From: Bacteroidia bacterium | Lineage (GTDB): Bacteria; Bacteroidota; Bacteroidia; B-17B0; Aurantibacillaceae | Assembly (NCBI GenBank): GCA_016787445.1 | Contig: JAEUTQ010000060.1 | Coordinates: forward strand, 1 to 64,000 | Direction: 5' to 3' | Length of the DNA stretch: 64,000 nucleotides | In this document: piece by piece, positions 1 to 64,000 of the stretch | Layout: every line of letters starts with the position of its first letter | How positions within the stretch are numbered: the stretch's first letter is position 1 | Position numbers and translations under genes: made by a program | The notes under the pieces: generated by a model | Seen by the model: only the letters and a program-made list of their open reading frames with translations | Told to the model about the DNA's origin: nothing | The model's database searches: none

Positions 1-1359
1 GGGATAAGTTCCCGGTGCGCTATATGTGACTCCCGTTGGTGATGATAATGTTGATGTTGGCGGAGATGCGCTCGAACCGAAATTCCAACTGAAGGTGGAA
101 TAAGGCGCATAGGTTCCTGTAACTGAATAATTGAAACTATTCCCCGTTATACATTGTGCAGGAGGTGCCGTAAATGTTGGTGACAACACAGGATACACAT
201 AAAAAGTTTTCTTCAATGTATCACTGCACGGCTTACCTGGTTCTGCAATTAAGGTTACCGTATATTTTCCGGTATCAGGATAAACATAACTGGGATTTAC
301 CAAATTGGAAGTATCGTTCGTTAATGAGTTTACTCCAAAATCCCAATGAAACTGAGTACCCCCTATACTCTGATTAACAAAATTAACCGTATATCCCGAA
401 CAAGGTTGCATCTGATCCTGCATCGCGCTTAACACAGACACGTTACATGTGACTACATTAAATTGAAAATCGCGATGATGGGTTCCAATTAAAACATTGT
501 TTCTGAATTCCTGTACGCAAACCCCAACAACCCATTGTCCATTAATATCAGGAACGCCACTTAAAAATCCTGTTGTTGGATTAATATTTATGGTAGGTGA
601 TGATGACATCGGAAAACTACCTGTATAAGGCGGCTGAAATGGTACCGCTATATATGGCGGAGGGGTGTTAACCGTTGGACAAGAAGGTGGCGGACTAGCA
701 CACGCTTGAGGAGCTGTTGTTCCAATACTCGGACAACAATCATCTAATCCGTTAAAAGGACTACACAATGAATACACTAATAAATCACCATCTGCATCTG
801 TAGCCGAATGATCGAAGTTAATGGGAATGCCATTACAAATAAAAATAGGCGGAAATTTTTTAAACCGTGGTGAACTGTTTTGAGCCACTACTTCCGGCCC
901 GGGAATGTGCTCCCAATAGGTAGCTCCCACAGCATTCGGATTAATAACATTAAGAATAGTTACGTTGCGACAACAACGTTGATACACCAAATAATATCCG
1001 CCGGTTTTAGGAGGAAGATTTATCACATCCTCATATAAACCTTCTTCCACACATACATCATTTGGCGTTTGAATACATGGGTTATTGATGGAAGGAGGAA
1101 TGTTTGTAACAGAGAGCAAAGGCAAACTGCGCGTCATTATCACATTTGACGAAGCATCATACACGGTCAGGAAAGCAGGATTATCAAAAGGAGCCAAACC
1201 ATTAAAGCAATCTCTATAAACCCTTAAAGTCACTTTATAATTATTGCCGCCTAAATAATCGTAGTAAATTTCACCGCCCACAATATGTGTTGCCTTCGTT
1301 TGTAGAGTATACAAACAAAACCCAACAAAAAAAGCTAATATGCGCAGCTTTCGGATCAT
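1..1359 (-). CDS. Secreted PKD-domain protein, C-terminus cut by window edge
   Basis: An open frame runs on the minus strand from an ATG at 1359 to the window edge: 453 codons without a stop. An in-frame TAA lies three codons upstream of the ATG, which fixes the start. The N-terminus is a signal peptide (about residues 1-23) followed by ATHIVGGEIYYDY, a segment I recognise from large secreted Bacteroidota proteins that usually carry PKD domains and a T9SS type B tail. It is Cys-rich, with a CCRN motif near residue 130, and has a PKD-like stretch (FHWDFG, then YPDTGKYTVTL) in the last third of the visible part. It is probably exported and cell-surface attached. The sorting domain, if present, lies outside the window. 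The family call is fairly sure; no specific function can be given. Confidence 0.8.
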   Translation of the reverse strand, partial: MIRKLRILAFFVGFCLYTLQTKATHIVGGEIYYDYLGGNNYKVTLRVYRDCFNGLAPFDNPAFLTVYDASSNVIMTRSLPLLSVTNIPPSINNPCIQTPNDVCVEEGLYEDVINLPPKTGGYYLVYQRCCRNVTILNVINPNAVGATYWEHIPGPEVVAQNSSPRFKKFPPIFICNGIPINFDHSATDADGDLLVYSLCSPFNGLDDCCPSIGTTAPQACASPPPSCPTVNTPPPYIAVPFQPPYTGSFPMSSSPTININPTTGFLSGVPDINGQWVVGVCVQEFRNNVLIGTHHRDFQFNVVTCNVSVLSAMQDQMQPCSGYTVNFVNQSIGGTQFHWDFGVNSLTNDTSNLVNPSYVYPDTGKYTVTLIAEPGKPCSDTLKKTFYVYPVLSPTFTAPPAQCITGNSFNYSVTGTYAPYSTFSWNFGSSASPPTSTLSSPTGVTYSAPGTYP

Positions 1360-1477
1360 AATGATTTAACTACTAAAGTTAGCTAAAATTACCGGATTTT
1401 AAAAGCAAATGAGCAAAATGCGCCTAATAACGAGTGATTTAACAAGGTTTTGATTAGGGAATTGAAATACCATGACT

Positions 1478-1485
1478 TAACTTTG
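1478..1485 (+). promoter_or_regulatory. Putative -7 promoter element, near-leaderless
   Basis: TAACTTTG matches the Bacteroidota -7 consensus TAnnTTTG and ends only 5 nt before the ATG at 1491, so transcription would start at or beside the start codon. The nearest TTTG upstream (1449-1452) is 25 nt away, a little further than usual for a -33 box. Confidence 0.4.
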
Positions 1486-1490
1486 TAAGA

Positions 1491-3713
1491 ATGAGATTTT
1501 ATTTAAAATTCATACTTACACTGTCGCTTTTTAATGCAAGCGCACAGCTTCCGGTAGGACGCGATACCCTTTCCGTTATGGAAGCCGGAAAAATTTTACG
1601 TTCGCCGTGGGCAGGTGGACTCAATTTCTGTCAATTTTCAAAAGTAGATTTAAACGGGGATGGTAAAAAAGACATCGTGGTTTTCGATAAAGTAAATTCC
1701 TTCGCTTATGGCGTTGTTCGTTGTTTCATCAATGAAAGCAACGCCGGCGAAACTAAATACAGAGTAAATGGAAATTTGAAATCATCTTTCCCTGTCGTTG
1801 ATAACTGGATGTTTTTCTATGATTATAACAATGATGGAAAAGAAGATTTATTTACTTACGTTTTAGGCGGCATAAAAGTTTTTAAAAACACAAGTGTTGG
1901 TTCCACTATAAGTTTTCAATTGGAAAAGACGCGACTTAAATCCGATTTTACACCCTCCTCTTCGCCAACCATGGGAAACATCTATTCCAGTCCGCAATCT
2001 GTGCCCGGTTTTACTGACATCGATAACGATGGCGACATGGATATTCTAACCTTCAGCTCAACAGGATTTAAAATAGAATACCATCAGAATCAAAGTAAAG
2101 AATTGTACGGTATTAGCGACAGTTTAGTGTTTGATATGGTAGACTATTGCTGGGGGAACATCAGTGAAAACAGTTGTTCAGTTACACTGAATGATTGTCC
2201 TTTACAAATCATGTATAACGATGCCGTTCAAAAGGTTTTACATGCCGGTTCCTGCTTAATGTGTTTTGACAGAGATAATGATGGTGACCAGGATTTAATT
2301 ATGGGGGATATTTCCTGCTCACATGTAACTTATATGGAAAACGGCGGAAGTGTTAGTAATGCAAATATAACCGACACAACAAAACGATTTCCAAATTATC
2401 CGCTACTTGCCAATACGCAGGTCATAAATTTAAATTCCTTTCCTTGCACCTATTTTTTAGATGTAGATAATGATGGAAAAAAAGATTTATTAGCGAGTCC
2501 TAATGATTCCTATAGTGAGAATTTCGAAAGTGTTTGGTATTATAAAAATAACGGAACTACAACGAACGAATTTCAATTTGTAAAAACGAACTTTTTACAA
2601 GAAGACATGATTGATGTAGGCGAAGGCGCATATCCTGTTTTATTCGACAACGATAATGATGGTTTGTTGGATTTACTAATAGGAAATCATGGGTATTACG
2701 ACAACGGCCTCAACAAGACAAGACTTACATTTTATAAAAATGTAGGCACACTTTCTCAACCTTCCTATTCATTAATTACCCGCGACTTTGCATCTGTTTC
2801 AACATTAACTAATACCATGTTTGGTTTAGTTCCTACAGTAGGAGACATCGACGGGGATGGTGATAAAGATTTGGTTTTAGGCGATACTTACGGAAGAATT
2901 CACTGGCTGGAAAATACCGCCGGCGCAGGAAACATATGCAACTTCAGTAATTTTAAATTCAATTATTTCGGGATTACAACACCTTCATCGTATGCCTATC
3001 CGCAACTCATCGATGTTGATCGCGACAGTAAATTAGATTTATTAGTAGGTATGCAGAACGGAAGATTAGCTTATTACCGCAATACAGGGACCGTTAGTTC
3101 GCCAACCTTTACTTTAATCACTTCCACATTTGGAAATGTAAACGTACGGGGAAATCCGGCTGTATATTTAACCGGAAATTGCACACCGTTCATGTATGAC
3201 GAAAGTGGTTCTTACAAATTACTGTGCGGCTCCACCAGCGGAAGAATTTTTTATTACGATAATATTGACGGTAATTTAAGCGGTAACTTCAATCGAATTG
3301 ATACCAATGTGAACGTTATTTACGAAGGTATGCAAAGTGCCTTACAATATGTTGATATCACCAATGACGGAAATCGTGATTTGATTTGCGGTAATTACGC
3401 CGGCGGATTAACTTATTTCTCCTCTAACAATGTTGGAATCGGTATTAACGAAGTTTCTTTGGTAAACCCTAATGACGTTATTGTGTTTCCAAATCCCGTG
3501 AAGGATTTTATTTCTATAAAAATAAACGACGCTTATAAATTTGATGTGACCATAACAGATGTTCTCGGCAAAACAATTCTAAGCAAGAGTGATAATTTTG
3601 AAAGGACCCAATTCAATGTTGCCGATTTACCTTCGGGTGTTTACTTCTGTGAAATAAAAATCAGAAATAAAAATTCGGATCAAAGCGTTTACAAAAAAAT
3701 AATTATCGATTAG
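1491..3713 (+). CDS. Secreted FG-GAP/VCBS-repeat protein with T9SS type A sorting domain
   Basis: A 740-residue exported protein. It has a signal peptide (about 1-19, ending ASA-QLP). At least nine calcium-loop motifs of the D.D.DG..D type are spread over residues 55-640 (for example DLNGDGKKDI, DIDNDGDMDI, DVDNDGKKDL, DIDGDGDKDL), typical of FG-GAP/VCBS beta-propeller blades. The last 75 residues (VFPNPVKDF ... LPSGVYFCEI ... YKKIIID) form a T9SS type A sorting domain, so the protein should cross the outer membrane through T9SS and be released or anchored at the surface. Its TAG stop shares one base with the GTG start of the next gene (TAGTG), which implies translational coupling. The ligand is unknown; such propellers often bind glycans or proteins. 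Confidence 0.88.
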   Translation: MRFYLKFILTLSLFNASAQLPVGRDTLSVMEAGKILRSPWAGGLNFCQFSKVDLNGDGKKDIVVFDKVNSFAYGVVRCFINESNAGETKYRVNGNLKSSFPVVDNWMFFYDYNNDGKEDLFTYVLGGIKVFKNTSVGSTISFQLEKTRLKSDFTPSSSPTMGNIYSSPQSVPGFTDIDNDGDMDILTFSSTGFKIEYHQNQSKELYGISDSLVFDMVDYCWGNISENSCSVTLNDCPLQIMYNDAVQKVLHAGSCLMCFDRDNDGDQDLIMGDISCSHVTYMENGGSVSNANITDTTKRFPNYPLLANTQVINLNSFPCTYFLDVDNDGKKDLLASPNDSYSENFESVWYYKNNGTTTNEFQFVKTNFLQEDMIDVGEGAYPVLFDNDNDGLLDLLIGNHGYYDNGLNKTRLTFYKNVGTLSQPSYSLITRDFASVSTLTNTMFGLVPTVGDIDGDGDKDLVLGDTYGRIHWLENTAGAGNICNFSNFKFNYFGITTPSSYAYPQLIDVDRDSKLDLLVGMQNGRLAYYRNTGTVSSPTFTLITSTFGNVNVRGNPAVYLTGNCTPFMYDESGSYKLLCGSTSGRIFYYDNIDGNLSGNFNRIDTNVNVIYEGMQSALQYVDITNDGNRDLICGNYAGGLTYFSSNNVGIGINEVSLVNPNDVIVFPNPVKDFISIKINDAYKFDVTITDVLGKTILSKSDNFERTQFNVADLPSGVYFCEIKIRNKNSDQSVYKKIIID

Positions 3714-5143
3714 TGAAGTCACTTAAATTCATATTTCCTTTTGTATTGCTTTTTGCCTTCAGCTTTTGCCGCAAAGACAAAGGATTAACCAATTATGGTA
3801 ATTATCCCAATGAGGTAGGTAAAATACTGGTCAACCAATGTGCCACTACGGGATGCCATAACGCTGCCAGTGCGGAAGCTGCGAGCGGATTAAATTTAAC
3901 CACTTGGAGTGATTTGTTTAAAGGAAGCCGTTCCGGCTCGCCTGTTATTCCGTATAGCAGTCGATTCTCTTCCCTCTGTTATTTTATTAATTCTTACAAT
4001 GATTTGGGGCCGGTGAATTTACCAACGATGCCCATCAACGGAGAGAAACTTTCGAGGGAAGAAGTACAAACCATAAAGAATTGGATTGACGCCGGCGCTC
4101 CCGACGTAAATGGCAACGTAAAATGGGCTGATAATCCTAACCGTAAAAAATTATACGTGGTAAATCAGGGTTGTGATGTTGTAACTGTGTTTGATAGTGA
4201 AACACAATTGCCCATGCGCGTGATTGATGTGGGAGTTGATCCAAATAATATTGAATCACCACACATGGTGAAGGTGAGTCCTGATGGACAATACTGGTAT
4301 GTTGTATTTACCAACTCTGATAAATTGCAAAAATTCCGTTGCAGTGATGATCAATTAGTGGCGACAGTTAGTCTGGGTGCAAACTATGATTGGAACACCA
4401 TGATTTTAACGGATGATGGCAAAAAAGCATTTTGTGTTGCCTGGGCCATTAACGGACATATTGCTGCTGTTGATGTTGAGCAAATGAAGTTAATACGTAA
4501 TTACGGTGGATATACACAGGCGCATGGCGTTGCATTAAATGCAGCCAATGATATGATTTACGTAACTGCTCAATACGGAAATTATATTTACAAATTGGAT
4601 ACGGCCTTTAATAATGTTTGGCAAATCAGTTTAAATGGTTTACCGCCTAGTGGAGCAAGCTCTTTAGACCCGCATGAACTTTTATTGTCACCTGATAAAA
4701 CAAAATTCTTTGTGACCTGCCAGAACAGCAATGAAGTCAGAGTTTTTGATATCGCCTCCGAAACAGTTACGCAAGTGATTCCAACAGGCACCTACCCTTT
4801 AGAAATGGCTTTTCACGTTCCAACCAATCGTTTATTTGTTACTTGTGAATATGATACGAATGCCGGTGCGAATGGAAGTGTAGAAGTGATAAACATGAGT
4901 ACTTATTCCACACAAAACATTAAGGTTGGATTTTTACCCCATGGTTTGGCGGTAGATGAAAGCAAGAAAGTTTTATATGTTGCCAGCCGCAATATTTTTT
5001 CTAACGGTCCGGCCCCACACCACACCGCGATGTGCGCCGGAAGAAACGGCTTTATCAATTTGATTGACGTAAATACCCTACAAGTATTAAAAAAGAAAAC
5101 CGAAGTGTCGGTTGATCCTTATGGCATTGCCTACCGAAAATAA
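3713..5143 (+). CDS. Lipoprotein with cytochrome c-like domain and YVTN-type beta-propeller
   Basis: 476 residues. The start is the GTG overlapping the previous stop, and it gives a clean lipoprotein signal (hydrophobic core, Cys19 after FAFSF). A haem-attachment-like motif CATTGCH (C43, C48, H49) has four rather than two residues between the cysteines, a variant also known in planctomycete-type cytochrome c domains. A TMP segment near residue 105 could give the distal Met ligand. Residues about 140-476 are beta-propeller repeats (KLYVVNQGCDVVTVFD, VKVSPDGQYWYVVF, IYVTAQYGNYIYKLD) of the YVTN/SMP-30-like class. It is probably an envelope redox or binding lipoprotein. The downstream DCC gene overlaps it by 23 nt, so the two are likely co-expressed. 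Electron partners cannot be inferred. Confidence 0.82.
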   Translation: MKSLKFIFPFVLLFAFSFCRKDKGLTNYGNYPNEVGKILVNQCATTGCHNAASAEAASGLNLTTWSDLFKGSRSGSPVIPYSSRFSSLCYFINSYNDLGPVNLPTMPINGEKLSREEVQTIKNWIDAGAPDVNGNVKWADNPNRKKLYVVNQGCDVVTVFDSETQLPMRVIDVGVDPNNIESPHMVKVSPDGQYWYVVFTNSDKLQKFRCSDDQLVATVSLGANYDWNTMILTDDGKKAFCVAWAINGHIAAVDVEQMKLIRNYGGYTQAHGVALNAANDMIYVTAQYGNYIYKLDTAFNNVWQISLNGLPPSGASSLDPHELLLSPDKTKFFVTCQNSNEVRVFDIASETVTQVIPTGTYPLEMAFHVPTNRLFVTCEYDTNAGANGSVEVINMSTYSTQNIKVGFLPHGLAVDESKKVLYVASRNIFSNGPAPHHTAMCAGRNGFINLIDVNTLQVLKKKTEVSVDPYGIAYRK

Positions 5144-5525
5144 AGATATTGTTCTGTTTGATGGTGTTTGCGGCTTATGCAATCGCAGTGTCAAATTTTT
5201 AATCCGCAAAGAGCGGAAACCTGAATTGGTTTTTTCTCCTTTACAATCGGCCTACGGAAAAAGCCTATTGGAAAAATACGGCATCAGTACCGATAGCATA
5301 GTATACGTTCAGAACAATAAAGCATACACCAAGTCAGGGGCCGCCTTACGTTTGTGCTTGCGTTTAAAAGGATTGTGGCCTTTGATGATTGTATTTATGA
5401 TTGTTCCCTACTTTATCCGTGATTTCGTGTATGATTACATTGCCAAAAACAGAATTACCTGGTTTGGAAGCACGGGATACTGTGAGGTGATAACTGAAGA
5501 AATGAGAGATAGGTTTGTGGAGTAA
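5121..5525 (+). CDS. DCC-family thiol-disulfide oxidoreductase (DUF393)
   Basis: 134 residues. The ATG at 5121 is preferred over an upstream TTG at 5112. The DUF393/DCC signature is present: FDGVCGLCNRSV at residues 13-24 with a C17-x-x-C20 pair, then FSPLQSAYGK and the C-terminal WFGSTGYC segment. A hydrophobic stretch at about 85-105 (LWPLMIVFMIVPYFI) suggests membrane association. Family members are small predicted thiol-disulfide oxidoreductases whose substrates are largely undefined. The gene overlaps the end of the cytochrome/propeller gene by 23 nt, so both are in one transcript and the oxidoreductase may act on Cys residues of its neighbours (inference). Confidence 0.85.
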   Translation: MALPTENKDIVLFDGVCGLCNRSVKFLIRKERKPELVFSPLQSAYGKSLLEKYGISTDSIVYVQNNKAYTKSGAALRLCLRLKGLWPLMIVFMIVPYFIRDFVYDYIAKNRITWFGSTGYCEVITEEMRDRFVE

Positions 5526-5568
5526 TTTATAATCTTCTTCCTTTTCTTTCATAATTAAATATTTTTTA

Positions 5569-5576
5569 TATCTTTG
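5569..5576 (+). promoter_or_regulatory. Putative -7 promoter element
   Basis: TATCTTTG fits TAnnTTTG and lies 20 nt upstream of the ATG at 5597. I see no convincing -33 TTG at the right distance. Confidence 0.35.
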
Positions 5577-5596
5577 ATATAAATCCATTTACAGTC

Positions 5597-6325
5597 ATGA
5601 AAAAAGGCTATTTAATTCTATTTGCACTTTTTCTATTCATCAATTTATACAGTCAAACAGGTTACACTGTAAATACCGTAAATAATTTTTCGGATTTTAC
5701 ATGTGGGTCAGGTTGTACTAATTATGTTGGAAGTGGTTTAATATGCTATCCTAATAACTCAGGAATGAGTCAAACCAAAATAAGCAGAAGTTTTTGGATT
5801 AGTTGTCCGGGAACTAATGCAGATTCAGTAGTTTGGAGTTATAAATACAAAAGCAACGGAGGAACTGCTACCAGTATTCAAATTCAATTAGATATACTTA
5901 ATGGAATAGTTTCAAATACTGTGGTTAGTTTTAACTCTGTTGATTCTGGAATAGTAAAAGGGAGTTGGATTAATTACCCCCTTTTGGTACCAATGGTATT
6001 TAATCCAATTGTAAACAATCTTGGAAGTACATCTAATAATTTTTGCATACAATTAAAGGACTTACTCATTAAAGCTTACTGTGCCGGAACCACAACCATC
6101 ATCGAACAAAAAAATCTATCCAATCCTAAAATATGGTCAAATCAAAATTCTATTTACTTTGATCCGGGTATTAAAAGCGAAGACATCATTATTTGCAATT
6201 CACTTGGTCAGACTATTTCTAATAAAATCGTTAATGAAGCGTCAATTACTCTAAACAATTACAAGGGGATTGTTTTTGTGAAGTATAATCGCGAGTATTA
6301 TAAATTATTGGTGATGCCAGACTAA
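5597..6325 (+). CDS. Small secreted protein with degenerate T9SS-like C-terminus
   Basis: 242 residues with a clear signal peptide (MKKGYLILFALFLFINLYSQ). The mature part is rich in Ser, Thr and Asn, with four Cys in the first third and one or two later. The C-terminal 50 residues (IIICNSLGQTI ... GIVFVKYNREYYKLLV) follow the layout of a T9SS type A domain but lack the usual PNP motif and a clean GxY, so sorting through T9SS is possible but not certain. I recognise no catalytic domain. It is flanked by its own promoter-like element and converges with the next gene. Confidence 0.7.
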   Translation: MKKGYLILFALFLFINLYSQTGYTVNTVNNFSDFTCGSGCTNYVGSGLICYPNNSGMSQTKISRSFWISCPGTNADSVVWSYKYKSNGGTATSIQIQLDILNGIVSNTVVSFNSVDSGIVKGSWINYPLLVPMVFNPIVNNLGSTSNNFCIQLKDLLIKAYCAGTTTIIEQKNLSNPKIWSNQNSIYFDPGIKSEDIIICNSLGQTISNKIVNEASITLNNYKGIVFVKYNREYYKLLVMPD

Positions 6326-6336
6326 ATTTTTTCCGT

Positions 6337-6798
6337 TCATCTGTGCTTGCTTAAATCATCATATACTTTCTCTCCTTCATAATAAAACCAACTTTGTAGT
6401 TCACCATCTTTAATACAATACTTAGCAGGTTCTGTCCAGCAAGTGGGTTTTTCAATCTTGTTTAAAGAATCGTTGCGCAAGCGGTTTCTTTTACAAAACA
6501 ATAATAAAGTATCACCTTCTTTTACATTCCATTTTCCCGACAAATGACTACCACATGTTTTAAGATAAAACAAAGAGTCAGGCTGTAATACCAATACTTG
6601 CCCCACAATAATGGATTCATTCCTCAAATACATAGTTAATTTTTCCAGAAAAGAATGGTGTTTATACGTTTTGCTTTGGTATACTCCTGTAATAGGATTT
6701 ATTTCCTTTCGGCAACTAATAAAGATGAACGAAAGCAATACTGCATAATTAATCGCTTTTATTTGCGATCTGAAATTATCACTTCCCCATCTTTGCAA
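6337..6798 (-). CDS. Small hypothetical lipoprotein
   Basis: About 153 residues. The frame has no ATG near its start. A TTG at 6798, inside the last codons of the upstream reductase gene, gives the N-terminus MQRWGSDNF..., a hydrophobic core (AVLLSFIFIS) and a lipobox Cys at about residue 29. The exact start is therefore uncertain. The mature part has the pattern of a small beta-barrel (GVYQSKTYKHH, LVLQPDSLFYLKT, LSGKWNVKEGDTLLL) like the lipocalin-like lipoproteins common in Bacteroidota. It is last in the run 10498-6337 and overlaps the reductase by 20 nt. Function unknown. Confidence 0.65.
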   Translation of the reverse strand: MQRWGSDNFRSQIKAINYAVLLSFIFISCRKEINPITGVYQSKTYKHHSFLEKLTMYLRNESIIVGQVLVLQPDSLFYLKTCGSHLSGKWNVKEGDTLLLFCKRNRLRNDSLNKIEKPTCWTEPAKYCIKDGELQSWFYYEGEKVYDDLSKHR

Positions 6799-7702
6799 TT
6801 TGCTCTTCCATTAAACGGATACCTTCTTCGATACTGTGAGGATTGTAGCCTAATACTTTTTTCGCTTTATCGATGATAAATCCGGTGCGTGGCGGACGCT
6901 TAGCCGGTTGTTTGATGTCGGCCGACTTAGACGGATTGATTAAGCTCTTATCAAGTTTGTAATAATCCGCTACTTTATGGGCTAACTCCAATATGCTCAT
7001 GAAATCTTTACCGGAAATATTAAAAATTCCGGTGGCGCCTTTTTCAGCAATTAAAATACAACCATCGGCTAAATCTTCCGCCAAGGTTGGTGTGCGGAAT
7101 TGATCATCTACCACATTTATTTTTTTTCCTTGCTCTAAATTTTGTTTCACCCACAACACAATATTACTTCGACTCATGTTGTCGACAATACCATAAACCA
7201 AAACCGTGCGTGCCATGGCCCACTTCAGTTTACTGGCTTGTACAATCTGCTCTGCCATTAATTTTGTTTCGGCATAATAACTGAGTGGATTTGGTTTTTC
7301 TTCTTCTGTTAAAGGACCATGAGTACCGTCAAAAATAAAATCAGTAGATAAATGGATGAAATGAGGTTTGTAATTTTCATTTTGCAAGCTCTCTAAAACT
7401 TTTACCTGATGCTCCACGGAAGTTGCATTCATTAATAAAGCACCATCGCGATCGGTTTCACACGCATCCACGTTAGTCATGGCTGCAGTATTGATGATAA
7501 CATCCGGCTTATGCTTTTCAAATACTGATTTTACGTTGTTGTAATCGGTGATATCCAACGAATCGTAAACGTATCCGATCTTATCCACCAAACGATTCTC
7601 ACCACGCGCTGTAGCAATTAATGTAACACCCGGCTTTTGTTTTAGTTTATAAACTAATTTTTGTCCGAGTAATCCGTTAGAACCTGTGATTAAGATTTTC
7701 AT
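6779..7702 (-). CDS. SDR-family sugar-nucleotide reductase, RmlD-like
   Basis: 307 residues. An N-terminal Rossmann motif (GSNGLLGQKLV, residues 7-17), the NTAAMTNVDACE segment, and the SDR active-site pair Y-x-x-x-K (YAETK, about residue 148) place it in the RmlD/dTDP-4-dehydrorhamnose reductase group of extended SDRs, which use NAD(P)H on sugar nucleotides. No other dTDP-rhamnose genes are nearby, so the substrate is not established. Its ATG overlaps the K+ channel stop by one base (TAATG), so it is translationally coupled. Another possibility is a general SDR-family NAD(P)-dependent oxidoreductase. Confidence 0.82.
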   Translation of the reverse strand: MKILITGSNGLLGQKLVYKLKQKPGVTLIATARGENRLVDKIGYVYDSLDITDYNNVKSVFEKHKPDVIINTAAMTNVDACETDRDGALLMNATSVEHQVKVLESLQNENYKPHFIHLSTDFIFDGTHGPLTEEEKPNPLSYYAETKLMAEQIVQASKLKWAMARTVLVYGIVDNMSRSNIVLWVKQNLEQGKKINVVDDQFRTPTLAEDLADGCILIAEKGATGIFNISGKDFMSILELAHKVADYYKLDKSLINPSKSADIKQPAKRPPRTGFIIDKAKKVLGYNPHSIEEGIRLMEEQIAKMGK

Positions 7703-8718
7703 TAAAACTGGAGTATTTCTTTAAGCTTCTTTATTTGATCAGGAGTACCTAATACAAATATCTTAGAATGAGGAATGATTTTGGTATCGGCACTTGGATT
7801 TACAACGTATTCTCCCATGGCTGTTTTAAATCCGATAATGTTAGCCCCCGACTTATTTCTGATTTCCAAATCCTTTAAAGTTTTATTTATCATTTCTTCT
7901 GAAGGTTTATCAAAAGAAATTTCTTCGAGGTTAATATTATCTCCGCCTTCAGCAGTAATAAAGTCAATAAATTCCATCACATCCGGTTTCATAACCAGAG
8001 AAGCCATATGCGCTCCACCTACTCTATCAGGCATGATAACGTTATTAGCACCGGCGATTTTCAATTTGGTATCCGAGTTATCATCACTCGCGCGTGAAAT
8101 AATGGTAAGGTTTGGGTTCAAATGACGTGCCGTTAACACAATAAATAAATTATCTGCGTCAATTGGTAAAGTGGTGATTAATGCAGAAGCGCGTAAGATG
8201 CCGGCCTTTATTAGTGTCTCATCCTTTGTTGAATCACCATTAATAACAAGATCACTAAATTTATGTGTAATGGATTCAGTTACTTGATTATTGTTTTCTA
8301 CTACAACAAAACGGCGATTATGCTTTTTAAGCACATGCGCTGCCTGTCGACCGTTACGCCCGTAACCGCATATAACGACATGTCCTGATAATTTTTGTAT
8401 CGCTTCGTTCAATTTTTTATTCTTTAAAAACGCATTGAATTCGCCATCCACCACAAATCGTGTAATGGCCGAAACCGCATAAGCAAATGTACCAAAACTT
8501 GTGATGATTAAAAACACCGTGAACATTTTACCGGCGTCAGATAATTTGTGTACTTCCGTATAACCTACCGTTGCAATGGTGATAATGGTCATATAGAATG
8601 CGTCAAAGAGCGGATAATCATCTATAACAACATATCCAATAGTGCCTATAAAGATCAAGGCAAACAGTACACTCAGCGGAACCCATAAATTGAAGTATTG
8701 ACGAAAAAATTCTCTCAT
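7702..8718 (-). CDS. Two-TM potassium channel with RCK (TrkA-N/TrkA-C) domains
   Basis: 338 residues. Two membrane segments (about 12-31 and 65-88) flank a pore loop containing TVGYTE (residues 50-55), close to the canonical K+ filter TVGYGD. A cytoplasmic RCK domain follows, with VVICGYGRNGRQAA (nucleotide-binding GxGxxG, near residue 113), then a TrkA-C-like domain at about 255-338. This is the architecture of MthK/KtrA-related ligand-gated K+ channels. The gene starts 1 nt after the TPR kinase stop and overlaps the reductase, so it belongs to the minus-strand run. Confidence 0.88.
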   Translation of the reverse strand: MREFFRQYFNLWVPLSVLFALIFIGTIGYVVIDDYPLFDAFYMTIITIATVGYTEVHKLSDAGKMFTVFLIITSFGTFAYAVSAITRFVVDGEFNAFLKNKKLNEAIQKLSGHVVICGYGRNGRQAAHVLKKHNRRFVVVENNNQVTESITHKFSDLVINGDSTKDETLIKAGILRASALITTLPIDADNLFIVLTARHLNPNLTIISRASDDNSDTKLKIAGANNVIMPDRVGGAHMASLVMKPDVMEFIDFITAEGGDNINLEEISFDKPSEEMINKTLKDLEIRNKSGANIIGFKTAMGEYVVNPSADTKIIPHSKIFVLGTPDQIKKLKEILQF

Positions 8719-8719
8719 T

Positions 8720-10498
8720 TTATTTACTTATTGGCACCTCAATTATTACGTTCGTTCCCTTACCCGGGGTTGAATCAAAATGCACAGTACCGCTTAAAAA
8801 TTCTATCCTCGAAATTATGTTTTTTAATCCAATTCCGCCAAACTCATTTATCTTGCCCGTATCAAATCCCACACCGTTATCCTCAATCATCACCGTCAAC
8901 TCATCCTCATGACGAATTAATTGCAGATTTATGGTATTTGCCTTAGCGTGTTTGATAATATTATTGACAACTTCCTGAATGACACGGTATAGAACTGTTT
9001 CGGTTTGATCGTCTAAACGCTTTTCCATGCCAACAATTTCCAAATCCACTTTCAGATTAGGTAAATTCCCCATCTTCGTTACAAATTCCTTAACCGCACT
9101 GGCTAATCCCAATTTTAAGAGTGTGTTCGGCATCATACTGTGCGAAACCGTTCTTACTTCTTTGACCGAATCATCCACCAAACTTAAAGCATTAGCCATG
9201 GCTTCTTTTTCTTCCGGTGTGTTCAACTGTATTTTCGACTGCAGTGAACTTAAATTCAACTTGGCCGCCGACAAAATTTGACCAACACTGTCATGTAAAT
9301 CCTGGGCTATTCGTCTTCGCTCCTTCTCTTCCGCCTCCACAATTGCTTTGGTACGGATTTCCTTCTCTTTAGCTAATTCCGCATCTGCTTTTGCTTTTTG
9401 TTCTATTTGCTTTTTCTTATAATATTGATAAGAAATAAAAGCGAGAAGCAAAACGAAAATTATAATTGAAAGTATTACGATGTTCTTAATAAAATTGGAA
9501 TAACGTTGCGATTCTATCTCCGCTTTATTCTTTACCAATTCTAAATCCTTCTTCTCTGTTTGATATTTGGTAGTTAATTCATTTAATTGCTTTTCGCTCT
9601 CCAAAGTAAAAACAGAGTCCTTTAAATTAACATGTCGCTTATAAAAGTGTAAAGACTTTTCGTGCTCACCTAATTCTTCGTATGCCTTTGAGATATATAA
9701 AAAATTATTTGACAATAATTCTGCGTACTTCAAATCATAAGCAATCTGATTACTGCTATCAAGATAAGCAATGGCTTGTTTGTGCAACTTTGCGCTGTAA
9801 TAATTTACACCTAAGTCGGAATAATTAATTGCCAGAGCAAATGTATCTCGCATTCCTTTTCTTATTTCCAATGCTTTTTTCAGATAGACTTCAGCTTCAT
9901 TAAATTTTTGCTGCAAACTAAGAGCACCGGCAATGTTGTTTAAAGCATAAGCCACTCCTACTTTACTTCCCAGCTTTTCCGACATACCTAAGGATAAACG
10001 GTAACGCTCGAGCGCTTTTTCATACTCTCCGGCATATTCAAACACAACTCCTGATTCATTGTAAATAGCGGCAATATTGTTACTGTCTTTGAGCGTAACG
10101 TAAATACTCATCGCCTTATCATAATTTTCTTCGGCCTGTTTTAACTTACGTGTCTTACGGTAAAGTTTTGCTAAATCATTATAAGCAGCAGCTAATTCGG
10201 AGGGCTGATTCGCCCTTTCGAGAATAGTAATGGATTTAAAATAGAATTTAGAGGCGGCCTCATACTCACCTTTAAAATAATAGGCAACGCCAATGTTACG
10301 ATTAAACCAGGCTAATGAAACCGAATCACGTGAAGCTTCTGAAGCACGGATTCCTAAATCGCAAATCTCAATGGTTTTATCAAAATCACTTAAGCCAGCA
10401 TCCTGACAAGCTTTCTTAAGTGAATCAATCTTTGGAGTAACCGCAAATGCAGCAGCAGAAAATACGCTAATCAGAAAAATGAGTGCACTGTTTTTCAC
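8720..10498 (-). CDS. TPR-containing sensor histidine kinase (HisKA_3/NarL type)
   Basis: 592 residues. A signal peptide is followed by about seven TPR units (residues 30-300), a single membrane helix (about 337-357), a short coiled coil, then a HisKA_3 phosphoacceptor (RRRIAQDLHDSVGQ, His near residue 401) and an HATPase_c domain with N box (VNNIIKHA) and G boxes (DNGVGFD, GGIGLKNI). TPRs in the periplasm and a NarL-type kinase core are common in Bacteroidota. These kinases normally act on LuxR-type response regulators, but none is adjacent. It starts 30 nt downstream of a T9SS protein gene and is coupled to the K+ channel. Confidence 0.9.
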   Translation of the reverse strand: MKNSALIFLISVFSAAAFAVTPKIDSLKKACQDAGLSDFDKTIEICDLGIRASEASRDSVSLAWFNRNIGVAYYFKGEYEAASKFYFKSITILERANQPSELAAAYNDLAKLYRKTRKLKQAEENYDKAMSIYVTLKDSNNIAAIYNESGVVFEYAGEYEKALERYRLSLGMSEKLGSKVGVAYALNNIAGALSLQQKFNEAEVYLKKALEIRKGMRDTFALAINYSDLGVNYYSAKLHKQAIAYLDSSNQIAYDLKYAELLSNNFLYISKAYEELGEHEKSLHFYKRHVNLKDSVFTLESEKQLNELTTKYQTEKKDLELVKNKAEIESQRYSNFIKNIVILSIIIFVLLLAFISYQYYKKKQIEQKAKADAELAKEKEIRTKAIVEAEEKERRRIAQDLHDSVGQILSAAKLNLSSLQSKIQLNTPEEKEAMANALSLVDDSVKEVRTVSHSMMPNTLLKLGLASAVKEFVTKMGNLPNLKVDLEIVGMEKRLDDQTETVLYRVIQEVVNNIIKHAKANTINLQLIRHEDELTVMIEDNGVGFDTGKINEFGGIGLKNIISRIEFLSGTVHFDSTPGKGTNVIIEVPISK

Positions 10499-10528
10499 TC
10501 ACTAAAAATACTAATTAATAGCGATTCT

Positions 10529-11839
10529 TTACCGTGTAATGATCAGTTTTTTAGCCCGTGAATCGTTGATTTTTACGAAATAAACACCGGGTTGAATTTT
10601 ATTCAGCATTAATTTGACAGAGCTTTGTTTAAACGTTTGTTTATGGATGAGTCTCCCAGCATTATCAAAAACACAAACAACATTCTCCTTAGTACCTGAT
10701 TGCTCCGTTTCTATTACTATTTCATTGTCTGCGGGATTAGGATAAAACTTGAAGTTGTAATCGTATCCCGAAACCTCATCAACGCCCGATAAGTTACATG
10801 TTGGTGCCAATGTAGTAGTTTGTCCGCATGCCCACTGACTATACGGTATCGATTTTGACGCCGACCATAAATTAAAAGTATCTTGCTTTTGTGTAATAGT
10901 TGCCCATATAACTTTATTTTGTGCAACCATGACATTAATTGAATCTATAATTCGGGTTAAACTTGCTCTGAGGTTAAACTTTTTAAAATCTTTAAAGTTT
11001 ATCATTAAAGATGCGTTGTAAAATTTATTCGCCGGATAGGTTCCATTCGCAATTTTTGTGGCTTCATTTCTAATGTCAGAAATAATAGTTTGAATGTTTA
11101 AATTAGCCGTTGAATCTAAATTCCAAGCGCAACCATTACCTTGTATCCAAACAGTTTGATTGGGATCGTGACAATAAAAATCAATCGAATCATTTGTGCC
11201 TCTTGGTTTCCATGAACCATAATTATTGGCGTCGTGCGTATGCGGAGGAATACTTCCTGCGCCCCATAAAATATCCGGTTTCCATTTTTGGTAAACACCC
11301 GTTACTGTTGTTGTAAATGGAATCCAGTCACCGCCAATTGAATATGCAGAAGTAGGTGTTACTGTACTATTGTAATGTACAAAACCACCAACTGTTTTAC
11401 TGGATTTAGCTCCGGTACTATCAATTAAATGGGCTACATCGGCAATATTGTAAGTGTAACCTCCAATCGCCTGGGTTTTATACCTCGGATCAATTTCTAC
11501 GACTCTGCCATAGGGCGCTCCTCCCAATTTGTAGGCGTATTCAAGAATATCCACGCTTGATGTAGCTGCCGCTTCAGCATGTAAACAACCGAAAACAAAC
11601 TTCTGACATGTTTGCAAGTTGTATTTTGCACCTTTTGCATAAATCATGTCAACTATTTTTCTTAAGGTATCCTTTGTTTGATGGTAGAATGTATATGAAG
11701 GTCCTGTGTCGTATGGCTCCGCATTCCATCCTGCAGATGTCATCTCATTATGTGAAGTGATTGTTATGTACAATTTTGGTGTTTGCGCATTAATTACATA
11801 TGCCATACAAACTAATGCCATTATTACTAACTTTTTCAT
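10529..11839 (-). CDS. Secreted protein of unrecognised family with T9SS type A sorting domain
   Basis: 436 residues. It has a signal peptide (about 1-18, ending VINAQ). The body begins PKLYITITSHNEM and continues with LRKIVDMIYAKGAKYNLQT and VFGCLHAEAAATSS. The YITITSHNE start followed by a helix with His/Glu-rich loops suggests a TIM-barrel-like or deacetylase-like fold, but I cannot assign it. The last 70 residues (FKFYPNPADNEIVI ... IQPGVYFVKIND ... KKLIITR) form a T9SS type A sorting domain. It is divergent from rimO and sits 30 nt upstream of the TPR kinase on the same strand, so the two could share a transcript. Confidence 0.8.
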   Translation of the reverse strand: MKKLVIMALVCMAYVINAQTPKLYITITSHNEMTSAGWNAEPYDTGPSYTFYHQTKDTLRKIVDMIYAKGAKYNLQTCQKFVFGCLHAEAAATSSVDILEYAYKLGGAPYGRVVEIDPRYKTQAIGGYTYNIADVAHLIDSTGAKSSKTVGGFVHYNSTVTPTSAYSIGGDWIPFTTTVTGVYQKWKPDILWGAGSIPPHTHDANNYGSWKPRGTNDSIDFYCHDPNQTVWIQGNGCAWNLDSTANLNIQTIISDIRNEATKIANGTYPANKFYNASLMINFKDFKKFNLRASLTRIIDSINVMVAQNKVIWATITQKQDTFNLWSASKSIPYSQWACGQTTTLAPTCNLSGVDEVSGYDYNFKFYPNPADNEIVIETEQSGTKENVVCVFDNAGRLIHKQTFKQSSVKLMLNKIQPGVYFVKINDSRAKKLIITR

Positions 11840-11891
11840 ATACTAAATTTGTATACGAATATAAGCCTTTAAACGATTATTCCAAATTAAA

Positions 11892-11924
11892 TTGGTCAGT
11901 ACAGCTGTAAAATTGGTATCTTTG
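11892..11924 (+). promoter_or_regulatory. Putative rimO promoter, near-leaderless
   Basis: TTG at 11892-11894 and TATCTTTG at 11917-11924 are 22 nt apart, matching the Bacteroidota -33/-7 pattern. The -7 box ends 6 nt before the rimO ATG at 11931, so the transcript should start at about the start codon. Confidence 0.5.
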
Positions 11925-11930
11925 TTTTCA

Positions 11931-13244
11931 ATGAAAGCGCGCACACTTAAAAAAAATAAAGTAAATGTAGTTACACTGGGTTGCAGCAAAAATATTGTTG
12001 ACAGCGAAGTGCTGATGGGACAATTAAAAGCCAATAATTTCACGGTTGAACATGAAAGCAAAGATGATGACCATAACATTGTTATCATTAACACCTGCGG
12101 CTTTGTTGAAAATGCCAAGCAAGAAAGCATTGATACCATTCTACGTTATGTAGACGCAAAGAAAGACGGGCTGGTTGAGAAAGTTTACGTGACCGGATGT
12201 TTAAGCGAACGTTACAAATCAGATTTGGAAAAAGAAATTCCGGATGTGGACGCTTATTTTGGTACACGTGAACTGCCTAAGATTTTAAAAACATTAAAAG
12301 CGGATTATAAACATGAATTAGTAGGTGAACGATTACTTACAACACCGCATCACTATGCTTATTTTAAAATCAGTGAAGGTTGTGATCGTCCGTGTAGCTT
12401 TTGTGCGATTCCTTTAATGCGCGGCGGACATGTTTCGGTGCCTAAAGAAGAATTGATAGCGCGCGCCAAAAAATTAGCCGCTAATGGTACTAAAGAATTA
12501 TTACTGATTGCGCAAGATCTTACTTATTACGGATTGGACATTTACAAAAAACGTGAGCTCGCCGATCTGGTAGATCGCTTAAGCGATGTTGAAGGTATTG
12601 ATTGGATCCGATTGCATTACGCTTTTCCAAGTGGCTTCCCAATGGAAGTGCTAGACGTGATGAACAAAAAAGTAAATGTTTGTAATTACCTGGATATGCC
12701 TTTGCAGCACATCAGCGACAATATGCTTAAAAGCATGAAACGTGGTACTACTAAACAAAAAACCATTGATTTGGTAAATCAAATTCGTGATAAGGTACCC
12801 GGAATTGCCATTCGCACGACGTTAATTGCAGGTTATCCCGGAGAAACACAAAAAGATCACGAAGAAATGTTACGTTGGGTGGAAGATACTAAGTTCGACC
12901 GCTTAGGAATTTTTACTTATTCACATGAAGAAAATACTTCCGCGTTTTTATTAAAAGATGATGTGAGTGAAAAAATTAAACGTCAGCGTGCCGATGCGGT
13001 AATGGCCGCACAACAAGAAATTTCTTATACCCTTAATCAAAATAAAATCGGACAAACATTTAATGTTTTATTCGACCGAAAAGAAAACGATTTTTTCATT
13101 GGAAGAACCGAGTTTGATAGTCCGGATGTAGATAACGAGGTGCTGGTTAAAGCTACCAAAGATATTTATGCGCGAATTGGCGATTTTGCCAAAGTGAAAA
13201 TCAATGATGCCAGCGATTTTGATTTATACGGCGATTTAGTTTAA
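11931..13244 (+). CDS. rimO: Ribosomal protein uS12 methylthiotransferase RimO
   Basis: 437 residues from the ATG at 11931; an in-frame TTG at 11892 lies inside the promoter and is rejected. The N-terminal UPF0004 domain has LGCSKNIVDSEVLMG and its Cys residues for the auxiliary cluster (C in LGCSKN, INTCGF, VTGCLSE). The radical SAM motif CDRPCSFC (C-x3-C-x2-C, about residue 145) is followed by the C-terminal TRAM domain. LGCSKN rather than LGCQMN favours RimO over MiaB. The enzyme methylthiolates the conserved Asp of ribosomal protein S12. Length is normal for the family. It is followed 8 nt later by a DUF2306 gene. Confidence 0.95.
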   Translation: MKARTLKKNKVNVVTLGCSKNIVDSEVLMGQLKANNFTVEHESKDDDHNIVIINTCGFVENAKQESIDTILRYVDAKKDGLVEKVYVTGCLSERYKSDLEKEIPDVDAYFGTRELPKILKTLKADYKHELVGERLLTTPHHYAYFKISEGCDRPCSFCAIPLMRGGHVSVPKEELIARAKKLAANGTKELLLIAQDLTYYGLDIYKKRELADLVDRLSDVEGIDWIRLHYAFPSGFPMEVLDVMNKKVNVCNYLDMPLQHISDNMLKSMKRGTTKQKTIDLVNQIRDKVPGIAIRTTLIAGYPGETQKDHEEMLRWVEDTKFDRLGIFTYSHEENTSAFLLKDDVSEKIKRQRADAVMAAQQEISYTLNQNKIGQTFNVLFDRKENDFFIGRTEFDSPDVDNEVLVKATKDIYARIGDFAKVKINDASDFDLYGDLV

Positions 13245-13252
13245 ATTATTTA

Positions 13253-13915
13253 ATGGAGTTAATTATTCGGATAGCAATAATCATTCATATTATTGCCGGA
13301 ATTGGCGCATTATTATCAGGTGCTATAGCATTCGGATTGCGCAAAAACACACCTAAACATAAACCGGTTGGAAAAATTTATTTTTGGTGCATGACGGTTA
13401 TATTTATTACCGGGGTTTTCCTTTCCTTTGCACGCGGACTTTTGTTCTTCTTTTATATAGCGGTATTTACTTACTACTCCACCATTATCGCCTACCGTTC
13501 ACTAAAACTGAAAAATCTACACAATGGACAAAAACCATTACTAACCGATTGGTTGATTGAAATAATTGCTGCGCTAACATTTATTGGTTTGGTAGTTTTC
13601 TCTATAGTTGCCTATCTTAAAAATCATAATGCGGGCGCTATTATTCCACTCGTATTCGGATTTATCGGGTTGTGGGGAAGCTATACCAACATTAAACTGT
13701 TTTTAATAGGTCCAAAGGAGACGCTTTATTGGTATAAAAAACATATTGGTAACATGATGGGCAGTTACATCGGAGGAATTACAGCGTTTCTTGTGAATCA
13801 AATGGAACACATTCCCTTGAATCCAATAATACTTTGGCTGGGACCAACAGTTATTATTGTGCCTGCCATTGTATTGGAATTAAAGAAAGTGAAAAGTGTT
13901 CCTATTGAAAAGTAG
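13253..13915 (+). CDS. DUF2306-type multi-pass membrane protein
   Basis: 220 residues with six or seven hydrophobic helices (for example IRIAIIIHIIAGIGALLSG, FWCMTVIFITGVFLS, LTFIGLVVFSIVAYL). The early HIIAGIGALLSGAIAF and the spaced His residues resemble DUF2306 family proteins of unknown role. It starts 8 nt after rimO and is probably co-transcribed with it, although a functional link is unlikely. It converges with the SET gene. Confidence 0.7.
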   Translation: MELIIRIAIIIHIIAGIGALLSGAIAFGLRKNTPKHKPVGKIYFWCMTVIFITGVFLSFARGLLFFFYIAVFTYYSTIIAYRSLKLKNLHNGQKPLLTDWLIEIIAALTFIGLVVFSIVAYLKNHNAGAIIPLVFGFIGLWGSYTNIKLFLIGPKETLYWYKKHIGNMMGSYIGGITAFLVNQMEHIPLNPIILWLGPTVIIVPAIVLELKKVKSVPIEK

Positions 13916-13917
13916 GA

Positions 13918-14340
13918 TTATTTTGGTTTCTTCTCAAAGCCATGCTTAATATTGTAGCGCACAGCATCCCAATATTCTTTCGTATAGTCTACAAAAATTT
14001 CTTCGCCTGCTTTGATATCGCGCGTAGCCTGAATGTAACACTTCTTTCCAACTATTTCGTAAACGCAATTATTTTTTAATCCTTTTACACGACTCATCCC
14101 TTCGGCATCATTCGCATAACGCGCCTTATACTGTGGTGTAGGAAATGCATCAATACATCTTTCCTTACTGATAAAAAACAAATATCCGTCTTCGCATTTA
14201 TCAACGCGTTCCTGGTATTGCTTCCATTTAATGATTTCGCCTCTGTACTCAATAATACGAGCATCTTTCTTAATTGCTTTTGTGGTAAAGAGGCCTTTGC
14301 CTGCTTTTGGTAACCTGGATTTTTTTACGATAAGTGCCAT
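13918..14340 (-). CDS. SET-domain protein-lysine methyltransferase-like protein
   Basis: 140 residues, essentially one SET domain. KAGKGLFTTKAIKKDARIIEY is split by the usual first SET motif (G.GLF, I..YRGE); RYANDAEG replaces the eukaryotic R(F)xNHxC; GEEIFVDYTKEYW matches the last motif (GEEL..DY). Bacterial homologues are SAM-dependent, with mostly unknown protein targets. Pre- and post-SET Cys clusters are absent, as is usual in bacteria. It is a single gene with its own promoter-like box. Confidence 0.85.
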   Translation of the reverse strand: MALIVKKSRLPKAGKGLFTTKAIKKDARIIEYRGEIIKWKQYQERVDKCEDGYLFFISKERCIDAFPTPQYKARYANDAEGMSRVKGLKNNCVYEIVGKKCYIQATRDIKAGEEIFVDYTKEYWDAVRYNIKHGFEKKPK

Positions 14341-14353
14341 AGAATAACGGCGA

Positions 14354-14361
14354 CAAAAATA
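14354..14361 (-). promoter_or_regulatory. Putative -7 element for the SET gene
   Basis: On the minus strand the sequence reads TATTTTTG, ending 13 nt upstream of the ATG at 14340. No clear -33 TTG was seen. Confidence 0.33.
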
Positions 14362-14404
14362 GTATTTTTTGTTGTTCTAAAAATTTAAATGATAATTAGT
14401 TTCA

Positions 14405-15100
14405 TTATTTTGAGATAACCTCGTTGTAAAGTTTATCCGGTTCGCCGAATTGATACCCTGATTCGTTAAAATAAATCACTTTATCCACGTGTTTAAACAT
14501 GATGTCGATGTCGTGTGAAGAAATCACAATTGTTTTTCCTTGTTCCTTTGACAATTGTTTTAACAAAGTAAATAAGGCCACTCTGGATTTATAATCCAAA
14601 AACGCTGTGGGTTCATCCATTAATATAACAGAGGTTTGCTGTGCCAATGCCTTTGCAATTAAAACTTTTTGTTTTTGTCCGTCACTCAATTCATCATAAG
14701 ATCGCTCGCATAATTCAAAAATACCAATAGAGTTCATACTCGATTGAACAATAGCCCTATCTTCTTCTGTTAAAAAACCAAATGAATTGAGGTACGGAAT
14801 TCTTCCGCTTGCCACCACATCAAATGCAGTAAGATTGAAGCCTGATATTTTATCGGTTAATACCACTGCTACTTGCGAAGCTAACTGAGCTGCTGTCAAC
14901 TCAGCAACATTTTTCCCATCAATTAATAAAGTTCCTTTAAGCAACGGAATAACACCACATATAGTTTTCAGTAAAGTTGATTTACCACAACCATTATTAC
15001 CTGCCAGCGCTATAAATTGTCCGGCATCAATACTCAACGTAATTCCGGCTTGAACGACTTTACTGGTGTAACCAATATGGATATCCTTCAACTCCAGCAT
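14405..15100 (-). CDS. ABC transporter ATP-binding protein, FecE/BtuD type
   Basis: 231 residues. Walker A GNNGCGKST (about 34-42), Q-loop region, ABC signature LSDGQ (the usual LSGGQ with G to D), Walker B VILMDEPTAFLD, and the H-loop SSHDID are all present. It pairs with the FecCD-type permease, whose stop overlaps its ATG by one base. It should energise uptake of an iron-siderophore, haem or cobalamin-like substrate across the inner membrane. Confidence 0.9.
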   Translation of the reverse strand: MLELKDIHIGYTSKVVQAGITLSIDAGQFIALAGNNGCGKSTLLKTICGVIPLLKGTLLIDGKNVAELTAAQLASQVAVVLTDKISGFNLTAFDVVASGRIPYLNSFGFLTEEDRAIVQSSMNSIGIFELCERSYDELSDGQKQKVLIAKALAQQTSVILMDEPTAFLDYKSRVALFTLLKQLSKEQGKTIVISSHDIDIMFKHVDKVIYFNESGYQFGEPDKLYNEVISK

Positions 15101-16083
15101 TACGATAATGTTTTTGATTTAAACAATAAATAAATAACAACCGGAGAGCCGATCAATGTGGTTAAGGTATTAATTGGCAACAAATAATTTGAACTTAACC
15201 ATTGACAAATGCAATCACACAATAACAGCGTGAATGCACCTAATAAGAATGAATAAATAATTTGATGTAATTGATGTGATGTTTTAAATATTAATCGCGA
15301 GGCAATCGGAACCGACAAACCTACAAACGCAATTGGACCGCAAAACGCGGTGATAATTCCGGTTAAACAAGCGGTGATGACAATAATTAAAATTCTTAAG
15401 CGATTTACATTGATTCCCAAATTTTGAGCATACGCTTCATTTAGCAATAAAGCATTTAATGATTTTGACAGGAACAGAGTACACACGACTAACAATAAAA
15501 CCACTATAATCACTATTTTCACATCCGACATGGTTGTGTTACTTACTGAGCCCATTCCCCACACAATAAAACTTTTTAAGCTCGCGGGATTGGAAACGTA
15601 TTCGATAATTCCTTGTGCTGCACCTAAAATTTGAGAGAACATCACACCAACTAACAATACCGTAATGTTACTTTTACTTCTTTTTGAAATAAATAAAACA
15701 AACAGCATCACCAATAAAGCACCACTTATCGCTGCAAAACTGATCAAAGATTTTCCGGCTAAATAATCGGTGATACCGCCAAATAACATCATAGCAATGG
15801 CCACTGCTAATCCGGCGCCACTGCTTACGCCCAGCACATATGGCCCCGCTAATGGATTACGAAAAAGTGTTTGCATTAAAAGTCCGGCCACAGCCAATCC
15901 GCCTCCGGCTAAAATGGCAGTTATTGATTTTGGCAAACGAATATCAAAGAAAATGGTGCGTGCCGTTCCGGAACTAACTTCACTCCAGGTTAACACTGTA
16001 CTCCCGTAAAAGAGATTTAAATAAAATAATACGACGAGTCCGCCAAGCAGTACGAAACAATTTATGAGTGGAGATTTTGCCAC
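15100..16083 (-). CDS. FecCD-family ABC transporter permease
   Basis: 327 residues with about nine to ten hydrophobic helices. Family hallmarks are visible: FFDIRLPKSITAILAGGGLAV divided by RLP, LMQTLFRNPLAGPYVLG (the conserved NPLA-P-LG), FCGPIAFVGLSVP, and TTLIGSPVVIYLL. Members form the homodimeric channel of type II importers for siderophores, haem and vitamin B12. It is coupled to the ATPase gene and lies 8 nt after the binding-protein gene. Confidence 0.92.
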   Translation of the reverse strand: MAKSPLINCFVLLGGLVVLFYLNLFYGSTVLTWSEVSSGTARTIFFDIRLPKSITAILAGGGLAVAGLLMQTLFRNPLAGPYVLGVSSGAGLAVAIAMMLFGGITDYLAGKSLISFAAISGALLVMLFVLFISKRSKSNITVLLVGVMFSQILGAAQGIIEYVSNPASLKSFIVWGMGSVSNTTMSDVKIVIIVVLLLVVCTLFLSKSLNALLLNEAYAQNLGINVNRLRILIIVITACLTGIITAFCGPIAFVGLSVPIASRLIFKTSHQLHQIIYSFLLGAFTLLLCDCICQWLSSNYLLPINTLTTLIGSPVVIYLLFKSKTLS

Positions 16084-16091
16084 GCCTAAAA

Positions 16092-17255
16092 TTAGTTAAT
16101 CTTTTTATAATACTTAAGCTGATGTTGCGGCAAGAGTTGAGGATGAAAAATCGCGATTAAATCAGCCAGTAATTCATCGGGATTCGTCATTCCTTCCGCC
16201 CAATAAATACTGTATCCCTTATCGTTAGCATGAAGTGTGTTGTTATACAATTGACCTGTTTTAAATGCATTAAATAAAGCATAACGTTCGTCGAATGCCA
16301 GTAAATCTTTTTTAGTATTGATATTGACGAATAAATTTAACCAGTAATCAGCCCCACCAGCCTTTTTGTAAACCTGCTCAAAATTCAAAGGGATGCTTCC
16401 CGTTTGATTCTCGTCTTTCCACAAATAATTTGCCCCGGCATCCTTTAAAAGATGTGCCATGAAACTTTTCCCTCCGGGTACATACCACGCATCTGCATAC
16501 TTTATTTCAGTAAGTACACTGGGTTTACTATGAACTGTATCCGTCATGCCTTTTAATTTCATGTAATTGGTTTCTGTTACAAGAAACAACGAATCAGCCA
16601 AGGTTGATTTATCAAAAAAAGCAGCAATGAATTTTATCCACTCGGCACGTGCTAAAGGATGTTCTTCCAAATGATCAAGCGTAACGGCCACCGGAATTTT
16701 TGAAGAAAGTATTTTTTCATGTACATCATCCTTTGGATTCCCCATGCCAAAGGTTAATAACAAACCGGGATTCAATATCAACGTTTTTTCAATGTTAATT
16801 TCAGGACTCTTTGCAATTTCAACAATTTGTTTGCTACGTACCTTATCAAGAATATACGTGTTGTTATAATAATCGGCATTTTCAATGGCCACAACTTTAT
16901 CAAGTAAATTCATTTTATCGAGCATGGAAGCATAAACAGAACTTAAACAAGCTATGCTCTTAACAGGGATATTTATGTAATAAGAATTTTTGAATTGCAG
17001 GTCAGGTTGCCGATCGCCTTTATATAATACAAAAGTTGCTGTCGTATCCTTCGAATCCCTTTTGCCAAAAATAAAAAGCACTTTACAATTGTCAGTCTCT
17101 GCAATTGAAAAACGTTGTGCATAACGAATGCTTGAATCCGCCTTCAAGGATTTTGCAGACACGTTTTCAGCAGTGACCGTTTCATTTGGAGTGCAGGATG
17201 GCACAACTAAAACAATTACGGCAATTAAACAACTAAATAGTAATCGTAAATACAC
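16092..17255 (-). CDS. Lipoprotein substrate-binding protein of the FecCD-type importer
   Basis: 387 residues from a GTG at 17255, chosen because it yields a proper lipoprotein signal (MYLRLLFSCLIAVIVLVVPSC, Cys21); an upstream in-frame start at 17309 would add 18 residues without function. The gene start overlaps the end of the kinase gene by 23 nt. The mature part shows the TroA/BtuF-like two-lobe pattern: SIACLSSVYASMLDKMNLLDKVVAI, then PGLLLTFGMG and a long helix, then LLKDAGANYLW. It would deliver an iron chelate, haem or cobalamin to the permease; the ligand is not readable from sequence. No TonB receptor is in the window. Confidence 0.87.
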   Translation of the reverse strand: MYLRLLFSCLIAVIVLVVPSCTPNETVTAENVSAKSLKADSSIRYAQRFSIAETDNCKVLFIFGKRDSKDTTATFVLYKGDRQPDLQFKNSYYINIPVKSIACLSSVYASMLDKMNLLDKVVAIENADYYNNTYILDKVRSKQIVEIAKSPEINIEKTLILNPGLLLTFGMGNPKDDVHEKILSSKIPVAVTLDHLEEHPLARAEWIKFIAAFFDKSTLADSLFLVTETNYMKLKGMTDTVHSKPSVLTEIKYADAWYVPGGKSFMAHLLKDAGANYLWKDENQTGSIPLNFEQVYKKAGGADYWLNLFVNINTKKDLLAFDERYALFNAFKTGQLYNNTLHANDKGYSIYWAEGMTNPDELLADLIAIFHPQLLPQHQLKYYKKIN

Positions 17256-18204
17256 TTCCTTTTGGTTGATTAGATGATAATAAAATTTTTCCGCCATGTG
17301 CATCCACAATTGTTTTCACAATGTAAAGTCCAAGACCGGTGCCTTTAGTTTTACGTGTTTCTTCGTTCCCTACTCTATAAAACTTCTCGAATATTTTTTC
17401 TCTTTGCTCTGCCTCTACACCGATGCCGTTATCCGAAATCTTTAGTTTTGCATGTTGACCTTCCTGTTTAAGTTCAAAGCTAACTTTGGGGTTTTCCTGT
17501 GAATATTTAAAGGCATTATCAATAAGATTAATAATGATGGAAGGGAATAAAACCTTATCCGTTAAAACATAAACATCCGATTCAATGTTCACTAATAAAC
17601 TTCCATCATTCGCTCTTTCCTTATAATAACTTTCAATGATATCCTTTGCTAAATCACTTAGATTTATCCTTTCGGTATTCATGAGTAGATCATTCTTATC
17701 AGCGCGACTTGCCAGCAATACATCTTCAATTAAACGGTTCAATCGATTCGTCTCCTTTAACGCATTTTGCAATAATTGCTCGCGCTTATCCTCATCCAAT
17801 TGTTTGTGCTTTAATAATGTTTGCAGCTGAAGCTTTGTAGCAGCGATTGGTGTTTTTAATTCATGTGTTACGCTCAGCACAAAGTTTTTTTGCTGTGATA
17901 CTAATTGCGTTTCTGTTTCATAAGCTTTACGAATACGGTAAATTCCATACAGTAACAATAATAAAAACACGGTGCCCTCACCCGCAATCATATAGATTTT
18001 TAATTTTTTAGTTTTGAGTAATTGATTTATTTCCAATTGCATTTGTTGAGGATCGGTGGAAGTAAGCGCTACAATTTTTTGCTTTTCATTGATGATTTCG
18101 GAGGTTTGCTTCACCATTAAAATCTCCCACCACAAAAATTGTAAAATGATATATGCAAAAAGTATCGTAAAAATAAATATGGAACGGGAGCGCTTTCTCA
18201 TCAA
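17233..18204 (-). CDS. Two-TM sensor histidine kinase
   Basis: 323 residues. Two membrane helices (about 9-28 and 70-90) bracket a short periplasmic segment. The HisKA phosphoacceptor is VTHELKTPIAATKL (His near 111). The HATPase_c domain shows the N box (NLIDNAFKYS), G1 (DNGIGV) and G2 (GTGLGLYIVK). No response regulator is adjacent. It follows mfd by 10 nt and overlaps the importer's binding-protein gene, so it may sense conditions linked to metal uptake (inference). Confidence 0.9.
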   Translation of the reverse strand: MMRKRSRSIFIFTILFAYIILQFLWWEILMVKQTSEIINEKQKIVALTSTDPQQMQLEINQLLKTKKLKIYMIAGEGTVFLLLLLYGIYRIRKAYETETQLVSQQKNFVLSVTHELKTPIAATKLQLQTLLKHKQLDEDKREQLLQNALKETNRLNRLIEDVLLASRADKNDLLMNTERINLSDLAKDIIESYYKERANDGSLLVNIESDVYVLTDKVLFPSIIINLIDNAFKYSQENPKVSFELKQEGQHAKLKISDNGIGVEAEQREKIFEKFYRVGNEETRKTKGTGLGLYIVKTIVDAHGGKILLSSNQPKGSVFTITI

Positions 18205-18214
18205 TTAATCAAAT

Positions 18215-21200
18215 TTAATTGTTTTGTGCGGGTTTAACAATTAACGCATTCATGTCCTCTAAAACACGCATTGCCTTTTTCACATCCGCTACTTCTTCAA
18301 TAGTGACGTAAAACTTATCGTTTTGTTCTTTTAAGCGACATAATTTATTGAATTTTTGTGCAAAGGCAATTACGCCATGAAACACAGGTGTACTATAATA
18401 TGGCGATTCTTTGTGCGCCACAAAGTAGGCTAACATCATTTTGTTCTTTAATGTTACTTTCTCGAAACCTAATGCCATTGCCTTCCAACGGAATCGCACC
18501 ACATTAATCAATTCGATTGCTTCGGTTGGAACCGGACCAAAACGATCCCGTAAATTCTCTTCGTATTTAATTAAATCTTCTTCCTTTGTAATATTATCCA
18601 ACTCACGGTATAACAATAAGCGTTCAGTTAAATTACTGACGTAATAATCCGGGATTAATAATTGTAAATCCGTATCGATAACAGTTTCTTTTACAAACTG
18701 ACGCGAGAATACACTTTTATCATGTGCCTCTTCATTCTCTTCCGGAAGAATAGTTTCTTTGTACCAATCCTCTTGCTTTAATTCTTCAACTGCTTCATTC
18801 AAAATTTTCATATAGGTATCAAAACCCATATCGTTTATAAAACCGCTTTGTTCTGCTCCAAGCATGTTTCCTGCACCTCGTATATCCAAATCGCGCATGG
18901 CTATTTGAAATCCGCTTCCTAAATCACTAAAATCTACAATCGCTTTTAATCGCTTGCGTGCTTCATCGGTTAAGCTCACTTGTGGCGGTGCAAGTAAATA
19001 ACAAAATGCTTTTTTATTACTTCTACCTACACGACCGCGCATCTGATGCAAATCACTTAAGCCGAAATTTTGCGCGTCATTAATTAATATTGTATTCGCA
19101 TTACTGATATCTAAGCCCGATTCGATAATGGTAGTAGCAACTAACACATCATAATTTCCTTCCATAAACATGAGCATCACCTCTTCTAATTTTTCTCCCT
19201 CCATTTGTCCGTGCCCTATAGCAACGCGCGCTTCCGGCACTAATCGCTGAATCATGCCCGCTACTTCGCCAATATTCTGAACTTTATTATGCACAAAGAA
19301 AACTTGTCCGCCCCTTTTAATTTCATACGCAACTGCGTCTCTAATTAATTCTTCACTAAACACACATAATTCGGTTTGCACCGGATAACGATTTGGCGGC
19401 GGTGTTGAAATAACAGACAAATCGCGGGCACCCATCAAACTAAATTGGAGCGTACGCGGAATTGGCGTTGCAGTAAGAGTAAGCGTATCAACATTCGCGC
19501 GTAAAAGCTTTAATTTATCTTTTACACCAACCCCGAATTTTTGTTCTTCATCAATGATGAGTAAACCTAAATTTTTAAACTTCACTTCTTTTCCCGCGAG
19601 ACGATGGGTTCCTATGATGATATCAATTTTACCATCATTCAATTGCTTTATAATTTCTTTTTGATCTTTCGTGCTACGAAATCTGTTTATGTAATCTACC
19701 TTACACGGAAAATCTTTTAAGCGTTCGCTAAATGTTTTAAAATGCTGATACGCCAAAATGGTTGTTGGCACCATTACCACCACTTGCTTACTATCGCATA
19801 CAGCTTTAAATGCCGCGCGAATGGCAATTTCTGTTTTCCCAAAACCTACATCACCGCACACCAAACGGTCCATAGGGTGAGGCTTTTGCATATCGCGTTT
19901 AACATCTGCCGTTACTTTAACCTGATCAGGGGTATCTTCATATATAAACGAAGCCTCTAATTCGTGTTGCAAATAATTGTCTTTCGGAAATGCGTGACCG
20001 GGTTGTGCTTTACGTGTAGCATATAACTTAATTAAGTCAAAAGCCAGTTCCTTTACATTTCGTTTTGTTTTTTGTTTTAAAGTCGCCCAGGTGGTGCTTC
20101 CTAATTTATCTATGCGCGGAACGTTTCCTTCTTTTCCGGTGTATTTACTGATACGGTGCAGACTATGAATACTTACATAAAGAATATCATTGTCTTTATA
20201 CACTAATCGTACGACCTCTTGTGTTTTGCCGTTAACAGTTAGTTTGTGTAATCCTCCGAATCGTCCAATACCGTGGTCGATGTGCGTAACAAAATCACCC
20301 GGCATCAAACCCAATATTTCTTTAAGGGTAAGTGATTGTGCCGTTCGTTGCTTTGTTTCTTTCAAACGGAAACGATGGTAGCGATCAAAAATTTGATGAT
20401 CCGTGTAACATGCCACTTTTAAATCGTGATCAACAAAACCTTCATGAATATTTAACGGTAGATGCTGAATGAGTGTTTGATGGTCGCGGTGCTCAGACGC
20501 TAGCATGTCATCAAAAATGGTAAACAATCGGTCGGCCTGTTTGGCATTATCCGTTAAAAAATAATTTTTGTAGCCCTTAGCCTTATTTTCTTTGAGATTA
20601 TTAATGAGCATCTCAAAGTTTTTGTGAAAAGTGGGTTGCGGACTTTGATTAAACGTAAATGTAATTTCTTGCTGAAGAACATTGCTTCCGAACTCTACAC
20701 AGGTAAATTTTGCGGTGTTCTTTTCAAATTCGTGTTTGGAAATAAATAATTCTTGCGGTGGGAGATGTTTAATTTCTCCTTCCAATTTTAAAAACTCCTC
20801 TTCAGCCTTCGAATAAAATTTATCGATGGCATCGGCCGCGAATAATTTATCTTCTACAAATAAAATGCATTCGTTATTAAAATAGTCGAATAAGGAACTG
20901 CGGCTTTCCGTTAATTGTGCTGAATTTATATTTGGAATGATAGTCACAAAATCGTGACGGGTATTTGAGAGTTGCGACGAAGGGTCAAAAGTTTTTATGG
21001 ATTCCACCTCATCACCAAACAATTCTAAACGAAAAGGAAATTCGTTGGCGTAAGAATAAATATCAATTATCCCGCCGCGTATGGAATATTGTCCGGGTTC
21101 AAAAACGAAATCCGATTGCTGAAAGTGATACGTGTTTAGAAAATCCTGAATGAAATCAATACTTAATTTTTCACCCTTTTTAATTTGAAGCGTGTTTGTG

Positions 21201-21598
21201 TTAAGTTGTGATTTAGTGGTGATTTTTTCGGTGAGAGCCTGCGGGTAAGTAACCATGATGCCTTTAAAGGTATCCCTCACTAAATGGCTTAAGACTTCCG
21301 TTCGCTCTTGTATATTGGCATTGGCTGTTTTTTCGATAAGATAGGGCGAGCGCTGCGACTCAGGAAAAAATAAAACCTTCGCTTCATCTATAAGTGCCTG
21401 TAAATCATTAAACAGGTAAGCAGCTTTCTCTTTATCAGACGAGATAATAAGGTAGTTTTGATTTTGCTTTTTGAAAGCAGATGCTACAATAAAGGCAATA
21501 GAAGAGCCCCTTAAACCCGAAAAAACCTGGTTTTTTTGTGGCTTAATGTTGTAATCCTTAAAATCTAAAAGGCCATCTAAAATCGTCCCTTCTGCCAT
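18215..21598 (-). CDS. mfd: Transcription-repair coupling factor Mfd
   Basis: 1127 residues. The N-terminal UvrB-like module (residues about 1-290) has FFPESQRSPYL and GQYSIRGGIIDIY. The RNA polymerase-interaction domain (about 425-500) has GDFVTHIDHGIGRFGGL. The SF2 translocase has GDVGFGKTE (Walker A), IIGTHRL, DEEQKFGV (DEEQ box) and QMRGRVGRS (motif VI), then a TRCF C-terminal domain. It releases RNA polymerase stalled at lesions and recruits UvrA. Length is normal. It heads the minus-strand run that continues into the kinase and the ABC importer. Confidence 0.96.
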   Translation of the reverse strand: MAEGTILDGLLDFKDYNIKPQKNQVFSGLRGSSIAFIVASAFKKQNQNYLIISSDKEKAAYLFNDLQALIDEAKVLFFPESQRSPYLIEKTANANIQERTEVLSHLVRDTFKGIMVTYPQALTEKITTKSQLNTNTLQIKKGEKLSIDFIQDFLNTYHFQQSDFVFEPGQYSIRGGIIDIYSYANEFPFRLELFGDEVESIKTFDPSSQLSNTRHDFVTIIPNINSAQLTESRSSLFDYFNNECILFVEDKLFAADAIDKFYSKAEEEFLKLEGEIKHLPPQELFISKHEFEKNTAKFTCVEFGSNVLQQEITFTFNQSPQPTFHKNFEMLINNLKENKAKGYKNYFLTDNAKQADRLFTIFDDMLASEHRDHQTLIQHLPLNIHEGFVDHDLKVACYTDHQIFDRYHRFRLKETKQRTAQSLTLKEILGLMPGDFVTHIDHGIGRFGGLHKLTVNGKTQEVVRLVYKDNDILYVSIHSLHRISKYTGKEGNVPRIDKLGSTTWATLKQKTKRNVKELAFDLIKLYATRKAQPGHAFPKDNYLQHELEASFIYEDTPDQVKVTADVKRDMQKPHPMDRLVCGDVGFGKTEIAIRAAFKAVCDSKQVVVMVPTTILAYQHFKTFSERLKDFPCKVDYINRFRSTKDQKEIIKQLNDGKIDIIIGTHRLAGKEVKFKNLGLLIIDEEQKFGVGVKDKLKLLRANVDTLTLTATPIPRTLQFSLMGARDLSVISTPPPNRYPVQTELCVFSEELIRDAVAYEIKRGGQVFFVHNKVQNIGEVAGMIQRLVPEARVAIGHGQMEGEKLEEVMLMFMEGNYDVLVATTIIESGLDISNANTILINDAQNFGLSDLHQMRGRVGRSNKKAFCYLLAPPQVSLTDEARKRLKAIVDFSDLGSGFQIAMRDLDIRGAGNMLGAEQSGFINDMGFDTYMKILNEAVEELKQEDWYKETILPEENEEAHDKSVFSRQFVKETVIDTDLQLLIPDYYVSNLTERLLLYRELDNITKEEDLIKYEENLRDRFGPVPTEAIELINVVRFRWKAMALGFEKVTLKNKMMLAYFVAHKESPYYSTPVFHGVIAFAQKFNKLCRLKEQNDKFYVTIEEVADVKKAMRVLEDMNALIVKPAQNN

Positions 21599-21608
21599 TT
21601 TGTTAGAG

Positions 21609-21616
21609 CAAAAGTA
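21609..21616 (-). promoter_or_regulatory. Putative -7 element for mfd
   Basis: On the minus strand the sequence reads TACTTTTG, fitting TAnnTTTG, ending 10 nt upstream of the mfd ATG. No -33 TTG was found at the usual distance. Confidence 0.35.
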
Positions 21617-21796
21617 GCTAAAATTTAACAGATTGGAATCTAATGATGCTAAAAATAGGAATCCAATTTTGGCGTATATGAATGATTGTTTTGAGTTAAT
21701 CCTATAAATAATATTGCTGAAAGATTGATTTTGTATCTTGTTTTAATTACATTTACTAAACCAATTTAAATTTAAAAACCAAATAACTAAATACAA

Positions 21797-23617
21797 ATGA
21801 AAAAACAATTACTTACGATTGTAGCAGCAGGAGCAGTTAGCTCTATGTTTGCTCAGCTTCCGGTAAGCACTGCTCCTCAAAACAGAAAGGCTGTTTTAGA
21901 AGAGTTTACCGGTATTAACTGTCAATTCTGTCCGGATGGACATAAAATTGCACAACAGATTCAGGCTTCTAAACCAGCCGGTGATGTTGTTTTGGTAAAC
22001 ATCCATACAGGTGGTTATGCTACACCAAGCGGAACTCAGCCTGATTACAGAACTGCAGACGGTAATGCAATCGCTGGAATGCCTGGAATGGGTATTACAG
22101 GTTATCCAACCGGAGCAATTAACCGTAACATCTTCTCAGGAAGTGCTATGGCTCACAGCCGCAGTGCTTGGGCAACTAACGTTAACACTATCTTATCACA
22201 AACATCTTGCGTTAACGTTGCTTTACAAGGTACATTAAACGCGGTGACTCGTGTTTTACAAGTCCAGGCACAAGTTTATTATACAGCAAACAGTGGTACT
22301 CCAACGAACTCATTAACCATTGCTTTATTGGAGAATTGGGTTGTTGGCCCACAAACTTCCGGTGCTGTTTATTACCCTGCCATGACTAATCCTGATGGCA
22401 CTTACAATCACCAACACATGTTACGTGACGTAATTACTACAGGTTCTTTCGGTATTCCTGTTGCTCCAACAACTGTAGGTAGCACTTATACTAGTCCGAT
22501 TATTACTTATACCGTTCCATCAACTTTTGGTGCAGGTACAAACACAAACGTATGTAATTTAGGTAACCTTGAATTAATTGCTTTTGTTGCTGATGGTCAA
22601 ACTCAAATCAGAACTGCTGCTTACGGACCAATCACTATCACTGGTATTCCGAATGCATTAGATCTTGCTCCGGTAAATTTAGTTACCGATGCTCAAGTTT
22701 GTGATGCTAAATTAAATGGTACATTTAAATTTACTAACTCTGGAAGCGTTACTGCTACTTCTGCAGTGTTTGCTTATTCAATAAACGGAAGCACTCCAAC
22801 TAACTTTACCTGGACCGGTTCAGTGAACGCTTTAGCGACTTCTTCTCCAATCCAATTACCAACAATTAATTTCTCGCCAGTAACCACCAACTCTTTAACT
22901 ATAAGTGTTGTTTCAATCAACGGTTCAGCTGACCAAAATACAGCAAACGATGTAGTGGCAAAAAACAACATTCCTTTAACTACAGTTACTGCTAACATGT
23001 TGAACATGCAAATGGATTTCACTCAAGACCGTTACGGCGATGAAATTTCTTGGGGTGTTTATGATGAGCAAACAATGACGGCGGTTCCGGGTGCTACTAT
23101 CGCTTTAGGTACTTACCCATTATTAAGTGCTAATGGTACTCAATTACACACTCACACTTTTGTGATTAATCAAGCTAAATGCTATAAGTTAATTGTAAGA
23201 GATTCTTATGGTGATGGTATCAATGCTGGTGCTGGTGCAGGTAACTATATCTTAAAATCAGGCGGAACAAATATCATCACCAGCAATGGTATGTACGGTT
23301 CCGGCGAAAACAAATGGTATAAGTCATCTGTTACGGCAGGAATCGGTGCTGAAGGTATCAACATTTCTAATGTAAATGTTTACCCGAACCCTGCTACTAA
23401 CGCTGCTAACATCAATATTGAAATGGCTCAAAACGAAAACGTAAACATTGTTATCGTTAACGCTTTAGGTCAAGTTGTGTATAATGAAACTAAGTCTTTT
23501 GATGCAGGTTCACACAACATCAATTTAAATACTGAAAACTGGGCAAACGGTTTATACAACATCAATATGTCTACTTCAAAAGGTAGCGCTACTCAGAAAT
23601 TAACTATTTCTAAATAA
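21797..23617 (+). CDS. Omp28-related secreted protein with T9SS type A sorting domain
   Basis: 606 residues. The signal peptide spans about 1-19 (VSSMFAQ). Residues 30-240 match the Omp28-related region: RKAVLEEFTGINCQFC PDGH, a thioredoxin-like fold with C-Q-F-C at about residues 42-45, then VLVNIHTGGYA and GYPTGAINR. The middle holds Ig-like segments (APVNLVTDAQVCDAKLNGT); the end (VYPNPATNAANINI ... WANGLYNINMST ... QKLTISK) is a type A sorting domain. Codon use is biased and the reading frame is rich in Ala and Thr, consistent with high expression. It is followed by a strong terminator. The function of Omp28 proteins is not established. Confidence 0.88.
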   Translation: MKKQLLTIVAAGAVSSMFAQLPVSTAPQNRKAVLEEFTGINCQFCPDGHKIAQQIQASKPAGDVVLVNIHTGGYATPSGTQPDYRTADGNAIAGMPGMGITGYPTGAINRNIFSGSAMAHSRSAWATNVNTILSQTSCVNVALQGTLNAVTRVLQVQAQVYYTANSGTPTNSLTIALLENWVVGPQTSGAVYYPAMTNPDGTYNHQHMLRDVITTGSFGIPVAPTTVGSTYTSPIITYTVPSTFGAGTNTNVCNLGNLELIAFVADGQTQIRTAAYGPITITGIPNALDLAPVNLVTDAQVCDAKLNGTFKFTNSGSVTATSAVFAYSINGSTPTNFTWTGSVNALATSSPIQLPTINFSPVTTNSLTISVVSINGSADQNTANDVVAKNNIPLTTVTANMLNMQMDFTQDRYGDEISWGVYDEQTMTAVPGATIALGTYPLLSANGTQLHTHTFVINQAKCYKLIVRDSYGDGINAGAGAGNYILKSGGTNIITSNGMYGSGENKWYKSSVTAGIGAEGINISNVNVYPNPATNAANINIEMAQNENVNIVIVNALGQVVYNETKSFDAGSHNINLNTENWANGLYNINMSTSKGSATQKLTISK

Positions 23618-23633
23618 TTAACACAATTATTGG

Positions 23634-23666
23634 CAAAAGCCGGCCCAAGGTCGGCTTTTGTTTTTT
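23634..23666 (+). terminator. Rho-independent terminator after the Omp28-like gene
   Basis: A 9-bp perfect stem (CAAAAGCCG with CGGCTTTTG) extends inward by three pairs (one G-T) to a CAA loop, and is followed by six T residues at 23661-23666. It starts 17 nt after the stop codon. Confidence 0.88.
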
Positions 23667-23673
23667 AAATTTG
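23666..23673 (+). promoter_or_regulatory. Putative -7 element for the next T9SS gene
   Basis: TAAATTTG fits TAnnTTTG, 20 nt before the ATG at 23694. It abuts the T-tract of the preceding terminator, so termination and re-initiation occupy about 40 nt. Confidence 0.35.
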
Positions 23674-23693
23674 TATTACTAAAAAAATAACGC

Positions 23694-24494
23694 ATGAAAA
23701 AAATCTACACTTTAATTCTAACTACTTTTTCTGCTATTGCATTCGGGCAAAGCTTGTCTGCTTTTCAAAAGGGCACTACGATTATTGGGCCTGTGCTTAA
23801 TGGTGACGAAATACACCAAACTACATCAATTACAACAAATACAAATTCGCCCACAGTAACTGTTCTTAAAATAGGTTTCACTAACACATCTGTGACTACC
23901 GTTACTGTTGGTGTGGAGAGAACTGTAATATATCAAAATCCTCCTTTAAAATTAGATGGTGGCGGATCTTTTCCTGACACCTATTTTTGTTTTGGCTGGA
24001 CATGCTTTACTAGCAACGTAAACGCTGCACCAAGTTCAGATTATACAATTCTTGCCCCAAGCGACACTTCTGATAATGTCGGTCAGTCTTTTTTTATTGA
24101 TTTAGTAGAGGGTACAACTCAAGGGCTGTACACCGTAAGATATAAACTTTATAACGTAAATAACGCTAATGATACTTTATCATTTACTGTTAGATACAAT
24201 TCGTTTTTAAATGTAAGCGAAAACAAATCGGTAATTGAAAGTGCCAGCGATGTATTTCCAAATCCTGCGAACACCAATGCTTTTGTTAACGTTACTTTAA
24301 AGAACGAAGGTGCCGTAAAGGTTCAGATTTATAACAGCCTTGGCGCTTTAGTTTATAGCGGAAACGAACAAAAGTTTGCTCCGGGTAAACATAAAGTGAA
24401 TTTCGATTGCGGAAGTTTAAATTCAGGTATTTACTTTGTTACCTTAAATGCAGGTGAGTCTAAAATCACTAAACGCATGGTAATTAACAAGTAA
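23694..24494 (+). CDS. Secreted hypothetical protein with T9SS type A sorting domain
   Basis: 266 residues: signal peptide (about 1-18, ending AFGQ), a single beta-rich domain (residues 20-180) with two Cys in CFGWTCF, and a C-terminal type A sorting domain (VFPNPANTNAFV ... LNSGIYFVTLN ... KRMVINK). The core resembles the small secreted beta-sandwich proteins (TTVTVGVERTVI, YTVRYKLYNVNN) often seen in this phylum. I recognise no specific family. It is monocistronic between two terminators. Confidence 0.82.
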   Translation: MKKIYTLILTTFSAIAFGQSLSAFQKGTTIIGPVLNGDEIHQTTSITTNTNSPTVTVLKIGFTNTSVTTVTVGVERTVIYQNPPLKLDGGGSFPDTYFCFGWTCFTSNVNAAPSSDYTILAPSDTSDNVGQSFFIDLVEGTTQGLYTVRYKLYNVNNANDTLSFTVRYNSFLNVSENKSVIESASDVFPNPANTNAFVNVTLKNEGAVKVQIYNSLGALVYSGNEQKFAPGKHKVNFDCGSLNSGIYFVTLNAGESKITKRMVINK

Positions 24495-24512
24495 TTGCCT
24501 CACTCTTAATAT

Positions 24513-24545
24513 AAAGCCGCCCCAAAAAGGCGGCTTTTCTTTTTT
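24513..24545 (+). terminator. Rho-independent terminator
   Basis: AAAGCCGCC pairs with GGCGGCTTT (9 bp, loop CCAAAAA), followed by TCTTTTTT. It lies 18 nt after the stop at 24494. Confidence 0.87.
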
Positions 24546-24590
24546 ATACGCTAAAATTTTAGTTTCTTTGAACTTGAAAATTTAATTAAT

Positions 24591-25601
24591 ATGGAATTAT
24601 ACTTAGACTCAGCCAATTTAAAGGAAATTGAAGAAGGATTTAAATTAGGCTTTTTAAACGGATTAACTACCACCCCTACCTTTATGCAAAAGGAAGGGAT
24701 TACAGATATTGATGGAACCATTGTAAAATTAAGCAAAATGGTACCGGTACTTCAGATTGAAGCTTTAGGTAACACTGCAGAAGAAATTCTAGCGGAAGCA
24801 GAGCGTCAATTAGCATTGGGTTTAGATAAAAACAAAACAGTATTTAAAATTCCGGTTTCTTTAGAAGGTGTTCGTGCTTGTAAATTACTTCGCGATAAAG
24901 GACTTTTAGTAAACGTACATTTAGTTTACACGCTACAACAAGCTTATATGGCAATGCACGCCGGCGCTACTTATGTGTGTCCGCTTGTTGGTCGTTTACA
25001 AGATCAAGGTCATGATGCATTAGCATTAGTAGAACAATGTGTTAATGCTGTAGATTTATACGGCTATGATACAAAGATCATGTTCTCTTCTGTTCGTCAT
25101 GCTGAGCACGTAAGAAATGCTATAAACATAGGTGTACACACCATTACAGTTCCATTAAAAGTGATGAAGCAGTTAACCGAAAACAACTTCACAACTGTTG
25201 GAACCGATCAATTCATTATGGATACACGTTTAATGATGGTAAAAGTAAAAGAAGCAATCAGAGGAATTAATCCGGTGGTTAGCGAAAATACTTCTTTAAC
25301 TGATGCTATTATTAAAATGACAGAATTTGGTTACGGCGCAGTAACTGTAACAAAAGCCGATGGTAGCATTAAAGGTGTGTTTACCGATGGTGGTTTAAGA
25401 AAATTAATCATGGATAAAGGACGCGATGTTTTAAATAAAAAATTATCTGACCTTGAATACCGTGAGCCAATTTCAATCGACGGAAATGTATTATTGAATG
25501 AAGCAAATTCTTTATTCAAGAAAACAAATGTAGATACGATTGTAGTAACCGACGGAGGAAAACCTGTAGGTATGCTCGATATACAAGATATGAAAGGATA
25601 A
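24591..25601 (+). CDS. TalC/FSA-like aldolase (transaldolase family) fused to a KdsD-like CBS pair
   Basis: 336 residues in two parts. Residues 1-220 match the fructose-6-phosphate aldolase/TalC branch of transaldolases: MELYLDSAN with Asp6, Schiff-base Lys86 in FKIPVSLEG, S166/S167 in MFSSVR, and Arg135. Two usually conserved positions differ: the TTNP motif reads TTTP (Asn28 to Thr) and the FSA Tyr131 equivalent is Leu132. Residues 225-336 are two CBS motifs; GVFTDGGLRKL and PVGMLDIQDM resemble the CBS pair of arabinose-5-phosphate isomerase KdsD, not a typical transaldolase partner. Downstream lie a KdsC-like phosphatase and kdsB, so a role in Kdo precursor supply is plausible (inference). 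TalC proteins are normally about 215-220 residues without CBS domains. The fold is sure; the reaction is not. Confidence 0.85.
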   Translation: MELYLDSANLKEIEEGFKLGFLNGLTTTPTFMQKEGITDIDGTIVKLSKMVPVLQIEALGNTAEEILAEAERQLALGLDKNKTVFKIPVSLEGVRACKLLRDKGLLVNVHLVYTLQQAYMAMHAGATYVCPLVGRLQDQGHDALALVEQCVNAVDLYGYDTKIMFSSVRHAEHVRNAINIGVHTITVPLKVMKQLTENNFTTVGTDQFIMDTRLMMVKVKEAIRGINPVVSENTSLTDAIIKMTEFGYGAVTVTKADGSIKGVFTDGGLRKLIMDKGRDVLNKKLSDLEYREPISIDGNVLLNEANSLFKKTNVDTIVVTDGGKPVGMLDIQDMKG

Positions 25602-25605
25602 ACTT

Positions 25606-25632
25606 AAGCCGCCTCAGTGCGGCTTTCTTTTT
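25606..25632 (+). terminator. Rho-independent terminator or attenuator between the aldolase-CBS and KdsC-like genes
   Basis: AAGCCGC pairs with GCGGCTT (7 bp, loop CTCAGT), followed by TCTTTTT. It starts 5 nt after the stop codon and 35 nt before the KdsC-like ATG, so it would limit but perhaps not abolish read-through. Confidence 0.78.
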
Positions 25633-25640
25633 AAAATAAA

Positions 25641-26330
25641 ATGGCAAAGAAAAACACATCACTTAAACTACTCTGCACAAAAGCAGTTCTCACAAAAAAA
25701 TTAAACGCTGTAAAAGCATTTGTGTTTGATTGGGATGGTGTTTTTACCAACGGAGAAAAAGATTTTGAATTGCAAAGCCGATTCAACGAAATTGATTCGA
25801 TGGGGACTAATCTTTTGCGTTTTGCCTATTATTTAAAAAATTCTCATCACCCTTTAACCGCCATTATTTCCGGCGAAAACAACAAAGCGGCATTTACTTT
25901 CACCAATCGCGAATGCTTTCATGCAAACTATTTTAAAATAGCTAATAAGATTGATGCAGCTCGTCACTTTTGCCTCACGCACAATTGTACTTTAAATCAA
26001 TTGGCCTTTGTGTTTGATGATGTGTTGGATTTAAGCATTGCCAAAGAATGTGGCTTGCGGATTTTTATTGCGCGACATTCAGCTCCGCACTTCGCCAATT
26101 ACGTCATCAAAAATAAATTAGCCGATATTATCATTTACGCCGAAGCCGGCTCTAACCCGGTTCGCCATATTTGCGAAACACTGATTGATGCGTACGGATT
26201 ATTTAATGAAGTGATAAAGCAGCGCACCGGCTACTCCGACAAATACAAAAATTATATTGAACTAAGAAGAAGTATCAAGCCGGTTTACTACACTGTATCC
26301 AATAATGCAATAGGCGAAACCAAAATCTAA
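25641..26330 (+). CDS. KdsC-like HAD-superfamily phosphatase
   Basis: 229 residues. HAD motif I is FDWDGVFTNG (catalytic Asp pair D-x-D near residue 30-32), followed by the KdsC-type segment FNEIDSMGTNLLRF. Motif II is AIISGENN, the motif III Lys lies in NKIDAAR, and motif IV is FVFDDVLDL, aligning with the GDDxND of KdsC. The layout without a large cap domain fits the C0-type tetrameric Kdo-8-phosphate phosphatases. It is 40-50 residues longer than usual, with a C-terminal tail (ELRRSIKPVYY...) of unknown role. It would hydrolyse Kdo-8-P to Kdo, between KdsA (not in the window) and KdsB. The neighbouring kdsB supports this; a phosphatase for another sugar acid is the alternative. Confidence 0.78.
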   Translation: MAKKNTSLKLLCTKAVLTKKLNAVKAFVFDWDGVFTNGEKDFELQSRFNEIDSMGTNLLRFAYYLKNSHHPLTAIISGENNKAAFTFTNRECFHANYFKIANKIDAARHFCLTHNCTLNQLAFVFDDVLDLSIAKECGLRIFIARHSAPHFANYVIKNKLADIIIYAEAGSNPVRHICETLIDAYGLFNEVIKQRTGYSDKYKNYIELRRSIKPVYYTVSNNAIGETKI

Positions 26331-27175
26331 AAGTGATAATCTTTGTACTCCTTGGTAAACTCAGCAGGATCGATGGGTTTATTTAAGATGATGTCATAAA
26401 AATCATAACACTCAAACAATCCCTTATCATCATAAATACTTACACTCACTGGTAACATCGATTTCTCATCAATGTACAAAACAGCTCGCTTACAATAATA
26501 ATTAGGCACCTGTAATTTGGTGCCTTGTTTGATGTAACCGAAATCATTAAATAAGTTATTTTTAAAACGGAGTAAATAATCATTCACATTAAACTTGGCC
26601 GCAATTGTTGTAACGGTTTCCTTAGGTCCAACTTCATAGGTAAAAAAATTAAATGCACTCGATTCATAAACAACCATGTGACATTGATACCCGTTTTTTT
26701 CGTGCTTCCCAATGTAAGAAAGACTTTTCAGCATGTTTTCTTTTTCCTTACTAATGGCCAAAGCAATGGTTCGTCCGATAAAATCAAAACCTAATTCGTG
26801 AATAGTATAATGCTGATTTTTTCGCATGATATTCCCCGAAGGACTTAAATGCATGGTTACATACGGAAACACATGGGGCTTCACCACAGCTTTGTTATCG
26901 TATTTACCCGTTACATAAAGTATCTCTAATTTTTTTTCAGGATTTACAAAGTATAACTGACGCGGCTTAATGTTAATTTTGGAAACAGATACCGCCGAAA
27001 TATAACCGCTTTCAGTTCGTTCTAGAGCCTTCACTTTAAACCTCACGGTTTTCATGTGACTTATGGAGTCGAGCATTTCTGTAATAACTTTAGCAGGACG
27101 CATATCCTGAGCTATTACGCCTAAACTGTAAATAAAAAAGAATATAATAAGAAGCCTTCTCACAAAATATTCCAT
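26327..27175 (-). CDS. DUF1571-like exported protein with a LysM-like insertion
   Basis: 282 residues from the ATG at 27175 (an upstream in-frame TTG at 27211 is rejected). Signal peptide about 1-23 (FFIYSLGVIAQ). The body resembles DUF1571/LolA-like outer-membrane lipoprotein-sorting-fold proteins: VRFKVKALERTESGYI, KPRQLYFVNPEKKLEILYV split at the P, and a C-terminal PVSVSIYDDKGLFECYDF. Residues about 181-225 (ETVTTIAAKFNVNDYLLRF ... KQGTKLQVPNYY) read as a LysM-type peptidoglycan-binding motif inserted in the domain. It sits in opposite orientation between the KdsC-like gene (stops overlap by 4 nt) and kdsB (starts 36 nt apart). A role in envelope lipid or wall biology is likely but unspecified. 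Confidence 0.72.
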   Translation of the reverse strand: MEYFVRRLLIIFFFIYSLGVIAQDMRPAKVITEMLDSISHMKTVRFKVKALERTESGYISAVSVSKINIKPRQLYFVNPEKKLEILYVTGKYDNKAVVKPHVFPYVTMHLSPSGNIMRKNQHYTIHELGFDFIGRTIALAISKEKENMLKSLSYIGKHEKNGYQCHMVVYESSAFNFFTYEVGPKETVTTIAAKFNVNDYLLRFKNNLFNDFGYIKQGTKLQVPNYYCKRAVLYIDEKSMLPVSVSIYDDKGLFECYDFYDIILNKPIDPAEFTKEYKDYHF

Positions 27176-27211
27176 AAATTTAATCCTAAGTTTTTTAATT
27201 AAACAGCGCAA

Positions 27212-27958
27212 ATGAAAATTTTAGGAATTATTCCCGCTCGTTATGCTTCCACCCGCTTCCCCGGAAAACCATTAATTGATATTATGGGTAAAACCATGCT
27301 ACAGAGAGTTTATGAACAAACCAGTAAAAGCAAAAAGCTCTCATCGGTGGTTATTGCAACAGATGATGAACGTATTGCCTCACATGCTCAGTCGTTTGGC
27401 GCCAAGGTTGTAATGACTAAAGCAGAGCATCCGAGTGGTACCGACCGTTGTTTTGAAGCTTATAAAAACTTCGGAGAAGAATTTGATTACATCATCAACA
27501 TCCAAGGTGACGAGCCATTTATCGATCCTTCACAAATTGATTTACTGGCCAATATTTGCGACGGAAACACCGAATTGGCTACCCTCATGATTAAATGCAA
27601 TAGCCATGCTGTTCTATTTGATAAAGGCGAAGTAAAAATTACTTTGAATACGAACAACGAAGCGCTTTACTTCAGTCGCATGGTTATTCCATTCATAAAA
27701 GGTGTAGATGAAAAAGAATGGCACAAACATTTTAATTATTTCCGTCATGTGGGTATGTATGCTTACCGTAAGGATGTATTGGAGAAAGTGACTAAACTTC
27801 AACCTTCTTCTCTTGAAAAAGCAGAATCACTGGAACAATTACGCTGGCTTGAAAACGGATTCAAAATCAAATGTGCAGAAACATTGCACGATAGTCATTG
27901 TATCGATACACCGGAAGATGTAGAAAAAGTAATTAAGTTAATGGGGATTAAAGCCTAG
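27212..27958 (+). CDS. kdsB: 3-deoxy-manno-octulosonate (Kdo) cytidylyltransferase KdsB
   Basis: 248 residues, normal family length. The nucleotide-binding N-terminus IIPARYASTRFPGKPL, the NIQGDEPFI motif, AEHPSGTDR, and the C-terminal ESLEQLRWLENG are the KdsB signatures. The enzyme activates Kdo with CTP to CMP-Kdo for transfer to lipid A. The genomic link with the KdsC-like and aldolase-CBS genes is consistent. The start is the ATG at 27212, in a divergent 36-nt intergenic region with the DUF1571-like gene. Confidence 0.95.
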   Translation: MKILGIIPARYASTRFPGKPLIDIMGKTMLQRVYEQTSKSKKLSSVVIATDDERIASHAQSFGAKVVMTKAEHPSGTDRCFEAYKNFGEEFDYIINIQGDEPFIDPSQIDLLANICDGNTELATLMIKCNSHAVLFDKGEVKITLNTNNEALYFSRMVIPFIKGVDEKEWHKHFNYFRHVGMYAYRKDVLEKVTKLQPSSLEKAESLEQLRWLENGFKIKCAETLHDSHCIDTPEDVEKVIKLMGIKA

Positions 27959-28302
27959 TTATTAGGAGCTCCCTTATCTAACCAACATTTAATTTTATCT
28001 AAGTCAGATTGACTTAATGCCGGTCCGCCTAATGGCATATCTTTTAGCGTAAGAACACGGTTCTTAAAAGTTCCGTCATCTACCTTTGCTTTTGTATCGG
28101 CATAAACCGCAAAATTAGGCGAGGCAGAATGACAACCCGCGCAACGAGCACTTAACAAAGGCTGAATATCTACTGAATATTTAATAGAATCACAGGCATC
28201 CGGAGTTACAACTACCTCTTTTGGAGGGAGACCTACCTTATTTACACAAGAAAAAACTGTTAAAGCTAAAATTGCAGCAAAAATGACCTTTTTCATACCC
28301 AT
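27955..28302 (-). CDS. Small cytochrome c-type lipoprotein
   Basis: 115 residues; either ATG at 28302 or at 28296 is possible. A lipoprotein signal leads to a Cys after ALTVFS (about residue 19). One haem-binding motif CAGCH lies in LLSARCAGCHSASPN (about 54-58), and DMPLGG near residue 87 could supply the axial Met. The C-terminal SQSDLDKIKCWLDKGAPNN is the usual end of these class I-like domains and mirrors the KNWIDAGAPD of the cytochrome domain at 3713. It is a likely envelope electron carrier. Its stop overlaps the kdsB stop by 4 nt (convergent). Confidence 0.85.
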   Translation of the reverse strand: MGMKKVIFAAILALTVFSCVNKVGLPPKEVVVTPDACDSIKYSVDIQPLLSARCAGCHSASPNFAVYADTKAKVDDGTFKNRVLTLKDMPLGGPALSQSDLDKIKCWLDKGAPNN

Positions 28303-28390
28303 AATTTATACCCTTAAATATACTAATTATTTGATTTTCGCTGCTATATTGATAATATTTTTTATTTTTACTAGGTAAAATACCAATATA

Positions 28391-30004
28391 ATGATGTTAA
28401 GAAGAAGTCTATTTTTAGTATTAAGTTTATTATTAGCCAACAGCTATTTCGGAAAGCCTTTGGATGCCGGCGACCAGGTAAAAATGGCGCTTGCCAAGCA
28501 AAAATTCTTAGGTGGACAAGTTGTGGAGGCTCTCAATATTTATAAGGAAGTTCTCACTAAAAACCCAAAAGATGCCACCGTATTGCATCACGTGGGCGAA
28601 TGTCACTTTACGTTGAGAGATTACGATAAAGCCTTAGAAACATTTTTGAAAGCCAAAGAAAACGGAGATATTAAATATCAATCGCAATATTATTTAGGTC
28701 GCGTGTACCAGTTAAAAGGAAAGTATGATGAAGCTTTAACCGAATTACAAGCTTATAAAAGTAAAGCCACTGCAAAAGAATCGGAAGAACAAGACGCAGA
28801 TGTTTATATTGATCAATGTAACACAGCTAAAACTTTAATTGCCGCACCGCTTGAAGTAAAAATTGAAAATATGGGTCCGGAGATCAACAGTAAGTATGAT
28901 GATCAGTCTCCTGCTATTTCAGCTGACGGTATGCGTTTGGTATTTAACACACGCCGCCCTGAAACTACTAATGCACCTGTTGATGTGGAAGGTGACGGAA
29001 AATTTTTCCAGGATATTTATTATTCCGATTTCGATACAGTAGCTAAAAAATGGAAAACCGCTGATGGTGTACCGGGCTCTATCAATACCGATGCGCATGA
29101 TGCTTGTACAAGTATTTCGGCTGACGGTAAACAGATTTACATTTACAAAAATGATTTAAAAGATCCCCAATCACGTGGTGGAGATGTTTATGTGTCTAAA
29201 ATCGTAAGCGGTAAATGGCGTACACCTGAAAATTTAGCCAAGCCAATTAACACCAGCTATTGGGAAGGTGGCGCTTGTATTTCGCCGGATGGTAAAAAAA
29301 TATTTTTTACTAGTGAGCGCCCGGGTGGTAGCGGCAGCTCTGATATTTGGATGGCCGAAAGAATTTCAAAACGCGAATGGGGCAAACCGGTGAATTTAGG
29401 AACCGACATTAACACTCCTTTTGATGAAGTAGGTTTATTCTTAGCGCCGGACGGAAAAACATTATTCTTCTGCTCTAACGGAAAAGGCTCCATGGGCGAT
29501 TACGATATTTTTAAAACCGTATTTGAAAACGGTAAGTGGAGCAAGCCGGTTAACTTAGGTTATCCGATCAATAGCGAAAAACGCGACGGACCATTTGTAG
29601 TAAGCGCTGATGCACAAACCGGTTATTTTGCAAGTAACAGAGATGGAGGCTTGGGAGAAAGCGATATTTACATGGTAGATTTAAGTAATTATGCTGTATT
29701 GGAAAAAGACGGCAAAGTAAAAAGTAATAATGGTTTAAGTATTTTAAAAGGAACTGTGCGTGATGGTTACGAAGGTTACGGATTGGCTGAAGTAGATGTA
29801 GAATTTACGGATGAAGCGGGAGCTAAAGTTGGAAGCACTGCTACGAATGAAAACGGAGAATATTTCATCACCTTAAAAGGCGGAATGAAATATACCATCA
29901 CAGCGAAGAAAAAAGGATTTAAAGACGCAGTTGAAGTGGTTGAATTAAAATTAGGCGCTAAAGAAACTTACTCTTTGGTAAAAGATGTGATGTTGAAGAA
30001 ATAA
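28391..30004 (+). CDS. PorE-like TPR/PD40/carboxypeptidase-regulatory protein lacking OmpA
   Basis: 537 residues. Signal peptide about 1-21. TPR repeats occupy about 25-150 (VLHHVGECHFTLRDYDKAL, YYLGRVYQLKGKYDEAL). A PD40/WD40-like propeller follows (about 165-430; SPAISADGMRLVFNT, ACISPDGKKIFFTSERPGG, LFLAPDGKTLFFCSNG), then one carboxypeptidase-regulatory-like domain (about 450-537; LKGTVRDGYEG ... TNENGEYFITL). The T9SS periplasmic protein PorE has this order followed by an OmpA peptidoglycan-binding domain, which is missing here because the frame ends cleanly. It is more likely a PorE-related paralogue than PorE itself. Confidence 0.82.
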   Translation: MMLRRSLFLVLSLLLANSYFGKPLDAGDQVKMALAKQKFLGGQVVEALNIYKEVLTKNPKDATVLHHVGECHFTLRDYDKALETFLKAKENGDIKYQSQYYLGRVYQLKGKYDEALTELQAYKSKATAKESEEQDADVYIDQCNTAKTLIAAPLEVKIENMGPEINSKYDDQSPAISADGMRLVFNTRRPETTNAPVDVEGDGKFFQDIYYSDFDTVAKKWKTADGVPGSINTDAHDACTSISADGKQIYIYKNDLKDPQSRGGDVYVSKIVSGKWRTPENLAKPINTSYWEGGACISPDGKKIFFTSERPGGSGSSDIWMAERISKREWGKPVNLGTDINTPFDEVGLFLAPDGKTLFFCSNGKGSMGDYDIFKTVFENGKWSKPVNLGYPINSEKRDGPFVVSADAQTGYFASNRDGGLGESDIYMVDLSNYAVLEKDGKVKSNNGLSILKGTVRDGYEGYGLAEVDVEFTDEAGAKVGSTATNENGEYFITLKGGMKYTITAKKKGFKDAVEVVELKLGAKETYSLVKDVMLKK

Positions 30005-30025
30005 TTTTTTAAATATTCTCAATTG

Positions 30026-30056
30026 AAAATCCCGGGTTGTGCTCGGGATTTTTTGT
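30026..30056 (+). terminator. Rho-independent terminator
   Basis: AAAATCCCG pairs with CGGGATTTT (9 bp, loop GGTTGTGCT), running into TTTTTTG. It lies 22 nt after the stop at 30004. Confidence 0.82.
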
Positions 30057-30422
30057 TTTAATGCGGTTCATGTTTGCTGTTGATTCTATTGGTTATTTTG
30101 GAATCAACGAATAAGATCGGTCGGCTCATAAAAACCTGTGTATAATCGGCAATAAAATACTTTGTAGAATTATAACTACAAATCTTGGGTGTTTTTACGT
30201 GTAAAAGCAATCTCTATTTTTTGTATTCTTGATCAAACCAAAACCGACTTCATTAAACTCTAGTAAATAGGCGACTTTAATTCCAACATGAAATAAAAGT
30301 TGCCGGATATATAAGATAACGTAACAGTTATATGATTTTAAAACAAAGATTACATTAATGAAATACCTTTTCAAAAAAATAAAACAAACAAGTCCTCAAA
30401 TAATAACAAAAAAATCAAATCA
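30057..30422. other. Intergenic region without a recognisable gene
   Basis: About 366 nt between the terminator and the next start. It is AT-rich with stops in all frames. I see no RNA gene, ORF or repeat. It presumably holds the promoter of the 30423 gene, but no convincing TAnnTTTG box was found close to the ATG. Confidence 0.5.
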
Positions 30423-33400
30423 ATGAGAAAAACAAAAACAAAAAAATGGCTCACTGCGCTATTCGCGGCTGGGTCTTTATGGGCAAGTGCCCAATGCACG
30501 CCGTGCTCAACCGTAAATGTATGTGAGTATGTATGTAATGGAAGTTTTGAAAACCTTATCTCTCCACCTACGGCTCAGAATCAAGTATCCTTAGCTTGCG
30601 GATGGAATAATACAAATCCTTCTACTACTCCCGATTTACTATCGACAGCAGGAGGAGTTGATGTAGATATACCATGTAATGTTGGAGGAAATTTACCATC
30701 AGCAAACACAGGCTCAAATTGTACTCATTTTATTGCAAGAAACTTTGGCCAAAGCAACTGGTGGGAGGGCATAGGAACGGTACTTACAACCTCGTTACAA
30801 GCTGGTTTAACCTATGAAATTACCTTTTATCTTGCTTTAAGTTCGAAGTCAAACTATAATTCAGATAATGTTGGTGTTTACCTACAAAAATCATCGTTTC
30901 CGCAGTATCAGTCTTCAAACTATTACGTAACTACTACTTCACAAGGTTTGAATTGGACTAAATATAGTATACTGTATACTGCTTATGGTGGAGAAGATGT
31001 TTTGTTTATTGGGGCAATTAGTTTACCTTATTATTATACAGCCGCTCCTTTCAGTCCCTACGATTGTTCAGGTCCGATTAGTTATAGTCCTGGGCAAAAA
31101 CATAGTGCATACTATTTAGATGACGTCTCTATCCGAGAATATAATCAAATTGAGGTAGCGGCAACATCAACTACAGGTTGTACAGGAGAATCATTTACTC
31201 TTACAGCTACAGGAGCTAATACATATACTTGGAATCCTGGTGCTATGACAGGGTCAAATGTTGTGGTTTCACCAAGCTCTGCTACTGTATACACAGTTAC
31301 AGGTAGCACACCAATTGGCTGTTCAGTTTACTCTCAAACAATTGGAATTTATCCAGCTTCTTGCTGTACCAATGGCAACTCAGGCAATATCAGTTTGAAA
31401 AACGCAACAGTTGTAGCAACAGGCGGCATTGGGTGGAATACTATGACGTCAGGTAATGTTTATACAGGACTCATTAATGCCCCTACAAATTCAGTTGTTA
31501 CAAATACTCTTACCATTATCGGTGGATTAACAATAAACACACCGCTAACTTTTAGTCTTTGTAACGTTTCGGTAAATGAAGACGTTCATATCGTCCAAAA
31601 TAGCAAAACTAACATCGACCGTTCATGGTTTTATGGTTGCGGTAAACTTTGGGGAGGTATAATTTCCAAAGCAGAATTAAACATTACAAATTCATTTATT
31701 GAAGACGCTTATATAGGAGTAAATATTGGATATTTTTCATTCATTGGCTCTCATCCTAAGTTTACCTCTCACAATGTTGTATATGACAAGAATTATATTT
31801 CGATTATTGCGGGAATGTGTTCAATGAATACAGGCAGTTTCACAATAACAGGTAGTATATTTACTTCAAGAACTATTTCGGCGGCATTGCACAACTTTGC
31901 GGTTGGCACACAGTACAATTCAACTTTGCTTCCACTATCTTCTAAAGTGCCGGCTAAATTGCTAGGGTCAACCGCTTATAGTATCACAGCTAACACAATA
32001 CGCTCTAATATAGGAATTGCGTTTTATGGATTAGTCTCTACAAGTACACTTACACCTGATTTTAAAGTTGGTGGTGTTTCAACCGTTTCCCAATCAGATA
32101 ACGATAAATACAGTAATATGTTTGATTACATAAACGAAGGTGTGTATAACGCAAATTCTAAAATCTTGCTTATTAATGGCAAATACAGTAACATTATCAA
32201 TACAGGTGTTGGAAATACTTTAGGTGCCGTTTATCATAACGACGGAAGCGCTTCACCAAGCACAACATCAACCAAAGTTGGTCAATTGGGTGGCGGTAGT
32301 TCTCCAACATCCTATTATAAAAACATCTTTGGCTTTGGCACAACTACAACCATTTTAGACGCGGTTGTAGCTGAAAACGGCGGGGTTGTGGACGTAAGCT
32401 ATAATGATTTTAAAACGATTAGTCGTTATGGTGTTGCAATTAAAAACTGGAATGCAACAAGTGTAAATACAGAAACTGTGGTTGTTTCTAATAACAGTTA
32501 TACAACCGCCGCTTATGCTTTTTATGGTTACAATAATCAAAGTATTTCTGCTTCTGTAAAGAGCAATACTTTAGTTCAGTCGCCAGCCACATACACAAAC
32601 AATTCAAATATTTACATTGATGAAATCAATAAACCTGCTAACGCAAGTTATACGGTTAACGCGAATAACTTCGCGGGAACCTTAAATGGAGTGTTTGCAC
32701 GTAACGCTAAAAACATACGTGTAATTAATAACACTATTCAAATTGCTAAACCTGTTACAACAAGTACCTACAACGCTGCTGTATGGTTCGATAACGTTGA
32801 AAACAGTTTAGTAAAAGGTAATGCTATCACTTGTAATCCTACTAACAGCGCAAGTTGGAATACCTTTGGTACTTTCGCTAACGCAAGTATTCAAAATACC
32901 TATAAATGTAATACGATTAGTAAAGTTAGTGCGTGTATGAAGTTTCAGGCTTATTGCTATCCAACCTTTAATTACAAAAACACATTAAACCAAACAGGCG
33001 GTACTGACGCTTGCTTATACGGAGTTTGGCAAGATAACTCAGCTCAAACTGGCGACATTGGTGGATGGAACGGTAGTTCATACGAAATGGCAGATATTAT
33101 TTGGGGTGATTTTAGTGGTGCAGATACGCGTTGTCAAGCTGGTTCAAACTGGAATCCTACTCAATATGTAACTTTTTATGATGCAATTAAAAATGCAGCC
33201 GACTATACACCACAAGTGAATACCGTTCCAGGTGGATTGGATTTCTCTTTACCAATGGTTCCTGTTAATACAAGCGCAACTTTAACGGACTATACGTGTT
33301 GGGAAACAAGTCGACTGGCTTCACAAGGAGTTAAGGGTACGAAAAATTCAAATAGCCCGAATGAAGACTTGGTACAGTTTGAAAAGTATGTGAAGAAACA

Positions 33401-34070
33401 GGTTTTACTTCCTGAGATTTCAAACGTAACCGGAAAAGTCATTAAAGGTGCGAACGAAAATAATTTCCGCCTTGTGGATAGTTTGATTGAACAATATATT
33501 TCTACTAAAAATCAAGCCGTATTAAATCAAGCGAAATCAGTGAATAGTTCAATCAGCACAGCAAATAATCAAGAGCTGAACTTAAAAAACTACAACGCTA
33601 TCTATTGTGTATTTGTTGAAGATGATAGTTTAGTTACAGCCAATCAGATTAATGACTTACATAGTTTAGCGCAGCTTTGTCCTTTTACCGATGGCTTAGC
33701 GGTTTATGAAGCTCGTGGATTGGTACGTAATTGGAACGACAGTACAAATTATTATAACTCTTGTGAAAACAATATCCCTGAAGAGTTTAATAACTTCAGT
33801 AGGTTTGCTAATAGCATTAATGATTCACAAAGTGCAATTCAAACAATGGTTTATCCAAACCCTAGTAATGGTAATTTAACTGTTACAGTATCGCTTAAAG
33901 ATTGTATCTTTGAGGTATATGATGTTATCGGCAAAAAAGTAATGAGCCAAAAGTTAAACGAGAATGAAACTAAAGTTGATGTTTCTTCGTTAAACAATGG
34001 TACTTATCTTTATAAAATAACTCAAAATAATGTAGTTATTAAAGCAGATAAACTAGTTTTAAGCAAATAG
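30423..34070 (+). CDS. Large secreted protein: N-terminal sheet module, Ig-like, beta-helix, T9SS type A
   Basis: 1215 residues. A signal peptide (about 1-23, ending WASAQ) precedes a Cys-rich start (CTPCSTVNVCEYVC) and a module (about 35-240) opening with NGSFEN and ending YYLDDVSIREYN, like carbohydrate-binding jelly rolls. One Ig-like repeat follows (TLTATGANTYTWNPG), then a long region of short Asn/Ser/Thr-rich strands (about 330-850) compatible with a right-handed parallel beta-helix (VVDVSYNDFKTISRYGV, IRVINNTIQIA). The end (VYPNPSNGNLTV ... LNNGTYLYKIT ... KLVLSK) is a type A sorting domain. It may bind or cleave polysaccharide, but no catalytic residues can be named. The next gene follows within 20 nt. 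Confidence 0.8.
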   Translation: MRKTKTKKWLTALFAAGSLWASAQCTPCSTVNVCEYVCNGSFENLISPPTAQNQVSLACGWNNTNPSTTPDLLSTAGGVDVDIPCNVGGNLPSANTGSNCTHFIARNFGQSNWWEGIGTVLTTSLQAGLTYEITFYLALSSKSNYNSDNVGVYLQKSSFPQYQSSNYYVTTTSQGLNWTKYSILYTAYGGEDVLFIGAISLPYYYTAAPFSPYDCSGPISYSPGQKHSAYYLDDVSIREYNQIEVAATSTTGCTGESFTLTATGANTYTWNPGAMTGSNVVVSPSSATVYTVTGSTPIGCSVYSQTIGIYPASCCTNGNSGNISLKNATVVATGGIGWNTMTSGNVYTGLINAPTNSVVTNTLTIIGGLTINTPLTFSLCNVSVNEDVHIVQNSKTNIDRSWFYGCGKLWGGIISKAELNITNSFIEDAYIGVNIGYFSFIGSHPKFTSHNVVYDKNYISIIAGMCSMNTGSFTITGSIFTSRTISAALHNFAVGTQYNSTLLPLSSKVPAKLLGSTAYSITANTIRSNIGIAFYGLVSTSTLTPDFKVGGVSTVSQSDNDKYSNMFDYINEGVYNANSKILLINGKYSNIINTGVGNTLGAVYHNDGSASPSTTSTKVGQLGGGSSPTSYYKNIFGFGTTTTILDAVVAENGGVVDVSYNDFKTISRYGVAIKNWNATSVNTETVVVSNNSYTTAAYAFYGYNNQSISASVKSNTLVQSPATYTNNSNIYIDEINKPANASYTVNANNFAGTLNGVFARNAKNIRVINNTIQIAKPVTTSTYNAAVWFDNVENSLVKGNAITCNPTNSASWNTFGTFANASIQNTYKCNTISKVSACMKFQAYCYPTFNYKNTLNQTGGTDACLYGVWQDNSAQTGDIGGWNGSSYEMADIIWGDFSGADTRCQAGSNWNPTQYVTFYDAIKNAADYTPQVNTVPGGLDFSLPMVPVNTSATLTDYTCWETSRLASQGVKGTKNSNSPNEDLVQFEKYVKKQVLLPEISNVTGKVIKGANENNFRLVDSLIEQYISTKNQAVLNQAKSVNSSISTANNQELNLKNYNAIYCVFVEDDSLVTANQINDLHSLAQLCPFTDGLAVYEARGLVRNWNDSTNYYNSCENNIPEEFNNFSRFANSINDSQSAIQTMVYPNPSNGNLTVTVSLKDCIFEVYDVIGKKVMSQKLNENETKVDVSSLNNGTYLYKITQNNVVIKADKLVLSK

Positions 34071-34090
34071 TGAATAAGGAACAATTTAAT

Positions 34091-35611
34091 ATGAATTCGA
34101 AACAGAGAGGGGCAGCAATTGCCCTTCTCTGTTTTGTTCTGATTTATACCATAAAAGCTCAACCAATAATAAATCAAATAACAAACGGTTCCTTTGAAGA
34201 CACTATACAATGTCCCTATTTTCCATCTCAAATTGATTTCGCAAACGGATGGTTCAAGCCAACATTAGGTGGTAGCTCAGATTATTTTAACACATGTTCA
34301 AACTCATTTACTAACACCATTCCAAGCGCTTCAATTATTACAATACCTAGCAATAGATTTGGGTTTCAATATCCCAGAAGCGGGAATGCGTATCAAGGTC
34401 TTGGCATATACTCTAATAAAAATCCAACAGATTATAGGGAGTATATTAAGAATAGATTAATAAAACCAATCACAAATACTAAAACTTATTGTATAACATT
34501 TTATGTTAGTTTCGCTGAAATAAGCCGATTTACAACATCAAATCTAGGTTATTATTTTAGCAATGATTCGATTGTTTCTGGTTGGGCTATGCCAACTTTA
34601 ATCCCAATTACTCCAGATTTTGAAATTGGCTCACACTTATCTGATACTGTTAATTGGATTCAAATCCAAAGTACTTATACCTCTAGTAACTCATTTCGCT
34701 TTTTTACAATTGGTAATTTTAGGGATGATAACAATACTAATGCTATTCAAGTTAAACCTTTAATTAATCAAATATATAATGACGGGTCTTATTACTATGT
34801 AGACGACGTATCAATCGTTGAAATCAATTCCGCTAATGCTTCCGTCAATGACACATTAGTTAGCCGATGTGTGAGTGACAGTATTGTTTTAGGTACAGAT
34901 AGCACAGAGTTTGCAACATACACATGGAGTAGTACAGTTGCAGGAATGGCGGCATTAAGTTGTAGCAATTGTCCTAACCCCATTGCAAAACCACAAGTAA
35001 CAACCAAATATTATTTAACAAAAGTACAATGCAGCGCAACAACTACGGATAGTGTTTTAGTAGTGGTTAAAACACCTACTACTATTGCTAATGCCGGAAT
35101 GAATCAATTAATTTGTGATGGAGATATAATTCAAATCGGCACACCCGATAGCTCTGCTTATACAAGTTATAATTGGATGCCTAATATAGGATTAAGTTGT
35201 ACTAATTGCGCTACGCCCTTCGCAAACCCAAACACAACTACTACATATAATTTAATTCGTCAGGAATGTGATTTAATCACAGCAAGCAGCGTACAAGTAA
35301 CAGTTGATGACTGCAACCCAACTTATACCGTTCCTAATGTTTTTACGCCCAATTACGATGATATAAATGATACATGGGGCATAAAATTCAGCAACACTAA
35401 ATACATTAAAAATTTCCAAATGCACATTTATGACCGTTGGGGTTTGTTGGTTTATTCTACAAATCCTGATATAAATACTCCTAATTCAAAATGGGACGGT
35501 CATACCTCGGCAGGAATTGAATGTTCGGCAGGCGTGTATTTTTATGTGATTAGTTTTGATAAAAACGAGGAGCATGTTGAATTGAAAGGAAGCTTGAGTT
35601 TGTTCAGATAA
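34091..35611 (+). CDS. Secreted protein with T9SS type B (gliding motility-associated) C-terminus
   Basis: 506 residues from the ATG at 34091; an upstream GTG at 34070 overlapping the previous stop is less likely because the ATG gives a standard signal peptide (GAAIALLCFVLIYTIKAQ). The N-terminal module (NGSFEDTIQCPYFP ... YYVDDVSIVEIN) is homologous in outline to that of the gene upstream. Two Cys-paired Ig-like segments follow (TYTWSSTVAGMAALSCSNCPNP; YNWMPNIGLSCTNCATP, broken here by length). The last 90 residues (VPNVFTPNYDDINDTW ... IYDRWGLLVYST ... SAGVYFYVISF) are the type B/CHU_C sorting domain, so export depends on T9SS plus a PorP/SprF-like partner. Confidence 0.85.
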   Translation: MNSKQRGAAIALLCFVLIYTIKAQPIINQITNGSFEDTIQCPYFPSQIDFANGWFKPTLGGSSDYFNTCSNSFTNTIPSASIITIPSNRFGFQYPRSGNAYQGLGIYSNKNPTDYREYIKNRLIKPITNTKTYCITFYVSFAEISRFTTSNLGYYFSNDSIVSGWAMPTLIPITPDFEIGSHLSDTVNWIQIQSTYTSSNSFRFFTIGNFRDDNNTNAIQVKPLINQIYNDGSYYYVDDVSIVEINSANASVNDTLVSRCVSDSIVLGTDSTEFATYTWSSTVAGMAALSCSNCPNPIAKPQVTTKYYLTKVQCSATTTDSVLVVVKTPTTIANAGMNQLICDGDIIQIGTPDSSAYTSYNWMPNIGLSCTNCATPFANPNTTTTYNLIRQECDLITASSVQVTVDDCNPTYTVPNVFTPNYDDINDTWGIKFSNTKYIKNFQMHIYDRWGLLVYSTNPDINTPNSKWDGHTSAGIECSAGVYFYVISFDKNEEHVELKGSLSLFR

Positions 35612-35615
35612 ATGA

Positions 35616-37565
35616 TCAATACAAAAACTCCCATGCGGATTTGTAAAAATTATTTTTCTCGCAATACTCAATAAATGATTTATAGAAGGGGTGATTGCCC
35701 ACGGTGGCGGTATCCATAATCACCACCAGTTTTTTTCTGGCGCGGGTTAAAGCTACATTCATCCTTCGGATATCACTCAAAAAACCAATCTCAGATTCCG
35801 TATTGCTTCTTACCAGAGAAATATAAATCACATCCCTCTCCTCTCCCTGAAAACCATCAATCGTTTTAACTGAAATATGGTCGATTGGTTTTCCTTCCAT
35901 ATTTTGCTCACTCAGTTTTTCTTTGAGTAATTCAATCTGCTCTTTGTAAGGTGATATAATTCCCACCGAAATTTTTTGCGCAGGGTACGAATAAGCATAT
36001 TGCTCTAACAATAAATTTAAATGCTTGTATAATAAATCCGCTTCGCCGGTATTAAACAAACTGAGCGTCTCCGGATTTTGCACTTCATCAAAACTGCATC
36101 CCGCCGTATCAATCAACTCTACCGGCAACGACAACAAATCCGACTCTGATGTGGCATCCAATAAAGCCTCCTTTACCGTAATATCTGCTTCTAATTCGTT
36201 ATTGTAAAAATAAGCGTTGCTGAAACTCATAATGGCATTATGCATGCGGTATTGCCGCGTCAACAAACTGGATACGCCCTCCAGCTTAATACATCTGTCC
36301 AACAATGTAATGTCCAACCCTTCTTTCTTCGCTTTAATGCTTTTTACCACAGGCGGCAACTGAAAATGATCGCCGCTAAAAATAACGCGGTTACATTTTA
36401 TCAATGGAATCCACACCATGGGCTCCAAGGCCTGCGACGCTTCATCAAAAAATAAAGTCTGAAATGTTTTCTTTTGCAATCCCCTGTTAGTAGAAGTAAC
36501 AGGGGTACAACATATCACCTGCGCGCTTTCAAATAAAGAATTCACCACGTGTTCTTCCAATAAACGCGCTTCCTTAATGCAGTTCTTTGCCTCTGCATAA
36601 AATGCGGCACGCTGCGCGGCATCTTCTTTTCCGAACACACGTTTATATTTTCCGGCCATACGGAAATACTCTTCCGCATTCTTGCGCAAATTTTTTATGT
36701 CTTTGTAATATTGGTGATTTTGAACTTGTCCGTCAACCGAGGAATTAATTAATTCTTCGGATATCCTTGCCGGATGTCCCACACGCAAAACGCTTATCCC
36801 TTGCTCCAATAATTTTTCGGTAAGTAAATCTACGGCGGTGTTTGTAGGCGCACAGACTAAAACCTGTTTCTCGTTTTGTAATGTCAGGCGAATGGCTTGC
36901 ACCAAGGTGGTTGTTTTTCCTGTGCCGGGCGGACCATGTATCACCGCCACATCATGCGCCGATAAAGCATGGCGAATGGCGCGGTTTTGTGATAAATTTA
37001 AATTAGGAATGAGAATAGATTCATCCGGCTTTTCAAATGAAGGATTCATTTCACCCTGCATGATTTCGCGCAACTCGGCCAATTTACTCCCGATAGCTAT
37101 CGGGATCTTGGCATTGATAACAATATCCAATGCCTTTTGCATTTCAGTATAGCTGTTATCGTCAAACTGAATATTGATGCCTAATTTACCGTCATAAGCC
37201 CAATCGGGTAATTCCTCGCCATGCAAAATGATCAGCATTTTATTTTTTCCCGAACGCTTGATCGTACCCGTCATCTCATAGGTTTCATCCTTTTCCTTAT
37301 TGGTAAACAGAGTTACATTTTTACCGGTGCTGAACTGATGTGCTTCATCTAAATGCGTGGTGCGCTCAACTTCGATCTGTAACAAATCGCCATAACCTAA
37401 TTCCTGATTTAATATTTGAATGGGATACCAGGTGACACCATTCTTACGGCGCGTTTCAACATTCGCCTTTAAAAACTGCTCCTTATATTGAAAAAAATCC
37501 TCTTCACGTTCAATCAAAAGCAATTCCTTGAGTAATTTTAAATGCCGAATTGAGGGTGAATCCAT
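35616..37565 (-). CDS. Superfamily 1B helicase, UPF1/IGHMBP2/Dna2-like
   Basis: 649 residues. The N-terminal domain (about 1-170) resembles the beta-barrel of IGHMBP2-type helicases (YGDLLQIEVERTTH). Then come Walker A GPPGTGKTTTLVQ (about residue 216), motif Ic QVLVCAPTNTAVD, Walker B LFFDEASQALEP (DEAS rather than DEAG), motif III GDHFQLPPVV, motif IV QYRMH, motif V TIDGFQGEERDVIY and motif VI RRMNVALTRARKK. This set defines UPF1-like 5'-3' helicases acting on DNA or RNA. There is no nuclease domain. Bacterial members are widespread but poorly characterised. It converges with the 34091 gene and diverges from the MBOAT gene. Confidence 0.92.
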   Translation of the reverse strand: MDSPSIRHLKLLKELLLIEREEDFFQYKEQFLKANVETRRKNGVTWYPIQILNQELGYGDLLQIEVERTTHLDEAHQFSTGKNVTLFTNKEKDETYEMTGTIKRSGKNKMLIILHGEELPDWAYDGKLGINIQFDDNSYTEMQKALDIVINAKIPIAIGSKLAELREIMQGEMNPSFEKPDESILIPNLNLSQNRAIRHALSAHDVAVIHGPPGTGKTTTLVQAIRLTLQNEKQVLVCAPTNTAVDLLTEKLLEQGISVLRVGHPARISEELINSSVDGQVQNHQYYKDIKNLRKNAEEYFRMAGKYKRVFGKEDAAQRAAFYAEAKNCIKEARLLEEHVVNSLFESAQVICCTPVTSTNRGLQKKTFQTLFFDEASQALEPMVWIPLIKCNRVIFSGDHFQLPPVVKSIKAKKEGLDITLLDRCIKLEGVSSLLTRQYRMHNAIMSFSNAYFYNNELEADITVKEALLDATSESDLLSLPVELIDTAGCSFDEVQNPETLSLFNTGEADLLYKHLNLLLEQYAYSYPAQKISVGIISPYKEQIELLKEKLSEQNMEGKPIDHISVKTIDGFQGEERDVIYISLVRSNTESEIGFLSDIRRMNVALTRARKKLVVIMDTATVGNHPFYKSFIEYCEKNNFYKSAWEFLY

Positions 37566-37572
37566 ATATTTG
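37565..37572 (+). promoter_or_regulatory. Putative -7 element for the MBOAT gene
   Basis: TATATTTG fits TAnnTTTG and ends 14 nt before the ATG at 37587. Its first base is the first base of the divergent helicase start codon, so any promoter here would have its -33 box inside the helicase coding region. Confidence 0.35.
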
Positions 37573-37586
37573 TTTAATAGCGAGAA

Positions 37587-38993
37587 ATGATTTTTAACAC
37601 CATAGAGTTTGTTATTTTCCTTTTAGTGGTTTTTGCCCTCTATTGGTCGTTCTTTAACAAAAGTAACACTCGTCAGAATATATTACTACTTTTTGCGGGT
37701 TATTTTTTTTACGCCTGGTGGAGCTGGAAATTCCTGTTTATGTTCATTGGCACTTCTTTAATTGATTTCTACGCTGCACAAAAAATTGAAAAACATGAAG
37801 AACCCGGCAAAAGAAAATTTTTTCTCATTCTTTCCATCACCGGAAATCTGAGCGTTTTATTATTCTTTAAGTACTATAATTTTTTTGTGACTGAATTCGC
37901 GAATCTTATTGGGAGTAATCCGGACAATTTAACTCTTCAGATTATTTTACCGCTTGGCATCAGCTTCTATACATTTCAGGCGATGGCATACACTATCGAC
38001 GTGTACCGTAAAACCGCACCTGCCGAGAAAAATCTATTAACGTATTTATGCTACAGTAGCTTCTTCCCCCAAATGTTATCCGGCCCGATCGAAAGAGCGA
38101 ATCACCTGATGCCGCAGTTTAACCGCCGAAGAGAATTTAAATACACGCAAGCAGCAAAAGGATTGGAACTGATGCTCTTCGGATTTTTTAAAAAAGTGGT
38201 ATTGGCTGATAATCTGGCGGTGATTGCCGACAGAGGTTTCGCTTCTCCTGAAAATTATGGCAGCGGTGATTTAATTATCGCGACTTTATGTTTCACCTTT
38301 CAGATTTATTGCGACTTCAGCGGCTATACCGATATTGCCAGAGGTGTAGCGCGCTTATTCGGGTTTGAACTGATTAAAAACTTCAACAACCCTTACTTCG
38401 CACAAAACATCAATGAGTTTTGGAGAAGAAGACACATTTCACTCAGTACCTGGTTCAGAGATTATCTATACATTCCATTAGGAGGAAATAAGAAAAGTAA
38501 ATTAAGAACTTCCATCAATATCATTTTTGTATTTGCGATTTCAGGTTTATGGCATGGCGCTTCAAGAACTTTTTTAGCTTGGGGATTGTATCACGGAATA
38601 CTCTCTGCCTTAAATCGGTTGTTCAATTTTAAATTTGATTTGCCCAAACCCGTTAAAATTACTTTTACTTTTCTGATTGTTGCGTTAGGATTAATATTTT
38701 TCCGAGCTGTTAATATGGAAAACGCCTATGAAGTGATGGGCAAAATATTCCACAGTGAATTTTCCTTGCTGAAAATATTTCTTGGTATCAGTCGGTTGAA
38801 ATTATTTTTGTTGTTCACCGCCTTAGCCGTTGTATTTATATTGGAACGCATAAACGAAATCAATCCAGGCTATTTTCAAAACCTCTTTGCGAAAAAATTA
38901 ATTAAATATTCCGCTTACTATTACGCTGTAATTTTAATTTTGCTACTAGGCGTTTACGACAACACTCCAAATTTTATTTACTTTCAGTTTTAA
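37587..38993 (+). CDS. MBOAT-family O-acyltransferase (AlgI-like)
   Basis: 468 residues with about ten to twelve membrane helices. MBOAT marks include YFFYAWWSWKFL, PLGISFYTFQAMAYTIDVYR (interrupted by the usual QA), SFFPQMLSGPIERA, WRRRHISLSTWFRDYLYIPLGG and LWHGAS with the invariant His (about residue 319). AlgI-type proteins move acetyl or other acyl groups across the inner membrane for polysaccharide or cell-wall O-acylation. The next gene overlaps by one base (TAATG) and encodes an SGNH-like protein, the typical transfer partner. The polysaccharide target is unknown. Confidence 0.92.
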   Translation: MIFNTIEFVIFLLVVFALYWSFFNKSNTRQNILLLFAGYFFYAWWSWKFLFMFIGTSLIDFYAAQKIEKHEEPGKRKFFLILSITGNLSVLLFFKYYNFFVTEFANLIGSNPDNLTLQIILPLGISFYTFQAMAYTIDVYRKTAPAEKNLLTYLCYSSFFPQMLSGPIERANHLMPQFNRRREFKYTQAAKGLELMLFGFFKKVVLADNLAVIADRGFASPENYGSGDLIIATLCFTFQIYCDFSGYTDIARGVARLFGFELIKNFNNPYFAQNINEFWRRRHISLSTWFRDYLYIPLGGNKKSKLRTSINIIFVFAISGLWHGASRTFLAWGLYHGILSALNRLFNFKFDLPKPVKITFTFLIVALGLIFFRAVNMENAYEVMGKIFHSEFSLLKIFLGISRLKLFLLFTALAVVFILERINEINPGYFQNLFAKKLIKYSAYYYAVILILLLGVYDNTPNFIYFQF

Positions 38994-39928
38994 TGAAGCA
39001 ATTTATAAAGAAAATACTTTTGTTTAGCTTGCCGATTATCGTCGGTCTGACTATCATTTTCTTTACAAATACCGATCGTGAATTTTGTTACAATTACATT
39101 AAGGGAGATTGCGACACAAGGGGTAAATTGTTTTATAAGCGTATAGAAACTAAATCAGTCGGAGTGGATTATTTATTTGTGGGCTCTTCTAAAACCATGA
39201 ATGGCATCAACGACGGACTCATTGAAGATTCTCTCAATAAGTATAGCAAAAACAAATTGAGATTATACAATGCAGGTTATTGTCGGTTCGGGCGCAATCT
39301 GGATTTTTTGTTATGTAAGGAGTTTTCTAAAAACAATAATTTAAAAAAGATATTTGTAGAAGTGCGTGCAGATGAATCTACCACTTCGCATCCCATGTTT
39401 GCATTTTTAGCGAACAGTCGTGAAATTCTGCAAGGCATTCCTGCTTTAAACGGAAAAATAACTTCTGAAATTTACAATCACTCACTCATGAATTTAAATT
39501 ACCTCCGTTGTGAATTAAACCTGGAGAAAAAAGAAAAAAACAAATACAAGCTCGAATTACACGGCTATAACAATATTGACCGTGTCATGGAAAAAGAATT
39601 ACTCGAAGAGTTTTACAAGGAAGAATTAAATAAAAACAAAACGATTGATAAAGACGCTTTAGAATACCGCTATAGCCGTTTTTATCTTAGCCGAATAAAA
39701 AAATTATGTGATAAGAAAAACATCGAGCTTAATTTCATTTTTATGCCAAGCTTTGGTAACACTACCAAGTTGCCGGCATTTAAAGAAGAGTACGAGCAAT
39801 GGGGTAAAGTAATTGTTGGTCCCGACTCTATTTTCAATAACAAATCTTATTGGAAAGACGTGGCTCATTTTAACACAGCGGGCGCAACTGCTTTCTCCAA
39901 TTTTTTAGCTAAAGAATTAGCGCGTTAA
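38993..39928 (+). CDS. SGNH-like membrane-anchored partner of the MBOAT acyltransferase
   Basis: 311 residues. One N-terminal membrane helix (about 7-24) with the rest extracytoplasmic. LFVGSSKTMNGI (GSS, block I nucleophile Ser near residue 66) and DVAHFNTAGATAFS (D-x-x-H near residue 290, block V) give the two poles of an SGNH esterase/acyltransferase fold, and DGL/NAGY...GRN segments could be blocks II and III. By analogy with AlgX/AlgJ or PatB it would transfer the acyl group supplied by the MBOAT protein. I infer this from motif position and gene coupling, not from family recognition. Its end overlaps the GH16 gene by 12 nt (convergent). Confidence 0.75.
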   Translation: MKQFIKKILLFSLPIIVGLTIIFFTNTDREFCYNYIKGDCDTRGKLFYKRIETKSVGVDYLFVGSSKTMNGINDGLIEDSLNKYSKNKLRLYNAGYCRFGRNLDFLLCKEFSKNNNLKKIFVEVRADESTTSHPMFAFLANSREILQGIPALNGKITSEIYNHSLMNLNYLRCELNLEKKEKNKYKLELHGYNNIDRVMEKELLEEFYKEELNKNKTIDKDALEYRYSRFYLSRIKKLCDKKNIELNFIFMPSFGNTTKLPAFKEEYEQWGKVIVGPDSIFNNKSYWKDVAHFNTAGATAFSNFLAKELAR

Positions 39929-41125
39929 ATACACCTTCTCGGCTTTCTTCCCCTTGCACTCCACTTCAATTTTTAATCCTGGCTTAATACCATAAGGAAT
40001 ATCAAGCTCTCTATCAGAACCTGTTTTTTCAAAAATCACTTCTGTTCCCAATAAAAACTTCACGGTATAGGTTTCTTTTTTGGCTAAACCATTGCAATAA
40101 AGTTTAAAGGTATTTTGATCAGAGTAAACCAAAGAAACAAAAATACCATCCTTTTCGTGATCCTTCTTTTTTCCATAGAGCATTTTAGGTTTGCTCTTCG
40201 CGTCGGTATTGGCAGGAGGTGCATTCTTATCGTTGGCGTTTACTACTAAATGTGTTTCCTGCCCATCATCCTTTGTCCAAACTCTGATGTAATCAATTAC
40301 CATTGGTTCAAAACTTGTATCATCCTTTTCCGGACCGGGATGAAACGGACCGTTATCATCCGCCACTGCAACATTCGCTACTAAATTTTTTGGCTTGTCG
40401 AATTTCACTTTAGAAACAGCAATACATCTTCCGTTCATATAATAACGCACTTCATCATTCTCCCACAATCCCGAAACAATATTAAATTCCTTATCCAAAT
40501 CTCCATCCAATTTAATCCATCCGCCAAAACTTCTTTTTTGTCCGATAGGATTTCTCACCATATCACAACCCTGGCAATGGGTTTCAACGTGTGTTTGATT
40601 TTCTCTCTCCCCCTTTAATTCCATAATATCAATCTCTTCATTGGGAGTTCCGCCATACAGCCAAAATGCCGGCCACAAACCTTTATCGGAAGGTGCTTTA
40701 AATTTAATCTCGAAATAGCCCTTGTTAAATTGTCGCTTGGATTGAATCATTCCGGCTGTATACTTAAAATCGCGCTTATTTAACCCGTTAAATTTCTTGC
40801 CGCTCTTTATGGAATCATTGTCATTCATCCAGTCCACCAATTTTGCATTCACGCTTTTTTTATTCACGTTAAGATATAAGCAACCATTTTTTAATTCATG
40901 ATTTTGCATGAAATCGGTATAATACTGTTGTTCCTTATTGGAAGCGATGCTACGCGCCCAACCATACCAATGACTCCATTTATCGAGATTGATTTCCGAT
41001 TCCGAAAATTCATCCCCGTCGGTGTAATAATATTGGATAACAGTATCCGCATTAATTTGCCACAACAGTTGCGAGAACGAATGACAGGAAATAAAAATTA
41101 AACCGATAAATAATAAACGCTTCAT
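39917..41125 (-). CDS. Secreted glycoside hydrolase family 16 protein
   Basis: 402 residues. Signal peptide about 1-19 (SCHSFSQ). The GH16 domain (about 40-280) shows EFSESEINLDKWSHWYG, GMIQSKRQFNKGYFEIKFK, WPAFWLYGG and the catalytic motif EIDIMELKGE (E-x-D-x-x-E, nucleophile and acid/base near residue 168-173), with an aromatic-rich cleft and the closing DYIRVWT. The E-x-D-x-x-E spacing is that of laminarinase-type beta-1,3-glucanases; kappa-carrageenase or agarase-type specificity is not excluded. A small beta-domain (about 325-402) follows. No T9SS tail, so it is probably periplasmic or secreted otherwise. Confidence 0.9.
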   Translation of the reverse strand: MKRLLFIGLIFISCHSFSQLLWQINADTVIQYYYTDGDEFSESEINLDKWSHWYGWARSIASNKEQQYYTDFMQNHELKNGCLYLNVNKKSVNAKLVDWMNDNDSIKSGKKFNGLNKRDFKYTAGMIQSKRQFNKGYFEIKFKAPSDKGLWPAFWLYGGTPNEEIDIMELKGERENQTHVETHCQGCDMVRNPIGQKRSFGGWIKLDGDLDKEFNIVSGLWENDEVRYYMNGRCIAVSKVKFDKPKNLVANVAVADDNGPFHPGPEKDDTSFEPMVIDYIRVWTKDDGQETHLVVNANDKNAPPANTDAKSKPKMLYGKKKDHEKDGIFVSLVYSDQNTFKLYCNGLAKKETYTVKFLLGTEVIFEKTGSDRELDIPYGIKPGLKIEVECKGKKAEKVYLTR

Positions 41126-41126
41126 G

Positions 41127-42011
41127 TTATTTGTTTTGGTGAAGTTCTTGTCTTAATTGCGTAGATGTTTTTGTGCTCCCATCATGACTCCATCCGGGAG
41201 GACCAAACACATACATTAATTTATTTTTAAAGGAAGTTTGCTTTTTTAGATCATTAAAGATTTCTCTCCATTCATGAAAAACCATATTGAACGGATTATA
41301 AGTTCCGATGTTCTTAGTGAGTCCATATTTCACAGGGTCTTTATCATCTTCCGCCTGAAATGTGCCAAATAATTTATCCCATATAATTAAGAGCATTCCC
41401 ATGTTCTTATCTAAATACTGAATATTGCTCCCGTGATGAACACGATGGTGAGAAGGCGTTACAATGATGTACTCCAGAAATCCCAACTTTTTTATTGTTT
41501 GCGTATGAACTAAAATTCCGAAAATTTGCGTAGCAGCATACATGAACATGATATCAATTCCTTTAAAACCCATTAAAGCCAAGGGAATAAAATAAATGAA
41601 TCGATACAGAGGTTGAAAAACAGAAGAACGAAATCCGACTGTTAAATTAAATTCTTCACTGCTGTGATGCGTAACATGTACCGCCCAAAAAAACCGACAG
41701 TAATGATCAATTCGGTGTAACCAGTAATACGTGAAATCTTCGGCTAACAACAACACAGCCCAATACGCAATCACATTTTCAATTTCAAAAAACTTAAATT
41801 GAAAGAAATAATTGAGTACCCATAAGCAAACACCACGCAATACAATATCTAAGGTAAAGTTGAGAGCTGAAAGATAAATATTCGCCAAAACACCTTTGGT
41901 GCTATATAAATGTCTTTGCTTAAAATAGCTGTAAAGTATTTCACCACCGATAACAATGATGTATATCGGCGTGGTAATTAAAATCAAAAGGCTTTCCCTG
42001 AACTCTTGCAT
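41127..42011 (-). CDS. Sterol desaturase / fatty acid hydroxylase family membrane protein
   Basis: 294 residues, four or more membrane helices. The three His clusters of the di-iron hydroxylases are clear: HRIDH (H-x3-H, about residue 110), HVTHHS (H-x2-HH) and HRVHHG (H-x2-HH). Members introduce hydroxyl groups or double bonds into sterols, carotenoids or fatty acyl chains using O2. In Bacteroidota the substrates are usually unknown lipids. The gene lies 1 nt upstream of GH16 on the same strand, so the two are likely co-transcribed, although no joint pathway is evident. Confidence 0.9.
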   Translation of the reverse strand: MQEFRESLLILITTPIYIIVIGGEILYSYFKQRHLYSTKGVLANIYLSALNFTLDIVLRGVCLWVLNYFFQFKFFEIENVIAYWAVLLLAEDFTYYWLHRIDHYCRFFWAVHVTHHSSEEFNLTVGFRSSVFQPLYRFIYFIPLALMGFKGIDIMFMYAATQIFGILVHTQTIKKLGFLEYIIVTPSHHRVHHGSNIQYLDKNMGMLLIIWDKLFGTFQAEDDKDPVKYGLTKNIGTYNPFNMVFHEWREIFNDLKKQTSFKNKLMYVFGPPGWSHDGSTKTSTQLRQELHQNK

Positions 42012-42018
42012 ACTGGCA

Positions 42019-42026
42019 CAAAATTA
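42019..42026 (-). promoter_or_regulatory. Putative -7 element, near-leaderless, for the hydroxylase gene
   Basis: On the minus strand the sequence reads TAATTTTG, fitting TAnnTTTG and ending 7 nt before the ATG at 42011. No -33 TTG was seen at the usual spacing. Confidence 0.35.
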
Positions 42027-42073
42027 ATCATTTATGTGCTTGTAAGAATAACGTGACCTACTAATAAAAGTCA

Positions 42074-45000
42074 TTATTTATACACGGTAACATGACCGGT
42101 TTTACGATAGGCTTTCCCCGAGTCCATAGTGTACTCAAGAATGTACGCATACACATTATCATCTACCAATTTACCATTGAAGGTGCCATCCCATCCCTCT
42201 TCAAACTTATCGGATGTATAAATTTTCTGCCCCCAACTATTGTAGATACTAATGTTATATTTCTTAATACACTGAGGTAAAGTTACTATTTTGAAAACGT
42301 CATTTAATCCATCGGCATTTGGCGTGAATGTATTCGGAATAAACACAACACCCTCCGCACAACCAACAGTTACGGGCTTGCATAAGGTATCAGAACATCC
42401 TAAATTATTTCTTACGTACAAACAAGCTACGTATGTTCCGGGCTCACCGAAATACACACTTGGATCATAGGCTCCAGAATTTGTTCCATTATTAAAATAC
42501 CATTGATGAAATGTAAAACCGGAAGATAAATTTTGAAACTGAATGGCATTGAAATTATCATTTTGATTATCGATAATTGCAAAGTCTGCATTTACTTTCG
42601 ATACATTAACCACAAATGTTTTTGTATTCACACAAGAGCCTGTTGCGCCCACAACTGTATATGTTGTGTTTGAACTTGGTTTAACAGTCACAGTATTTCC
42701 TGTTGTTCCTCCCGGTAACCAAACATAATCCGTTGCCCCGACAGCGGTAAAAGTAGCACTTTGTCCTGCACAAACAGTAGTTGCGCCTCCAGGTAATATT
42801 GTAATATTTAAAGCACTTGTTACACTTACTTGTTGAACTGCGGTTGATGTACATGAACCACTACCGGCCAATAAGGTATAAGTTGTCGTTACATTAGGAG
42901 ATACTAAAATTGAATTGGCATTAATGTTACCAGGCATCCATGTATAAGATGTAGAACCATTTCCTGTTAAAGAAACTGAAGAGCCGCTACACACTAATGG
43001 AATTCCGGAAGTTGTAATATTAATGGCTGGTGCTGTAATAGTGTAAATTGTTATCACTCCACTTGAAAAACACCCACCTGTATTAGATACTACAGTATAA
43101 TCTGTGTTGGTTAATGGCGTAACCGCTACTGTTGTTGAATTTACATTCATTGGAAGCCAAGTGTATGTTAGGGCAATACCATTTGCCGTTAATATTGTTG
43201 TTTCACCCGGACAAACAGAAGCGGATGAAGCGGTGATATTAATTGTTCCTGTTGCAGAAACAGTGATTGAAACGGTAGTGATAGCAGTGCATCCAAAAGC
43301 GTCGGTGCCGGTTAAAGTATAATCGGTATTGGCAACCGGACCAACAACTAACGACGAAGCAGAAATAGAACCCGGTAACCAGGTATAGGTATTTGCTCCA
43401 CCTGCAGTAAGTGTGGTTGTTTGTCCCGCACAAATAGATGTAACACCACTCACCGTCAATGTAGGAGGGCTGTTAACCGTTACAGTTGCAAAACCTGAAG
43501 CGCTGCAACTTCCTGCATTTCCTGCTACAGAATATGTTGTAGTTGTTGCAGGATTAACAATTATACTAGAGGTTGTAGCACCTGTACTCCAAGTGTATGT
43601 TGTAGCCGGACTTGTAGCAGTTAACGTAGCGCTTCCGCCCGAACAAATGGTTGGTTGATTAATACTGATAGATACTGAAGAACCCACATCAATCGTTGCC
43701 GTTGCAATAGCTGTACATGAACCATTGGCACCAATTACTGTATAGACTGTAGTAGCTGCAGGATTATCTGTAAAAGAACTTCCTGTTGTTCCGGAAGGTA
43801 ACCATGTGTAAGTTGTAGCGCCATTTGCTGTTAAGGTGGCTGTTTGTCCGGCACAAACTGTGGCATTAGTAACTGATAATGTAGCAGTGTTGTTGACCGT
43901 TATACTGGTTGTTGCGATCGCAGAACATCCATTTGCATCGGAACCGGTTACGGTGTAGTCCTGACTGGCAGCAGGATTTACGTTAACGGTTTGTCCGATT
44001 AAGCTGCCTGGCATCCATGTATAGGTCGTTGCTCCTGCAGCACTCAATTGAACTTGTTGTCCCGAACAAATAACTGCATTGGAAGTTGTGGCTGTAACTA
44101 CCGGAAGAGGATTAACAACAACCGTTGCAACTGCCGATCCTGTACAGGCTCCACTTCCGCCAATAACAGTATAAGATGTAGTGGTTATTGGATTAGGTGT
44201 AATACTTGAGGATACTTGAGCTGTACTCCATGTATAAGTTGAAGCTCCACTAGCTGTAATGGTTGCAGTACTTCCATTACAAATTGTAGCTGATGTAGCA
44301 CTCACAGTTAAGCTCGGCACAACATTCACAGACACTGTTGTAGAGTTAGTACAATTTCCGTTACTGCCTGTCACCGTATAAATTGTTGTTGCTGCCGGAG
44401 AAACTGCTATTGAGTTAGTCGTTGGTCCGGTGTTCCAAGTATAACTTGTAGCACCGCCTGCAGTAATGGTTGCTGATTGGCCGGTACAAATAGTTGATGA
44501 ATTTGCTGTTACTGTAGGAGAAGGAGAAATTGTGACTGTTGATGTTTGACTTGCATTACAAGCACCGTTGTTTCCTGTAATTGTATACACAGTGGTTGAT
44601 GCCGGATTTACAACGATGGATGATGTATTCGCTCCTGTGCTCCATGTATAATTTGTTACGCCATTCGCAGTTAATGTAGCGTTTGCTCCGCTACAAATGG
44701 AAGGAGAATTAACAGTGATTGTTGGTGAAGGTAAAACGGAAACTGTAGCGGTTATGGATACCGTACAACTTGCAATGGTTCCTGTAACCGTATAAACTGT
44801 TGTTGCTGCCGGACTAGTCACAATTGAGTTTGAAACAGCAGCGGTACTCCATGTATAGGTGGTTGCGCCACTCGCTGTTAAGGTAGCAGATTGAGCAGCA
44901 CAAATAGAAGGGCTGTTGACCGTTAGTGTAGGTCCTGTAATAACAGTTATCACAGAAGGCACACGATAGGTTCCTCCCTGACAATAGCCTGCGTAAAGTG

Positions 45001-46729
45001 TATAAGTGCCGGGAGTTGTCATAACGGATGTTGTAAACGGACTTCCGGTACCAATTGGACTGCCGCCAGCAATAGTTGGGTACCACAAAATAGTAGCAGG
45101 TGCCGCATTTGTATTGGCATTTAAAGTGGCCGCGTTGTTAACGCAAATAGTAACTGCTGATGTTGCTGTAATTGTATTCGCGGTTGGAATAATTGAAGTT
45201 GAACCCGCACCTCCCATAGTTGCGCCATTCGGAGGAAAATTACTCCTGATTTGTCCGCTGTTACCTGCAACAATTCCATTGGTGCCTCCGGTTACTGCCG
45301 TAACAGGAAGTGTATTTGTATAACCAACATATCCTCCGCCTCCGCCGGCACCAGGACCATAAGCCTCCGTATTAAAACATGGCGCGCCAAAATTTTGATT
45401 ACCTCCTGCGCCACCACGCGCAAATAATGCGGTTGGTGCAGTTAAGTTAGTAGTTCCAACAATATTTAGAATTACGCTGCCTCCACCGCCGCCGCCGCCT
45501 GCCCCATCACGACCGGTACATGAACCTCCCGTAATTGTATTACCACCATTGCCACCGTCTGCTAAAATCGTGCCTGCTCCCGAAATGTTTCCATAACACA
45601 ACACATAAACCATTCCGCCACCATTACCTGCCGGTGTTCCATAGTTATCATTTGAATCTCCGGCGCCACCGCCGCCGCCAATAAATAATTTTCCTAATGA
45701 ATAATCTAGCGGTCGGCCACCAAAGCCTCCCATGTTTCTGCGACCATCACCACCCCAACCTGCTCCGGGACCAGGACCAATCGTTAATGGGTTTTGATTA
45801 GCAGAAGAAAAAGAATAACCACCGCGTCCGCCACCAAACGAAGTGCTTGTAGCGAAACCGGCAAATTCTAAATTCCATGCGGCGTTAAATCCTGCTGTTG
45901 GGTTTCCTAATCCGGTATATGCCGCAATATTACCACCGTTAGATCCGCCACCGCCACCTGCATTGTGTGAGGTTCCGCCGCCGCCGCCATTAGCAATAGA
46001 TCCTCTGCAAAAAACTCCTGAATATACTTTGTAGCGAATGGTATCGCCGGCAATACTTTCTCCTTTGTAAGCACCTTCCACACCGCTTACATGCCCGAAC
46101 TTTGTTGCGCCGGCTAATGTGGAAGAGTTTTCTACAGCACCACCTCTAAATCCGGTACCACTAACATTGAATGATGGAGTTGATGTGAGTGTTACATTTC
46201 CTTCCGACTCAACAACAACAACACCTCCTGTAGTTCCATTCCAATTCGGACAAGTAATAAATCCACTGGTAATACTAAGTGATGAATAACGCGGTACACG
46301 AATAACTTGTACTTTGCCCGCAGCGGTATAGTTTTTTTGAAGCGCACAATCTAAACTAAAAGATGTTGCACTTAAAACAGCGTTAATTTGAGCGAATTCA
46401 TAATTACCTGCATTGTTATAATTCGTAATTGCACCGTACGTAGTGTTGGTAGGAATAGAACTGTTAAAGTCCGGGAAAATTGTATCACGTCCGCAGTTCA
46501 CACTCGCTCCCTGCATTTGAATAATCATGATTAAATCACCAATCGCATAACCCGCAGTGCTTGCAACAGAAATACTTGTCGCACCGGTATTAGCGTTAGC
46601 GGTTAATGCGGTATAAGCATTTACAATTGTATTAGCAGCAGTAATGTTACCTGCGCCATCCTTGCCGCGTTGCGCAGAAAGTGACAAAGTGATAAAAGCC
46701 GATAAAAAATATAGAATATATTTTTTCAT
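42074..46729 (-). CDS. Giant Ig-repeat surface protein with T9SS type B tail (paralogue 1)
   Basis: 1551 residues. Signal peptide about 1-19 (LSLSAQ), then a region shared with the next paralogue: GKDGAGNITAANTIVN, YAIGDLIMIIQMQGASVN, NYEFAQINAVLS. Residues about 230-510 are Gly-rich (GGGGGTSHNAGGGGG, GPGAGGGGGYVG), probably loops of a beta-rich or lectin-like domain. Eleven Ig-like repeats of about 69-70 residues lie at about 605-1380, each opening with I/V-C-x-G-(Q/S) and a TYTW core. A PKD-like unit (FHQWYFNNGT) and a type B sorting domain (FIPNTFTPNADGLNDVF ... YNSWGQKIYTS) close it. It is likely a filamentous cell-surface adhesin. It lies 112 nt downstream of its paralogue. Confidence 0.9.
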   Translation of the reverse strand: MKKYILYFLSAFITLSLSAQRGKDGAGNITAANTIVNAYTALTANANTGATSISVASTAGYAIGDLIMIIQMQGASVNCGRDTIFPDFNSSIPTNTTYGAITNYNNAGNYEFAQINAVLSATSFSLDCALQKNYTAAGKVQVIRVPRYSSLSITSGFITCPNWNGTTGGVVVVESEGNVTLTSTPSFNVSGTGFRGGAVENSSTLAGATKFGHVSGVEGAYKGESIAGDTIRYKVYSGVFCRGSIANGGGGGTSHNAGGGGGSNGGNIAAYTGLGNPTAGFNAAWNLEFAGFATSTSFGGGRGGYSFSSANQNPLTIGPGPGAGWGGDGRRNMGGFGGRPLDYSLGKLFIGGGGGAGDSNDNYGTPAGNGGGMVYVLCYGNISGAGTILADGGNGGNTITGGSCTGRDGAGGGGGGGSVILNIVGTTNLTAPTALFARGGAGGNQNFGAPCFNTEAYGPGAGGGGGYVGYTNTLPVTAVTGGTNGIVAGNSGQIRSNFPPNGATMGGAGSTSIIPTANTITATSAVTICVNNAATLNANTNAAPATILWYPTIAGGSPIGTGSPFTTSVMTTPGTYTLYAGYCQGGTYRVPSVITVITGPTLTVNSPSICAAQSATLTASGATTYTWSTAAVSNSIVTSPAATTVYTVTGTIASCTVSITATVSVLPSPTITVNSPSICSGANATLTANGVTNYTWSTGANTSSIVVNPASTTVYTITGNNGACNASQTSTVTISPSPTVTANSSTICTGQSATITAGGATSYTWNTGPTTNSIAVSPAATTIYTVTGSNGNCTNSTTVSVNVVPSLTVSATSATICNGSTATITASGASTYTWSTAQVSSSITPNPITTTSYTVIGGSGACTGSAVATVVVNPLPVVTATTSNAVICSGQQVQLSAAGATTYTWMPGSLIGQTVNVNPAASQDYTVTGSDANGCSAIATTSITVNNTATLSVTNATVCAGQTATLTANGATTYTWLPSGTTGSSFTDNPAATTVYTVIGANGSCTAIATATIDVGSSVSISINQPTICSGGSATLTATSPATTYTWSTGATTSSIIVNPATTTTYSVAGNAGSCSASGFATVTVNSPPTLTVSGVTSICAGQTTTLTAGGANTYTWLPGSISASSLVVGPVANTDYTLTGTDAFGCTAITTVSITVSATGTINITASSASVCPGETTILTANGIALTYTWLPMNVNSTTVAVTPLTNTDYTVVSNTGGCFSSGVITIYTITAPAINITTSGIPLVCSGSSVSLTGNGSTSYTWMPGNINANSILVSPNVTTTYTLLAGSGSCTSTAVQQVSVTSALNITILPGGATTVCAGQSATFTAVGATDYVWLPGGTTGNTVTVKPSSNTTYTVVGATGSCVNTKTFVVNVSKVNADFAIIDNQNDNFNAIQFQNLSSGFTFHQWYFNNGTNSGAYDPSVYFGEPGTYVACLYVRNNLGCSDTLCKPVTVGCAEGVVFIPNTFTPNADGLNDVFKIVTLPQCIKKYNISIYNSWGQKIYTSDKFEEGWDGTFNGKLVDDNVYAYILEYTMDSGKAYRKTGHVTVYK
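42590..44912 (-). repeat. Eleven tandem Ig-like coding repeats, ~207-210 nt each
   Basis: Repeat openings read SICAAQ, SICSGA, TICTGQ, TICNGS, VICSGQ, TVCAGQ, TICSGG, SICAGQ, SVCPGE, LVCSGS and TVCAGQ in order. Each contains one further Cys about 45 residues later, suggesting a disulfide per domain. Confidence 0.85.
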
Positions 46730-46841
46730 TTTGCTTCGCTAATTTACCCAATTAAATGCTTTTAATAAAACCGTCCAATTGAGAAATAGCTCGTTTATAC
46801 TTTTTTTTAACCTTATAATAATATTGAGATTGAATTCCTAC

Positions 46842-49800
46842 TTATCTAAATAAAGACACATAACCCTTTATTTCCTCCGATTTTCCATCGATGGTAATGT
46901 ATTTTATTATATAGAAATAGGAGCCTGAAGGGGCTGCCACTCCTGCTGTTGTATAACCATCCCAACCGCCACCAATTCCATCCCACTCAGTCATACGCAA
47001 TCCCCAACGGTCTAAAATTGTGCAATGGAAACTTGAAACTCCAGTACCACTTGCCTTAAACACATCGTTTATTCCATCAGCGTTTGGTGTAAATACATTT
47101 GGAATATTGATGCTGATAGGCTGAATAACATCGATACATTTCGTTAATGAATCCGCACAACCTACACTGTTGGTCGGAGTCACCATTTTTATACAATAAG
47201 TTCCTCCGGTATTGAAAATGTGAGTGGGATTAATAACATTGGTAACTGTAGTTCCGTCTCCAAAATTCCAATTGCCGGAATTTCCATAACTGGTAATGCT
47301 AACCACGGAACCTGGAGAATGTTGTGTGCCTACTACATCAAAGCTTGCTGAATTTACCGGTAAAAATGAAATTGTAATTACAGTATTTGTTGATGAAACA
47401 CAACCAGTGCTGAATGTTCCTGTTGCGTTCACAGTGTATACTCCGCTGGCAGCATAACAATGTACGCTATTTGTAGATGTACCCGTTGCATCACCATAAT
47501 CGATAGTTACAGGATTATAGCCATTGGTCACCGAGAAAGTTGTACATGAACCTGGACAGAACGGATTTGGATTTAAGACCTCCATGGTAAATGCAGGTGC
47601 TGAATTAACGGTTACCGTTGTTGTTAAACTTGCCAAACAATTTCCATTGGCGCCATCTAAAGTATAAGTTGTCGTAACACTTGGCGTAACCAGTATCGAT
47701 GATGTATTCAATCCGCCCGGTGTCCAGGTGTAGTTAGTTGCACCATTTGCTGTTAATGTGGCGGAACCACCGCAAATCGTAGGGCTGTTAACCGTTAGTG
47801 TTGGTGTTGGCGTAACGGTTACGTCAGCACTAGCGGTATTATCACATCCATTAGAAGTTCCTATAACAGTGTAATTTGTACTCGTACCCGGGTTCACGAC
47901 AATTACAGAACCGCTTGAGCCGGAAGGCAACCATGTATAGGTTGTTGCTCCGCTTGCAGTTAATGTAGCAGATTGTCCCGAACAAATAGCAACACCTGCT
48001 AAAGAAACGGAAGGAACTGAATTAACTACCACTGTTGTAGAACCTGAACCATTACAAACACCGGCACTTCCGTTAACAGAATAAGATGTTGTAGTGCTTG
48101 GTGTAACAACAATGGTGGATGTATTCGCACCTGTATTCCAAGTGTAGCTGGTAGCGCTGCTTGTGGCTGTTAAAGTCACGGATTGTCCTGCACAAATGGT
48201 AGGACTATTGATACTCACTGATAATGCAGCGCCTACGGTTACTCCAACTGTTGATGTTGTAACGCAGATACCATTCGCTCCATTTACTGTATATGTCGTA
48301 TTGGCAGCCGGTGCTGCTGTAAATGTTGCGCCGGTTCCTGCGCCCGGATTCCATGTATAGGAGGTTGCACCACTTGCTGATAATGTTGCGGTTTGTCCGG
48401 TACAAATTGTTACAGACGGAATGCTTAAGGTAGGTGTTGCCGTAACAGAAACTGTTGCTGAAGTTGTGTTTGTGCAACCGGCTGCGTTACTTCCGGTGAT
48501 TGAATAAGATTGGGTAGATGTAGGACTAACGGTCACCGAACTGCCGCTTAATCCGCCGGGGTTCCATGTATACGTTGTGGCTCCACTAGCTGTAAGTGTT
48601 GCTGTATTTCCGGAACACAACGAAGCATTAGCGACAGCTACTGTAGGATTAGGACTCACGGTAACTGTTGACGTTTGAGCACCACTACATGCACCAACTG
48701 AACCGCCGATTGTATAACTTGTAGTTGAAGATGGATTAACTGTAATACTTGATGAATTGGATCCTGTTGACCAGGTATACGTTGTTGCGCCACTTGCTGT
48801 TAAGGTTGCTGTTTGTCCCGCACAAATACTTGGATTGTTTACTGCAATTGAAATCGCTGAACCAATATTTACACTTACGGTGCGTGTATTCGTACAATTG
48901 CCATTGGCTCCTGTTACTGTATACGTTGTATTTACAATAGGAGAAGCAGTAAAGGTTGAACCGGTACTTCCACCTGGATTCCATGTATATGTAGTAGCGC
49001 CACTCGCTGTAAGAGTTGCCGTTCCACCGGGACAAATAGTTGTAGATGCTGCGGCTACTGTTGGAGTAGCTGTAACTGAAACTGTTGTCACCGTATTTCC
49101 TAAGCAAGATAAAGAGCTTGTCGCCGTAATCGTATATGATTGATTGGAAGTCGGACTAACGGTCACCGAACTGCCGCTTAACCCACCGGGATTCCACGTG
49201 TAGGTGGATGCGCCACTCGCTGTTAGAGTTGCTGTTTGTCCGCTACAAACAGTCGGAGAATTTACACTCACCGTTGGATTTGGATTCACAACGATACTTG
49301 TTGTTCGAGTATTTGTACAAGTGCCATTACTTCCCGTTACTGTGTAATTTGTTGTTGTTGTTGGAGAAAGCGAAACGGTTGATGTGGTTGGTCCTGTACT
49401 CCATGTATAGGAAGTAGCTCCACCTGCCGTTAAAACCGTTGATGCACCTGAACAAATCGTTGCCGAACTTGCGGTTACTGTTGGTGTCGGTGCAATCACT
49501 ACAGATGTAGTTCGAGTGTTGGAACAGGTACCGTTATTTCCCGTCACCGTATAATTAGTTGTAATAGTTGGAGAAACAATAATGGAAGAAGTCGTTGCGC
49601 CTGTACTCCATGTATAGTTTGTAGCCCCACCCGCAGTTAAGGTAGCTGATTGTCCTGAACAAATGGTAGCAGTGGTAGATGTCACAGTAGGTAAACTGTT
49701 TGTAGTAACTGAAGTAACTAACGTAGATGTACAAGAGCCATTACTACCGGTAACAGTGTAATTTGTGGCAACTGTTGGCGAAACAACAATAGAAGTTGTT

Positions 49801-51917
49801 GTTGCTCCGGTATTCCAAGTATACGTTGTTGCGCCACTTGCTGTAAGCGTAGCGGACTGTCCTGTACAAATACTTAGCGGTGTTGCCGTTAAATTTGGAG
49901 CCGCTAGTATTACCACATCCGTAGTTCTTGTTGCAGCACAAGTAGCAAGTGTTCCACTAATAGTATAAGTAGTTGCCACTGTAGGTGAAACTACAATAGA
50001 AGAAGTAGTTGCTCCTGTATTCCATGTATAAGTTGTAGCCCCACTCGCAGTTAAGGTGGCTGATTGCCCCGCACAAATAGAAGGACTGTTAACTGTTAGC
50101 GTTGGGCCGGTAATTACTGTAATTACCGATGGCACGCGATACGTTCCTCCATCACAATATCCGGCATATAAAGTGTAAGTTCCAGCCGTTGCGAAAATTG
50201 GTGTTACAAAAGGTGAGCCTGTTCCAATCGGAGAACCTCCCGCTGCAACATTATACCAGTTAATAGTCACTCCTGTGGTAGTGGTACCGGCCGTTAGTGT
50301 TGTTGTATTATTAACACAAATAGTTGTGGTAGGTGTAGCTGTAATGGTTCGCACAGCGACAAGTGTTCCAGTTGAACCTGCTCCACCACGCGTTGCTCCA
50401 TTTGGAGGGAAATTAGTACGTATCTGGCTTAGATTCCCGGTGACAATACCGGTAGTACCTCCATTAATGGCAACAACTGGTAATGTACCGGTAACACCAA
50501 CATACCCTCCGCCTCCGCCAGCACCCGGACCATAAGCATCTGCACTGGTACATCCACCACCAAAATTAACGGTTCCACCACCGCCGCCTCTTGCGAAAAT
50601 TGCGGTAGCCGCTGTTAAGTTGGTTGTTCCCACTACATTTAATATAACGGTTCCCCCACCTCCGCCACCTCCGGCGCCATCACGACCTGAACAAAATCCA
50701 CCGGTAGCCGTATTGTTACCATTACTACCATCAGCAACTATTGTTCCTGCTCCAGTCAAATTTCCATAACACAAAATATAAACCATACCTCCACCATTAC
50801 CGGCAGGAGTTCCAAATCCATCATTCGCATCACCGGCGCCACCACCGCCACCAACAAATAATTTACCGGTTGAATAATCTAACGGTCGGCCACCAAAGCC
50901 TCCCATCTTTCTTCGGCCATCACCGCCCCAACCTGTACCTGGACCCGGAGGAGAAGTGTTTGGGTTTTGATTATTAGATGAAAACGTGTATCCACCTCTT
51001 CCTCCACCTGAAGATGTGACTGTTGAAAATCCGGGAGATTCTAAATTCCATGCAGTAACCCAAGTCGGATCAGGATTACCGTAAGCTCTGTATGCCGCAA
51101 CCACTCCACCGTTAGCTCCACCACCACCGCCTGCATTGTGTGAAGTTCCGCCGCCACCGCCATTCGCTATGGCACCGCGACAATATAAACTCGCGAGTGG
51201 TCGGTAAACACCTGTATCACCCGCTATACTTTCACCTTTATAAGCACCTTCTACACCCGATATATGTCCGAATTTATCAGCACCTGCAAGCGTAGAAAGA
51301 TTTTCTACGGCACCACCTCTGAATCCACGACCTGTAACACTGAATGATGGTGTTGCGGAAAGTGTGGCATTCGATTCAACCTCAACAACAGCTATTGCTC
51401 CAACAGTACCATTCCAAGCAGCTGCACCAATGTAACCTGCTCCGCTAATGTTTAAAGTTGTATAACGCGGAACGCGCACAATTTGACAACGACCGGTTTG
51501 AGTATAATTAAATCTTAAGCCGCAATCGAGACTAAAAGATGTGCCGCTGAGAATGGAATTGATTTGAGCAAATTCATGATTACCGCAATTATTATAATTA
51601 GTAATGTATCCGGATGATGTATCTGTAGGTACAGAACTGCTGGCGTCAAACCAGGGAGGAGTTGCGCCGCCATTTGTTGTGTTAACACTTGCGCCTTGCA
51701 TTTGAATAATCATGATCAAATCACCAACAGCATAACCTGCGGTACTTCCTACTGAAATAGTAGTATTTCCAACATTAGCGTTAGCGGTGAGAGGTGTATA
51801 AATATTGACGATGGTATTAGCAACGGTAATATTACCTGCACCATCTTTTCCTCGTTGTGAAAGCGCAACAAAGGATAAGAATAAAAAAACTAAACTTAAA
51901 GTACTCGATTTTTTCAT
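46842..51917 (-). CDS. Giant Ig-repeat surface protein with T9SS type B tail (paralogue 2)
   Basis: 1691 residues, same architecture as the 42074 protein. Signal peptide about 1-20 (FLSFVALSQ), the shared GKDGAGNITVANTIVN start and YAVGDLIMIIQMQGASVN, a Gly-rich region (about 245-520; GGGGGTSHNAGGGGGANGG), then SGQ-type Ig repeats at about 612-1445: twelve units of about 69 residues. Between repeats and tail are PKD-like segments (NPVTIDYGDATG; GNWNFGDGT). The type B end is IPNVFTPNADGINDVF ... LDRWGLRMTEWDG ... GSYFYIIKY. Extra repeats and PKD units account for its greater length. Stalk-like adhesin is the best guess; the binding target is unknown. Confidence 0.9.
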   Translation of the reverse strand: MKKSSTLSLVFLFLSFVALSQRGKDGAGNITVANTIVNIYTPLTANANVGNTTISVGSTAGYAVGDLIMIIQMQGASVNTTNGGATPPWFDASSSVPTDTSSGYITNYNNCGNHEFAQINSILSGTSFSLDCGLRFNYTQTGRCQIVRVPRYTTLNISGAGYIGAAAWNGTVGAIAVVEVESNATLSATPSFSVTGRGFRGGAVENLSTLAGADKFGHISGVEGAYKGESIAGDTGVYRPLASLYCRGAIANGGGGGTSHNAGGGGGANGGVVAAYRAYGNPDPTWVTAWNLESPGFSTVTSSGGGRGGYTFSSNNQNPNTSPPGPGTGWGGDGRRKMGGFGGRPLDYSTGKLFVGGGGGAGDANDGFGTPAGNGGGMVYILCYGNLTGAGTIVADGSNGNNTATGGFCSGRDGAGGGGGGGTVILNVVGTTNLTAATAIFARGGGGGTVNFGGGCTSADAYGPGAGGGGGYVGVTGTLPVVAINGGTTGIVTGNLSQIRTNFPPNGATRGGAGSTGTLVAVRTITATPTTTICVNNTTTLTAGTTTTGVTINWYNVAAGGSPIGTGSPFVTPIFATAGTYTLYAGYCDGGTYRVPSVITVITGPTLTVNSPSICAGQSATLTASGATTYTWNTGATTSSIVVSPTVATTYTISGTLATCAATRTTDVVILAAPNLTATPLSICTGQSATLTASGATTYTWNTGATTTSIVVSPTVATNYTVTGSNGSCTSTLVTSVTTNSLPTVTSTTATICSGQSATLTAGGATNYTWSTGATTSSIIVSPTITTNYTVTGNNGTCSNTRTTSVVIAPTPTVTASSATICSGASTVLTAGGATSYTWSTGPTTSTVSLSPTTTTNYTVTGSNGTCTNTRTTSIVVNPNPTVSVNSPTVCSGQTATLTASGASTYTWNPGGLSGSSVTVSPTSNQSYTITATSSLSCLGNTVTTVSVTATPTVAAASTTICPGGTATLTASGATTYTWNPGGSTGSTFTASPIVNTTYTVTGANGNCTNTRTVSVNIGSAISIAVNNPSICAGQTATLTASGATTYTWSTGSNSSSITVNPSSTTSYTIGGSVGACSGAQTSTVTVSPNPTVAVANASLCSGNTATLTASGATTYTWNPGGLSGSSVTVSPTSTQSYSITGSNAAGCTNTTSATVSVTATPTLSIPSVTICTGQTATLSASGATSYTWNPGAGTGATFTAAPAANTTYTVNGANGICVTTSTVGVTVGAALSVSINSPTICAGQSVTLTATSSATSYTWNTGANTSTIVVTPSTTTSYSVNGSAGVCNGSGSTTVVVNSVPSVSLAGVAICSGQSATLTASGATTYTWLPSGSSGSVIVVNPGTSTNYTVIGTSNGCDNTASADVTVTPTPTLTVNSPTICGGSATLTANGATNYTWTPGGLNTSSILVTPSVTTTYTLDGANGNCLASLTTTVTVNSAPAFTMEVLNPNPFCPGSCTTFSVTNGYNPVTIDYGDATGTSTNSVHCYAASGVYTVNATGTFSTGCVSSTNTVITISFLPVNSASFDVVGTQHSPGSVVSITSYGNSGNWNFGDGTTVTNVINPTHIFNTGGTYCIKMVTPTNSVGCADSLTKCIDVIQPISINIPNVFTPNADGINDVFKASGTGVSSFHCTILDRWGLRMTEWDGIGGGWDGYTTAGVAAPSGSYFYIIKYITIDGKSEEIKGYVSLFR
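47580..50085 (-). repeat. Twelve tandem Ig-like coding repeats with a 3-unit higher-order period
   Basis: Repeat openings read SICAGQ, SICTGQ, TICSGQ, TICSGA, TVCSGQ, TICPGG, SICAGQ, SLCSGN, TICTGQ, TICAGQ, AICSGQ and TICGGS. A 29-nt DNA block is identical at 48523-48551 and 49153-49181, exactly 630 nt (210 codons, three repeats) apart. Confidence 0.85.
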
Positions 51918-51980
51918 TGAGAAATAATCTATTTTATAAGAGACTAATATACTAAAAACTAATCGAATTACCTCTATAAA

Positions 51981-53225
51981 CTACTCGGCAGTCAATACGA
52001 TTTTCCTGGAAAAATAGCGTTCGCCAATTTTTAATCTAACGATATAAATTCCTTCATAAAACGTGCTAAAATCAAATAATTCGCGCTCACCAATTGCTTT
52101 TTCATCGACTAATTGCTTCCCCTCCAAAGAACTTAACGTAACATAAAGAGCTTGCGTTGGGTTGAGATTACTTATTTCGACTGTTTTTTTATGGGTTCGG
52201 ATGCTAAAAGTTTCGTTTAGACCTAATTCCGCTATTCCCGTCAATGAAACAGTCTTGATTATACTATCGGATTTGCACTGATTTGTTGATTTTAACTGCA
52301 CAGTGTAGGTGCCGGCACCCGGAAAATTGTAAGTGGGGTGTTTCAAATTACTCCCAAAAGACCAGCTAAAATTATTTGAATTTTTAGATTGATTAGTGAA
52401 CTGACAATTAAAAGCTGAAGTAATTGAATAGGTAAAATTAGCAGTCGGAAAATTGGAGCCCAAATTCCAAACACTCACACTGTCTAAAACAGTTTGAGAT
52501 GAAATAGTTTGAATATTGGTCACATCAGTTGAAGGCAATGAAGGATTGTATGTAGATCCAACACATGTTTTCTTGAATATAGAAGAATAAAAAACACAAG
52601 CGGCCAAATAAGAGCCGTGTAAACTCGGGTGACTTTCATCCGGTTGATATAAATCGATGGTTGGATAACTGTTTCTGAAATTTTTCCACGCCACACCAAC
52701 CGGTGCAACTGAAGTTTTAAAACTATCGCTAAACATCATATAGCTTTCGCGTAATCGCGCTTGCATACCAATGTAAGTGCACACCGGTGCGTAGCTCGCG
52801 CAATTTGAAGCATCTCCGTTTTTCCGTCCCCAGGTCATATAAAACATGATTTCAGTACACGGGTTATTGGCGCGAATACTATCACATAATCTTTTAGCAA
52901 AAGGATACGTTTGACTCATCACTTGTGATGGAGAAAAAGAAGGTTCCTGACTTTGCGCTTGAAGAATGACAACATCCCACTGCTGAGATTTTATTTTTTG
53001 CAGAGTAGTTGCGTCTTGTGAGTGCATGTTGAACGTATAACCACCGGGCGTATTGGAATCATAAATCACAGTATCGGATTTTGAGAGTGCAATATCGGCA
53101 ACTAACTGCGGTAAATTATTGACGTAGGTATAACTGTTTCCAATAAATAAAACTTTTTTCTTTGTTTGTGCCGCTAAGTTCAGGCAAAAAGAAAATGATA
53201 TAAATAGATAAATTACTTTTCTCAT
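51981..53225 (-). CDS. Secreted SGNH-hydrolase-like protein with PKD-like unit and T9SS type A tail
   Basis: 414 residues. Signal peptide about 1-19 (FCLNLAAQ). The catalytic domain (about 22-215) opens with LFIGNSYTYVNNLP (GNS block I, Ser near 31), has VVILQAQSQEPS, and ends PDESHPSLHGSYLAA (D-x-x-HP block V), like DUF4886-type SGNH hydrolases. A PKD-like segment (FSWSFGSNLKHP ... GAGTYTVQL) follows. The C-terminal 80 residues (ISNLNPTQALYVTLS ... FYEGIYIVRLKI ... RKIVLTAE) are a type A domain lacking the PNP motif. A secreted carbohydrate or lipid esterase is likely; the substrate is unknown. Confidence 0.85.
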   Translation of the reverse strand: MRKVIYLFISFSFCLNLAAQTKKKVLFIGNSYTYVNNLPQLVADIALSKSDTVIYDSNTPGGYTFNMHSQDATTLQKIKSQQWDVVILQAQSQEPSFSPSQVMSQTYPFAKRLCDSIRANNPCTEIMFYMTWGRKNGDASNCASYAPVCTYIGMQARLRESYMMFSDSFKTSVAPVGVAWKNFRNSYPTIDLYQPDESHPSLHGSYLAACVFYSSIFKKTCVGSTYNPSLPSTDVTNIQTISSQTVLDSVSVWNLGSNFPTANFTYSITSAFNCQFTNQSKNSNNFSWSFGSNLKHPTYNFPGAGTYTVQLKSTNQCKSDSIIKTVSLTGIAELGLNETFSIRTHKKTVEISNLNPTQALYVTLSSLEGKQLVDEKAIGERELFDFSTFYEGIYIVRLKIGERYFSRKIVLTAE

Positions 53226-53304
53226 TCTATAAAATTAAATCTAAATAAATGTAGAAAATGGTTGCAGAATAAATCTTAGGCTGTATTCGCTCAATGAAAG
53301 GTAT

Positions 53305-53342
53305 AAAAACAAAAAATCCCCCGATTTCTCAGAGGACTTTTT
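53305..53342 (-). terminator. Probable terminator after the 53393 gene
   Basis: On the minus strand, AAAAGTCCTC and GGGGGATTTT pair with one bulged G and one G-T pair, followed by TTGTTTTT. It starts about 50 nt after the stop. Confidence 0.55.
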
Positions 53343-53392
53343 GAACCAAAGCAAAATTGCTTAACCCTTAATTATAACAATCTGCTTACTCC

Positions 53393-53830
53393 TTAGTTTA
53401 ATTTGAAAGGAGGAATTTTGCCTTCTTTCATTAACTGTAAACTTTTCTTTTTATGTTCTTCGAAATTACCGAATGCCAAAGCATCCAACATTTCCTGACG
53501 TGACATATTTGGATTGCCGAATTGCTTACGGATTTCATCCGAGCAACGATCAACATACTTTTCAAATTTTGCAGGTGCCCACAAATATTCCTTCTTTGCA
53601 GCTTCCTTATCGAACTTAAATTCTTCCGGTAAACCACCTTCAATTTTAGATTTGATTTCTAAACCTTCGTAAATTTTTGGTAATTGACGGTTATCAAATA
53701 AAAATGGTTTTGAAATCATGATCACATGCTTTTTACGCTTAGGATCAATCATTGATAAACCTTCAATACGCAAACCTTTTTTCTTTAAAGTGTTGTACTT
53801 ACTCTCGAAGTTTTTTAGAATCTCAAACAT
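53393..53830 (-). CDS. Small cytosolic hypothetical protein
   Basis: 145 residues, no signal peptide or membrane segment, charged and Lys-rich. Visible parts: FESKYNTLKKKGLRIEG, DPKRKKHVIMISKPFLFD, LPKIYEGLEIK, and a helical C-terminus (FEKYVDRCSDEIRKQFGNP; MSRQEMLDALAFGNFEEH). I do not recognise the family. It has its own -7 box and a terminator, so it is a genuine single-gene unit, and the clean codon pattern supports a real gene. Confidence 0.8.
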   Translation of the reverse strand: MFEILKNFESKYNTLKKKGLRIEGLSMIDPKRKKHVIMISKPFLFDNRQLPKIYEGLEIKSKIEGGLPEEFKFDKEAAKKEYLWAPAKFEKYVDRCSDEIRKQFGNPNMSRQEMLDALAFGNFEEHKKKSLQLMKEGKIPPFKLN

Positions 53831-53849
53831 GGCTTTTTTGACTTATTAA

Positions 53850-53857
53850 CAAAGATA
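53850..53857 (-). promoter_or_regulatory. Putative -7 element for the 53393 gene
   Basis: On the minus strand the sequence reads TATCTTTG, a perfect TAnnTTTG, ending 19 nt before the ATG at 53830. Confidence 0.42.
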
Positions 53858-53935
53858 CGGCAGGAAATTGTTAATAACTCATGCATTTAGACGAAGGATT
53901 GGACTCAAAACGATGAAAAACGGTGAAAAAGCTGT

Positions 53936-53951
53936 TTTTAACTTGTTAAAA
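53936..53951. repeat. 16-nt inverted repeat TTTTAAC-TT-GTTAAAA
   Basis: Two perfect 7-nt arms around TT lie in the 273-nt gap between the 53393 gene and PorP/SprF. This could be an operator-like palindrome or a chance AT-rich feature. The rest of the gap shows no gene. Confidence 0.4.
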
Positions 53952-54103
53952 TACAGTTAATTGTGATTTCATAAAATACATAATATATTGATTTTCATAT
54001 ATTTAAAAGTTAATGAATAAGAATGAATTGTTCATTTCTCTTTTCTTCAACTTTTAGATGAATCGCTATTAGTATCGATGAATAAGGCTAGAAAACACCA
54101 GTA

Positions 54104-55030
54104 TTACCACCTTTCCATGTCAAGGAGTTGGCCTCTTTCCTCCTTATTTCGGAGATTAAAAGATGCTGATAGTTCCCAAGAGCCGGCTGTATTTCCTGAT
54201 AATTTACTAACCACAACATCATAACCTAGTTGTAACGAAAAATATTTTTGTCTGTAACCACTTCGTAATACAATTCCATCCAAACTTTTATACGCGGCGC
54301 CCAGCAACCACGAATTAAACAATAAAAAATTACCCCCTACTATTAATACATTAGCATTATTTTGATTTTGATAGTTAAGCTGCGCCTGAAAAATATTCTT
54401 ATCATTAAAATATAAATTATAAGAAAGATAACCGGATAAACGAACAGGCAATTTACTTACACCAAGCAATCCCTCGTCCGGTTGATTAATATGAAATGCT
54501 GATAATCCAATGTAAATGTGATTATAATTGAACAATAAACCCGCAGATATATCAAAATTTGATTTTCGTTCTGCAGGAACTATATAACCCCATTGCGGAA
54601 CAAAACTAGAATCAATCAAATCACCAAAATTCAATTTCGAACGATCTAATGTTCTAATAAAATAACCTGCCTGAATAGAAGGAATTAATTTTCCCTTTCC
54701 ATTAAATAAATGGATGTGTTGAGCATAAACTAAATGAAATTCATCGCGCTTAAAAAGTCCATCATTAGTATCATCATGCAAATAAATAAAAGCCAATCCA
54801 CTTTTTGACTTTTTTAGAAAAACGTCAGTTGCGTTGTAATAAGTTATATAATTAACTGAAAGTGTGGGCCATTGATTCCTGTATAAGAATTGGTTTCTTA
54901 TCAATCTATTTGTTCCGGCAAAGGAAGGATTTGTATAAATTAATGATTGATTGGTGTTAAAGAAAAGTGGATCCTGCGAAACAACATTAAGAGAAAGAAG
55001 CAATACATATATAAGTGATAGCATTCTCAT
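54104..55030 (-). CDS. PorP/SprF-family T9SS outer-membrane protein
   Basis: 308 residues from the ATG at 55030 (an in-frame TTG at 55039 is rejected; an ATG at 55024 is also possible). Signal peptide about 1-19. The mature start QDPLFFNTNQSLIYTNPSFAG is split by the family hallmark 'N...NPA/SFAG' and followed by FLYRNQWPTL, the PorP/SprF signature. Amphipathic strands (AGLLFNYNHIYIGLSAFHI) predict a beta-barrel. These proteins link T9SS cargo with type B tails to the cell surface. Three type B substrates are encoded in the window. It lies 23 nt downstream of the Ddl-like gene on the same strand. Confidence 0.9.
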   Translation of the reverse strand: MRMLSLIYVLLLSLNVVSQDPLFFNTNQSLIYTNPSFAGTNRLIRNQFLYRNQWPTLSVNYITYYNATDVFLKKSKSGLAFIYLHDDTNDGLFKRDEFHLVYAQHIHLFNGKGKLIPSIQAGYFIRTLDRSKLNFGDLIDSSFVPQWGYIVPAERKSNFDISAGLLFNYNHIYIGLSAFHINQPDEGLLGVSKLPVRLSGYLSYNLYFNDKNIFQAQLNYQNQNNANVLIVGGNFLLFNSWLLGAAYKSLDGIVLRSGYRQKYFSLQLGYDVVVSKLSGNTAGSWELSASFNLRNKEERGQLLDMERW

Positions 55031-55053
55031 GTCTATCAAATATACAAAATCAA

Positions 55054-57738
55054 TTACGCCTTCGCAAAACGCTTTTGTCCGAAATCCAATATTCTATCAA
55101 TAAACTCGTAAGGTTTATACTGATTGATGGCTGCCTGATGATAAATACAAGTAGCAGGTGTCATACCCGGTAATGAATTTACTTCTATAAAAATAACCTC
55201 AGCACGCGGGCCATCAAACACTCTAACAAACGCATCGATACGACAATAACCTTGCACGTTTAATGCTTTAGCAGCACCACCTAAAGCTTGCTTTACCTGA
55301 TCAGAAATCAGCTGTCTCTCTTTAGCATCTTTGGCATAACGAGCCGGTGTAATGTTTTGTCCTTGCCCTGCTAAAAACTTTTCTTCCAAACTTAAAATGT
55401 CTCCTTCCGCTAAGGCTTCTGACGCTTCAAAAACTTCGTACTCAAATTCTCCTTTAGCATTAAACTTAGTAAGCATGCCTCCGGTAATTTCTAAAAAGTG
55501 TTTGGCGCCATTTTTTGAAATCAGCTCTTCCACCAAAATAACGGTTTTGATTGGAAACTCTTCTTTTGGTTTTATGTGTAATGTTTCTGCGGCTTTTAAA
55601 TCCAAATCTTCGCTTGAGCGAAACATTAATGTTGCAAATGCTTCAAATTCTTCGAAGGATTTTATTTTTTTCACCGCACTGCTACAACCGTCATCAACCG
55701 GTTTTGCAATAAATGGATATTTGTAATCATTGGCTAATACGGTTTTCAAATTCTCCTTGTTTTTCTTCCAATCATCCGCTGTAATAAGCATGTGTTTTGC
55801 AACCAAAAAACCATTCTTCATCAAAATCTCATTGGTACGGTATTTATCGATGGTAATTTCAGAACTGCTTTTATCAGAACCGTTATACGTTAAGCCAACA
55901 GCTTCTAGTTTTTCCTGAACAGAACCATCTTCACCAGGACGGCCATGTAAAGCAATAAATACCTGTTTCACTTGTTTCGCTAAATCAGAATAGGTTAGCA
56001 ATTGAGGAGCTTCTAAATTGGAAGCAGAAGAATATTTTTCAGTTACGGTATTACACTCTTTAATGATTTGATTGATGATAGGATGAACCTTATAGTTGTT
56101 TATTTTCTCCTTGATATCATCGGCATTATCCTTCAACAATAAATTAATCGGCAATTTATACATGAGGTGATTATCATGATCGCCGGTTAAGAAAACAGGA
56201 ATTGGCGCATACTTCTCTGAAGAAGCCAACTTCTCATAAATGTTTCGTCCGCTCTCAACAGAAATATGTCGTTCGGAAGAATAACCACCTAAAATAACTG
56301 CGACTTTTACTTTATTGCTTCCTGCCGATTTTTCATTCTTAATGCTTTGATCAAGCTGCTTTAAATGCGCATCATAGATTCTTGCGCCTTTTGAGTTTTT
56401 AATGCGCTTTGCCAGCGAAGTCCGGATAATGTAAGTTAAAAATTGCGAAGGATTCAATCCGATTTCCGCTGCCTGATGAAAGAAAAAAGAGGAAGGCATC
56501 ATACCGGAAGTTGTATTCGGATCATTCAAAAATATTTTCCCATCCTTACTTAAAAAACCATCAATACGTGCGTATACATCGAAATTAAGAGCGTAAAACA
56601 ACTTTTCGCACTCCTTTCGAATGGCATTGATTTGCTCATCCGGCAAATCAATTGGTGTAATCTTGCGCGAAAGTCCCGGCATGTATTTACTGCGGTAATC
56701 AAATAGCTCTTTACCTTTCCGTATTTCGGTTGGCGGAAGCGCGATTGCTTTTTCATTTTCATCTTCCAAAACAATGCAACTAAATTCCTTTCCATCAATG
56801 AACCCTTCAACTAAAACTGTGCTTTCGCCATCTAAACTTTCCAACACACAACCTTCTTTTGATTTTAAATGTTTATTCAGACTTTCAATTAAAGTATTTG
56901 GGTCGTAAACTAACTCTTCATTATCAATTGATATTGGTAACCCAATACCTTCACGGATATCCGTTAAATGCCGTACAAAATCTATCTTCTCACGCTCATT
57001 TAATTTATTCCATTCTGCTGCGTCGATCCATTTTGTAAATAACGCCTTTTCAACGGCCGACATAAATTCCACTTCATTATCCTTCATTAAAATGGTCACG
57101 CCAATGGATGATCCTTGATTAGCAGGCTTAATTACCATTGGGAAACCAATCTCTTTTTTAGCCTTATCCCACACGCCTTTACACTCGCCCTTTATCCACG
57201 CATTTCTATCAATTGTAAAAAATGATGGAGAATTAAATCCGGCTTGCACCATCAACTTTTTTTGCACGGATTTATCAATGCCAATTGCTGAAGGTAAAAT
57301 GCCGGAACCAGAATAAGGTATACTTAAATACTCGAATAAACCTTGTATGCGGCCATCCTCGCCATAAGGACCATGCAAACATAAAAACGCAAAATCAATT
57401 AAGGACTTGAGTTCATCCACTTTTACTTTCTTACCGATTTTAGAAATCAACTCGTCTTGTTGTGCCACCGAAAGATTTCCCAAATTCTCTGCGTAAAATT
57501 GAAACTCTGAATTGTTAGCCGGTAAAAATTCAACCGGCGGATAGAAATCACGAACAGTACCCTTGTAAACAAATTGCCAATCGAGTAATACAAAATTTCC
57601 GAATGAATCTACAAATAAAGGAATCGCTTCAAAAATAGATTTGTTCAAGTTATCGTAAACAGTACGGCCGCCGGCAAAAGAGATTTCACGTTCTTTAGAG
57701 CGACCACCAAAAATAATTCCGACTTTTAATTTTGACAT
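55054..57738 (-). CDS. Double-length D-alanine-D-alanine ligase-like protein (two fused ATP-grasp units)
   Basis: 894 residues, about 2.5 times a normal Ddl. Unit 1 (about 1-450): GIIFGGRSKEREISF, HGPYGEDGRIQG, IPYSGSG, PMVIKPANQGSSIGV, EGFIDGKEFSC and LNDPNTTSGMMPSS. Unit 2 (about 465-894): VAVILGGYSSERHIS, HGRPGEDGSVQ, LTYNGSD, PFIAKPVDDGCSS, ILVEELI, and FIEVNSLPGMTPA. In unit 1 the metal-binding N-E-I-N-T is N-D-P-N-T; in unit 2 it is E-V-N-S. Ddl joins two D-Ala using ATP for peptidoglycan. Each unit has long insertions. Whether both, one, or neither makes D-Ala-D-Ala cannot be told from the sequence; another ATP-grasp ligase reaction is possible. Confidence 0.85.
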   Translation of the reverse strand: MSKLKVGIIFGGRSKEREISFAGGRTVYDNLNKSIFEAIPLFVDSFGNFVLLDWQFVYKGTVRDFYPPVEFLPANNSEFQFYAENLGNLSVAQQDELISKIGKKVKVDELKSLIDFAFLCLHGPYGEDGRIQGLFEYLSIPYSGSGILPSAIGIDKSVQKKLMVQAGFNSPSFFTIDRNAWIKGECKGVWDKAKKEIGFPMVIKPANQGSSIGVTILMKDNEVEFMSAVEKALFTKWIDAAEWNKLNEREKIDFVRHLTDIREGIGLPISIDNEELVYDPNTLIESLNKHLKSKEGCVLESLDGESTVLVEGFIDGKEFSCIVLEDENEKAIALPPTEIRKGKELFDYRSKYMPGLSRKITPIDLPDEQINAIRKECEKLFYALNFDVYARIDGFLSKDGKIFLNDPNTTSGMMPSSFFFHQAAEIGLNPSQFLTYIIRTSLAKRIKNSKGARIYDAHLKQLDQSIKNEKSAGSNKVKVAVILGGYSSERHISVESGRNIYEKLASSEKYAPIPVFLTGDHDNHLMYKLPINLLLKDNADDIKEKINNYKVHPIINQIIKECNTVTEKYSSASNLEAPQLLTYSDLAKQVKQVFIALHGRPGEDGSVQEKLEAVGLTYNGSDKSSSEITIDKYRTNEILMKNGFLVAKHMLITADDWKKNKENLKTVLANDYKYPFIAKPVDDGCSSAVKKIKSFEEFEAFATLMFRSSEDLDLKAAETLHIKPKEEFPIKTVILVEELISKNGAKHFLEITGGMLTKFNAKGEFEYEVFEASEALAEGDILSLEEKFLAGQGQNITPARYAKDAKERQLISDQVKQALGGAAKALNVQGYCRIDAFVRVFDGPRAEVIFIEVNSLPGMTPATCIYHQAAINQYKPYEFIDRILDFGQKRFAKA

Positions 57739-57846
57739 AAGTTCAATAGCGTATTAAGGGCATAATTCTGCCTCATTAAATTTCAAGTTTTAAACGCTGG
57801 ATTTTTGGGTACGAGAAAAGAAGTAATTAACGGACTAATTAACAAT

Positions 57847-59268
57847 TTAGTCCTTTACAAACCTTTGATGGAAACAATTACCCTTAACATTAATCTCAAT
57901 AATGTAAATTCCGGAAGGTAATGTACTCACATCAATGGATTTGTCTACTATACCTGTCATGCAAATTTGCCCTACCGCATTCATCACTTTGTACTGAAAT
58001 GAACCTTGCTGTACAATCCATTGTGATTTTATAAAAAGCTCGTTTGATACAGGGTTTGGATACAGTGCACCCTTCCCATCATTTTCCAATTCGCTGATTC
58101 CAACCGTACAATTGTTGTTATAAGTAATTATTTTGGTGCCTCCCCAATTGGCATAACAGGGAATTCCCGTTATTAGGTAAGATACATAGATCTGATTTTT
58201 ATACCTTCCAATTCCCCAACTTCCAAGACTATCTGTTGGTATTCCGAATCTTGAACATGAATCAGGCAAGGAAGGATTTGAAACATTAACGGCAAACAGG
58301 TCACTTCTTCCCGCGCTCATGAAAACCAAATTACAATTGTTGTCAAATTCAATTTCGTTGGTATGCCCAATGCTATTGACCCAGTTATTAGAAGAAGTTT
58401 CGCACTTCCATGGATTCCACCATCCTAATTGTGTAATATTTGAGGTATCTTTTACATTAAGAATTTCCATGCCGCAATAATCTGCAGCAACATAAACCAG
58501 CGTATCATTCAAGATTAAATTATTGTACGCGCGTGCTTTGTTAATGATAGCCGGATTTGAATACTGACCGGTTTCTTTCAAAGATAATTTGTTCGTTGCA
58601 TCAATCACACGAACACCTCCTGCGTCATAACTTAAGTAGAGTACATTGTTTTTAGCAACAATTTGCCGCGCATTAATTTTGAGTAGTTCCGAGCCGTTGG
58701 GATTTGGTTTTGGAAAATGAACACTTGGTTTAAATACCGAAACAAAAGCAATGTTAGATTTATTGCTGATATCAAGTACAATTACTCCATTTTGCATTGC
58801 AGATAAGTAAGCGTAATTACCCTCAATGGCAACATGACCTGCACCACTTGTTGCGTTATAGGTATAAGTAGAAGTTACGGTTGGTGACGCAGGATTACTA
58901 ATATTAACAATTGCCATTCCTGATTTTTGCGCCGTAGCACTAAAATGATCACCCAAAGCGAGATATAAATAATTTCCACTCTGCGTACAATTCATGACAT
59001 GCAAATTTTGCAATGAAGAAATGCCAATTGTCGCAACCAAAGTTGGAGAAGTAACTGTACTAATATTGTAAACTATCAATCCACTTCCTTTCGCGCAAAC
59101 ATAGAGAAATGGTTTTAATGCTGCTGTGTCTCGTCTTGCCGTTAGGTTAATTTGCAATGTTGGAAAAGCCATAGGGATATCCTTTTGCAATTGAAAATTT
59201 ACAGGTTGAACACATTGCGAGATGGCAAACTCATAAATAAAACAAAAATAGATGAGGAGTTTTTTCAT
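57847..59268 (-). CDS. Secreted LVIVD-repeat beta-propeller protein with T9SS type A tail
   Basis: 473 residues. Signal peptide about 1-17 (YEFAIS). The body has repeated blades of the LVIVD type (GLIVYNISTVTSPTLVATI, GMAIVNISNPASPTVTSTY, GVIVLDISNKSNIAFV, GVRVIDATNKL), consistent with a beta-propeller. The C-terminus (LYPNPVSNELFI ... LPSGIYIIEINVK ... HQRFVKD) is a type A sorting domain. Exported and released or anchored on the surface. Function unknown. It follows rdgB by 18 nt on the same strand and may share the epimerase-rdgB transcript. Confidence 0.87.
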   Translation of the reverse strand: MKKLLIYFCFIYEFAISQCVQPVNFQLQKDIPMAFPTLQINLTARRDTAALKPFLYVCAKGSGLIVYNISTVTSPTLVATIGISSLQNLHVMNCTQSGNYLYLALGDHFSATAQKSGMAIVNISNPASPTVTSTYTYNATSGAGHVAIEGNYAYLSAMQNGVIVLDISNKSNIAFVSVFKPSVHFPKPNPNGSELLKINARQIVAKNNVLYLSYDAGGVRVIDATNKLSLKETGQYSNPAIINKARAYNNLILNDTLVYVAADYCGMEILNVKDTSNITQLGWWNPWKCETSSNNWVNSIGHTNEIEFDNNCNLVFMSAGRSDLFAVNVSNPSLPDSCSRFGIPTDSLGSWGIGRYKNQIYVSYLITGIPCYANWGGTKIITYNNNCTVGISELENDGKGALYPNPVSNELFIKSQWIVQQGSFQYKVMNAVGQICMTGIVDKSIDVSTLPSGIYIIEINVKGNCFHQRFVKD

Positions 59269-59286
59269 TGTTGTTTTACCTACAAT

Positions 59287-59871
59287 TTACGATTTATTCT
59301 GAGCTTTCAAAAATTCATTCATTTTTGAAACCGCAATAGCCCGATGTGAAATTTGATTTTTTTCCTCGGCTGTCATTTGGGCAAAAGTTTTGGTATAACC
59401 TGCGGGAATGAAGACGGGATCGTAGCCAAAACCATTAGTCCCTATGGGTTGTTGTGCAATCGTGCCCTCAATTATTCCCTCAAACAAATATTCTTTACCG
59501 TCCAAAATTAAAGCAATAACCGTTCTGAAGCGGGCTTTACGATTCTCAATGCCTTCCAGATTTTTTAAAAGCTTTTCGGTGTTTTTTTCATCGCTTTTTG
59601 GTACGCCTGCATAGCGCGCTGAAAAAACACCCGGTTCATTGTTAAGCGCTTCGACTTCAAGACCAGAGTCATCGGCAAAACAATTTTTATTGTATTTGTT
59701 ATAGACGTGCTTTGCTTTGAGAAGGGCGTTGCCTTGAAATGTATTGGCTGTCTCCTCAATATCATCACTGCAATTGATGTCTTTTAAACTAACTATTTTT
59801 ATCGCTGTACTGACTACCTTCTGAACTTCGGCAGCCTTGTGAGCGTTGGCGGTTACAAAGACTAATTCCAT
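59287..59871 (-). CDS. rdgB: Non-canonical purine NTP pyrophosphatase RdgB/HAM1
   Basis: 194 residues, normal length. The N-terminal LVFVTANAHKAAEVQKV (TxN-x-x-K substrate loop), FADDSGLEVEAL (the catalytic Asp region), PGVFSARYAG, GTNGFGYDPVFIP and SHRAIAVSKM are textbook ITPase motifs. It hydrolyses ITP, dITP and XTP to monophosphates, keeping them out of nucleic acids. It starts 6 nt after the epimerase stop, so the two genes form an operon. Confidence 0.95.
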   Translation of the reverse strand: MELVFVTANAHKAAEVQKVVSTAIKIVSLKDINCSDDIEETANTFQGNALLKAKHVYNKYNKNCFADDSGLEVEALNNEPGVFSARYAGVPKSDEKNTEKLLKNLEGIENRKARFRTVIALILDGKEYLFEGIIEGTIAQQPIGTNGFGYDPVFIPAGYTKTFAQMTAEEKNQISHRAIAVSKMNEFLKAQNKS

Positions 59872-59877
59872 TTCGAC

Positions 59878-60879
59878 TTAATCCTCCAACCAAATCTTAG
59901 GTAACTTTTCGGTTATTTCAATGTTGTCGAACTTTTTACTCTTTTTAATGCCGGTTTTTTTAGCCCAGGCTGCCATTTTTTGCAGACCGTTACTTAATGA
60001 AACAAAATCTTTGTCGTTTATGCCGAATACTTTTTTACTCTTTGAGTGATCAGAATAAGCGTGTTGCACTTCATTACGTGCTTCTAAAAAACGGATTGGC
60101 TGACTAAGATTCATTGCTTTTGTAACTTCCTCAGCCAATTGCTTCACGGAATAATCTACATCTCCTCCAATATTAAAAACCTCGTTGTAGGCCTCTTTAA
60201 TTTCAACGCACTTTGCGATATGTGGCGCTACATCATCGATGTAACTAAAGGCACGGGTTTGACTTCCATCTCCAAATATGGTTAATGGTTTTCCCTGCAT
60301 TAATTGATTCATGAAAATACCTACTACATTACGGTAACGGTCGCCCAGGTTTTGATATTCGCCATAAACATTGTGCGGACGGAAAATAACATAATTCAAT
60401 CCAAACATTTCGTGAGTAACCTTTAAATCCATCTCAACCGAATATTTTGCAATACCATAAGGATCTTCTGGCATCGGCACCATGTCTTCACGCATTGGTA
60501 ATTGTCCTTTCCCATAAACAGCGATAGAGGAAGTAAAAACGAAGCATTTGATTTTATGAAGAACCGCTTGATTAATGAGGTTAATACTTCCCAGTACGTT
60601 ATTGTTATAGTTAAACCTTTTGATAAAATGACTTAATCCCTCGGCAGCGTAGGCCGCCAAGTGGTACACATAGTCGAATTTTTCCTCGGCAAATAGTTTC
60701 TCAAGCAATTCGTTATCATTAATAGAGCCGTTCACGAACTTAGCCTTTGGATTTACGTTTTCCTCAAAGCCACCGCTTAGGTCGTCTAAAACAACCACTT
60801 GGTGCCCCATTTTTATTAAATGATTGGTAACGTGCGCGCCTATAAAGCCGGCGCCTCCTGTGACTAATGACTTTGCCAT
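59878..60879 (-). CDS. NAD-dependent epimerase/dehydratase, UDP-glucose 4-epimerase-like
   Basis: 333 residues, extended SDR. GGAGFIGAHVTNHL gives the GxxGxxG dinucleotide motif; VVLDDLSGG is the NAD ribose-binding Asp region; SSIAVYG and the catalytic Y-x-x-x-K (YGIAK, about residue 150) follow; then FRPHNVYGEYQ and RAFSYIDDVA. The GalE/WbpP group interconverts hexose or hexosamine UDP-sugars. Exact substrate unknown. It precedes rdgB in an operon with a good promoter and lies next to the glycosyltransferase genes, suggesting a role in surface-glycan precursor supply. Confidence 0.88.
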   Translation of the reverse strand: MAKSLVTGGAGFIGAHVTNHLIKMGHQVVVLDDLSGGFEENVNPKAKFVNGSINDNELLEKLFAEEKFDYVYHLAAYAAEGLSHFIKRFNYNNNVLGSINLINQAVLHKIKCFVFTSSIAVYGKGQLPMREDMVPMPEDPYGIAKYSVEMDLKVTHEMFGLNYVIFRPHNVYGEYQNLGDRYRNVVGIFMNQLMQGKPLTIFGDGSQTRAFSYIDDVAPHIAKCVEIKEAYNEVFNIGGDVDYSVKQLAEEVTKAMNLSQPIRFLEARNEVQHAYSDHSKSKKVFGINDKDFVSLSNGLQKMAAWAKKTGIKKSKKFDNIEITEKLPKIWLED

Positions 60880-60903
60880 ACGAATGAATCTTTACAATTG
60901 CTA

Positions 60904-60934
60904 CAAAGTTAGAAAATGGTTGCACCTACCCAAA
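60904..60934 (-). promoter_or_regulatory. Promoter for the epimerase-rdgB run
   Basis: On the minus strand TTTG (60934-60931), then 19 nt, then TAACTTTG (60911-60904). Both boxes and their spacing match the Bacteroidota -33/-7 consensus. The ATG is 24 nt downstream. This is the best promoter in the window. Confidence 0.62.
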
Positions 60935-61006
60935 CAATTTTAATAATTGTATTTACTGCTGTAAAGAATCGTTTTTAATTATTAAATTTGTTATAATTAA
61001 ACTCTT

Positions 61007-61099
61007 ATGCACTACCTCATCTCTGTTCTCATATGTGGTTATTTAACTGCCTTAGCGTTTTTAATTTTTTCACCATCATTTAGCGTAATTCAACTATAA
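61007..61099 (+). CDS. Possible 30-residue hydrophobic small ORF
   Basis: ATG at 61007 to TAA at 61099 encodes MHYLISVLICGYLTALAFL and eleven further residues, ending SVIQL: one predicted membrane helix. A TAAATTTG box (60983-60990) lies 16 nt upstream. It sits between the epimerase and the glycosyltransferase fusion, in an otherwise empty 286-nt gap. It could be a real micropeptide or a leader, or chance. Confidence 0.25.
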   Translation: MHYLISVLICGYLTALAFLIFSPSFSVIQL

Positions 61100-61165
61100 C
61101 CCTAAGAGGAGCGGCATCATATTTTGCCTTAAATCAGATATAAAAAAACATCTATAAATTAGTTC

Positions 61166-63376
61166 ATGAAAGTAGCCATCATAGAATTAGACCATTTTCA
61201 ATATGGTTTAACCCAATCTGAGATATTTGATGGGCATGAAAAGATTTTTTTTGTTTCACAAAACATAAAAAAAGAAATGACCGATTACAATCCCGGATTG
61301 TGTAACGGTACATTTCATATAATTGAGAGTCTGGAAACAAACGCAGATCAAATTATTAAAACTTGTAATTCTGAATCCATTGATTTATTAATGGTAAGCC
61401 CTGTATTCAGTGGATTTGAAGCCCTTTTAAAAATAGCTCAAAACATAAAGTCTCAGAAAGTAATCACCATTCACAATGTAAACTTCTGGCTAAACTCCAG
61501 ATTTAGAACGCCGGCTGCCTTAAAAGAAAGAAAACTCAAACAAGAAATTGTAAAGTGTTTCGATTACATTGCCGTTGAAGATTTTATTTACCATCACCTT
61601 AAAACTAACAATGCTAAATTATTTAGTGAACATAAGTTCATTTATATACCCTTTACAATTTTTCAAAGCAACAAAACAAGGATTCATCAAAAAGAAAATG
61701 ATACTTTAAAAGTTGTTTTACCGGGAAGTATCCATAAAGACAGAAGGCGATATGAAGAAGTTATTGAGGTAATCACCAATTTTGCCAAGCAAGGTGCTCA
61801 GATTACCTTTTCCTTTGCAGGTAAGCCTCTGGAAGCATATGGGAAATGGGTAATAAGTCAGTTAGAAAATGCTAATGCACTAAAACCGGGAATCGCCAGT
61901 TATTTTCCTGTTAACAGTGAAAACATGCCTTTAAAATTTCTGAAAGAAATGGAAACTTCTGATTTGGTTCTTTCAACCAGTACAACAGAATTTAAAGCGC
62001 TTGGAACAACTGAATATATTGGAAAGACCAAACCAACCGCTGCGATTCATGATATGATTAGTTTCCAGCTACCGGGTTTGTTGCCTCAGCATTTACATAT
62101 TCCGGAAAACCTTGCAGATTCTGTTTTTAATTATAAAAACGCAGAGGAATTACAAAGCATACTCCAAAGTTTAATCAGCAACCCTGCAAAACTAAAGCTC
62201 TGGAAAGATCAAGCCATTAAAAACTCACAGTACTTTACGGTGAAAGAGATTCGTAAGAATCTGCCGTTTTTTTATAACCAATGTAAGAGATGCGTGATGG
62301 ATAACATCAACGATCCGGATATTTGGTTTGATAAAAATGGTAACTGTAATTATTGTAATGATTATTATAAATTCATTGAGACTGAAAAGACAAAAAAGGA
62401 TTTTGATTCTGAAAAACTAAAACCCTTATTCAGTAAAATAAAAAAAGAAGGTGCTAATAAAAAATACGATTGTTTAGTTGGTGTAAGTGGCGGAGCCGAT
62501 AGTATGTATGTGGTGCATTTGCTTGTTCAGGCCGGATTAAGACCTTTAGTTGTACATTATGACAACGGTTGGAATTCGGAAACAGCGGTGAAAAACATAG
62601 AAGTGATGTTGAACAAACTTAACATCGATTTACATACTTACATTAACGAGTGGGAAGAATTTAAAGATATTCAACTCGCGTTTATTAAAGCTTCTGTAAT
62701 TGATATAGAACTTGTGACAGACCAAGCTATTATAGCCTCACTCTATAAATTAAGCCGAAAGCACCATTTAAAATACGTTTTTACGGGGCATAATACTTCC
62801 ACTGAATTCATTTTACCAAAGCACTGGTACCATTGGAAATTAGATGGATTAAACATCAAGGCCATTCACAGAAAGTTTGGTAAGAAAAAAATATCCACCT
62901 ACCCCATTATAACCTACTTTGATCAATACTATCTTAATAAAACAAAAAAGATAGAAATGTATTCTCTTCTCAATTATGTAAAATACAATAAAGCAGAAGC
63001 AAAAGAAATCTTAAAAAAAGAATACGGATGGATTGATTACACGGGAAAACATAATGAATCCGTTTTTACACGATTCTTTCAAAACTATATTCTACCATTA
63101 AAATTTCAGGTTGATAAACGTAAAGCGCATTTATCATCTTTAATTTGTTCCGGACAATTAACACGGGAAGAAGCTTTAGAAGAACTTAAGAAACACCCAT
63201 GGGAAACTGCTGAGACCCTCGAAGACAAGGACTATGTCATTAAAAAACTTGGGCTAACTATGGAAGAATTTGACGCCTGGATAAAAGAAAAACCTGTGTC
63301 GCATTTAAAATACCCGAGTTACCTTACACGTCATGATAAAATCATTAGGTTTATTAAAAATCAGTTAGGGAGATGA
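61166..63376 (+). CDS. Glycosyltransferase fused to an N-acetyl-sugar amidotransferase (PseA/WbpG-type)
   Basis: 736 residues in two parts. Residues 1-370 look like a GT4-type glycosyltransferase (IDLLMVSPVFSGFEALLKI, VITIHNVNFWLNS, LKVVLPGSIHKDRRRYEEV split by the H, FSFAGKPLEAYG, DLVLSTSTTEF). Residues 373-736 form an N-acetyl sugar amidotransferase: a CKRC...CNYC zinc-like Cys set (about 373-397), the PP-loop GVSGGADS (439-446), VHYDNGWNSE, GHNTSTEF, and SVFTRFFQNYILP. Such enzymes, as in PseA and WbpG, replace a hydroxyl or amide to make acetamidino or similar groups on N-acetyl sugars. The fusion suggests one protein modifies and handles a sugar of a surface glycan. A glutaminase partner is not in the window. 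Confidence 0.85.
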   Translation: MKVAIIELDHFQYGLTQSEIFDGHEKIFFVSQNIKKEMTDYNPGLCNGTFHIIESLETNADQIIKTCNSESIDLLMVSPVFSGFEALLKIAQNIKSQKVITIHNVNFWLNSRFRTPAALKERKLKQEIVKCFDYIAVEDFIYHHLKTNNAKLFSEHKFIYIPFTIFQSNKTRIHQKENDTLKVVLPGSIHKDRRRYEEVIEVITNFAKQGAQITFSFAGKPLEAYGKWVISQLENANALKPGIASYFPVNSENMPLKFLKEMETSDLVLSTSTTEFKALGTTEYIGKTKPTAAIHDMISFQLPGLLPQHLHIPENLADSVFNYKNAEELQSILQSLISNPAKLKLWKDQAIKNSQYFTVKEIRKNLPFFYNQCKRCVMDNINDPDIWFDKNGNCNYCNDYYKFIETEKTKKDFDSEKLKPLFSKIKKEGANKKYDCLVGVSGGADSMYVVHLLVQAGLRPLVVHYDNGWNSETAVKNIEVMLNKLNIDLHTYINEWEEFKDIQLAFIKASVIDIELVTDQAIIASLYKLSRKHHLKYVFTGHNTSTEFILPKHWYHWKLDGLNIKAIHRKFGKKKISTYPIITYFDQYYLNKTKKIEMYSLLNYVKYNKAEAKEILKKEYGWIDYTGKHNESVFTRFFQNYILPLKFQVDKRKAHLSSLICSGQLTREEALEELKKHPWETAETLEDKDYVIKKLGLTMEEFDAWIKEKPVSHLKYPSYLTRHDKIIRFIKNQLGR

Positions 63377-63414
63377 TTTTCTTCAAATAAGTTTTAAAAC
63401 TACTTATTCATGGC

Positions 63415-64000
63415 ATGAAATTAGAAAACCAAAATATTTTAATCACATCAAATGAGCCATGGTCAGACGTGTGGTTTTCTAAACACAATTATGCCTGGGA
63501 ACTCTCCAAAAAAAACAAAGTATACTTTATAAATTCACCGGGTAAATGGAAACTTCGCAATCTGTTTAGCAACGCCATTGAAACAACCGCTATCACGGAA
63601 ACACTTTCTGTAATTTCTATTCAAAATATTTTTCCGTCAAATCTTAACGCACTGAAAGAGCTCAATAATTTTATTATCAGTAAGAGATTAAAAGCCTATA
63701 TGAATAATCGCGGCTTACAAGATTGGATGCTTTGGTCGTTTACGCCTCTTTTTTTGTTCAGGCCTTATCTTTTACAATGTAAGTTTACTGTATTTCACAT
63801 CATGGACATGAATTGGACCAACTTTTATGGTGCCAAGTTATTGTCGCAGTTTGCAGATCGTTTAATATTAGTATCGGAACATATTTTACCTGAGTATAAA
63901 TTTTGTACCAAACAAAAACTAGTAATAGGTCACGGTATTTCTGAAGAAGAATTTTTTCTTGAAGATTCAAAATTGAGCCTTGTAAAGAAAGAAATGGAAG
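63415..64000 (+). CDS. Glycosyltransferase, C-terminus cut by window edge
   Basis: 195 visible codons from the ATG at 63415, 38 nt after the previous stop. An overlapping ATG at 63410 stops after two codons and is rejected. The N-terminus (NILITSNEPWSDVWFSKHNYA), VYFINSPGKW, a helix-rich middle (LKAYMNNRGLQDWMLWSF), VFHIMDMNWTNFYG and the turn LILVSEHI resemble the N-lobe of GT4-like glycosyltransferases of the TuaH type. It is the second glycosyltransferase of the presumed surface-glycan cluster continuing off the window. The catalytic E-x7-E is not included. Confidence 0.78.
   Translation, partial: MKLENQNILITSNEPWSDVWFSKHNYAWELSKKNKVYFINSPGKWKLRNLFSNAIETTAITETLSVISIQNIFPSNLNALKELNNFIISKRLKAYMNNRGLQDWMLWSFTPLFLFRPYLLQCKFTVFHIMDMNWTNFYGAKLLSQFADRLILVSEHILPEYKFCTKQKLVIGHGISEEEFFLEDSKLSLVKKEME

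Follow-up and report, generated by a model that had tools for sequence, protein, structure and literature searches.

A GT4-like domain joined to a WbuX-type N-acetyl sugar amidotransferase domain in one gene of a Bacteroidia bacterium, with varied WbuX fusions elsewhere in the class

The window, by which we mean the entire 64,000-nucleotide stretch of Bacteroidia bacterium DNA that was analysed (contig JAEUTQ010000060.1 of assembly GCA_016787445.1), contains at positions 61166-63376 of the forward strand a single open reading frame of 736 codons, which begins with ATG and has no internal stop. The reading of this ORF, profile matches and homologues indicate that it encodes two domains in one polypeptide, in agreement with the original prediction: a GT-B/GT4-like domain at residues 1-368 (61166..62269, +), recognized by profile comparison, stand-alone homologues and a fold search, followed by a complete WbuX-type N-acetyl sugar amidotransferase (NASAT) domain at residues 369-736 (62270..63373, +), recognized by the TIGR03573 model and a fold match. 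An assembly or frameshift artefact was ruled out by the in-frame join and by the presence of the same fusion in two other genomes, one from a congener (G007) and one from another family (G227). The neighbors of the fusion include glycosyltransferases, a methyltransferase of the FkbM type and a gene that, judged by reading, may encode a flippase. The next gene (63415..64000, +), which extends past the window end and has 368 aa in all, encodes a putative glycosyltransferase. Its homologue lies directly after the fused gene in G227, directly after stand-alone WbuX genes in G002, G003, G005, G006 and G369, and directly after stand-alone glycosyltransferase genes in G408 and G239. A NAD-dependent epimerase/dehydratase of the sugar nucleotide type (59878..60879, -) is oriented divergently to the fusion. 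Elsewhere in the window, an 894-aa ORF at 55054-57738 (-) seemingly consists, judged by reading, of two tandem D-alanine-D-alanine ligase-like halves.

The C-terminal domain matched TIGR03573 (WbuX, N-acetyl sugar amidotransferase) over residues 372-705 with 265.5 bits (E 8e-79; cut-off 203.2), and the match spanned positions 3-342 of the 344 in the model, that is, the full model by which membership in the family is judged. Both of the features that characterize the WbuX/NASAT family, a tetracysteine and a PP-loop (PMC10607449), are intact. The zinc tetracysteine, CxxC...[GN]xCxxC, comprises C373 and C376 (62282..62293, +) and C394 and C397 (62345..62356, +), and the PP-loop SGGxDS, an ATP pyrophosphatase signature, reads SGGADS at residues 441-446 (62486..62503, +). 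When the full protein was modelled with AF2, the C-terminal half had pLDDT values mostly >80, and its best PDB match was the solved N-acetyl sugar amidotransferase 8WEX (Foldseek E 2e-13). In these motifs, in whole-domain similarity and in fold, the domain resembles the WbuX, WbpG and PseA amidotransferases, including LpNASAT (8WEX). However, the members described in the papers that we found stand alone, typically beside HisH and HisF, whereas the domain in the window forms the C-terminal half of a glycosyltransferase fusion and has HisH/HisF2 on another contig. Formation of acetamidino groups on sugars is the role proposed for the family (PMC10607449), and the C-terminal half is a putative enzyme of this type that probably turns the N-acetyl group of a sugar into a charged amidine. 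A WbuX paralogue in the same genome (L008:6924-8096, +) has two of its four zinc cysteines replaced, by G and S, and keeps the PP-loop.

Residues 1-368 alone gave no match in Pfam, NCBIfam or PDB sequence searches, and a PDB sequence search with a profile of the N-terminal family also gave none. When the 13 relatives in the family alignment were scanned singly, seven matched PF13439 (Glyco_transf_4; best E 1.5e-6) and three matched PF00534 (best E 1e-4), and comparison of the family profile with bona fide GT4 proteins by hhalign gave 95% probability (E 4.5e-8, 191 columns). The same profile also matched the family of the following gene, itself weakly GT4-like by Pfam. Because no GT4 family model matched the N-terminal half of the window protein above cut-off, the only matches being weak ones in relatives, we call the domain GT4-like and not a GT4 member. 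EX7E is a GT4 signature, and the family alignment revealed a similar segment at E275-x7-E283 (61988..62014, +), in which E283 is invariant among all 13 family members and E275 is present in eight. Both glutamates, together with the invariant G187, R193, E283, K289 and D296, are kept in the window protein, G007 and G227, and an HNxNxW block is invariant or almost so across the family. Of the two outcomes that would have counted against the original prediction, a lack of homologous fusions elsewhere and an N-terminal half that does not model as a glycosyltransferase, neither was observed, although the AF2 model of this half is of low confidence (mean pLDDT 54, two-row alignment). With that model, the top-ranked Foldseek matches were the GT4 enzymes BshA and MshA (E 8e-8). 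The domain is thus like the GT4 (GT-B retaining) enzymes BshA and MshA in profile similarity, in fold-search match from a weak model and in its EX7E-like segment, and unlike them as a divergent subfamily that falls below Pfam cut-offs, carries the HNxNxW block and is fused to WbuX. Judged from the profiles and the low-confidence model, residues 1-368 are best read as a putative GT-B domain of GT4-like type, and the probable role of this half is to add a sugar to a glycan of the cell surface.

Stand-alone glycosyltransferase homologues (G408, G239, G025) end at residue 368 of the window protein or one later, at LPF or LPFF, and the fused proteins run straight from this point into the YxQC of the WbuX domain (residues 369-736). 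A linker domain around residues 365-375, as originally suggested, was therefore ruled out, and the halves are joined end to end. A search of other genomes recovered the same full-length fusion, with the same junction, in G007 (same genus; 65% identity over residues 1-735) and in G227 (L104; halves 64% and 61% identical). In G002, G003, G006 and L028 the counterpart of the WbuX half has a gene to itself (about 70-74% identical), with a distant glycosyltransferase homologue one gene upstream, and a pattern scan of genome contigs returned one relative, which was split into two genes. In a 58-row tree, the WbuX domain of the window fell within a nine-row clade (SH-aLRT 100) that contained three fused and six stand-alone forms. 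A single clade of the three fused domains was rejected (AU p 0.00014, quick tree), indicating more than one switch between fused and split forms, which may have come about by fission, by exchange or by fusion on several occasions. Since the fused forms are polyphyletic and interspersed with stand-alone orthologues up to 73-74% identical, the join is evolutionarily labile and dispensable for function.

WbuX exceeded the TIGR03573 cut-off in 129 of the 395 genomes of the class that we surveyed (130 when read from E-values), and at least 16 of the WbuX matches among those listed lay in ORFs of roughly 600-1030 aa. Fusion to WbuX extends beyond the type of glycosyltransferase found in the window, and several other N-terminal partners were observed. 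Pfam matches identified N-terminal GT4 domains in L036, L038, L109 and L114, half of a GT4 domain in L112, a GT2 domain in L111 and hexapeptide repeats in L107, and the partner in L037, L039, L040 and L110 was a DDDD domain of GT-A-like type that matched GT2 weakly. The recurrence of fusions to GT4, GT2 and GT-A-like partners indicates that sugar transfer and amidination are repeatedly associated, and suggests that modification and transfer may be coupled, as the original prediction proposed from the window alone. A whole asparagine-synthetase-like enzyme precedes WbuX in three proteins of about 1000 residues (L041:2674-5688, L042:7026-10034 and L113:8015-11092, all -), and a class II glutaminase domain, which begins with MCGIFG and matched GATase_7, is joined directly to a divergent WbuX-like domain in L121:7326-9152 (-) and L120:7541-9559 (-), the WbuX score of L121 being 138.6 bits, below the TIGR03573 cut-off. 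The latter arrangement would constitute a self-contained glutamine-dependent amidotransferase operating without HisH/HisF. AsnB-like genes also occur near stand-alone WbuX genes in L034, L035, L039, L040 and L043.

The hisH/hisF-like genes that were anticipated downstream of the fusion did not appear in C57:60900-80800, nor was this usual local partner found anywhere on C57. The genome has three HisH copies, two on C51 and one on C41, so ammonia would need to come in trans. One of the C51 pairs belongs to a pseudaminic acid type cluster (L007:240-5913, -) that has PseI, PseG and PseF over their cut-offs, a WbuX gene and a HisF-like gene. The other, at C51:47061-48409, consists of HisH and an AglZ/HisF2 acetamidino protein scoring 316 bits against a cut-off of 310 (NF038364). 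A HisH + AglZ/HisF2 acetamidino modification system accompanies WbuX in a Sphingomonas exopolysaccharide cluster (PMC11340318); the genome studied here is similar in encoding HisH and an AglZ/HisF2 that scores over its cut-off, but differs in that the pair is located outside the cluster of the fusion and would have to be used in trans. From the gene content, supply in trans to the window fusion seems likely. AglZ/HisF2-class genes, delimited by a line at ~262 bits that was drawn after the scores were seen and is below the curated cut-off of 310, were present in 97 of 130 WbuX genomes compared to 3 of 265 others, with genomes counted singly and kinship ignored. The supposed reliance of WbuX on a HisH/HisF2 partner is therefore common but not universal, as 33 of the 130 were without an AglZ/HisF2-class gene, some of them carrying a WbuX of the PseA type that has a separate HisF class as partner. 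All three genomes with the window-type fusion (G000, G007, G227) have AglZ/HisF2, in the window's own genome on a contig other than that of the fusion, and in G270 the fused WbuX (L110) is directly followed by HisH and AglZ/HisF2. G244, G397 and G405, which carry other WbuX fusions, are without AglZ/HisF2, and G397 gave no HisH match.

We propose, with our confidence evenly balanced, that the fused protein belongs to a surface-polysaccharide cluster and is bifunctional, its glycosyltransferase half adding an N-acetyl sugar and its C-terminal half amidinating that sugar with ammonia provided in trans. The GT4-like domain would transfer an N-acetylated sugar onto a growing lipid-linked glycan, and the WbuX domain, either after transfer or on the bound sugar, would activate the N-acetyl oxygen with ATP, releasing AMP and PPi. 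Ammonia produced by the HisH and AglZ/HisF2 pair of C51 would then convert the activated N-acetyl to an acetamidino group, with the fusion holding the amidotransferase at the sugar that the glycosyltransferase handles. Of this scheme, we infer the substrate, the order of the steps, the coupling and the supply in trans. In its favor, the glycosyltransferase probably works without amidination: the nearly complete (99%) genome G239 has a 55% identical stand-alone orthologue next to the same following glycosyltransferase gene and gave no match for either WbuX or HisH. Several observations weigh against it: there is no local hisH/hisF, the join is labile, fusions occur in G244, G397 and G405 without AglZ/HisF2, the model of the N-terminal half is weak, and E275 is variable.

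The main rival is amidination before transfer, in which the C-terminal half would amidinate a nucleotide sugar donor and hand it to the fused glycosyltransferase domain. Nucleotide sugars that already carry the amidine, CMP-Pse5NAc7NAm among them, are known from Campylobacter, channelling of a donor would suit a fusion, and the genome itself has the pse cluster with PseI, PseG and PseF beside another WbuX with HisH/HisF. Nevertheless, we consider this order of events somewhat unlikely, as close relatives keep the glycosyltransferase and WbuX as separate genes, and as the orthologous glycosyltransferase of G239 occurs in a genome with no match for WbuX or HisH, so that an amidinated donor is not needed there. 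An uncoupled union of two operon neighbors, each half acting on its own target and only their stoichiometry being fixed, would fit the end-to-end join, the stand-alone versions of both halves at syntenic positions and the polyphyly of the fused WbuX domains inside their clade, but retention of both domains with intact motifs across two families, and the joining of WbuX to several different kinds of glycosyltransferase, make it a rather improbable explanation. That the N-terminal half has lost catalysis and serves as a sugar- or membrane-binding module recruiting the amidotransferase, as its lack of a direct family match in the window protein and the variable first glutamate of EX7E might imply, is very doubtful given that the window, G007 and G227 proteins retain both glutamates and the five invariant residues, and that stand-alone forms are kept in a genome that lacks WbuX.

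Extending the bifunctional-enzyme reading to the family, it is conceivable, although we hold it only tentatively and think it more apt to fail than to stand, that WbuX acts at the stage of glycan assembly, in physical partnership with the glycosyltransferase responsible for adding its target sugar, that the fusions to unrelated glycosyltransferase folds are direct traces of this partnership, and that the fused forms of G244, G397 and G405 draw ammonia without HisH/HisF2. The papers that we found say little about the stage at which acetamidino groups are added to bacterial surface sugars, whether on the nucleotide sugar or on the lipid-linked glycan. A transferase and an amidotransferase for presumably the same sugar on one polypeptide would allow the sequence of the two reactions to be tested in a single tube, and fusions that recur in this way could help to predict which glycosyltransferase handles an amidinated residue. 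Both halves are of known kinds. In the open-licence literature that we searched, we found a structure paper and cluster descriptions but no account of glycosyltransferase-WbuX fusions, and to that extent the architecture is new. Relatives of the glycosyltransferase half were not found in viral contigs. WbuX-type genes do occur on contigs classed as viral in IMG/VR (L124 to L141; viral class as given there), and one of them, L134:2643-5125, has HisH and HisF directly upstream.
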